Source of the DNA: Bdellovibrionales bacterium
GTDB taxonomy: Bacteria; Bdellovibrionota; Bdellovibrionia; Bdellovibrionales; JAGQZY01
Direction of reading: 5' to 3'
Assembly: GCA_020435205.1 (NCBI GenBank)
Contig: JAGQZY010000026.1
Span: 1-32,682, forward strand
DNA: 32,682 nt
The notes beneath the pieces were generated by a model. That model ran no database searches and was not told the DNA's origin. It worked only from the letters and a program-made list of their open reading frames with translations. Positions within the stretch are counted from its first letter, which is position 1, and the number at the start of each line of letters is the position of its first letter. Shown piece by piece: positions 1-32,682 of this stretch. Position numbers and translations under genes: made by a program.

Positions 1-681
1 TCGCTGTTCGATGCGTTTGACATAGCTTGGACCTTTGATAAGGCGCTGTACGAAAATTCCAGGGGTGTGGATTTGATCGGGATCCAGGTCTCCATAGTCC
101 ACGATCTCTTCCACCTCAGCAACAGTGATGCGACCAGCAGTAGCCATCATCGGATTAAAATTGCGTGCCGTTTTTCGAAAAACCAAATTGCCAAAAGGGT
201 CGGCCTTCCAAGCTTTTACCAAAGCAAAATCGCCCTGTATTCCCCGTTCCATCACATAGGGTCTGCCATCAAATTCACGCACTTCTTTGCCTTCAGCAAC
301 GACTGTACCGACACCAGTGGGTGTGAAAAAAGCGGGAATGCCTGCGCCACCGGCGCGCAGGCGCTCGGCTAATGTGCCCTGGGGAGTGAGTTCAACCTCG
401 AGTTCACCAGATAGAAACTGTCTTTCAAACTCTTTGTTCTCACCGACGTAACTGGAAATCATTTTTTTAATCTGTTTAGTTTGCAAAAGCAGGCCAAGAC
501 CAAAATCATCAACACCGGCATTGTTGGAGACGCAGGTGAGACCTTTGACCCCAGTGTCTCTGAGAGCTGTAATTAAGTTTTCTGGGATTCCGCATAAACC
601 AAAGCCACCCACGAGAAGGGTCATATTATCTTGGACTCCCTCGAGGGCTTTGGCCGCAGAGTCGTAGACCTTATTGATCAT
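1..681 (-). CDS. scoA: 3-oxoacid CoA-transferase subunit A, partial at left edge
   Basis: Translating the minus strand from the ATG at 681 gives an open frame of 227 codons to the window edge, so perhaps only a few C-terminal residues are missing (the family is about 230-235 aa). The N-terminus carries the CoA-transferase family I signature ([12 protein letters not shown], about residues 25-36), followed by [12 protein letters not shown] and, later, [12 protein letters not shown]. Subunit A binds CoA; the catalytic glutamate lies in subunit B, expected just beyond the edge. The enzyme moves CoA between succinyl-CoA and acetoacetate (or related acids). Its ATG overlaps the TGA of the upstream thiolase (ATGA, 678-681), which points to translational coupling and to acetoacetyl-CoA as the shared intermediate. 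The close homolog AtoD/acetate CoA-transferase cannot be excluded. Confidence 0.9.
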
Positions 682-1853
682 AGGCTCTCCACAATGACAG
701 CGACAGCTTCACCACCGCCAATACAAAGAGAGGCCATGCCGTATTTTTTATTGTGGGTTTTTAGTGCGTGTAACAAAGTCGTAAAAATTCTGGCGCCACT
801 ACCGCCGATAGGGTGACCGAGAGCGACAGCCCCACCGTGAATGTTCACTTTTTCCCGAGGGATAGAGAGCTCCTTCATTGCAGCAAGAGTGACCACGGCA
901 AAAGCCTCATTAATTTCAAAAAGGTCGATATCTTGAATGGAAATTCCTGTTTTTTCGCAAGCCTTTTTCATCGCACCCACAGGTGCAGTGGTAAACCATT
1001 TTGGATCTTGGGCAAAGGTGGCGTGGCCCACAATTTTTGCCATGGGCTTTAGATTTTTACTTTTACAATAACTTTCGCTGGCTAAAACTAAGGCTGCAGC
1101 ACCATCGTTAATTTTTGATGCATTGGCGGCAGTGATGCTACCTTCTTTATCAAAAGCGGGGCGAAGACCAGGTATTTTGTCAAACATCACGCGGCCAGGC
1201 TCTTCATCAGAATCCACAGTGGTGGTGGATTTTCTATCTTTGATTTCGACCGGAGCAATCTCATTTTTAAAACAACCCTTTTTTTGCGCTTCTAGGGCCC
1301 ACTCATAACTGGTTTTTGCGAACTCATCTTGCTCTTCGCGAGTGAAGTTGTGCTCTTTTACACAAAGTTCGGCAGCCATTCCCATGTGGAAATTATTATA
1401 AGGATCCCAAAGGCCGTCTTTAATCATGGAGTCCGTTGTGGTGACATGGCCCATGCGGTAGCCAGCCCGTGATTTTTCCAGGAGGTGAGGGGCCAGGGTC
1501 ATGTTCTCTTGGCCGCCAGCCACAACGAGCTGACTTTCACCGAGGCGAATGCTGTCGCTAGCTAACATGACAGATTTTAATCCGGAACCACAAACCTTAT
1601 TGATTGTCATGCAGGCAACGGAAGTAGGAAGGCCTGCGTAAATAGCTGCCTGTCTTGCGGGAGCTTGGCCAACGCCTGCGGTAAGAACTTCACCAAAAAT
1701 GAGTTCGTCTACCTCTGATTTATCGATACCGGCAGCATCGACAGCACTTTGGATGGCAGTGGCTCCTAACTGGGGGGCTGGAGTGTTAGCAAAAGCTCCT
1801 TGAAAGGATCCGATGGGGGTTCTTTTAGCGCTTAAAATGTAAGCATTTTCCAT
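678..1853 (-). CDS. atoB: acetyl-CoA C-acetyltransferase (thiolase)
   Basis: Cytoplasmic thiolase of 391 aa, the usual length. It joins two acetyl-CoA to acetoacetyl-CoA or runs in reverse. All catalytic elements are visible: nucleophilic Cys88 in [10 protein letters not shown], the NEAFA motif, His347 in [16 protein letters not shown], and Cys377 in [10 protein letters not shown] choose the ATG at 1853 because a GAGG lies 6 bases upstream and the protein then begins [15 protein letters not shown], as the family does; a longer reading from 1871 adds six residues without a ribosome site. It is the first gene of a minus-strand operon with the CoA-transferase, overlapping it by 4 bases. Together they would make or break down acetoacetate, or supply acetoacetyl-CoA. 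The symbol is by function; thlA or phaA are alternatives. Confidence 0.95.
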
Positions 1854-1892
1854 GAATGACCTCGTTTGCATAAATTGTTAAAATACGGGAAC

Positions 1893-1921
1893 ACTTAAGG
1901 AAAAATGCCCCCTAAAGTCAA
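1893..1921 (-). promoter_or_regulatory. possible sigma70 promoter for the thiolase operon
   Basis: On the minus strand TTGACT (1921-1916) is followed after 17 bases by TTAAGT (1898-1893), about 40 bases ahead of the thiolase ATG. The -35 box matches 5 of 6 consensus bases but the -10 box only 3 of 6, so this is a weak call based on spacing and position. Confidence 0.3.
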
Positions 1922-2004
1922 TGGCTCACCCGTCCATAAATAGGCCGCCAAGGTTGAGTCCAGGGAAAAGGGATGCCATGATCATGAGGATGACAGGAAC
2001 ACCC

Positions 2005-2997
2005 ATGAAGATTCTATTTGCTCTCAGTTTATTTATTTTTAATCAGCCCCTTTGGGCCCAAAGTTTTCAACCCATCACAGTGCCTATGGACGTGGTCGAA
2101 AAGGTCATCATCCGCGGGTATAAAGGTAAAATCACCCTTGAAGAACACAAGCTTGATATGTTGCGCATTGAGGGTCGTAAAGTTGGCGCTGGGTCCTACG
2201 ATCAATGGAAGTTTCAGGTGCGTAAAAAAGGAAATAGTCTTGAAGTCGTGGTGAGGGGCCCATCAGACACTGAAGACTGGGAAAAAATTCGTCAGGGAAG
2301 TATACCTAGTTTTGAGTTAAAAGTTTCCATGCCTTCGCGACCCGTGGAAATTTTTTGGGCCAGCGGGAGTGTTGAAAGTCAAAATTGGCCTTCATCTTTA
2401 GTTTTACAAATGACAGATGGTGACGTCACTCTGAGTAAAGGCACAGGTGAAGTGAAGGCTCAAGTGATCAATGCCAAAATGTCTGTAAGTCAACAGAAAG
2501 GGAATGTTGAAATTCAGACTTACAAGGGAGATGTGACACTGACTGGAATTGAAGGTGCCCTCAAGGTTTTCAATCGATCCGCCAATTACAAAATCACTCA
2601 GCTCAAAGGGCCGAGTGAGTTCAAAAATCATAGCGGCACCATTGTGCTCAGTGAAGCTGTGGGGCACATGAGCCTCAACAATATTAATGGAATATTTAAG
2701 ATTAAAGACTTGGAGGGGAGCCTGATTGGAGACTTTCAAAAAGGGAGCCTCGATGTAAAAGCAAAATCTCTGCAGAACTTTGTCCTCAATACGGACTCAG
2801 CGCCAGTCATTTTAGATGTGGATCGAAAATCAGGCGCTATGGTCACTATTCGCTCTGAAAAAGGGCATTTGCGGGTGCCTCCTCAACTGCGAAAGATCAG
2901 CAAAGGCCGCTGGACAGAGTATAAGGGGCGGCTTAAAGGGGATGATCAAGGTCAAATTAAAATCGTTTCCAAGTACGGTGATATTGTGCTTAAATAG
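2005..2997 (+). CDS. secreted beta-repeat protein (DUF4097-like)
   Basis: A 330-aa exported protein. The start at 2005 is preferred over in-frame starts further upstream because AGGAA sits 5 bases ahead and the protein then opens with a clear signal peptide (MKILFALSLFIFNQ, cleavage near WAQS). The mature part is a succession of short beta segments of about 20 residues with recurrent patterns such as GDVTLSKGTGEV, GNVEIQTYKGDVTL, GTIVLSEAVGHMSL and a terminal YGDIVLK. That repetition resembles the beta-helical DUF4097 'putative adhesin' families found in periplasmic or surface proteins. No catalytic motif is seen. It diverges from the thiolase operon and stops 44 bases before the histone-like gene. 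Function unknown; a structural or envelope role is the most one can infer. Confidence 0.75.
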   Translation: MKILFALSLFIFNQPLWAQSFQPITVPMDVVEKVIIRGYKGKITLEEHKLDMLRIEGRKVGAGSYDQWKFQVRKKGNSLEVVVRGPSDTEDWEKIRQGSIPSFELKVSMPSRPVEIFWASGSVESQNWPSSLVLQMTDGDVTLSKGTGEVKAQVINAKMSVSQQKGNVEIQTYKGDVTLTGIEGALKVFNRSANYKITQLKGPSEFKNHSGTIVLSEAVGHMSLNNINGIFKIKDLEGSLIGDFQKGSLDVKAKSLQNFVLNTDSAPVILDVDRKSGAMVTIRSEKGHLRVPPQLRKISKGRWTEYKGRLKGDDQGQIKIVSKYGDIVLK

Positions 2998-3041
2998 GCC
3001 AATTTTATTGACTTATTCGCTGAATCATCGGAAGAGGACCC

Positions 3042-3833
3042 ATGGCAAAAAAGAAAAAAACCACCAAAAAGAAGACGGCGAGCCCAGCGAAGAAGAAAGT
3101 CGCAAAAAAGGTGAGCAAGAAATCCGCTCCTAAAAAGGCAGCTAAAAAGAAGACGGCCAGTAAAGCCAAGAAGGCAACAAAGAAAGTTGCAAAAAAAGCG
3201 GCTAAAAAGAAGACGGCGAGCCCAACGAAAAAGAAAGTTGCGAAAAAAGCCGCTAAAAAAGTGGTCAAGAAGGCAACAAAGAAAGTTGCGAAAAAAGCCG
3301 CTAAAAAAGTAGAAAAGCCAAAGGCTTCTGGCAAAGTTCCGGCAAAAAAAGCTGAGGCTCCAAAAGCGGAAACAACGAAAGCCAAAGAAACGGCTAAGAA
3401 GCCCCAAGCTCAAGAAAAGCCAGCGGCAGCCAAACGGATTCAGATTCAGCGTGATGTGGTTTTGACCGATGCTGAGGGGCGCGTCCTGTGCCGTGTGCGA
3501 GATTGCGACCAGCCATCTGTGGTGGAAGCTTATTGTCGTTATCACTATTTGCTCTATTGGAAGAAAATCCAAATTCGTAAGAAGATCCTTTCGGAAGGAA
3601 AGCTTGAGAAGTTCATTGAAGAGCTCACCTCTCGTTATCCCAACAAATACTTAGAACTGATCAAAAGGGACTTGAGTACGGAAGCTGATTTCATGCATGC
3701 CATTCAGGAGCTTGAAATTGATGGCTCTAGCAGTAACGAGTCTGACGAGTACGATGACGACCAAAGCTTCATTGAAGAAGTGCGCGGAGTCTCTGATCGT
3801 GGCGACAACGACCGCGACGAAAACGAATATTAA
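3042..3833 (+). CDS. histone H1-like Lys/Ala-rich protein with zinc-type motif
   Basis: A 263-aa protein in three parts. Residues 1 to about 130 are almost entirely K, A, T, P and V in H1/AlgP-like repeats (AKKAAKKKTASP and KKATKKVAKKAAKK), a likely DNA- or RNA-binding disordered tail. Residues about 150-168 hold C150-x4-C155-x9-C165-x2-H168, a compact zinc-binding pattern of the kind CxxxxC...CxxHY, followed by a helical, basic stretch (YWKKIQIRKKIL). The last 30 residues are strongly acidic (DEYDDDQSFIEE). ATG 3042 has GAAGAGGA 3-10 bases upstream. Such proteins may compact the nucleoid or associate with nucleic-acid machinery; the exact role is unknown. The neighbour on the other strand ends 6 bases away (convergent). 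The acidic tail could mask the basic tail or bind other proteins (inference). Confidence 0.85.
   Translation: MAKKKKTTKKKTASPAKKKVAKKVSKKSAPKKAAKKKTASKAKKATKKVAKKAAKKKTASPTKKKVAKKAAKKVVKKATKKVAKKAAKKVEKPKASGKVPAKKAEAPKAETTKAKETAKKPQAQEKPAAAKRIQIQRDVVLTDAEGRVLCRVRDCDQPSVVEAYCRYHYLLYWKKIQIRKKILSEGKLEKFIEELTSRYPNKYLELIKRDLSTEADFMHAIQELEIDGSSSNESDEYDDDQSFIEEVRGVSDRGDNDRDENEY
3141..3312 (+). repeat. in-frame direct repeats encoding the Lys/Ala tail
   Basis: Nearly identical segments recur in frame: a 23-base unit at 3168-3190 and 3267-3289 (99 bases apart, 33 codons), and GCTAAAAAGAAGACGGC at 3141 and 3201 (60 bases apart). Both offsets are multiples of three, so the tail can lengthen or shorten by recombination or slippage without breaking the frame. 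Confidence 0.75.
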
Positions 3834-3839
3834 AAGGCG

Positions 3840-4355
3840 CTAATGCAGTGGGGTTTCGGGCCCCTTGACATCAACCTCTTCAGGCGCCTCTTCTGCATCG
3901 TAAACCAATTTCTTTTCGTATTGCTCAAGCAGTTGGTCCGCTTGCTTTTCTAAAATAGAATTTACAGTGCTGTACTGAAAAAAGTAATTGTTCTTATTGT
4001 GGGTAAGGATGCGCCATTTGCGGGGAAGGTCACTGTCATCCATGTCTTCTTCCAAAAATTCAGAAAAAAGATATTCAATGATGTCCATAGAATTCTGGAT
4101 CGATTCCAGGGTGTTTTCTTTTTGTGGATCGAATTCAAAAGAAAGCTCAAAGTTATACTGTTTGAGCTGGTTGGGGACATTCAGTCCAAAGCGGGCCAGG
4201 ATCTCCTGCTGATAAATTCGCCCCTCAACGATAAAGAGACTGTCTTCTAGACCGTACTCGTCGTTAAAGCGCTCTTGTAGAACGCCTTTAATTTGATCGC
4301 ACAACTCCTCTGGGAAAGGGGTCCACTGATTGGAATTTTTGAGTCTTGGCTCCAT
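3840..4355 (-). CDS. unknown acidic protein, 171 aa
   Basis: Not recognised. The ATG at 4355 has AGGA 6 bases upstream on the minus strand. The protein is soluble, rich in E, D, Q and N, with no signal peptide or membrane segment. It seems to have an alpha/beta body (residues 10-80) with a stretch YNFELSFEFD, then helices with an acidic linker (FLEEDMDDSDLPRKWR), a WRILTHNKNNYFFQYS strand pair, and an acidic C-terminus. It converges on the histone-like gene with 6 bases between stops, and its start lies within 30 bases of the miaB promoter on the other strand. Compact, well-spaced and with a good ribosome site, it is probably real; no function can be assigned. Confidence 0.75.
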   Translation of the reverse strand: MEPRLKNSNQWTPFPEELCDQIKGVLQERFNDEYGLEDSLFIVEGRIYQQEILARFGLNVPNQLKQYNFELSFEFDPQKENTLESIQNSMDIIEYLFSEFLEEDMDDSDLPRKWRILTHNKNNYFFQYSTVNSILEKQADQLLEQYEKKLVYDAEEAPEEVDVKGPETPLH

Positions 4356-4380
4356 GGTACATCCTAGGGGAATATCCCCG

Positions 4381-4408
4381 TTGACTTGAAATTTTTTGGT
4401 GTTATAAC
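4381..4408 (+). promoter_or_regulatory. sigma70-type promoter of the miaB-guaBA-dnaE run
   Basis: TTGACT (4381-4386), a 16-base spacer, then TATAAC (4403-4408). Both boxes match 5 of 6 consensus bases. It lies about 65 bases before miaB in the gap between divergent genes, and no equally good promoter was noticed further along the run, so it may drive several genes. Confidence 0.65.
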
Positions 4409-4472
4409 CTACGAATTTAAACGCTGCAAGTCATAAGGTTTTTCCTGAATATTCGCGCAGATAGGAGGGTTG

Positions 4473-5792
4473 GTGAGCCAGTTTCAAAGGGGTGTCTACA
4501 TCTCCACTTACGGGTGCCAGATGAACGTCAATGACAGCGAGCGAATGTATAGCCTCCTTGAGATGCTCGATTACCATCCCGTCCCGAGTCCTGAGCAAGC
4601 CTCCCTTATCATCATTAACTCCTGCAGTGTGCGCGAGAAGCCCGTGCACAAAGTTCACTCTGAAGTTGGACGTTACAAAGATCTAAAAAGTAAAAACCCA
4701 GCCCTCAAAATCGGCGTGGGTGGCTGTGTAGCCCAGCAGGAGAAAAATAAACTGCTTGGGGATATCCCACTCCTTGATTTCGTGTTTGGAACAGATGCCA
4801 TCGACGAGCTTCCTGGGATCGTCTCAGGCCTTGAAAAAGGGGAGGCCAAGCTCAACAAGACACGGTTTAGCCATGGCCAGCCCTACCAGGTGGAAACTCT
4901 GATCACCAACCCAGGGGTGTCGACTTTTGTGAATATCACCAAAGGTTGCGATAATTTTTGCACCTTCTGTGTAGTGCCCTTCACTCGGGGGCGGGAGCGC
5001 AGCCGCAAGCTTTCGGAGCTGATAACGGACATTCAAGCCTTGGTGAAAAGGGGAGTGAAAGAGGTCACTTTGTTAGGCCAAAATGTGAACTCTTATAGGT
5101 CAGAGTGTGGAACCGATTTCGGCGGACTTCTTAAAGCCGTGGCTGAAGATACAGATGTCAGCCGCATTCGCTACACCACCAGCCACCCAAAAGACTTTAA
5201 TCAAGAGCTGGTGGACATCAGTCAAAAATACAGGGAAAAAATTTGTGATTATATTCACCTTCCTGTGCAGTGTGGAAATAGTGAAGTGCTTGAGCGCATG
5301 AACCGTGGCTACACCCGCGAAGAGTATTTGGATAAGGTGAAAATGATCAAGCAAGCGATACCTGGCGTGGCTTTGTCCACCGACATTATCGTCGGATTCC
5401 CAGGTGAGACGGAAGCTCAGTTTGAAGAGACCTTAAGCCTCATTGAAGAGGTCCGCTACGACGGGATTTATGCCTTCAAATACAGCCCAAGACCTTTCAC
5501 CAAAGCCGCCCGTTGGGAAGATCAGCTGACGGATGCTGAAAAATCCATTCGTTTGGATCGAGTCTTTGCATTGCAGAGACCCCTGGCATTGGAGCTTGCC
5601 CAAGAGAACTTAGGCGGCACCTTTGAAGTTTTGGTTGAAGAGATTGATGCAGAGGGGATGGCCTTTGGACGCAACACTCAAAACCGCAAAACCAAATTCC
5701 CGGCTATGGGTAAAAATCCTGGTGATTTTGCCATGGTCAAAATCGAAAAAGCCCGACCTTCTCTTTTGCAAGGTCTGATGGTGGAGCATTAA
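4473..5792 (+). CDS. miaB: tRNA-2-methylthio-N6-isopentenyladenosine synthase MiaB
   Basis: Radical-SAM methylthiotransferase that adds the 2-methylthio group to i6A37 of tRNAs reading UNN codons. The N-terminal UPF0004 domain has the three cysteines of the auxiliary Fe-S cluster: C15 (TYGCQMN), C51 (NSCSVREKP) and C85 (GVGGC). The radical-SAM cluster is C159-x3-C163-x2-C166 (GCDNFCTFC), followed by the family string VVPFTRGRERSR. A TRAM-type RNA-binding domain ends the 439-aa protein. NSCSVREKP and the length favour MiaB over MtaB or RimO. The start is either TTG 4470 or GTG 4473; AGGAGG at 4463-4468 leaves only 1 base to TTG and 4 to GTG, so I use GTG. It is the first gene of the run; the next gene begins directly after its TAA. 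Confidence 0.95.
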   Translation: MSQFQRGVYISTYGCQMNVNDSERMYSLLEMLDYHPVPSPEQASLIIINSCSVREKPVHKVHSEVGRYKDLKSKNPALKIGVGGCVAQQEKNKLLGDIPLLDFVFGTDAIDELPGIVSGLEKGEAKLNKTRFSHGQPYQVETLITNPGVSTFVNITKGCDNFCTFCVVPFTRGRERSRKLSELITDIQALVKRGVKEVTLLGQNVNSYRSECGTDFGGLLKAVAEDTDVSRIRYTTSHPKDFNQELVDISQKYREKICDYIHLPVQCGNSEVLERMNRGYTREEYLDKVKMIKQAIPGVALSTDIIVGFPGETEAQFEETLSLIEEVRYDGIYAFKYSPRPFTKAARWEDQLTDAEKSIRLDRVFALQRPLALELAQENLGGTFEVLVEEIDAEGMAFGRNTQNRKTKFPAMGKNPGDFAMVKIEKARPSLLQGLMVEH

Positions 5793-6314
5793 ATGATTCA
5801 AGAGTTAGATGGGAAAACCCCAAAAATCGGTGCCAATACTTTTGTTGCGCCCTCGGCGGATATTATCGGAGAGGTCACCATTGGTGAAGGCTCCTCGATT
5901 TGGTTTCAATGTGTTTTGCGCGGAGACGTGATGCCCATTGAAATTGGCGACAATACAAACATTCAAGATGGCACCGTGATCCACGGAACCCATAGGGTTT
6001 GGGGTACGAAGATCGGCGACAACGTCACGGTGGGTCATAAAGCCATGCTCCACGGCTGTGAAATTGGAGATGAGGCCTTTGTGGGCATGGGCTCTATTTT
6101 GCTTGATGGTAGTGTTATGGAGCCTCGCAGTTTCTTGGCGGCTGGATCCCTTCTTACTGAGGGTTCGCGAGCTCAATCGGGTTGGATGCATATGGGGCGT
6201 CCGGCCAAGCCGGTGCGCGAACTCAAGGCAGAGGAATTAAATTTTTTGCGCCAGTCAGCAAACAATTATTTATTGTATAAAAGTTGGTACGATCACTCTT
6301 TGGAGAATTCATGA
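5793..6314 (+). CDS. gamma-carbonic anhydrase-like hexapeptide-repeat protein
   Basis: A 173-aa left-handed beta-helix protein of the gamma-carbonic anhydrase/YrdA/PaaY family. Hexapeptide repeats run from about residue 12 to 125. The three expected metal-binding histidines are present: H64 (GTVIHGT), H82 (VGHKA) and H87 (MLHGC). The conserved RGD (43-45) and QDG (58-60) are also there. The family forms trimers with the metal at subunit interfaces; CO2 hydration is proven only for some members, so activity is not certain. The ATG follows the miaB TAA with no gap, and its own TGA overlaps the guaB ATG (ATGA, 6311-6314), so all three are probably translated from one message. Confidence 0.9.
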   Translation: MIQELDGKTPKIGANTFVAPSADIIGEVTIGEGSSIWFQCVLRGDVMPIEIGDNTNIQDGTVIHGTHRVWGTKIGDNVTVGHKAMLHGCEIGDEAFVGMGSILLDGSVMEPRSFLAAGSLLTEGSRAQSGWMHMGRPAKPVRELKAEELNFLRQSANNYLLYKSWYDHSLENS

Positions 6315-7768
6315 GTCTAGAAAGAACGGCCCTCACATTCGATGACATTTTATTAGTCCCTCAGTACTCTGAGATTCTTCCCTCTGAGATTTCCACCCGG
6401 AGTTTTTTTGCTAAAGATATTTATCTCAATATTCCTCTCATTTCAGCGGCGATGGATACGGTCACGGAAAATCGTATGGCGAGGGTCTTGGCTCAGCTGG
6501 GTGGGCTTGGCATCATCCACAAAAATCTTTCCATCGAGTCCCAAGCTTTTGAAGTGGAAAAAGTAAAAAAATATGAAAGTGGCATGATCACTGACCCTAT
6601 CACTTTGCCGCCAGAGGCGACCGTTCAGCAAGCCTTGGATCTTATGGCTAAATACTCCATTAGTGGGGTTCCGATCACAGTGAACAAAAAATTAGTAGGG
6701 ATTCTTACTAATCGGGATTTGCGTTTTGAAACCAATACCGAGCAGCCTGTTTCTAACATCATGACCAAAGATCGTTTGATCACCACCGGTGAAGGCACGA
6801 CCTTGGATGAAGCGAAACAAATTTTGCAAAAACACCGCATTGAAAAGCTTTTGGTGGTGGATTCGCATGGGAATCTCAGTGGTTTGATCACCATTAAGGA
6901 CATTGAAAAGTCGATCAACTTCCCAAAAGCATCTAAAGACAAAGGTGGCCGCTTAATTGTCGGTGCCGCCATTGGTATTGATGAGACTTCTCGCGACCGC
7001 GCCCAAGCTTTGCTGAGCAAGCAAGCCGATGTTTTGGTGGTCGACACAGCCCATGGCCATTCTAAAAATGTATTGAGCATGGTCGAGTGGGTGCGCAGCC
7101 AATTCCCCGATGTGGTGATTGTCGCTGGTAACGTTGTTACTGGTGAAGCTTGCGAAGCTCTTTTTAGTAAGGGCGCTGATGTCGTTAAGGTCGGGGTTGG
7201 CCCAGGCAGTATTTGCACCACCCGTATTGTGGCTGGTGTAGGGATGCCACAGATCGCGGCTATTCAGGATTGCGCCAGTGTCGCTAAAAAACATGGAAAA
7301 ACGATTATTGCTGATGGTGGAATTAAATACTCTGGCGATATGGTTAAAGCACTCGCTATGGGAGCCAACACGGTCATGGTTGGCAATCTTTTGGCGGGTG
7401 CTGAAGAAAGCCCGGGCGAGACCATTTTATATCAAGGTCGCACCTATAAGCTTTATCGCGGTATGGGAAGCCTTGGTGCCATGAAGAAGGGTTCAAAAGA
7501 TCGCTACTTTCAGGGCGATGTTAAAGACTCAGACAAGCTTGTGCCCGAAGGTATTGAAGGTAAAGTGCCTTACCGGGGCTCGGCCAGTGGTGTTGTCCAT
7601 CAGCTCATTGGTGGAGTGCGCTCGGGAATGGGTTATGTGGGCGCTCTAGATATTGCTGACCTTCAAGAAAAGGCTCGCTTTGTTCGCATTAGTAACCAAA
7701 GCTTAAAAGAATCTCACGTGCATGATGTAACCATCACTAAAGAAGCACCGAACTATCGATTGGAGTAG
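6311..7768 (+). CDS. guaB: inosine-5'-monophosphate dehydrogenase
   Basis: Oxidises IMP to XMP with NAD+, the first committed step to GMP. The 485-aa length is typical. The TIM barrel is interrupted by two CBS domains (roughly residues 95-205; [19 protein letters not shown] and [18 protein letters not shown]), which in this family sense adenine and guanine nucleotides. Catalytic Cys302 is in [13 protein letters not shown]. The IMP-binding RGMGSLGAM segment and the GSKDRYFQ flap region follow. The ATG at 6311 overlaps the previous stop by 4 bases; a longer reading frame opening at 6284 would eat into the neighbour and is not needed. guaA follows after 2 bases. No purine riboswitch or PurR-like operator was noticed upstream. 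Confidence 0.97.
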
Positions 7769-7770
7769 AA

Positions 7771-9297
7771 ATGATTGGGGGCGTTCTCGTTTTAGATTTT
7801 GGATCACAAGTGACTCAATTGATTGCCCGTCGATTAAGAGAGATGGAAGTGTATTCAGAACTGCATCCTTTTAATTTTCCACTGGAAGACATTAAAAAAA
7901 TGAAACCGGCCGCCATCATTCTGAGTGGGGGCCCCTTGTCAGTGAATGAAGAGAGCTCGCCCAAAAGGGATATTCAAGAGCTTCGCGAAATTGCTCCCGT
8001 GATGGGTATTTGCTATGGGATGCAACTTATGGCTCAGCAATACGGCGGTATTGTGGAAAAGGCTAAGGTGCGTGAGTACGGCAAGCAGTATGTGAACTGG
8101 ACCGATCGGTTGCGCGATATCCCTGGAGAGCAAAAAGTTTGGATGAGTCATGGTGATGTGGTGAAAGTGCCCCCTCCAGGATTTAAGGTTCTCGCAGTCT
8201 CTGATGAAGATCACCCGGCGGCTATGATCGGCGATGACCTATTTGCAGTGCAATTTCATCCGGAAGTGAGTCATACTGAATATGGTCTTGAGGTTTTAAA
8301 ATACTTTGTTTTTGATGTCTGCAACATTGAAGCGGATTGGAAAGCGCCCAATATTGCCGAAGATCTTATGACCCGAATCCGCGAGCAAGTTCCTGAAGAT
8401 GAACATGTTCTTGTGGGTTTAAGCGGTGGTGTGGACTCTACAGTGGCGGCAAGGCTTTGTACTAAAGCTTTAGGGCATGAACGCGTTCATTGTGTGTTTA
8501 TCAATAACGGACTTTTGCGAAAAGGTGAGTACGAGGAAGTGCTCAATCGTTATCGCAAGCTGGGCCTGAATGTTACTGGTGTTGATGCAGAAAAAGCCTT
8601 TTTAAAAGAACTTAAAGGAGTGAGTGATCCTGAAAAGAAACGCAAAAAAATTGGCCACGCCTTTATTAAAGTTTTTGATCATTGCGTGAGCAAAATGGAT
8701 CCAAGACCGAAGTGGCTTGCCCAAGGCACTTTATATCCCGACGTCATTGAAAGTGTGTCTCCGCGAGGGGAATCAGTCACCATTAAAACCCACCACAATG
8801 TGGGTGGTTTGCCTGAAAAAATGAATTTAAAGTTACTAGAACCTTTGCGCGAACTTTTTAAAGATGAAGTGCGCGCCATTGGTCGCGAACTCAGCATTCC
8901 TGATGATTCATTGTGGCGTCATCCCTTCCCGGGGCCGGGACTTGCCATTCGCGTTTTGGGTGCGGTGGATAAGGAAAGCCTCGATTGTTTGCGCGAAGGG
9001 GATGCGATTTTTATTGAAGAGCTTAAAGAGTCCGGCCATTACGAAAAAATTTGGCAAGCTTTTGCCGTATTGTTACCTGTGCAGACAGTGGGTGTGCAAG
9101 GGGATGCAAGAACCTACAATAAAGTTCTGGCTTTGCGTGCAGTGGTTTCCAGCGATGCTATGACGGCGGACTGGTACCAATTTCCCCACGACTTTTTACA
9201 AAGAGTCTCTAACCGAATCACTAACGAGGTCGAAGGAGTGAACCGCGTTGTCTACGATGTGACGAGCAAACCTCCTGGCACCATTGAGTGGGAGTAA
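7771..9297 (+). CDS. guaA: GMP synthase (glutamine-hydrolysing)
   Basis: Converts XMP to GMP with ATP and glutamine, the step after GuaB. The 508-aa protein has an N-terminal class I glutamine amidotransferase with Cys81 (GICYGMQ) and His163/Glu165 (FHPEV), an ATP-pyrophosphatase domain with the PP-loop SGGVDS (218-223), and the C-terminal dimerisation domain with HPFPGPGLAIRVLG and the terminal SKPPGTIEWE. All catalytic residues are intact. ATG 7771 lies 2 bases after the guaB TAG, and the GGAG inside the guaB tail serves as ribosome site. The guaBA pair is a common operon; its placement between miaB and dnaE is less so. Confidence 0.97.
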   Translation: MIGGVLVLDFGSQVTQLIARRLREMEVYSELHPFNFPLEDIKKMKPAAIILSGGPLSVNEESSPKRDIQELREIAPVMGICYGMQLMAQQYGGIVEKAKVREYGKQYVNWTDRLRDIPGEQKVWMSHGDVVKVPPPGFKVLAVSDEDHPAAMIGDDLFAVQFHPEVSHTEYGLEVLKYFVFDVCNIEADWKAPNIAEDLMTRIREQVPEDEHVLVGLSGGVDSTVAARLCTKALGHERVHCVFINNGLLRKGEYEEVLNRYRKLGLNVTGVDAEKAFLKELKGVSDPEKKRKKIGHAFIKVFDHCVSKMDPRPKWLAQGTLYPDVIESVSPRGESVTIKTHHNVGGLPEKMNLKLLEPLRELFKDEVRAIGRELSIPDDSLWRHPFPGPGLAIRVLGAVDKESLDCLREGDAIFIEELKESGHYEKIWQAFAVLLPVQTVGVQGDARTYNKVLALRAVVSSDAMTADWYQFPHDFLQRVSNRITNEVEGVNRVVYDVTSKPPGTIEWE

Positions 9298-9300
9298 AGC

Positions 9301-12300
9301 TTGAAACCATTCGTTCATTTGCATGTGCATAGTCAGTACTCTTTGCTTGAAGCCAGCTGTCGGGCAAAAAATCTTTTAAAAAAAGCAAAAAGCTTTGATA
9401 TGCCCGCGGCGGCCCTTACTGATGCCGGCAATATGTTTGGTGCTGTGGAGTTCTATCTCACCGCCCTCAAAGAGGGAGTCAAACCCATCATTGGGCTTGA
9501 TGCTTATCTGGCCCCTGTAGATCGTTTTACTAAAAACGAAAAAAAGGATATCAATTATCAGCCCAACACACGGCTGGTACTTTTGGCAAAAAACTACAAG
9601 GGCTACCAAAATCTCTGCCAATTAAGCTCCATTGGCTATCAGGAAGGTTTTTACTATAAACCACGCATTGATTACCAAGCGTTAAAAGAGTTTTCTAGTG
9701 ACTTGATTGTACTTACGGGTGGCCTTTCTGGAGAAGTCATCTCTCATTTTCGACGGCATGGCGAAGACGCTGCCAGGGAAAAGCTTTTAAAGCTTAGAGA
9801 CATTTTTGGTGAAAACCTTTACTTAGAAGTTAATCGCACCGGCGTGCCCGAATGGGATGAGGTTGAACCTTTCTTATTTGAGCTTTCGCAAAAAGAAGGT
9901 GTGCCTTTAGTGGCCGCTAATGATGTTTATTATTTGAAAAAAGAAGATCAGCTGGCCCAAGAGGTGTTGATCTGTATTGGTAGTAACAAAACCCTCCACG
10001 ATGAATCGCGCTGGCGCTTAGGTTCAGAAGAGTTTTACTTTAAGTCTTCCGATCAAATGTATGATCTTTTTAAAGATCGCCCCGATCTGTGCGAGCGCAC
10101 GGTTGAAATTGCTGAACAGTGCAACCTCGAATTTCGCTTAGAAGATGAGAGTGGAAAAACCATTTATCACCTCCCTAGTTTCCCTACTCAAGACGGACGA
10201 AGTATTGAAGATGAATTGCGCAGACTTTCTTATGAAGGCATGGAAGATCGTTTTCAAGAGGCTGAGGAAAAGGGTGAGGCGGTGGCCGCGGAAAAAAAAC
10301 CTGAGTACTTTGAACGCCTCGATTACGAGATGAGCGTTATTAAAAACATGGGTTTCATCGGTTATTTTTTAATCGTTCAAGACTTTATCAATTGGGCCAA
10401 AGAAAACAATGTGCCGGTTGGTCCGGGTCGAGGATCGGGAGCTGGTTCCTTGGTGGCCTACTGTTTGAAGATTACCGATTTGGATCCCGTTCGCTACAGC
10501 TTGATCTTTGAACGATTTTTGAATCCTGAACGCGTAAGCATGCCTGACTTTGATATCGATTTTTGCCAGGAAAAGCGTCCGCGGGTGATTGAATATGTGA
10601 CCGAAAAATACGGTAAAGACAGTGTTTCGCAAATCATCACTTACGGAAAACTACAGGCACGGGCGGCTCTCCGTGATGTGGGCCGAGTTTTAGGGATGAC
10701 CTACAATGAAGTGGATGTGATCGCCAAGCTTATTCCAGAAAAATTAGGAATCACCCTAAAAGAAGCCCTTGAGATGGAACCTCGTCTTAAAGAGCAAATG
10801 GAAATGAATCCGCAAGTTCATAACATGATTGATATCGCTTTAAAAGTAGAGGGTCTCGTTCGCCATGCTGGGATTCATGCGGCCGGCGTGATCATTGCCG
10901 ATGGCAAGCTAGTCAACCACGCCCCTCTTTACAAAGGGGTGGATGGCGAGAATGTCGTTCAATACGACATGAAGCACGCCGAGAAGATTGGGTTGATCAA
11001 ATTTGACTTTTTGGGTTTAAAAACGCTCACCCACATTCAGTATGCTTTGGACTTAATTGCTGAAAACCGAGGGCGAAAGTTAGAGCCCTATCAAATTCCC
11101 ATTAATGATCCTAAAATTTATGAGCTTATGTCCTCAGGCGACTCAGCTGGGGTGTTTCAGTTTGAAGGTGATGGCATCACCGATGCTCTCAGAAAGATTA
11201 AGCCCACTTGCTTTGAAGATATTATGGCGATCAACGCCCTTTATCGACCTGGTCCTATGGACATGATTCCTGAGTACACTAAGCGTAAGCACGGCCAATC
11301 CAAGGTGGATTATATTTTTCCAGAGTTGGAAGAAGTTTTAAAAGAAACCTATGGAGTTATTATTTACCAGGAGCAAGTGCAGTTGATTGCAGCGAAGATT
11401 GCCTCTTACTCATTGGGTGAAGCCGATCTTCTCCGCCGAGCTATGGGTAAAAAAATTGCCGAAGAGATGGCTCAGCAACGCAAACGCTTCTTAAAAGGAG
11501 CCGAAGAAAACCAGCATGATAAAGAACGCTCGGAAAAACTTTTTGATTTAATGGCTAAATTTGCTGAGTACGGCTTTAACAAATCCCACTCGGCAGCCTA
11601 TTGTGTGATCGCTGCGCAAACGGCATGGCTTAAAGCCTACTACCCCGTCGAGTTTTATGCGGCCTTGTTAACCACGGATATGAATGATACCGACAAAGTG
11701 GTTAAATACGTTAAGCTTTGTCGCCGTCGGGGTATTGATGTGAAGGCGCCTCATATCAATCACTCGAGTAGTAAATTCCAAGTGAAGGGCGACTCCATTT
11801 ATTATAGCCTTGCTGCCATTAAGGGCGTTGGAACATCGGCCGTTGAAGCTATTATAGAAGCCCGTGATTCATTGCCATCAAAAAGCTTTACTGATCTCGA
11901 AGAATTCTTTGAAGTCGTGGATCTCAGAAGAGTGAATAAAAAGGTGATTGAATGTTTAATTAAAGCGGGAGCCTTTGATGGCTTTGGATATCATCGGTCG
12001 CAAATGTTTTCAGGTTACGATAAATTCTTAGACGCTGCAGAGAGCAAAAGACAGGATGCCGAAGTTGGGCAGGAATCCTTATTTTCTTTGGTGGATGAAA
12101 GTGAGCAAGAGAAGGTCACTCTACCTGAAGGCAAACCCTGGCCTCGCATGACCCGCCTAACTTACGAAAAAGAGGTGTTGGGGTTTTACTTAAGTGATCA
12201 TCCCCTCAATGGCCTTGAAAATATTTGTAAGGTTTGGGCCAATACCACCGTGGATCATCTGACGAATCTTGAGAATAAATCCAAAGTGACTCTGGCAGGG

Positions 12301-12777
12301 ATGGTAACCACCTTTAAGGAGATTATTACCAAAAAGGGAACCCGTATGGCTTTTGTGCAATTTGAAGATATGAGCTCTTCAGTAGAAGCCATAGTCTTTC
12401 CAAACACCTATGCGGAGTGTGAAACTTTGGTAAAAAGTGAGGTTCCGCTCTTGCTGACAGGAATCCTAGAAAATAAAGAGGGTGAAGCTAAGGTGATTGT
12501 GGACAAGGTGAGCACTCTTGCCGATAGTATTCACCAGGCTAAGGGTATTTTGTTCAAGATTAATAATAGTATGGAGCCTAAGCTTAAGATGCTGCGTGAA
12601 AGAATCGACAGCAACCCGGGGGAGACCCGAGTCAAAATTGAATTGAATTTAGATAACTTAAAAAAACGAGTGATCTATGATGTGCGCGATCCTAAGGGGA
12701 TTCATCTTTCCAATGAGTTTTTAGAGGGTTTGCAACAAGACTTTGGTGATGTAGAATTTGTAGAAATATCTCGCTAA
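9301..12777 (+). CDS. dnaE: DNA polymerase III alpha subunit
   Basis: Replicative C-family polymerase of 1158 aa. Order: PHP domain (1 to about 280), palm with the catalytic aspartates D416 and D418 (PDFDIDF), a third acidic site in FDFLGLKTLT, fingers, tandem HhH region (IKGVGTSAVEAI), a clamp-binding motif QESLFSL (from Q924), and an OB fold (about 990-1070) before the tau-binding tail. In the PHP domain several metal ligands seem replaced: TDAGNM rather than TDHGNM, NRTG rather than a His-Gly, and NDVYY rather than NDxHY. The domain is therefore probably inactive and proofreading is left to a separate epsilon subunit. The start is TTG 9301: GGGAG lies 6 bases upstream and the family begins here. 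Three bases separate it from guaA. Confidence 0.97.
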   Translation: MKPFVHLHVHSQYSLLEASCRAKNLLKKAKSFDMPAAALTDAGNMFGAVEFYLTALKEGVKPIIGLDAYLAPVDRFTKNEKKDINYQPNTRLVLLAKNYKGYQNLCQLSSIGYQEGFYYKPRIDYQALKEFSSDLIVLTGGLSGEVISHFRRHGEDAAREKLLKLRDIFGENLYLEVNRTGVPEWDEVEPFLFELSQKEGVPLVAANDVYYLKKEDQLAQEVLICIGSNKTLHDESRWRLGSEEFYFKSSDQMYDLFKDRPDLCERTVEIAEQCNLEFRLEDESGKTIYHLPSFPTQDGRSIEDELRRLSYEGMEDRFQEAEEKGEAVAAEKKPEYFERLDYEMSVIKNMGFIGYFLIVQDFINWAKENNVPVGPGRGSGAGSLVAYCLKITDLDPVRYSLIFERFLNPERVSMPDFDIDFCQEKRPRVIEYVTEKYGKDSVSQIITYGKLQARAALRDVGRVLGMTYNEVDVIAKLIPEKLGITLKEALEMEPRLKEQMEMNPQVHNMIDIALKVEGLVRHAGIHAAGVIIADGKLVNHAPLYKGVDGENVVQYDMKHAEKIGLIKFDFLGLKTLTHIQYALDLIAENRGRKLEPYQIPINDPKIYELMSSGDSAGVFQFEGDGITDALRKIKPTCFEDIMAINALYRPGPMDMIPEYTKRKHGQSKVDYIFPELEEVLKETYGVIIYQEQVQLIAAKIASYSLGEADLLRRAMGKKIAEEMAQQRKRFLKGAEENQHDKERSEKLFDLMAKFAEYGFNKSHSAAYCVIAAQTAWLKAYYPVEFYAALLTTDMNDTDKVVKYVKLCRRRGIDVKAPHINHSSSKFQVKGDSIYYSLAAIKGVGTSAVEAIIEARDSLPSKSFTDLEEFFEVVDLRRVNKKVIECLIKAGAFDGFGYHRSQMFSGYDKFLDAAESKRQDAEVGQESLFSLVDESEQEKVTLPEGKPWPRMTRLTYEKEVLGFYLSDHPLNGLENICKVWANTTVDHLTNLENKSKVTLAGMVTTFKEIITKKGTRMAFVQFEDMSSSVEAIVFPNTYAECETLVKSEVPLLLTGILENKEGEAKVIVDKVSTLADSIHQAKGILFKINNSMEPKLKMLRERIDSNPGETRVKIELNLDNLKKRVIYDVRDPKGIHLSNEFLEGLQQDFGDVEFVEISR

Positions 12778-12798
12778 AGATCGAATGTGGGGGCATTG

Positions 12799-13959
12799 AT
12801 GAAAATAATCATCCTAATTTTATCGATTCTGACTACTTTGCCAGCGCTGGCAAAGTATGAAGCCTTTGTGAGTAAGCAAATTATTGAGGAGAAAGTTGAA
12901 CGCAAGGCCCGTCGCGAAGCTATTGACAAAGCTACCAAAGAGACGACCCTAGAGCAGATTAAAAAGATGATTGGCGAGCAACGGTTTAAAGAAAATAAAA
13001 GTAAAATTGATAGCGAAATTTTAAGCTTACAGAACCGTTTTATTCCGTTTTTTAAAATCTTAAAATACAAGCAAGTGGGCGAGACCTTTGAATTTGATAT
13101 TGAGGTGAAAGTTTCCACCACTGATCTTCGTCAAGTTCTCCAACAAAAGGGGCTCTTTGCGAGTAGCACCAAGACAGGGATTACTCTCCCTTTTGTAGAG
13201 TTTAATAACCGTATCAGTGGAGAATCCTATCGTTGGTGGGCGCCCAGTTTCACTACCCAAAATGAATTGGAATCCCTGTCGTTAAAGTTTGAGAGTGAGC
13301 TTTTTCAAGGTTTTTTAGATAAGGGATTGTTTTTGTTAAGGCCCCAGGCTTTTTCCATGGTGAATATGGTTCCCGATGTTTTGCGAAAGACTTTTTTAAC
13401 TCAAACCGAAATGGTTCAGTTGACGGGGTTGCAAAACGGACAGCTTTACCTAGATGGTAAAGTTGATATTATTTCTAGCCCTCTCAGAGAAAATGCTTAC
13501 CGGATTCGGGTGCAAATGAGTTGCCGCCAGTCAGGGAACGGCAAAAGTGTTGCTGAAGTGGTGAGAACTTTTGATGCAGCTAGTGGAATTCAGATGAATC
13601 AACTCACCAACGACGTTAAGCGTCTCGCTCAAGAGATTGGTAAAGACATTGCAGGGCAAGTTTATGACCTTTGGCAAAGAGGGGTGCTAGAGTCGCAAAC
13701 GGTGCAGCTAGCAGTGACAGGGAATTTGGACAACAATCAGCTCGATCACTTTAAAAAATCCCTGAGTGAGTCCGTGAATGGTATCCAAGGTCTTCGTGAA
13801 AGACTTTTTGAGCCAGGACGGGTGACGTTTGAACTTGATTATGAGGGTGGCGTTGAACTTCTCAAAAGCCAACTAGAAAAAACTCAAATTGAAGGTTTTA
13901 TGAGTCAGGTGGTTTCTGTGAATGCCGAACAAATCACTCTCGATGTGAAGAGTAAGTAA
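12799..13959 (+). CDS. exported protein, FlgT N-domain-like
   Basis: A 386-aa exported protein directly after dnaE. The ATG at 12799 is chosen (GGGGG 5 bases upstream, then signal peptide MKIIILILSILTTLPALAK); a GTG at 12787 is in frame but weaker. The first mature 100 residues have the alternating pattern of the FlgT N-terminal or LPP20-type fold: a strand, a helix rich in A, R and E (VERKARREAIDKATKE), a long helix, and the strand FEFDIEVKVSTTDLRQVL. The remaining 260 residues are not recognised. It pairs with the next gene, which resembles the middle and C-terminal domains of FlgT, and no flagellar gene lies nearby in the window. FlgT forms part of the H-ring of sodium-driven motors; whether these two do is unproven. 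Confidence 0.6.
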   Translation: MKIIILILSILTTLPALAKYEAFVSKQIIEEKVERKARREAIDKATKETTLEQIKKMIGEQRFKENKSKIDSEILSLQNRFIPFFKILKYKQVGETFEFDIEVKVSTTDLRQVLQQKGLFASSTKTGITLPFVEFNNRISGESYRWWAPSFTTQNELESLSLKFESELFQGFLDKGLFLLRPQAFSMVNMVPDVLRKTFLTQTEMVQLTGLQNGQLYLDGKVDIISSPLRENAYRIRVQMSCRQSGNGKSVAEVVRTFDAASGIQMNQLTNDVKRLAQEIGKDIAGQVYDLWQRGVLESQTVQLAVTGNLDNNQLDHFKKSLSESVNGIQGLRERLFEPGRVTFELDYEGGVELLKSQLEKTQIEGFMSQVVSVNAEQITLDVKSK

Positions 13960-13982
13960 ACCCCGACCTTTGACTTGAGCTC

Positions 13983-14000
13983 GGTCCAGTCCTGTGGACC
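13983..14000 (+). other. intergenic hairpin GGTCCA-loop-TGGACC
   Basis: A perfect 6-base stem with a 6-base loop (GTCCTG) lies 23 bases after the 12799-13959 gene and 15 bases before the next start. There is no T tract, so it is not a simple terminator; it may mark an mRNA processing or stability point. Confidence 0.35.
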
Positions 14001-14014
14001 CTGCTGGAGTCCGC

Positions 14015-14962
14015 TTGCATAATATGGATATGAGAAGTCTCTTTTTACTATCCATCGTTAGTTTGTTTTGTGTTCAATGTATGAATTTTGAAGATGTGCG
14101 CAGGCGTAGAACGGCTCCTGAGGTGCGCGATCTGCCTCGCCAGGCCCGTGAAGACAATGTGGGCTTGCGGCGCCGGGTGATCGTGTTGCCCTTTTTAAAT
14201 CTCTCTCCTTATCCTTCAGACAATGCCGCCAATATTGCTAGAAACTCCTTAGTGAGCTACCTCAACCAGACGGGTGAAGTCTTAGTTTTGGACGTAAACG
14301 ATTTAGCAACGGACATCACTTCTTACCAGGAAGAGGACGGCTATAATATTAAAAAACTTTTACCAGTGATTCGTAAAGTGGGAGCCCATGGCATTGTGGT
14401 TGGCCGAATCAAAGAGATCAAAACCAAAAAAATTGGAGACAGTGTTGGCGTATTTAGAAAGGTCAAAGCCCAGGTCAAAACTTTAGTGGATATTGAGATG
14501 TACTCGGTAAAAAGTGGAAGCATTCTTGCTAGTGAAGTGCGTTCAGCCACCATCGAAGAAGACGTGACTCGAGTGGCGAAGCAATCCTATATGGACGACG
14601 AGTTACGAGACAACCCTGTTCTCATCAGATCCGTGGTGAATGCGGCCTTTGCGAAAATGGTTCCTTCTATTGTGCGCGCTTTAAGAAAACTCAACTGGGA
14701 AGGACGAGTGGCTCTCGTGCGCGGAGAAAAAGTTTACTTGAATGCCGGAAGACTGTCTGGATTGCAAGTCGGAGATCTATTGCGCGTGACGGAAGCTAAA
14801 GAGGAAGTTTTTGATCCAGAGACGGGGTCTTATCTCGGTAATATTCGCGGTCGCATGAAGGGAACACTGGAAGTGGTTAGCTATTTTGGTAAAGATGGGG
14901 CTGTAACCATTGTCCATTCAGGCTCTGGATTTAACGAAAACGACATTGTTGAGTTCTACTAA
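14015..14962 (+). CDS. FlgT middle/C-domain-like probable lipoprotein
   Basis: About 315 aa with an N-terminal hydrophobic segment (SLFLLSIVSLFCVQC) that resembles a lipoprotein signal, although the lipobox VQC is atypical. Residues about 45-215 read like a TolB-N or FlgT-middle domain (RRVIVLPFLNLSPYPSDNA, GAHGIVVGRIKEI). The C-terminal 85 residues (GRVALVRGEKVYLNAGRLSG, VGDLLRVTEA, ENDIVEFY) match the FlgT C-terminal domain pattern, and this is the basis of the call. The start is uncertain: TTG 14015 has GGAG 5 bases upstream, while ATG 14024 and 14030 are possible without a good site. It probably follows its neighbour on one message. A CsgG-like or general envelope role is the alternative. 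Confidence 0.65.
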   Translation: MHNMDMRSLFLLSIVSLFCVQCMNFEDVRRRRTAPEVRDLPRQAREDNVGLRRRVIVLPFLNLSPYPSDNAANIARNSLVSYLNQTGEVLVLDVNDLATDITSYQEEDGYNIKKLLPVIRKVGAHGIVVGRIKEIKTKKIGDSVGVFRKVKAQVKTLVDIEMYSVKSGSILASEVRSATIEEDVTRVAKQSYMDDELRDNPVLIRSVVNAAFAKMVPSIVRALRKLNWEGRVALVRGEKVYLNAGRLSGLQVGDLLRVTEAKEEVFDPETGSYLGNIRGRMKGTLEVVSYFGKDGAVTIVHSGSGFNENDIVEFY

Positions 14963-15109
14963 AATTGATAAATGAAAAACAATTGAAAACCTGACGAACT
15001 CTAAATAACTAATATTTTTAACATTCTCATCTTTGACAGAAAATATAAGTTTTTGTCCAATGATAACAGCTGATGAATTGGGCTGCGCCATGTTATCCCC
15101 CAATAAACC

Positions 15110-15125
15110 GACACCCTAGGGTGTC
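15110..15125. promoter_or_regulatory. perfect 16-base palindrome in the leader of the Cys4 protein
   Basis: GACACCCT followed by its exact complement AGGGTGTC, 22 bases before the ATG at 15147. It could be a dimeric repressor site or an RNA hairpin (6-base stem, CTAG loop) close to the ribosome site GGGGAG. A TTGACA at 15033-15038 lies upstream, but no good -10 box is spaced to it. Confidence 0.5.
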
Positions 15126-15146
15126 CTTTCATAAAGGGGAGATATT

Positions 15147-15578
15147 ATGAAAAATGCTATTCTTGTAGCGTTGGCATCACTATTGATGGTTCCTGCGGCT
15201 CAGGCCATCGAACTTCAGGATCTGGATAAGGTCCAAAGTTTTGAGAACTTCACAACTGAAGAAATGCTTGATTTCAGTGATCTTGAAGACACTCTCATGG
15301 AAGCGGAAATGGGGATCAATAACCACGGACACCGCCGTCCTGTGAAATGTGTTGCCCGAAATCGCAGAGGCATTCGTTTTATTGGTGAAGCACCACGAGT
15401 TCCTATGGCACAACGTCGTGCCATGAGAAAGTGTCGCAACGCTAGCATGCGTCCTGGAACCTGTCGGATCATTCGTTGTCGCCAAGCTCGTCGTCCTGGT
15501 CACGGACCTCATGGCAATGACAACTTAGATACATTTATCGACATCATTAACATCATTGGTGATTTAGCAAACAAATAA
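15147..15578 (+). CDS. small exported four-cysteine protein
   Basis: A 143-aa protein with a clean signal peptide (MKNAILVALASLLMVPAAQA, cleavage after AQA) and a good ribosome site (GGGGAG). An acidic stretch (residues 21-54) is followed by a basic domain with four cysteines: VKCVARNRRGIRF, then MRKC, GTCRI and IRCRQ, after which come a His/Gly/Pro linker and a hydrophobic tail (FIDIINIIGDLANK). The spacing C-x33-C-x11-C-x4-C, with a Gly-Phe pair and an Ala-rich helix between the first two, resembles the exported protein at 17344-17709. The cysteines may form two disulphides in the periplasm or outside. The function is unknown. A strong terminator follows the stop by 23 bases. Confidence 0.8.
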   Translation: MKNAILVALASLLMVPAAQAIELQDLDKVQSFENFTTEEMLDFSDLEDTLMEAEMGINNHGHRRPVKCVARNRRGIRFIGEAPRVPMAQRRAMRKCRNASMRPGTCRIIRCRQARRPGHGPHGNDNLDTFIDIINIIGDLANK

Positions 15579-15601
15579 GTTTTCACAATATTGTGGAAAC
15601 C

Positions 15602-15630
15602 AAGCCGCCAGACACTTTCTGGCGGCTTTT
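15602..15630 (+). terminator. rho-independent terminator
   Basis: Stem GCCGCCAGA (15604-15612) and TCTGGCGGC (15618-15626), perfect over 9 bases and extendable to 11 with the flanking A/T pairs, loop CACTT, followed by TTTTCTATAT. It ends the small exported gene and lies between convergent genes, so it probably also stops transcripts leaving pfkA. Confidence 0.9.
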
Positions 15631-16653
15631 CTATATAAAAATTCCTAAGGCTTGCACCATTTTCACCCAACGATGTTCAGGGTCCACATTGCGAGGTTCA
15701 CCTGTGATGGATTCCAAGGCTACGGGATGGATTTGTCCGTTTTTATAGACCGCTGCTTGGCCCCACTGATTTTGATCAGCGAGCCTCGCAGCAACAATAC
15801 CCATAGCTGTTGTCAAAAAACGATCGGTCGTGGTTGGTGGGTGGGATCTTTGCAAATGTCCTAAAACAATATGCCTGGCTTCCCAATCGATTTCTTTTTC
15901 AACCCATTGTGCGAGTCTTTGCCCTATCCCGTAATCATGAACCATGACGGACTTGCCACTTTTGTCCATATCTCGCTCGACACCCTCTTCAAGGGTCACT
16001 CCTTCAGAAGTGACGACAATAATGCCCCTTTGACTTTTGTGTTTTTCTTTTAGGAAAGTTTTGAATTGATTTAAATTCACGGGTCTCTCAGGGATTAAAA
16101 TAGCATCGGCCATGGAGGCCATGCCACCACCTAAGGCGATCCAGCCTGCTGTGCGCCCCATGGTCTCAACAACAATAATGCGCTTATGGGCTGTCGCTGT
16201 GGTTCTTAAATCGTCCACGGCTTCGGAGACCACCGAGCAAGCCGTGTCATAGCCAAAGGTGGCGTCGGTCCCAGGAAGATCATTATCGATAGTTTTAGGA
16301 ACACCAATTAACTTTACGTCATGGTCCAATCCCTTCAGGCAGCGAAAGGTTCCATCACCGCCGGCAACAATCAGTCCGTCAATGCCGAGCTCTTTATAGG
16401 CCTTAATAAATTCTTCCTCACGGCCTTCAGTGCCCGAGCGATTGGAGGTTCCGACAAAGGTGCCAGCAAAAGCATGTACGCCGCGAACGGCATCAATCGT
16501 TAAAGGGACAACGTCTCTGTTGTAGATGCCTTCAAAGCCATCGCGAATGCCAAGAGCCTCGTGGCCAAGGTTAATGAGGGTGCGAGTCGCGGCTTCAATA
16601 ATCCCGTTGAGTCCGGGGGCGTCTCCGCCGCCAGTCAGTATTCCAATGCGCAT
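15631..16653 (-). CDS. pfkA: 6-phosphofructokinase, ATP-type with G/K signature
   Basis: Phosphorylates fructose 6-phosphate in glycolysis; 340 aa. It starts MRIGILTGGGDAPGLN (phosphoryl donor loop). The key motifs are GGDGT (98-102) and PKTIDND (119-125) with the catalytic Asp123, then MGRTAGWIA. The residue equivalent to E. coli position 104 is Gly101, which is the ATP state, whereas the position equivalent to 124 is Lys120, which is typical of pyrophosphate enzymes and of a subset of ATP enzymes. Donor choice by motif is thus ATP-leaning but not decided. ATG 16653 has AGGA 7 bases upstream. It diverges from lipB and converges with the small exported gene through the terminator. Confidence 0.93.
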   Translation of the reverse strand: MRIGILTGGGDAPGLNGIIEAATRTLINLGHEALGIRDGFEGIYNRDVVPLTIDAVRGVHAFAGTFVGTSNRSGTEGREEEFIKAYKELGIDGLIVAGGDGTFRCLKGLDHDVKLIGVPKTIDNDLPGTDATFGYDTACSVVSEAVDDLRTTATAHKRIIVVETMGRTAGWIALGGGMASMADAILIPERPVNLNQFKTFLKEKHKSQRGIIVVTSEGVTLEEGVERDMDKSGKSVMVHDYGIGQRLAQWVEKEIDWEARHIVLGHLQRSHPPTTTDRFLTTAMGIVAARLADQNQWGQAAVYKNGQIHPVALESITGEPRNVDPEHRWVKMVQALGIFI

Positions 16654-16744
16654 AATTTAGTCCTTTTTAGGCAATTTATCATGGATGAAGCTATGGGAAA
16701 AATTTCTTTTTGCAAGGACTTGGATCCTTGGGTATGGGTGAGTC

Positions 16745-17422
16745 ATGGATTTTTCTTTGCAAAAAAAATGGCTGGGTTTGACCCCTTACCAAGAGGGCTT
16801 AAAGCAACAGGAGAGGGCTCTTGAGTATGTGAAAAGTGATCACGAGGGAGTTGTGCTTGGCCTTGAACACCCCAATGTGATCACCCTCGGTGTGAGAGGA
16901 CGTGAAGACCTGGACCTTATTCAGACCCCAGAAAATTTTGAAATTGTAAAAATTCGCCGCGGAGGTCAAGCCACCATTCACAACCCGGGGCAATTGGTGA
17001 TTTATCCAGTTTTGCCTTTGCGTGAATGGGGTTTGGGGGCTAGGGATTATGTTTGCCTGTTAACAAAAGCCACTAAAACTTTTTTAAAAGGTTTAGGTGT
17101 TGAGAGTTTTGAAAAAGGGGAGCCTGGGCTTTACACGGATTCTGGAAAAATTGTTGCCTTTGGTGTGCAAATCTCCCGGGGAGTGAGTCTGCATGGGCTT
17201 GCCATCAATGTTTATAATGAATTGAGCCCGTTTAAAAATATCCAAGTTTGCGGAGCCCAAGGCCAGGCTATGGACTCCTTGCGCAATCATTCTTGCCAAG
17301 CTCCTTTGCATGAGCTTTTCGATGAATGGTTCTCTATCTTAAATTATTCATTGCTACAGACGACATCACGCTCGGCACAGTGTACTGACGACGTCGCATC
17401 CGAACACTTTTTAAGAACTTGA
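16745..17422 (+). CDS. lipB: octanoyl-[ACP]:protein N-octanoyltransferase LipB
   Basis: Transfers octanoyl groups from acyl carrier protein to lipoyl domains, the first step of lipoate synthesis. The 225-aa protein has the family motif RGGQATIHNPGQ (72-83), the Lys of the catalytic dyad at K135 (SGKIVAFGVQ), the GVSLHGLAINV block, and the catalytic Cys169 (IQVCGAQG). ATG 16745 follows GGGTGAGTC; the gene lies 91 bases from divergent pfkA. The C-terminal 27 residues (from LNYSLLQTT) run beyond the usual fold and are encoded antisense to the 3' end of the convergent gene at 17344-17709 (79-base overlap). lipA is not in this window. Confidence 0.93.
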   Translation: MDFSLQKKWLGLTPYQEGLKQQERALEYVKSDHEGVVLGLEHPNVITLGVRGREDLDLIQTPENFEIVKIRRGGQATIHNPGQLVIYPVLPLREWGLGARDYVCLLTKATKTFLKGLGVESFEKGEPGLYTDSGKIVAFGVQISRGVSLHGLAINVYNELSPFKNIQVCGAQGQAMDSLRNHSCQAPLHELFDEWFSILNYSLLQTTSRSAQCTDDVASEHFLRT

Positions 17423-17709
17423 GCTATGGCACTGGCTTTGGTTCGGCCTGAAGCCACATGGGTTTTACTAAAACTTTGAATATGGCAGGTCCAATCGGCG
17501 GTGCTAGAGTGGCCTTTGTCCATGGCGAGCTGAAAAACTTGATCTTGCAATTGAGCGACGGCCCGTTCAAGCTCCCAAACGCGGCGACGAAGCTCTTTGT
17601 TTGAGTAGCGATCATAATCTCTCCCGACTTGAATTTTAAAAATGTCTCGGGCGAAAGTCGCGGAAGGGATGGCGAGTATTAAGGCCAAGGTTATCAAAAA
17701 GGCTTTCAT
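17344..17709 (-). CDS. small exported four-cysteine protein
   Basis: 121 aa. A signal peptide (MKAFLITLALILAIPSATFA) is followed by a charged helical stretch that may form a coiled coil (SNKELRRRVWELERAVAQLQ), then a four-cysteine domain: WTCHIQS, KKCSD, VHCAE, VVCSNE. The pattern C, G-R-x-A helix, C, C, C resembles the protein at 15147-15578, so the two may belong to one family of small secreted domains. ATG 17709 has GGAG 6-9 bases upstream. The 3' end overlaps the antisense lipB end by 79 bases; both frames look genuine because the overlapped part here contains three of the four cysteines. Function unknown. Confidence 0.75.
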   Translation of the reverse strand: MKAFLITLALILAIPSATFARDIFKIQVGRDYDRYSNKELRRRVWELERAVAQLQDQVFQLAMDKGHSSTADWTCHIQSFSKTHVASGRTKASAIAQVLKKCSDATSSVHCAERDVVCSNE

Positions 17710-17784
17710 AAAGTCTCCTCGTAAAGTTAGTGAGACTATCTTTAAAAATTAAAATTGGATCGTCAATAAAAGACACTGAATGTA

Positions 17785-18561
17785 CTAATTTCGATACCAG
17801 CAGGTGGGACGAGCCCCAGGGTTCGCTGCGCAGGCCCCTTGCAAGGGATTCGTAAAGCTCAAATCCTCATCAATATCCGCATTGCAAATAAGGCCTGCCA
17901 CCATGGTATCCAAACGGCATTGGGCTGGGGGATGGTGGATGAGGGTTGTGTTGACGATAACAGTGCTAGGTGTAGAGATTTTTGGAAAGCTTACTTTTTC
18001 AAGTTCGGCATAATAAGAGGTCAGGCTCAGTGCGCCCAATAGGCTGCGTGCACATATATCAGGGGCAAGATGATCGAGGTTTTCACAGGTATGAATCACC
18101 TCATCTGTGGGAGTGAGAATCTTTTCGGGGTCAATTTGTGATAGAATTCTTTTCATGCATTTTAAGGAAGAAAAGTAATCGGACTGCCCTTCAAAACTAA
18201 TGGGTGCGTTGCCAGGAGCTCCCCCTAGAAGATGGCCAATTTCATGGCAAATGGAATGAAGAAAGCCCTCCTCATTGATCAGATAATAACGTGACATCCC
18301 GCCAGGGACCTCAAGCCAGTACTCATCTCCCATGCGCCATGCCCACATATTGACTGCGCCATCACTCCAATCTCTTTGGATAAAAAAACGGCCGCCACGT
18401 TGTTCAATGAAAGGTCCGTATATGTTTTCAATTTGATCAAGGATCCATTCGTATCGACTTTCTTGGTAGCCATTGTCATATTTACTAAGAGGTGAATAAT
18501 GAAAATGAGGCCCCACCAAAGAGTGGGGGATCGCCAGGGTAATGATGAACAACCAATTCAT
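17785..18561 (-). CDS. secreted HExxH putative metallopeptidase
   Basis: 258 aa with a short N-terminal hydrophobic segment (MNWLFIITLAIPHSLV), likely exported. The central motif HEIGH (106-110) in SICHEIGHLLGG is followed 14 residues later by E124 (FEGQSDYF), a layout compatible with a gluzincin zinc site (two His plus downstream Glu). At least eight cysteines lie in the second half, suggesting disulphides and an extracytoplasmic site. No catalogued peptidase family was recognised. The ATG at 18561 has AGGAG 9 bases upstream; a TTG at 18567 is too close to it. The gene lies 12 bases after the M28 aminopeptidase stop, so the two are probably co-transcribed and exported together. Confidence 0.75.
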   Translation of the reverse strand: MNWLFIITLAIPHSLVGPHFHYSPLSKYDNGYQESRYEWILDQIENIYGPFIEQRGGRFFIQRDWSDGAVNMWAWRMGDEYWLEVPGGMSRYYLINEEGFLHSICHEIGHLLGGAPGNAPISFEGQSDYFSSLKCMKRILSQIDPEKILTPTDEVIHTCENLDHLAPDICARSLLGALSLTSYYAELEKVSFPKISTPSTVIVNTTLIHHPPAQCRLDTMVAGLICNADIDEDLSFTNPLQGACAANPGARPTCWYRN

Positions 18562-18573
18562 GGGCAAAGTCTC

Positions 18574-19851
18574 CTAGAGAGATTCGTAGCCAGCAAAATG
18601 CATTAAATAAGCCACGCCCAGTTTTGCAAAATCTTCCATTTGTTCAGTTTGGTTGATTCCGTCGATCGTATCCCCAGCGGAGTGGATCTTGCGATTGTAA
18701 CTAAAAGGGTTCTCTGTTGGAAAAGCCACCGGAAAGCCGCGTTTGTGCCAAGAGGCATGGTCGCTGCTGCCAAATAAAAGCATTTGAGTGCTCCAGGTGG
18801 TGTTCAGATAGGTGTCGACCAGAGACGCAACCTCGCGAGTGAGGTTTTGATTTGTGTTGTTAGAAACAAAGTAAAAATGTTTCTTCCCATCTTTTGAATA
18901 TCCAGTCAGATCAAATTGGACCATAGCCGCCACTTGTCGCCCTTGGGCGCGATATTGCTCGGCAATTTCCGCCGACCCAACCAAGCCAATTTCTTCAGCG
19001 GCATAGGCATGAATCTCAATCGTCTTAAGCGGTCGCACCTGGTTTTCCATGAGTAAACGGTACACTTCAATGTTCGCGGCAGTCCCAGAAGCATCATCGT
19101 CAGCGCCCGGCGCGTTGCTATTGTTATTCGAGTTGATGGAATCAAGGTGGCTTCCTAGGATCACTAATTCATCAGGCGTCTGGCTCCCTAAAATGCGAAT
19201 AACAAGAGAGGACTGGTCGCTGCCGCGATGGGAAACTAGTTCCATTTCGATGTCTTTGCGATCTGCTGGGGTGAGGTTTTCAAAAATCTCTTTGAGTTTT
19301 CGGGAGGTGGCGTGACCTTCTGGTGAAGACTCGAAACGGGTTCCCCACGAGCTCATCAACTCGACTGTCCTCACGATGTGGTCTCGATTGGCTTTATCTA
19401 AAATGTCAGCCACTCTTTGATCTTTGTTGCTGATTAAAGGCTTACTGTCCAAAACTTCGGTGACAATGGCGGTGCTGGAAAGCTTTTGCAAACTTCCACA
19501 TTGGTGACCAAGTTCATGAAGGTCTTGGGCCAGCTCTAACATGGCTGTTCTATTTTTAGGCTCAATAACGATAAATTCCCCAGTTTGTGAGGCGAGCACT
19601 TTGCCGAATTGATCAAAGTGGCTAAGGTCGGTCACGTTGGGGGCGAGGCTCGCAAAATAGAAGTCCCTCTTTTCCATGTTCGCCAGAGGTGTTTTCACAA
19701 TCCAATGGCTACGGGCCTCATGGATAATAAGGTTTTTGGGGAGAGCCGCGGCTAAAATTCCCTCTTTGCTGACGGCTTGAATGGGTGCGACCATTTCAGC
19801 GCCAAACAAGGTGAATGAAGAAAGTAAAAAGATCATGAGCATGGTTTTCAT
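18574..19851 (-). CDS. secreted M28 leucyl-aminopeptidase-like zinc peptidase
   Basis: 425 aa. The start at 19851 follows GGGGG and opens a signal peptide (MKTMLMIFLLSSFTLFGAE). A propeptide-like region covers about 20-150. The peptidase domain shows all M28 ligands: H235 (LGSHLDS), D252 (GADDDASGT, bridging), the catalytic pair E286-E287 (AAEEIGLVGS), D314 (QFDLTGY) and H390 (IHSAGDT). This is the arrangement of the Vibrio/Aeromonas aminopeptidase that removes N-terminal hydrophobic residues. Its two zinc ions would sit in the periplasm or medium, and it could digest host or environmental peptides. It heads a two-gene operon with the HEIGH protein. The name is by family, not by proven specificity. 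Confidence 0.92.
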   Translation of the reverse strand: MKTMLMIFLLSSFTLFGAEMVAPIQAVSKEGILAAALPKNLIIHEARSHWIVKTPLANMEKRDFYFASLAPNVTDLSHFDQFGKVLASQTGEFIVIEPKNRTAMLELAQDLHELGHQCGSLQKLSSTAIVTEVLDSKPLISNKDQRVADILDKANRDHIVRTVELMSSWGTRFESSPEGHATSRKLKEIFENLTPADRKDIEMELVSHRGSDQSSLVIRILGSQTPDELVILGSHLDSINSNNNSNAPGADDDASGTAANIEVYRLLMENQVRPLKTIEIHAYAAEEIGLVGSAEIAEQYRAQGRQVAAMVQFDLTGYSKDGKKHFYFVSNNTNQNLTREVASLVDTYLNTTWSTQMLLFGSSDHASWHKRGFPVAFPTENPFSYNRKIHSAGDTIDGINQTEQMEDFAKLGVAYLMHFAGYESL

Positions 19852-20071
19852 AGGACCCCCTTTGCACTCCATCATCCAACGAAGGTCGGGGAGACTGCAC
19901 TGAAAACCTCTGAATCCAGACCTAGGTATAGACCGATAAAAGGTTGGCTCGTTGCGAAAAAAGTGACTTTTATGGCCTCCAATTTCCCTCTGAAGGGTCT
20001 TTCCCAGGGAGTGTAGACATCGGGAAAACTCTTATATAAAAGGCCTTAAATTGAAAATTTGGAGGTCATTC

Positions 20072-20650
20072 ATGATGCGGCTTTTTTTCTTATCCATGCT
20101 TTTGCTCACCACGTCCTGCGCCAGCCTTGGTGACAAGTTTAAGCCTGTTGCCAAAACGAATTCTGATAAAGCTCTGCTTTATGTTTATCGGGTTCATCGC
20201 TTCACTGGCAGTGCGGGTAGCCCCTACGTCTGCATCAACGATCAGGTGGTTGGTGAGATCCCTGATGGCGGTTATTTTCCTGTTGAAATTCAACCCGGCC
20301 AACACCAGGTCTCCTTAAAGAGTCTTGGCGAGGAGCTAGTAAAAACACCTTTCCAGGCGCGCGCTGGGCAAACCTATTACTTGCGTATGGAAACCACGGC
20401 CTCTAAAAAAGGGACGGGGACCGGTCTGGTTATGGACTCTATGCTTGCCAATAGTGATGAGGAAAAAAAGGCGATTCTTGCTAGCTTGGACACCCGTGCG
20501 CAAAAAAACAACGACGACCCCGGCTTTATTTTTGTGAAGGAGTCTTTTGCTCTGAATGAGATCAAAAAAAATAAAATCTTTAATGTCCCCAAATATGAGA
20601 AAAATTACTGCGGGAAACTTGAGCGAAAATCGGCAAAAAAGAGGAGGTAA
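20072..20650 (+). CDS. DUF2846-like outer-membrane lipoprotein
   Basis: 193 aa. The ATG at 20072 has GGAGG 6 bases upstream. The N-terminus is a lipoprotein signal (MMRLFFLSMLLLTTSC, lipobox TTSC). The following domain, KALLYVYRVHRFTGSAGSPY, GEIPDGGYFPVEIQPGQHQVSL and GQTYYLRME, has the pattern of DUF2846 (short strands with a conserved YR, a GGYF turn and a final YYLR). The C-terminus is long and basic (KLERKSAKKRR). A TATATA-like -10 (20033) lies upstream without a convincing -35. It is 3 bases from the next gene, an outer-membrane protein, so the two are probably one unit. Function unknown. Confidence 0.8.
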   Translation: MMRLFFLSMLLLTTSCASLGDKFKPVAKTNSDKALLYVYRVHRFTGSAGSPYVCINDQVVGEIPDGGYFPVEIQPGQHQVSLKSLGEELVKTPFQARAGQTYYLRMETTASKKGTGTGLVMDSMLANSDEEKKAILASLDTRAQKNNDDPGFIFVKESFALNEIKKNKIFNVPKYEKNYCGKLERKSAKKRR

Positions 20651-20653
20651 GGA

Positions 20654-21271
20654 ATGAAGTTATTTTTAAACCTCTTCGCTATTATTTTTTTGCCCACTTC
20701 TGTTTTTGCTGCTCCCATTCGCCCGCTCCTTGGTTTGGGCCTTGGCTTTGGCGGGGATTCTGTAGTCAAAGCTTACTACCAAAACGGTACGGAGTCAGAG
20801 ATTAAAGCGGGTGACGGGGTCAGCTTTTACGGTGGGGCGGTCACCAGACTTTGGCAACAAAGTGAGCACCTCATCGATTTGCAGGCCACCCTTGGCTATA
20901 AATTTAAAAGTACAAAGGCGGCAACTAACGGGGAGTTCAGCTTTTCCAAAGTTCCAGTGGATATTTTAGGGCTTTACCGCCATAAGCAATATAAGTTTCG
21001 AGGTGGAGTCGGAATCACTTATCATCTCGGTAATAAGTTCTCTGGGACTGGAGTGGTCTCCAATTATACGGCCGATGTGGACAATGCCCTAGGCTTCGTA
21101 TTGCAGGGTGATTACCTACTTGGCTTTTTAGAGAACATGGCTATAGGTCTACGCTTTGAGTCCATTAAGTACACTTTTAAAGCCCCCAGCTTCCCGGCTC
21201 AGGATCTTAAAGGCGACAACATAGGTTTTTATTTCCAGTATGTCTTTGGAAGTGATGAGGCCTCTAGCTAG
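20654..21271 (+). CDS. outer-membrane beta-barrel protein candidate
   Basis: 205 aa with a signal peptide (MKLFLNLFAIIFLPTSVFA). The mature part alternates glycine- and aromatic-rich strands (GLGLGFGGDSVVKAYY, YKFRGGVGITYHLG, GLRFESIKYTF) and ends in an aromatic-rich strand (GFYFQYVFG), the layout of an eight-stranded barrel such as OmpW or OmpA type. A terminal aromatic residue is followed by a short tail SDEASS, a little longer than the classical ending. The ribosome site AGGAGG lies in the previous gene, 3 bases away from which this begins. Transport or structural role unknown. Confidence 0.65.
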   Translation: MKLFLNLFAIIFLPTSVFAAPIRPLLGLGLGFGGDSVVKAYYQNGTESEIKAGDGVSFYGGAVTRLWQQSEHLIDLQATLGYKFKSTKAATNGEFSFSKVPVDILGLYRHKQYKFRGGVGITYHLGNKFSGTGVVSNYTADVDNALGFVLQGDYLLGFLENMAIGLRFESIKYTFKAPSFPAQDLKGDNIGFYFQYVFGSDEASS

Positions 21272-21291
21272 GTGTTGCCCCCCCTTTTATT

Positions 21292-21320
21292 TTGACTTTT
21301 TTGGGGCACCGAGGGATAAA
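21292..21320 (+). promoter_or_regulatory. promoter of tRNA-Val
   Basis: TTGACT (21292-21297), 17-base spacer, GATAAA (21315-21320), ending 16 bases before the tRNA. Position and spacing fit a stable-RNA promoter. Confidence 0.55.
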
Positions 21321-21336
21321 TTGGAGCTCTTAACGT

Positions 21337-21412
21337 GGTCTCTTGGCGCAGTTGGTAGCGCGTCTCCTTGACATGGAGGAGGTCACTGGTTCGAGCCCAG
21401 TAGAGACCACCA
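21337..21412 (+). tRNA. tRNA-Val (anticodon GAC)
   Basis: The 76-base sequence folds as a complete cloverleaf: acceptor GGTCTCT paired with AGAGACC, D stem-loop GCGCAGTTGGTAGCGC, anticodon stem TCTCC/GGAGG around the loop TTGACAT with anticodon GAC, extra loop AGGTC, T stem ACTGG/CCAGT with TTCGAGC, discriminator A and encoded CCA (21410-21412). It reads GUC valine codons. TTTTT follows directly (21413-21417) without a separate hairpin. It stands between the barrel gene and the signalling block, and no duplicate of its 3' end was noticed downstream in the window. Confidence 0.97.
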
Positions 21413-21464
21413 TTTTTCTCCTCTAAACGCCATTGGTTTCAACCCACCTATTGTCAGTCAGCAC

Positions 21465-21498
21465 TTATTGACGCGACGCGATTGCGAAATATCAATAA
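21465..21498. promoter_or_regulatory. inverted repeat upstream of the XRE gene
   Basis: TTATTGA (21465-21471) and its complement TCAATAA (21492-21498), 20 bases apart, upstream of the XRE regulator. The left arm overlaps a TTGACG that could serve as -35 box and the right arm overlaps AATAAT. It is a candidate operator for autoregulation by the encoded regulator (inference). Confidence 0.4.
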
Positions 21499-21519
21499 TT
21501 CTTGTTTATAGAGGGTTGA

Positions 21520-21546
21520 ATGGGGTACTTAACGTCTTATGTTTAA
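21520..21546 (+). other. 8-codon leader frame overlapping the XRE start
   Basis: ATG at 21520 reads MGYLTSYV and stops at 21546, eight bases inside the XRE gene and in another frame. GAGGG (21511-21515) stands 4 bases before it, whereas the XRE ATG has no clear ribosome site, so translation of the regulator may be coupled to this frame. Confidence 0.3.
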
Positions 21547-21790
21547 TGAATTCTTACGAGAGCAACGCGAAGCCGCCGGTTTATCGCAAAAAGAGGTAGC
21601 AACAAAGTTGGGCTATTCATCGGCACAATTTATCTCTAACTGGGAGCGAGGAATCTCAGCCCCTCCAGTTAAAATACTACGTAAATTGGCAAAACTATAT
21701 AACGTAAAAGACGCGACTCTTTTAGATACCTATCTCACTTTTGTTGTTCAATCTATAGAGGACGAATTTTACTCACAACGAAAGGCGTGA
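21539..21790 (+). CDS. small XRE-family helix-turn-helix regulator
   Basis: 83 aa, nearly all of it an HTH_3/Cro-C1 domain: LREQREAAGLSQKEVA, LGYSSAQFISNWERG and ISAPPVKILRKLAKLY give the five-helix layout, and the C-terminal helix (TYLTFVVQSIEDEF) is a likely dimerisation element. A stop lies three codons upstream in frame, so ATG 21539 is the only possible start. It is followed after 4 bases by a gene for an unknown protein, in the arrangement of a regulator and its partner. An inverted repeat and a short leader frame stand upstream. It could regulate the divergent oxidase and acyltransferase genes next door (inference). Confidence 0.9.
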   Translation: MFNEFLREQREAAGLSQKEVATKLGYSSAQFISNWERGISAPPVKILRKLAKLYNVKDATLLDTYLTFVVQSIEDEFYSQRKA

Positions 21791-21794
21791 ATCT

Positions 21795-22547
21795 ATGCGT
21801 TACTCATTTTTTGATCCTCAGCGGGATTCTGGGCAAGTTTCTGATTTCTTAGTGGAGTTTAAGGAAGCCGCCGAGAGTTTAGTAGCCCTATTGAGAAAGT
21901 CTAATATCAAGATCGTCCCTTATTTCTCAGATTCTTTACCTTACTTTTCCAGTCTATCGAGAGAAGAGAAGGAGTCCATTTTAAGCAAAATTAATTTTTT
22001 AGTTAAAGTCTACTCATCATCAATCAGTCAAATTTATTCGAACCAGGCACTGGTATGGCGGGCCCTTAAAAAACTAAAAATGCAGATCCCCAACGAAATC
22101 ATGGGTAGCATTGATGACGATGATATTGTTGAAATTTATGACACTCAATTTATCCAACAATTTTGCAACCTACGTTTTTTTGAGATTTGTAGCTACTCCA
22201 TCGAGCAGCTAACCTGCCTACCTTGGACTCAACTGTGGGAACGTCGGCCAAAAGATATTGAAGATCTTTTTGAGATTGCCGCTGTTTTATCGGAAGAACA
22301 AAAACCTATTTTTTTAAGTAACCGCCATAAAGTCAAAGAAATGAGTTCACCATTCCAATACGAAATTGACTATGAATTAAAGGCTGCCGCCCCTGTGAAA
22401 AACATCCAAGGAGACTTGGTTGGGTTCATTGTTGTTGAAGGCAGCGAGGTCACGGGTGGAGCCCTCACTGCCGAGGAAGAAGAGGCCTATTTAAAGCGTT
22501 ACCTTTATCCCCTTGAGATGGGGGCAAATATTAGGTCTTTAAATTAA
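21795..22547 (+). CDS. unknown protein downstream of XRE regulator
   Basis: 250 aa, not recognised. No signal peptide or transmembrane segment. The first 130 residues are mostly helical and acidic-basic mixed (LVEFKEAAESLVALLRKS, SREEKESILSKINFLV), with IDDDDIVEIYDTQF near residue 110. The region from about 165 to 230 (ERRPKDIEDLFEIAAVL, YEIDYELKAAAPVKN, GDLVGFIVVEG) has the strand pattern of a PAS-like or sensor fold. The start ATG 21795 has AAAGG 8 bases upstream, 4 bases after the regulator stop. Its TAA overlaps by 4 bases the stop of the convergent diiron protein gene. A role as signal-sensing partner of the regulator is only a guess. Confidence 0.7.
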   Translation: MRYSFFDPQRDSGQVSDFLVEFKEAAESLVALLRKSNIKIVPYFSDSLPYFSSLSREEKESILSKINFLVKVYSSSISQIYSNQALVWRALKKLKMQIPNEIMGSIDDDDIVEIYDTQFIQQFCNLRFFEICSYSIEQLTCLPWTQLWERRPKDIEDLFEIAAVLSEEQKPIFLSNRHKVKEMSSPFQYEIDYELKAAAPVKNIQGDLVGFIVVEGSEVTGGALTAEEEEAYLKRYLYPLEMGANIRSLN

Positions 22548-23179
22548 GCAGCTAGATCTTTGCCAAAATAATAATTTTTAGACAAGCAAGAGTTCGTGAA
22601 AGCCATATAAAGATCTGTTGAAAGAATCATATTCTCCTCAATGAGTTTTAGGCTATCGGGATCTAGGTCTGTTACCATGGCGAGTGCTTTTTCCATATGG
22701 GAAACGTCTTCCTCGACATGCAAAGCGATAAATTTTGTGGGTAAATCCGCAGCGCTACTCTGCACTTTGTCGTGAATGGCTTTGCCGTGGGTAATAGCCA
22801 AGCCTTCCAAAGATAAAATCCATCCATAAACAGAGATTGGGTTTACATGCTGGATTTTATAAAATTGTGTGGCATAAAATGCAGTCACTTCAGAGCCTTG
22901 TGAGAAATTGCTAATGTTATATCCCATTTTTTGTAAATCAGCGTAGACCAATTTTTCATGGCCCTTTTCTTCGCGGGTGTGCTGAACAAATCTTTGGTGA
23001 TGTTTGTCTTGAGCGATTCCAAAATGTGCCGCTGCAAGTGTTAGAATGCGAGTTGATTGACAAATGTAATAGTAAGATTGCGCAAGCCAGTTCATATAAA
23101 AGTTTTTCTCATTCCAAGGTAAGTCTAAAATTTGCTCATACCGCTTCATTTCATTTTCAAAACTTTGGTATATATTCAT
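22544..23179 (-). CDS. heme-oxygenase-like diiron oxidase/PqqC-like protein
   Basis: 211 aa, all-helical, of the TENA/PqqC or heme-oxygenase-like diiron oxidase (HDO) fold. Likely iron ligands, by pattern: H67-x3-E71-x2-H74 (QHTREEKGHE), E125 with H131 (SLEGLAITH), and H154-x3-D158-x2-H161 (HVEEDVSHME). Members of this superfamily use two iron atoms and O2 to modify amino acids, fatty acids or N-hydroxylated compounds. Neither substrate nor an exact subfamily can be told. ATG 23179 has GGAGG 5 bases upstream. It diverges from the GNAT-type gene with a shared 109-base gap, and the stop overlaps that of the convergent unknown gene. Confidence 0.75.
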   Translation of the reverse strand: MNIYQSFENEMKRYEQILDLPWNEKNFYMNWLAQSYYYICQSTRILTLAAAHFGIAQDKHHQRFVQHTREEKGHEKLVYADLQKMGYNISNFSQGSEVTAFYATQFYKIQHVNPISVYGWILSLEGLAITHGKAIHDKVQSSAADLPTKFIALHVEEDVSHMEKALAMVTDLDPDSLKLIEENMILSTDLYMAFTNSCLSKNYYFGKDLAA

Positions 23180-23209
23180 CGTGGCCTCCGAGAGTTATCT
23201 TTACTTTTC

Positions 23210-23238
23210 TTGAAATAAATATATTTTGTTTATGTATT
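23210..23238 (+). promoter_or_regulatory. possible promoter of the GNAT gene
   Basis: TTGAAA (23210-23215), 17 bases, TGTATT (23233-23238). A moderate match in the gap shared by divergent genes, about 50 bases before the ATG at 23289. Confidence 0.35.
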
Positions 23239-23288
23239 GTGAGCTATGCAAATCTGATTTTTTTGGAAATACTGGATGGAGGTAGGGA

Positions 23289-23993
23289 ATGGTGAGTGAC
23301 TTAGGTCTTGTCGTGTTCGAAGGGCACAACTATTTTAATTCTGAAGCTCTCCCCATACGGTCGAATATCTATAATTTCTGGAAAGAACTTTGGATAAAAG
23401 TGAACCGGGAGCTCGGTCTTAATAATGAAGTTTTGAGCGATACCTTTAATAGGTACGATGTCATTATTGCTTTGGTAGAAAAATCGACAAAAAAAGTGAT
23501 CGGCACCTCTTTTCATTCTTTTTTTGATCTTCTCGATGTAGCCACTCAACAAATGAAGTATATCAAAACCTACTCGCCATCCTTTTTTGACGAACTAAAA
23601 AGCAAAGACATTCGATCGGTAATGTCCACTGAGTATTTAGCGATTAACCCTGAGTATCGTAAAGGGAAGAAAGGTATTCTCTATGCAGACATCATTGCCT
23701 CAATCGTGACCCACGTTTTTCAGATGTCCCCAGCAGATGCTGTAATCTGCGCTGCGCGCAATGACGTAGGCGTTAGTAAGCTGGCTAAGGTTCATGGCTA
23801 CCTCAGTCTTCTGGATGATAGTGACTTTAGAGGGTACCACTGCGATCAAATGGTATTATATCGACAAAACATAAGTAAAGGTCGGCCGCTCAATAAGGAA
23901 GATGTTTATAAAGAAATTTGGGCTAATCGTTCCCACTATTTTAACTATGTAACATTGCGTGATTTTATAGAAAATCCGAGGGTTGTGGCTTAG
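23289..23993 (+). CDS. GNAT-fold acyltransferase, possibly FeeM/LuxI-like
   Basis: 234 aa. The core matches the GNAT acyl-CoA/ACP acceptor layout: strand EYLAINPEYRKGKKGI (motif A, residues about 118-133) with the R-x-G-x-x-G acyl-donor loop, a following helix, then CAARNDVGVSKLAKVHGYLSL, which fits motif B. The preceding IALVEKSTKKVIGTSFHS pair of strands also fits. The longer N-terminal half and the helix after the loop recall N-acyl amino acid synthases (FeeM) and autoinducer synthases more than simple acetyltransferases; that subfamily call is uncertain. ATG 23289 has GGAGG 6 bases upstream. It diverges from the diiron protein gene, and its TAG overlaps by 4 bases the stop of the convergent PAS-DHp gene. 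Confidence 0.7.
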   Translation: MVSDLGLVVFEGHNYFNSEALPIRSNIYNFWKELWIKVNRELGLNNEVLSDTFNRYDVIIALVEKSTKKVIGTSFHSFFDLLDVATQQMKYIKTYSPSFFDELKSKDIRSVMSTEYLAINPEYRKGKKGILYADIIASIVTHVFQMSPADAVICAARNDVGVSKLAKVHGYLSLLDDSDFRGYHCDQMVLYRQNISKGRPLNKEDVYKEIWANRSHYFNYVTLRDFIENPRVVA

Positions 23994-24631
23994 TCAAAAT
24001 CTTTTAACTTATAGGTGTCGAGAAACTGAATGATGGCACTCTTATCCTTTGAAATTAAAGTTTTCGCCAACCCTTTTAGTTTTTTGTTGGTATCGTTCAA
24101 GCGATCCATCTGTCGATTCAACTTTCCGAGATCTTCTAAGGAAACTTTGATATCTTTACTATTAAATCTTTCTTTGAAGGTCAGGTTCTCTAATTGCATT
24201 TTAGCAATAGCTATTGGGTTAGAAAAATCATGGGATAAGCTACCAGCAACAACGCCGGCATCAAAAATATAATCAATAGGCGCCAAGCCCTCATTCACGG
24301 ATACCAGCTCGACGAGAATGCCTTTACCAATGCTTTTAGGAAAGGTTAACGGTTCATGATGTAAGATGAACTGCTTATCCTTCTCATCTTTTTTGCAAAC
24401 CAAAATGTCCACGGGCCGACTGTCTTCGTTGAGAGGGATTGAGACTGAGTTTTCGTCTTGATCGGCAAAAATGGCCATAAGGTCATTCAGGTGAACATCT
24501 TCAATTCTGGCAAAATCTTTGATGAAAAACCGTCTGAATGAAGTGTTCAGTATTAAGGGGCGGCCGTCAAAGGACCAAATGGAACTGCCAATATGGCTAA
24601 AGTTGGCGAGAAGATCCTCACGTCTAATCAT
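23990..24631 (-). CDS. PAS plus DHp (HisKA) protein without an ATPase domain
   Basis: 213 aa from the ATG at 24631 (GGAG 6 bases upstream). The N-terminal half (SSIWSFDGRPLILNTSF, FILHHEPLTF) reads as a PAS sensor; residues about 125-175 form the dimerisation and histidine phosphotransfer helices with the box SLSHDFSNPIAIAK (His134). The family then normally continues with an ATPase of about 150 residues, with N, G1 and G2 boxes; none exists here and the gene stops after a helix (LKGLAKTLISKDKSA). It is divergent from an OmpR-family regulator gene. It may be a dedicated phosphate carrier, a phosphatase or an inhibitor for another kinase, or a truncated kinase. Confidence 0.8.
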   Translation of the reverse strand: MIRREDLLANFSHIGSSIWSFDGRPLILNTSFRRFFIKDFARIEDVHLNDLMAIFADQDENSVSIPLNEDSRPVDILVCKKDEKDKQFILHHEPLTFPKSIGKGILVELVSVNEGLAPIDYIFDAGVVAGSLSHDFSNPIAIAKMQLENLTFKERFNSKDIKVSLEDLGKLNRQMDRLNDTNKKLKGLAKTLISKDKSAIIQFLDTYKLKDFD

Positions 24632-24715
24632 GTCGCACTCCGCCACAAGTCGGGCTAATCAAGGTTTAAAAAGGGTTGACCTCATTGAACGAATATATAA
24701 ACATTTTTTGTTGAG

Positions 24716-25390
24716 ATGAGCAATCGAATTTTAATCGTAGATGACGATAAAGAAATCAGAAGCCAACTATCCGTCTACCTGATCGCTGCAGGCTATCAGG
24801 TAGACCTTGCAGAGGACTTGCCAAGCTTTTTCAATGCTCTGCAGGAAAGAATTCCAGGCATTGTTCTCCTCGACTTTAATTTAGGAGATACCAAGGGCAG
24901 TGTTGTTTTACAGGAAATTCGAAAACGGCCAGAGTGTGAAAAAATTCCTGTCATCGTTGTCACGGGTTTTGCCTCAGAGCCGGAACGAGTTGAATTATTG
25001 AAGATGGGTGCTGACGATATCGTTCAAAAACCATTTTCTTTGGAGGAACTACGAGCAAGAATATTAGCCAATTTGCGTAGAGCGAATAGCTATGCAAAAA
25101 TTGATGGCATTTTTACTTTTGGAAATATGCAATTGAACAAGAATAAACTTGAGTTTGTTACGGAAGGTCAAGCGATTCGACTGACCAACACAGAATTTAA
25201 GATTTTATTTGAACTGGTTTCAGCCAATGGATCTATGGTGAGCCGCAGGCGTTTGGTCGCCAATTCAATGGCCTGGGGAGTGGATCTTAGTCGGTCTCTG
25301 GATGTCCACATCAACTCTTTGCGGAAAAAATTATTAAACGCGGATACAACAATTAGGACTTTAAGAGGGAAGGGTTATTCCCTGGAGTAA
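24716..25390 (+). CDS. OmpR-family response regulator
   Basis: 224 aa. Receiver domain (1-118): acidic pair D9-D10 (LIVDDDKE), phosphoacceptor D53 (LLDFN), switch residue T in VTGF, and Lys in QKPFS. Winged-helix DNA-binding domain (about 128-224) with NTEFKILFELV, the recognition helix region RSLDVHINSLRKKL and the wing RGKGYSLE. ATG 24716 has no convincing ribosome site, and a TATATAA (24694-24700) lies only about 16 bases upstream, so its 5' leader may be very short. It is divergent from the PAS-DHp gene, its likely partner, and is followed by a strong terminator. Confidence 0.93.
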   Translation: MSNRILIVDDDKEIRSQLSVYLIAAGYQVDLAEDLPSFFNALQERIPGIVLLDFNLGDTKGSVVLQEIRKRPECEKIPVIVVTGFASEPERVELLKMGADDIVQKPFSLEELRARILANLRRANSYAKIDGIFTFGNMQLNKNKLEFVTEGQAIRLTNTEFKILFELVSANGSMVSRRRLVANSMAWGVDLSRSLDVHINSLRKKLLNADTTIRTLRGKGYSLE

Positions 25391-25465
25391 AAAATATTTA
25401 AGAAATTAAGCAATAATTAAGATTTGTTTCCGAACAGAGTGAAAAGGTTGATTTGAGTATACCTT

Positions 25466-25518
25466 AGGGGCTTCCCATTCAGTGGTCGGGCTGCTCGAGT
25501 GAGAAGCTCCCTTTTTTT
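25466..25518 (+). terminator. rho-independent terminator or attenuator
   Basis: GGGGCTTC (25467-25474) and GAAGCTCCC (25503-25511) pair with one bulge, extended inward, after one mismatch, by CATTC/GAGTG, around a loop of about 16 bases; TTTTTTT (25512-25518) follows. It lies 76 bases after the OmpR-type gene and only 14 bases before the next ATG, so it could also act as a switch in that gene's leader. Confidence 0.8.
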
Positions 25519-25532
25519 AAAGGTTTTTTAAT

Positions 25533-26405
25533 ATGTTAGTAAGCAAAGGAAGTCTAGGATTTAGAAAATGGATTCTGGTCGTTGAAGATGATGTCGAATT
25601 TGCGGAACTGGTAAAAACCTATTTAAACCTACACTTTGAAAATGAACTAAAAATTGTGACAGCCGTCGATGGAGCGGATGCCACTCGCAAGGTCAATTTT
25701 CAGGCCTTTGATTGCATTATCACGGACTTAGCTATGCCGAACAAAGAAGGGCACGCCTTTATATCCTATGTAAGGCGAAGTAATCTAAACGCGGAGTGCC
25801 CCGTGATCATAATTTCTGGTTTACCTCGAGACCCGCAAGCTGACCATGAGCATAGTTTTACATACAGGTTGGATAAGCCATTCAATCAGAATGAAATCAT
25901 CCCTTTAGTTGAGTCCCAGATCAAACTTGGTAAAGCCAACAATAGAATTGCCGCTGATTTAGTTAACAATATTTTGCAATCCATTATTGATTTTTCAAGC
26001 AGTGTGATTGGTGTTGAGTTGGCAACCGGAGGTGCTAGCCTCAAGAAAAAAAGAGAAGCTATTGATTTTGACCAAGTGGGCAAGGTCACAATATCAATAA
26101 CGGGATCAAAAAATCTAACAGTATATATTGGATTTCCAAGAGTCTTTTTAGAAAAACTAGCCGAGAAGTTTGAAATTGAGTTCAAGCCAGAAAATATCGC
26201 AATGGCAGCTTGTCGAGTCTTAATTAAGCGAATGATCAAAAGGCTTAATATTGATAGCCAGTTTTCTGGAGCCCAAATATGGGTTTTATCTGGCAAAGAG
26301 GAAAATGATCTCTTTATGGCCAAGGGGATACAAATGCCCTTAAAGAGTGAAGACGGAATAGAGCTCGCAGTGATTCTGCCATCAGATACGAATAATAAGC
26401 ATTGA
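25533..26405 (+). CDS. response regulator with CheX-like C-terminal domain
   Basis: 290 aa. The receiver domain (about 12-130) has the acidic pocket (LVVEDDVE), phosphoacceptor D65 (IITDLAMP) and K in LDKPFN. The C-terminal half (LVNNILQSIIDFSSSVIGVELA, GKVTISITGSKNLTVYIGFP, MAACRVLIKRMIKRL) has the strand-helix pattern of CheX/CheC-type chemotaxis phosphatases. The catalytic E-x-x-N usual in that family is not visible at the expected helices, so phosphatase activity is uncertain. ATG 25533 has AAAGG 9 bases upstream, right after the terminator. It is 11 bases from the next gene, a lone receiver. Confidence 0.75.
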   Translation: MLVSKGSLGFRKWILVVEDDVEFAELVKTYLNLHFENELKIVTAVDGADATRKVNFQAFDCIITDLAMPNKEGHAFISYVRRSNLNAECPVIIISGLPRDPQADHEHSFTYRLDKPFNQNEIIPLVESQIKLGKANNRIAADLVNNILQSIIDFSSSVIGVELATGGASLKKKREAIDFDQVGKVTISITGSKNLTVYIGFPRVFLEKLAEKFEIEFKPENIAMAACRVLIKRMIKRLNIDSQFSGAQIWVLSGKEENDLFMAKGIQMPLKSEDGIELAVILPSDTNNKH

Positions 26406-26416
26406 GGAGTTTTAGA

Positions 26417-26773
26417 GTGGAAAAGTCAGAAATTTTAATTGTGGATGATGAAAAGGATCTTGCTGATTCGCTTTCGTTTTATCTTCATTTGAATGGCTAT
26501 TCGCCAAGCATTGCTCTTTCTGCTGCAGAGGCGATCCACTTAGTGGATAAGAATACCAAACTCGTCATCTCCGACATTTGTATGCCTGGGGCCAATGGGA
26601 TTGATATGCTCAAAAAAATGGCAGAAAAATTGGGCTATGAACCTAACACAATATTTTTATCGGGATTTACCCAGGAGTCTCATAAGAAACTAGGGGAGGT
26701 CAATCCTCTTGAGGTTCTAAGCAAACCTGTCGATCTGCCGAAACTTCTCAATTATCTGCGCCTATATGTCTAG
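26417..26773 (+). CDS. single-domain response regulator (REC)
   Basis: 118 aa consisting only of a receiver domain: acidic pair D10-D11 (ILIVDDEKD), phosphoacceptor D53 (VISDICMP), Ser in FLSGF in place of the switch Thr, and Lys in SKPVD. The GTG start at 26417 is chosen because AGGAG lies 7 bases upstream; a TTG at 26402 would add five residues without support. Its stop overlaps by 8 bases the start of the hybrid kinase gene. Lone receivers commonly pass phosphate between kinases and outputs or act by protein contact, and this one is probably a partner of the hybrid kinase. Confidence 0.9.
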   Translation: MEKSEILIVDDEKDLADSLSFYLHLNGYSPSIALSAAEAIHLVDKNTKLVISDICMPGANGIDMLKKMAEKLGYEPNTIFLSGFTQESHKKLGEVNPLEVLSKPVDLPKLLNYLRLYV

Positions 26774-28712
26774 TGCAAAAAAAATTCCTCTCAATTCAGC
26801 TCAAAATCTACAACATTGGAAAGCTGACAAAAATGAAGGCCTTAATGAAAAAGAGTTGCGTGCTCACTACGAGCGAGCGCTCGAAGGCGCTTGTTTGGGA
26901 ATGTGGGATTGGAATCCCGTCGATAACTCCGTGCGGTTTGATCGAAGATGGTGTGAAATGATTGGTTTGGATTTTGAGTCCACGCCAATGGAATTAAAAA
27001 CTTGGGAAGACCGAGTTCATCCTGAAGATCTTAAGAAATGTTATGATGACATCAAAGCTTATCTTAATGGGTTAACCCCTTTTTATGAGAATATTCACAG
27101 GATGAAGCATGCTAATGGGCATTGGGTCTATATATTGGATCGAGGGAAAATAGCAGAAAGAGCAGAGGATGGGAGTCCAGTACGTTTTACCGGCACGCAC
27201 TTTGATATTAGTATTTTTGAAAAAAATAGAAAAATGCTGTCTGTGCTTTTTGACAACAGTCCCATGGGGTTTTTATTCTGCGACAAGAATGGACTCATTC
27301 GGCAGACCAATAAAGCTTTTCTCTCATTTTTTGAAAACAATGCTCTACCCACAAATACCTGTTTGGTGGAGGATATCGTTTTTAATTGGGATCGAAGCCC
27401 TTTAAAACTCAATAACAGTTCCCTGAAGAACTCTGATTGCACCCATTTCGAAGGATTTATTAAAGACAATCAGGGAGTGGAAATATCAGTCAACGTTACT
27501 TTGTTTGGGGTTGACGAATTCTTAGAGGATGGAGGCTATTGGCTAATTGTCGAAGACCAAACAGAAAGTTTACGAATTGCCAGTGCTCTTAAAAAACAGC
27601 AGGAGATCGCCTTACACTCAGCGAGACTGGCTTCCATCGGAGAGTTGGCGGCAGGGGTTGGTCATGAGATCAACAATCCACTGATGATTATTTTTAACGC
27701 CATAGAGTCTGTGAACCCAAGTGTTCGTGAAGATCCAAGCATGAGCCTTTTGTGTGAAAAAGTCGAGGCGGCATCGGTTCGTATTAAAAATATCGTGGAG
27801 GGTTTAAGGAGTTTTGGTCGGCTCAATGACAGCAATAATGAATGTATAGACTTGTATGGTTTGATTCGGAAGACGATTTCTATGTTGCGCGAAATTTTCG
27901 AAAAAGAGGGTGTTTCTATAAGCGCAGACCTTGTAGCAGATATGTATATTGAAGGATCTGCACAGCAGATACAACAGGTTCTTATTAACCTGCTGACCAA
28001 TGCTAGGGATGCCTGCAGGGAGGTTGCAGAACCCAATATTCATATCACCTTAAAAAGAAGGAATAACTGTGCATGGCTAAAAATATCTGACAATGGCAAA
28101 GGGATTCCTCAGGAGATTCAAAACCGTGTCTTCGATGCTTTTTTTACCACTAAAGATGTGAATGAAGGCACGGGAATTGGGCTTTCTATAGTTCATTCGA
28201 TCGTTGAAAGTCATGGAGGTAAGATCTCTTTTCGTAGTCGGCCAGGTAAAAAAACAACATTCCAGCTGCTTTTCCCACTCACTGAAATGGCTTGCTCCGT
28301 TGCTGAAAAAGTGGCTTGCAAGAAAAATGTCCATTGCCGACCTTTGCAGATTCTGTTGGTTGATGACGAACCGGATATTGGAGAATTGCTGGCCAACTTA
28401 ATTGAAAGCCTAGGGCATACCGTGACCACAGCCACTAACGCAAAAATGGCCCTTTCCATCCTCAAGGAAATAGAGGTTGATGTAGTGTTGTCGGATTTAA
28501 AAATGCCCCATATGAATGGTAATGAGTTTTTTCAAGAAATTCGAAAGCGGTTCCCTCAAAACAAAGCCAAGCTTTTTCTAATGACCGGGGGAATCTCAAT
28601 AGAGCCCGAATTTAAGCGGGAAGGTTCGGCGGCATCCACCTGTGATGACTACCTTTTTAAACCCTTTAAAAAGGCTCAGCTCCAGGAGCTTCTTTGCAGA
28701 TACTTTTCCTGA
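26766..28712 (+). CDS. PAS-PAS hybrid histidine kinase
   Basis: 648 aa, no transmembrane segment, so a cytoplasmic sensor. Order: PAS of the PAS_3 kind (about 33-155, GMWDWNPVDNSVRFDRR, RVHPEDL, FTGTHFDI), second PAS (about 157-275), DHp with H300 (AGVGHEINNPLMI), HATPase with N box (INLLTNARDAC), G1 (SDNGKGIP), F box (FFTTKD) and G2 (GTGIGLSIVHS), and a C-terminal receiver with phosphoacceptor D577 (VLSDLKMP) and Lys in FKPFK. Every catalytic element is intact. ATG 26766 overlaps the lone receiver by 8 bases. In this region it is the only protein with a working ATPase, so it is a candidate source of phosphate for the four other signalling proteins. Confidence 0.95.
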   Translation: MSSAKKIPLNSAQNLQHWKADKNEGLNEKELRAHYERALEGACLGMWDWNPVDNSVRFDRRWCEMIGLDFESTPMELKTWEDRVHPEDLKKCYDDIKAYLNGLTPFYENIHRMKHANGHWVYILDRGKIAERAEDGSPVRFTGTHFDISIFEKNRKMLSVLFDNSPMGFLFCDKNGLIRQTNKAFLSFFENNALPTNTCLVEDIVFNWDRSPLKLNNSSLKNSDCTHFEGFIKDNQGVEISVNVTLFGVDEFLEDGGYWLIVEDQTESLRIASALKKQQEIALHSARLASIGELAAGVGHEINNPLMIIFNAIESVNPSVREDPSMSLLCEKVEAASVRIKNIVEGLRSFGRLNDSNNECIDLYGLIRKTISMLREIFEKEGVSISADLVADMYIEGSAQQIQQVLINLLTNARDACREVAEPNIHITLKRRNNCAWLKISDNGKGIPQEIQNRVFDAFFTTKDVNEGTGIGLSIVHSIVESHGGKISFRSRPGKKTTFQLLFPLTEMACSVAEKVACKKNVHCRPLQILLVDDEPDIGELLANLIESLGHTVTTATNAKMALSILKEIEVDVVLSDLKMPHMNGNEFFQEIRKRFPQNKAKLFLMTGGISIEPEFKREGSAASTCDDYLFKPFKKAQLQELLCRYFS

Positions 28713-28905
28713 TTTTGTGCCTTATGCAAAAAAACTCTTAGGGAAGACCTTATTCATCTAGTAAAAACAAGTAGTTATGCGAGAGGCTAGGTCTGAGTCT
28801 CTATGGATGGCAAGCCTGTCAGACAAAAAGCCAAATTGGCAGCCGCAAACCTTTCCTTTTTACAGGATAACCTGACTTGCTCGAAGATCGGGCAGATTTT
28901 TGCTA

Positions 28906-28918
28906 TATGGTTACCATA
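28906..28918. promoter_or_regulatory. 13-base inverted repeat upstream of exported gene
   Basis: TATGGT-T-ACCATA, a perfect 6-base arm pair, 24 bases before the ATG at 28942. It overlaps a TATATG that could be a -10 box, but no -35 is spaced to it. A possible operator; unproven. Confidence 0.35.
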
Positions 28919-28941
28919 ACCCAAACATAAAGAGGTCCCCC

Positions 28942-29796
28942 ATGCCTAAGAGTTTTTTTGTAGTCCTATTTGCGTCCTTTGTGAGTCTGTCGACAGCCTT
29001 CGCAAGTGGTTTCGACTTGGTGGAAAGTAAAGATAATCAAATATGCAAAGTCCAAGATAAAAAAGTAGTGAGTTGCTTACCTAAGGCGACCTATTACGGA
29101 TCGGAAGGAGAGAATACTCAATTGGTACCAAGCCTCGATGTTCTGGCCAGTGCAAAAAGAGTGATCGCCATTCAGGACAAAACGTCCAAAGAAGAACTCA
29201 CTCTTGAGGATATGCTCGGTGGAATTTTCTCCTCATCACTTTTAGGTCCAGAAAAATTGGCTTACATCGTCGCCAATTATCGTGAACTGAGTATACGGAA
29301 TATAGCTGCCCCTCAGATCAGTGGTGATGAAATCCCTGCTGAATATCTTGATCTTGAAAATAAAAAAATTGAGATCCCCATCTTTTTCAGTCTACGCTGG
29401 AAAGGCCACAAGCTTATGGAAGGCACCTTGAATGTTGAGGCGGTTCTTGTACTTGATTTGGTGTCTGAAGACGATGCCAATAATGAGGAGGGTGGAGCCG
29501 ATATTCTATCAGTCTTTGCTAATCCTAAAGTTAAGGAATTTTCTGACAGCTCTACAGAAGCCAAAATTGAAGCCCTCAGAAAACTTGAAACCGCTGCTCG
29601 TTATATTCATTTTAAATCTGTAGCTGGGAAGGGAACCTCTGAGGAAAAAACCCAGTTTCTTTTAGAAGAGGTGGCTGCTCCCATGGTGACCCATGAGGTT
29701 TACACCACACCTATTTACAAAAGCTTTTTGACTGCAATTGGCGAGGTTATCGTTGAAATCTTCAAAGGGATAGCTATTGGCGGGCAAGGCCAATAG
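28942..29796 (+). CDS. exported protein of unknown function
   Basis: 284 aa. The ATG at 28942 has GAGG 6 bases upstream and opens a signal peptide (MPKSFFVVLFASFVSLSTAFASG); an in-frame start at 28900 would add 14 residues and lies inside the gap. The mature part is mixed: a beta region with two cysteines (NQICKVQDKKVVSC), an alpha-helical stretch near a possible ligand site (EPLDL-like EYLDLENKKIEIPI), an acidic loop (SEDDANNEEGG), and a C-terminal hydrophobic helix (FLTAIGEVIVEIFKGIAIGG). No motif was recognised. The previous 229 bases hold no gene; only the inverted repeat at 28906 was noticed there. A terminator follows the stop. Confidence 0.75.
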   Translation: MPKSFFVVLFASFVSLSTAFASGFDLVESKDNQICKVQDKKVVSCLPKATYYGSEGENTQLVPSLDVLASAKRVIAIQDKTSKEELTLEDMLGGIFSSSLLGPEKLAYIVANYRELSIRNIAAPQISGDEIPAEYLDLENKKIEIPIFFSLRWKGHKLMEGTLNVEAVLVLDLVSEDDANNEEGGADILSVFANPKVKEFSDSSTEAKIEALRKLETAARYIHFKSVAGKGTSEEKTQFLLEEVAAPMVTHEVYTTPIYKSFLTAIGEVIVEIFKGIAIGGQGQ

Positions 29797-29800
29797 TTTT

Positions 29801-31060
29801 TTAAGAAAGGACTCCTGGAATGACGAGTCCTTTTTTCTTTTCCTCGTAAAACCCCTTGGGACTTTTAAATAAAGCACCTATGGTTGCTGCCAAATCTTCA
29901 GGGAAAATGAGCTTCACATGATCAAAAGAGTCTGGCGCTTTATTGACCACCTGACCCGTTTTGAAATCAATAGGCCTTGAGACATGTTGGGCGATTCCAG
30001 TATTGGATTCTTTTCTTTTGATCACGAAGCTTTTCCCGATGTTTTTGCCACCTTGAATGCCGCGGCCAGCAAGAAGGACCGAGTTAGCATGAGGGTTGTG
30101 ATCTTTGCCGCGACCGCCATTTAAGAAAGGTGTGCGCGAAAATTCGGAAACCACATAAAACGTAGTTAAGTCAAATAGGCTTAGGCCGTCAGCGTATTCT
30201 AACTTTTTAAAGCCTGAAAAGAGCTCAGCAACACTAGCCCAGCCACTACTTTGGCCACTCATGTGCACGCCCTCATGATTGGAATGGGTATCTAAGTTCA
30301 AGCTGTTGAAAGTAAGGGCTGCTTGTTGGGCAGAACCAGACATAAATGCTGCCGCTAGTTTAAGGTGTTTATTGTCAGTAATTCCAGCCTGTTGAGCGGT
30401 AGCTACAGCCTTTAAAAACTGTGGCATTAATTTATCAGCTTCAATAAGGTCGGCTTGAGCTTGAGCAAAGGAGGAGCCATCGTCCACGTTGAGGAGGTCA
30501 GAAAAGGGGTTTTGCCCAGAGGAGTCTGAGGTCGTTAATGAGGAAAGATCTGTGACAATAGCCGTGCGCTCCCCAAGACTGATCGACCTTTCAATCAAAA
30601 TTCCCATGGGACCAGCATCATAGGTCGCAGCCAGTTCCACAGGAAAGACCGCGGTTTTGCCATCGCCATAGCCAGAAGACATAATGTCGCGATTGGTTTC
30701 ATGGCCGGCGTCTCGCCTCATTTCAATCCCATTAATCACCAGGATGTCCTGGCTATGAGGGGTGAGTGCGCTGGCGGCGGGGCCTAGAGAGAGTTGGCCA
30801 TTCTTTAAAATTTGGTCCTTCTGGTACTCGATAAAAATGTCTTCTTGACTGCTGCCATCGCTATGGTCTTTAGGATCTAAGCTCAAAGTCACATCCCAGC
30901 CGTCTTCCATTTGAATCAAAACAAAAAAGTGAGGGAAGTCACCACTTTGGGCCATAGCTTGCTTAAAATTTAAAATAGGGAGAAGGCCTGATGAGTAAAG
31001 ACACAAAAGCCCTGCTGCTTTTAAAAAGTTTCTTCTATGTAGGGTAAGCTTGCTATTCAT
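29801..31060 (-). CDS. Tat-exported DUF1501-like protein
   Basis: 419 aa. The N-terminus has a twin-arginine signal (LHRRNFLKAAGLLCLYSSG), so it is folded, perhaps with a cofactor, before export. The body resembles DUF1501/sulfatase-like proteins (HFFVLIQMEDGWDVTLSLD, GHETNRDIMSSGYG, EFSRTPFLNGGRGKDHNPH, ASVLLAGRGIQGG-type SVLLAGRGIQGG). The EFSRTP and DHNPH strings are characteristic of that family. The ATG at 31060 has GAGGA 4 bases upstream, overlapping the upstream gene's stop (7 bases between), so it is the second gene of an operon with a CxxCH protein. These pairs are common in planctomycetes and Bdellovibrionota; the biochemical role is unknown. The 3' end carries the terminator at 29806-29833. 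Confidence 0.85.
   Translation of the reverse strand: MNSKLTLHRRNFLKAAGLLCLYSSGLLPILNFKQAMAQSGDFPHFFVLIQMEDGWDVTLSLDPKDHSDGSSQEDIFIEYQKDQILKNGQLSLGPAASALTPHSQDILVINGIEMRRDAGHETNRDIMSSGYGDGKTAVFPVELAATYDAGPMGILIERSISLGERTAIVTDLSSLTTSDSSGQNPFSDLLNVDDGSSFAQAQADLIEADKLMPQFLKAVATAQQAGITDNKHLKLAAAFMSGSAQQAALTFNSLNLDTHSNHEGVHMSGQSSGWASVAELFSGFKKLEYADGLSLFDLTTFYVVSEFSRTPFLNGGRGKDHNPHANSVLLAGRGIQGGKNIGKSFVIKRKESNTGIAQHVSRPIDFKTGQVVNKAPDSFDHVKLIFPEDLAATIGALFKSPKGFYEEKKKGLVIPGVLS
29806..29833 (+). terminator. rho-independent terminator within the convergent gene end
   Basis: AAAGGACTC (29806-29814) and GAGTCCTTT (29825-29833), a perfect 9-base stem with a 10-base loop, followed by more T. It ends the exported gene at 29796 and lies inside the last codons of the minus-strand DUF1501-like gene; AAAAA-type bases on the other side would make it work less well for that strand. 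Confidence 0.85.
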
Positions 31061-31067
31061 GACATCC

Positions 31068-32682
31068 TCAGTAGGTTAAGTACTCTTCTGTAATTAGTAG
31101 AACCATGGCCATTTTTGCTATAACGTCATCGAGAAATTCATCTGGATTTTTGTTAATTTTCTCAAAGGCTCGTTTCTTTGCTAATTGTTGTCTAGAGTCT
31201 GACAAAATCCCAGGCCCCAAAATTATTTCCGCAACACCATTAAATATCTGTGTTCTTTCAGATTCGTTGAGATCTTTCCACGATTTGCGCAAACCATCTT
31301 CGCGGGTGAAGCTGATCTTTGGCTCCGCTTGATTTTGTTCAAAGTTTTTTCCAAAGGTGCTTAAGGAGTATTGATAACTAGTTAAACATTTCATCCACCA
31401 ACGCAGGTAGTTGGGGTTGACGTATTTAAACAGGGGCAAGCCTGTGGCAACCACCGAATAACCCATATTGTTGCCATCACCATCGAAAAACTGGGGATCG
31501 CAATTGTAATCTGGAGTGGACCCAAATATAGTGAGAAGACTATCGGGGAGTTCGTGACCAGAGACAAGGCGGCGGTAAGTGTTGTAGAATGTGGGTTCAA
31601 GCTTGTCTTTAAACCCTTTTTCATAGGATCGACTGTCCTCTAACCCGATACTATCAGGGGAATCAACAGTGGTTTCCCCTTTGTCGTCCTTGGCACCACC
31701 TTTGAGCCACGCAAAGATCAAATCCCTTTCATGGGGAGTGAGTTTCCAGTTCGCCTTTTTAGGGGGCATACTCGATTTTTGACCTCGATTGTTGATGTCA
31801 GTAGCCTTTACCAGAGACTTTAGGATGTCGACATTCGAACTCATAAAGCTTGGGAAGGGATATCCAGAAGAAAGTTCCGGCGCTAAGGGTTCGTCTGCAT
31901 GGCAACTATCACATCTTTTGAATATGGGCTTCACATGGGAATAGCGAATGTCGTCTTCCTTAAGTAGTGGAGGGCTGGAAAATTCTTTTCTTTTAGCAAG
32001 ATAGGTAATGAAGTCTTTAGGTTTACGGTCGAGGCTATTAAATTGTTCGGTAATTTCTTGATGAATCTCAGGTTCCAAGGGCACATCTTCACCAATGATC
32101 CAATTCCAGAAATGCTGAGTTTGACATTTGGCATATTGCTCTTGTTGAACGAGGTTTTGTGACATTTCATAGAGACCTGTGACCTCGATGGGATTCATGT
32201 CTTTATTATAGACCAAAGCACCTTTTGGCGAAAAGGGGTTGAGGTAAACACTAGAGCCAGCAAAAAGATTAGCCATCGGGTCTAACTTGTAATGACAGGA
32301 TTGGCATTGCTGATCGCTAGCATGACGTTTTTCATTAGGCAAATCAATGGTCCCACCATGAGCCATCTTTAATTGTAGGGATTTTTCTAAAAGTTCTCTA
32401 TCCTCTTTTTCACTAGATAAGACAATGGGTTTCATGGCATCACATAAAAAAATACGGAAAATCTGGGCCGCACGTCTGCGATTCTTATTGATTTTGGTGG
32501 TTTGAAAGCGACTAAAAAATCGACTGGTGGTGATAACGCCACTCAAGACCTTTTTTTGCTCCGCAGATTCTGCTCGCAAGCTCACATAGTCGGCTGATTT
32601 TTCTCGGTGGTCATTTTGCAGAAGTTGCAAGTCCTTTTGTTCGACATAGTTGGCTAAGGCTGGGCCAAGTTCTTTATAAAAT
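31068..32682 (-). CDS. CxxCH (planctomycete cytochrome-c-like) protein, partial
   Basis: The frame runs open to the window edge, so the N-terminus, including any signal peptide, is missing; at least 538 codons are present. It shows two heme-c attachment motifs: QQCQSCHYKLDPMANLF (DUF1588/DUF1585-like, the CHxxLDPxG pattern) and KRCDSCHADEP, the latter followed by SMPPKKANWKLTPHERD and IFAWLKGGA, where the Met of SMPP is a plausible axial ligand as in planctomycete-type cytochromes. A further string RRAAQIFRIFLCDAM precedes the first motif. The C-terminal 270 residues are not recognised. The gene is upstream of and 7 bases from the Tat-exported DUF1501-like gene, so both act outside the cytoplasm together. 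If both motifs bind heme, it is a diheme protein (inference). Confidence 0.85.
   Translation of the reverse strand, partial: FYKELGPALANYVEQKDLQLLQNDHREKSADYVSLRAESAEQKKVLSGVITTSRFFSRFQTTKINKNRRRAAQIFRIFLCDAMKPIVLSSEKEDRELLEKSLQLKMAHGGTIDLPNEKRHASDQQCQSCHYKLDPMANLFAGSSVYLNPFSPKGALVYNKDMNPIEVTGLYEMSQNLVQQEQYAKCQTQHFWNWIIGEDVPLEPEIHQEITEQFNSLDRKPKDFITYLAKRKEFSSPPLLKEDDIRYSHVKPIFKRCDSCHADEPLAPELSSGYPFPSFMSSNVDILKSLVKATDINNRGQKSSMPPKKANWKLTPHERDLIFAWLKGGAKDDKGETTVDSPDSIGLEDSRSYEKGFKDKLEPTFYNTYRRLVSGHELPDSLLTIFGSTPDYNCDPQFFDGDGNNMGYSVVATGLPLFKYVNPNYLRWWMKCLTSYQYSLSTFGKNFEQNQAEPKISFTREDGLRKSWKDLNESERTQIFNGVAEIILGPGILSDSRQQLAKKRAFEKINKNPDEFLDDVIAKMAMVLLITEEYLTY

Follow-up and report, generated by a model that had tools for sequence, protein, structure and literature searches.

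In the LuxI/LuxR systems of AHL quorum sensing, a synthase (BjaI, RpaI and LasI are examples; PF00765) is encoded next to a small-molecule sensor, the pair diverges fast and duplicates together, and orphan sensors, the LuxR 'solos', are found. A related fold is that of FeeM-type N-acyl amino acid synthases, among them NasY of the stieleriacine/kyonggic acid clusters. In these clusters the synthase is accompanied by an O2-dependent desaturating enzyme of the nitroreductase family (PMC12479983). Oxidative enzymes of another kind make up the heme-oxygenase-like diiron oxidase (HDO) superfamily (UndA, BesC, CADD, MboA and SznF), which has PF14518 and a set of three histidine and three carboxylate ligands (3H/3C) in common; in MboA, the mangotoxin oxidase, these are E86, H89, E143, H172, D176 and H181 (PMC13185094). 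Pairing of an HDO with a LuxI/FeeM-like acyltransferase, as occurs in the locus described here, is not mentioned in an HDO review of 2026 (PMC13108848).

The DNA analysed, hereafter the window, is a stretch of 32,682 nucleotides from a Bdellovibrionales bacterium. Two open reading frames, H and G, had been reported as a divergent pair sharing a gap of 109 bases; both are present at those positions, and that distance separates their start codons. Together they form half of a four-gene cassette, X-S-H-G, that is widespread in the Bdellovibrio phylum (Bdellovibrionota) and whose anatomy is well supported:

21539..21790, + strand: X, an 83-aa XRE/Cro-type helix-turn-helix regulator (PF01381 HTH_3, 2.7e-16)
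21795..22547, + strand: S, a 250-aa protein of a new family with N-terminal helices and a PAS domain, the proposed product sensor
22544..23179, - strand: H, a 211-aa HDO (PF14518)
23180..23288: an intergenic region of 109 bases, from which H and G are read in opposite directions
23289..23993, + strand: G, a 234-aa protein, a LuxI/FeeM-like N-acyltransferase as judged from an AlphaFold model and Foldseek

X and S form a two-gene operon, X first, with a 4-base gap; H and S converge and overlap by 4 bases. A GGAGG-type ribosome site can be read directly before the starts of both H and G. The cassette resembles LuxI/LuxR in the fold of the synthase and in having a synthase next to a sensor, in this case a putative one, with fast divergence, co-duplication and orphan sensors. 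It differs in lacking an Autoind_synth match, in having a PAS-only sensor and a separate XRE protein instead of a LuxR fusion, and in including an oxidative enzyme. From FeeM/NasY clusters, whose synthases share the fold of G, it is set apart by the PAS/XRE pair and by an oxidative partner that is a diiron HDO, a membrane desaturase or a FAD oxidase. The cassette may be likened to LuxI/LuxR or FeeM systems, yet by its sequences it is a member of neither.

H matched PF14518 (Haem_oxygenas_2) at 1e-9, above the curated cut-off. A family profile of 46 relatives matched 3dde (1.7e-18), an unassigned structure of the HDO fold, and MboA (1.1e-7), with weak matches to CADD, UndA and BesC. Six residues that the original prediction had proposed as iron ligands (E71, H74, E125, H154, D158 and H161) are invariant in all 46 homologues. 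They constitute a 3H/3C set, and their order, E-x2-H / E / H-x3-D-xn-H, is that of the MboA ligands (PMC13185094). H67, also proposed, is present in 42 of the 46 and lies outside the usual six ligands; D81 and G119 are likewise invariant. The profile match and the ligand set bear out the assignment of 22544-23179 as an HDO-type enzyme: by sequence and ligands H is a bona fide HDO, predicted to bind a diiron centre and to activate O2. The window genome encodes another, distant HDO (G000:C144:5054-5770; L110) that has no adjoining acyltransferase, and a distant Corallococcus HDO match (L223) has neither G nor S nearby.

The AlphaFold2 model of G, computed with 53 relatives in the alignment, has a pLDDT of 90.9. 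Among its best Foldseek matches are BjaI (3.7e-6), RpaI, LasI, FeeM (2g0b, 1.1e-5) and EsaI; the TM score is about 0.5-0.6 for the top matches, and the comparison with LuxI gives a TM of about 0.57 at 9% identity. Ordinary GNATs follow close behind in the same search (GCN5, for example, at an E of about 1e-5), so the substrate of G is not fixed by the fold alone. None of the 53 members matched Autoind_synth (PF00765) and none was hit above cut-off by a Pfam or NCBIfam acyltransferase model; in the PDB, neither G nor S has a credible sequence relative. The fold is that of a GNAT according to the model and Foldseek, but the earlier description of GNAT motifs A and B was too strong a claim for the sequence, motif A (the R/Q-x-x-G-x-G/A CoA loop) occurring anywhere in 6 of 53 members and correctly placed in one or two. 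In the LuxI/FeeM branch this classical loop motif is expected to be missing. An arginine, R124, is conserved in 49 of the 53 members. With AHL synthases and FeeM as the nearest structures, the proposed LuxI/FeeM resemblance stands, and G is probably a LuxI/FeeM-like N-acyltransferase. With canonical LuxI models, neither the window genome nor the same-order genomes listed gave a match; 7 of 144 genomes of the phylum did, mostly marginally. Bdellovibrio-like genomes carry a second G-family gene without H or S (L111, L112, L113, L114, L248 and L250).

Among 99 relatives, H was found in about 60-65% of the genomes and G likewise. G and H are immediate neighbours in 63 pairs, far beyond chance, when the pair is looked for in these first 99 genomes. 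H copies that were single by BLAST proved to have an adjoining G once profiles were used, and a search with a Bdellovibrio-like subset of HDOs gave 12 loci, 11 of them with G; a search of genome contigs with the window HDO as the query returned no match. On a plasmid of Bdellovibrio sp. HM001 (pBdHM1; L273, AP029175.1 158607-160293), a short G, H and S are present, each annotated 'hypothetical protein'. B. bacteriovorus strain kdesi also has a copy, arranged S-G-H (L212). In 55 of the 63 pairs G precedes H on one strand; H precedes G in 4, 3 are divergent and 1 is convergent. The shared divergent promoter that had been suggested as the basis of common control is not supported: the divergent layout of the window is the exception, no consensus promoter and no conserved operator were found in the gap at 23180-23288, a promoter scan of it fell below the shuffled expectation, and no conserved inverted repeat lies upstream of G. 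In genome G048, G and H are joined in a single 455-aa ORF (L069:6474-7841, - strand). The two may be genuinely fused, or a stop codon may have been lost, which is possible since the genome looks like a draft assembly.

Further evidence that G and H act together, besides this ORF and adjacency in dozens of genomes, comes from loci in which the HDO is replaced. H is absent from eight loci that carry both G and S, and in six of these (L116, L117, L118, L121, L230 and L246; two carry two desaturase genes) a PF00487 fatty-acid desaturase lies within a few genes of G. These six genomes have only 2-7 desaturase genes each, so the placement beside G is not accidental. The two remaining genomes, G196 and G009, contain zero desaturases; the former has a FAD-binding oxidoreductase between S and G (L242), and in the latter a radical-SAM gene adjoins G. 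In genome G230, a G-like acyltransferase and a FAD-binding (PF01565) oxidoreductase form one 770-aa ORF (L224:6565-8877, - strand). H and a desaturase also occur in the same locus (L062, L064, L096, L234 and L239). On the simplest reading, HDO, desaturase, FAD oxidase and radical-SAM enzyme all oxidise either the product of G or the acyl group on which G draws.

When the neighbours around 60 loci were clustered, S and X emerged as two more families that recur. In 68 of 95 G loci, S lies no more than three genes away from G, a count in which loci were picked for G or H rather than S and, with some close relatives included, are not independent. S and H usually converge (in 35 of the 40 cases in which they are direct neighbours), often with an overlap of a few bases. 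The AlphaFold model of S (pLDDT 91.5) shows helices at the N-terminus and, after them, a PAS domain, and its best Foldseek matches are PAS domains; beyond weak PAS matches it has no Pfam family, and no kinase or DNA-binding domain was found in it. PAS domains sense redox, O2, haem and light. XRE proteins related to X lie beside S in many loci, in either order, and orphan X-S pairs exist as well. Only some 40% of the examined loci have X in the vicinity of G, and H is present without S or X in 16 of 95 loci. Bdellovibrio-like genomes have up to seven copies of S, several of them orphan and some accompanied by X but by no synthase; the orphan copies, which include L261-L265 (genome G031), L264 and L272, are comparable to LuxR solos. 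A 353-aa S-family protein (L266:2240-3301, + strand) has about 100 extra N-terminal residues with no Pfam match and may combine the sensor with a regulator.

The cassette changes fast and appears to move as a whole. Between the window genome and a genus-mate, GuaB is 84% identical (about 72% across the order), H is 32% identical, and G is missed by direct search; the best matches of H come from other families of the order. Genome G010 has three cassettes. Two of them group as sisters in each of the trees for G, H and S, though one has H inverted; the nearest genome of the third is the same, or nearly so, across the three trees. G and H distances correlate (Mantel r 0.40, p 0.002, shared species history not removed); the G-S and H-S correlations are weaker. 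Fast change and whole-cassette exchange fit private signals, and antagonistic chemistry would look similar. A tRNA-Val gene at window 21337-21412, immediately upstream of the X-S operon, is a possible insertion site for an exchangeable cassette.

Our main reading, to which we give a probability of roughly 0.5, is that X-S-H-G is a self-contained cassette that makes and senses an oxidised N-acyl molecule, with signalling as its putative role. As the fold suggests, G would acylate a small amine, for instance an amino acid, with acyl-ACP or acyl-CoA as the donor of the fatty acyl group. H would use O2 to oxidise the N-acyl product or its acyl chain by desaturation, hydroxylation, acetylene formation or decarboxylation, a role inferred from its HDO family and from the desaturases and FAD oxidases that take its place in other loci. 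The finished molecule would be bound by S, a PAS-fold protein lacking an output domain of its own, and S would in turn control the co-encoded XRE repressor X. Apart from the additional tailoring reaction, the cassette would operate as LuxI and LuxR do, and private signals would account for its rapid divergence. The broader proposal, somewhat short of even odds and tentative, is that Bdellovibrionota, including predatory Bdellovibrio, possess an unnamed family of chemical-signalling cassettes, in which a LuxI/FeeM-like synthase is combined with an exchangeable oxidative enzyme (diiron HDO, fatty-acid desaturase or FAD oxidase) that renders the signal private and with a receptor of PAS fold whose output runs through an XRE repressor, the same genomes having additional orphan receptors. 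Counting against a signal cassette are the lone second G in Bdellovibrio-like genomes, the occurrence of G-H without S nearby in some genomes, the variety of cues that PAS domains sense, the missing DNA-binding domain of S, the limited share of loci with X near G, and the likeness of G to LuxI in fold only, with ordinary GNATs close behind; nor was a transporter or a conserved operator found. If the proposal is true, predatory bacteria have acyl signals of their own, a private language by which attack, growth or release could be coordinated. Making and sensing of a signal by the cassette would also offer a testable class of natural substrate for HDO oxidases, whose substrates are mostly unknown, and G and S represent two protein families for which no model was found.

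The main rival to signalling is a small natural-product or lipid cassette. Here the product of G and H would be an N-acyl amino acid or aminolipid in oxidised form that serves as a membrane lipid, a surfactant, an antibiotic or a metal binder; S/X would be a pathway regulator that senses redox state, O2, iron or a precursor. The enzyme evidence (the H ligands, the H profile and the fold of G) suits this reading equally, and PAS domains are often redox or O2 sensors. Known HDOs mainly serve natural-product pathways (PMC13108848), and FeeM-type enzymes co-occur with oxidative tailoring in N-acyl tyrosine clusters (PMC12479983). Against it, the cassette has just two enzymes and lacks an exporter or carrier protein; the extreme rate of divergence, the duplication together with the sensor and the spread of X-S orphans in the manner of receptor solos are more typical of signalling. 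We regard this rival as a real possibility, if a minority one.

The remaining alternatives carry little weight. It had been suggested that the pair makes a signal for the nearby two-component block (24646-28712), which would leave S and X as unrelated neighbours. The two genes of the block nearest to the cassette, a response regulator and a HisKA-like protein, do adjoin it in the genus-mate (genome G001, L107), but among the fetched loci no other genome conserves them there, and X and S recur instead, S with the frequency given above. The actual partner of G-H is the X-S pair; the block is at most a local recruit, and the idea that it receives the acyl product is highly unlikely. A role in stress or defence, be it as a GNAT toxin paired with an XRE antitoxin or as an anti-phage system, is about as improbable. 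In its favour, X is similar to repressors of the phage type and to the HTH components of defence systems, and a plasmid copy of the cassette exists, but G, H and S have no PADLOC match, X pairs with S rather than with G, and toxin-antitoxin pairs have no place for diiron oxidases or desaturases. A phage origin of the cassette was also considered, and no PHROG match was found. That H and G belong to unrelated pathways and are adjacent by accident is refuted for practical purposes: lone copies of either exist, but the two are neighbours in divergent genomes in every orientation, can be joined in one ORF and are duplicated jointly.

Our literature search found no description of the G-H pair or of a G-H-S cassette, though subscription journals lay outside the search and novelty is unproven; no LuxI/LuxR-type system in Bdellovibrio was found either, nor any paper on the operon described next. 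Plasmids of gammaproteobacteria (Citrobacter, Vibrio, Pantoea, Pseudoalteromonas and Salinivibrio) carry a conserved operon in the order 'thermostable hemolysin', AMP-binding enzyme, HDO and SDR (L276, L278, L279, L280 and L281), mostly with a cytochrome b561-type gene upstream. Its HDO is clearly homologous to H (hhalign 99.6%). The operon differs from the cassette in having the AMP-binding and SDR enzymes and in lacking S and X. The 'thermostable hemolysin' (PF12261), an acyltransferase-like protein, was considered as a homologue of G and showed no profile similarity to it; despite its name, this protein may be a biosynthetic enzyme rather than a hemolysin.
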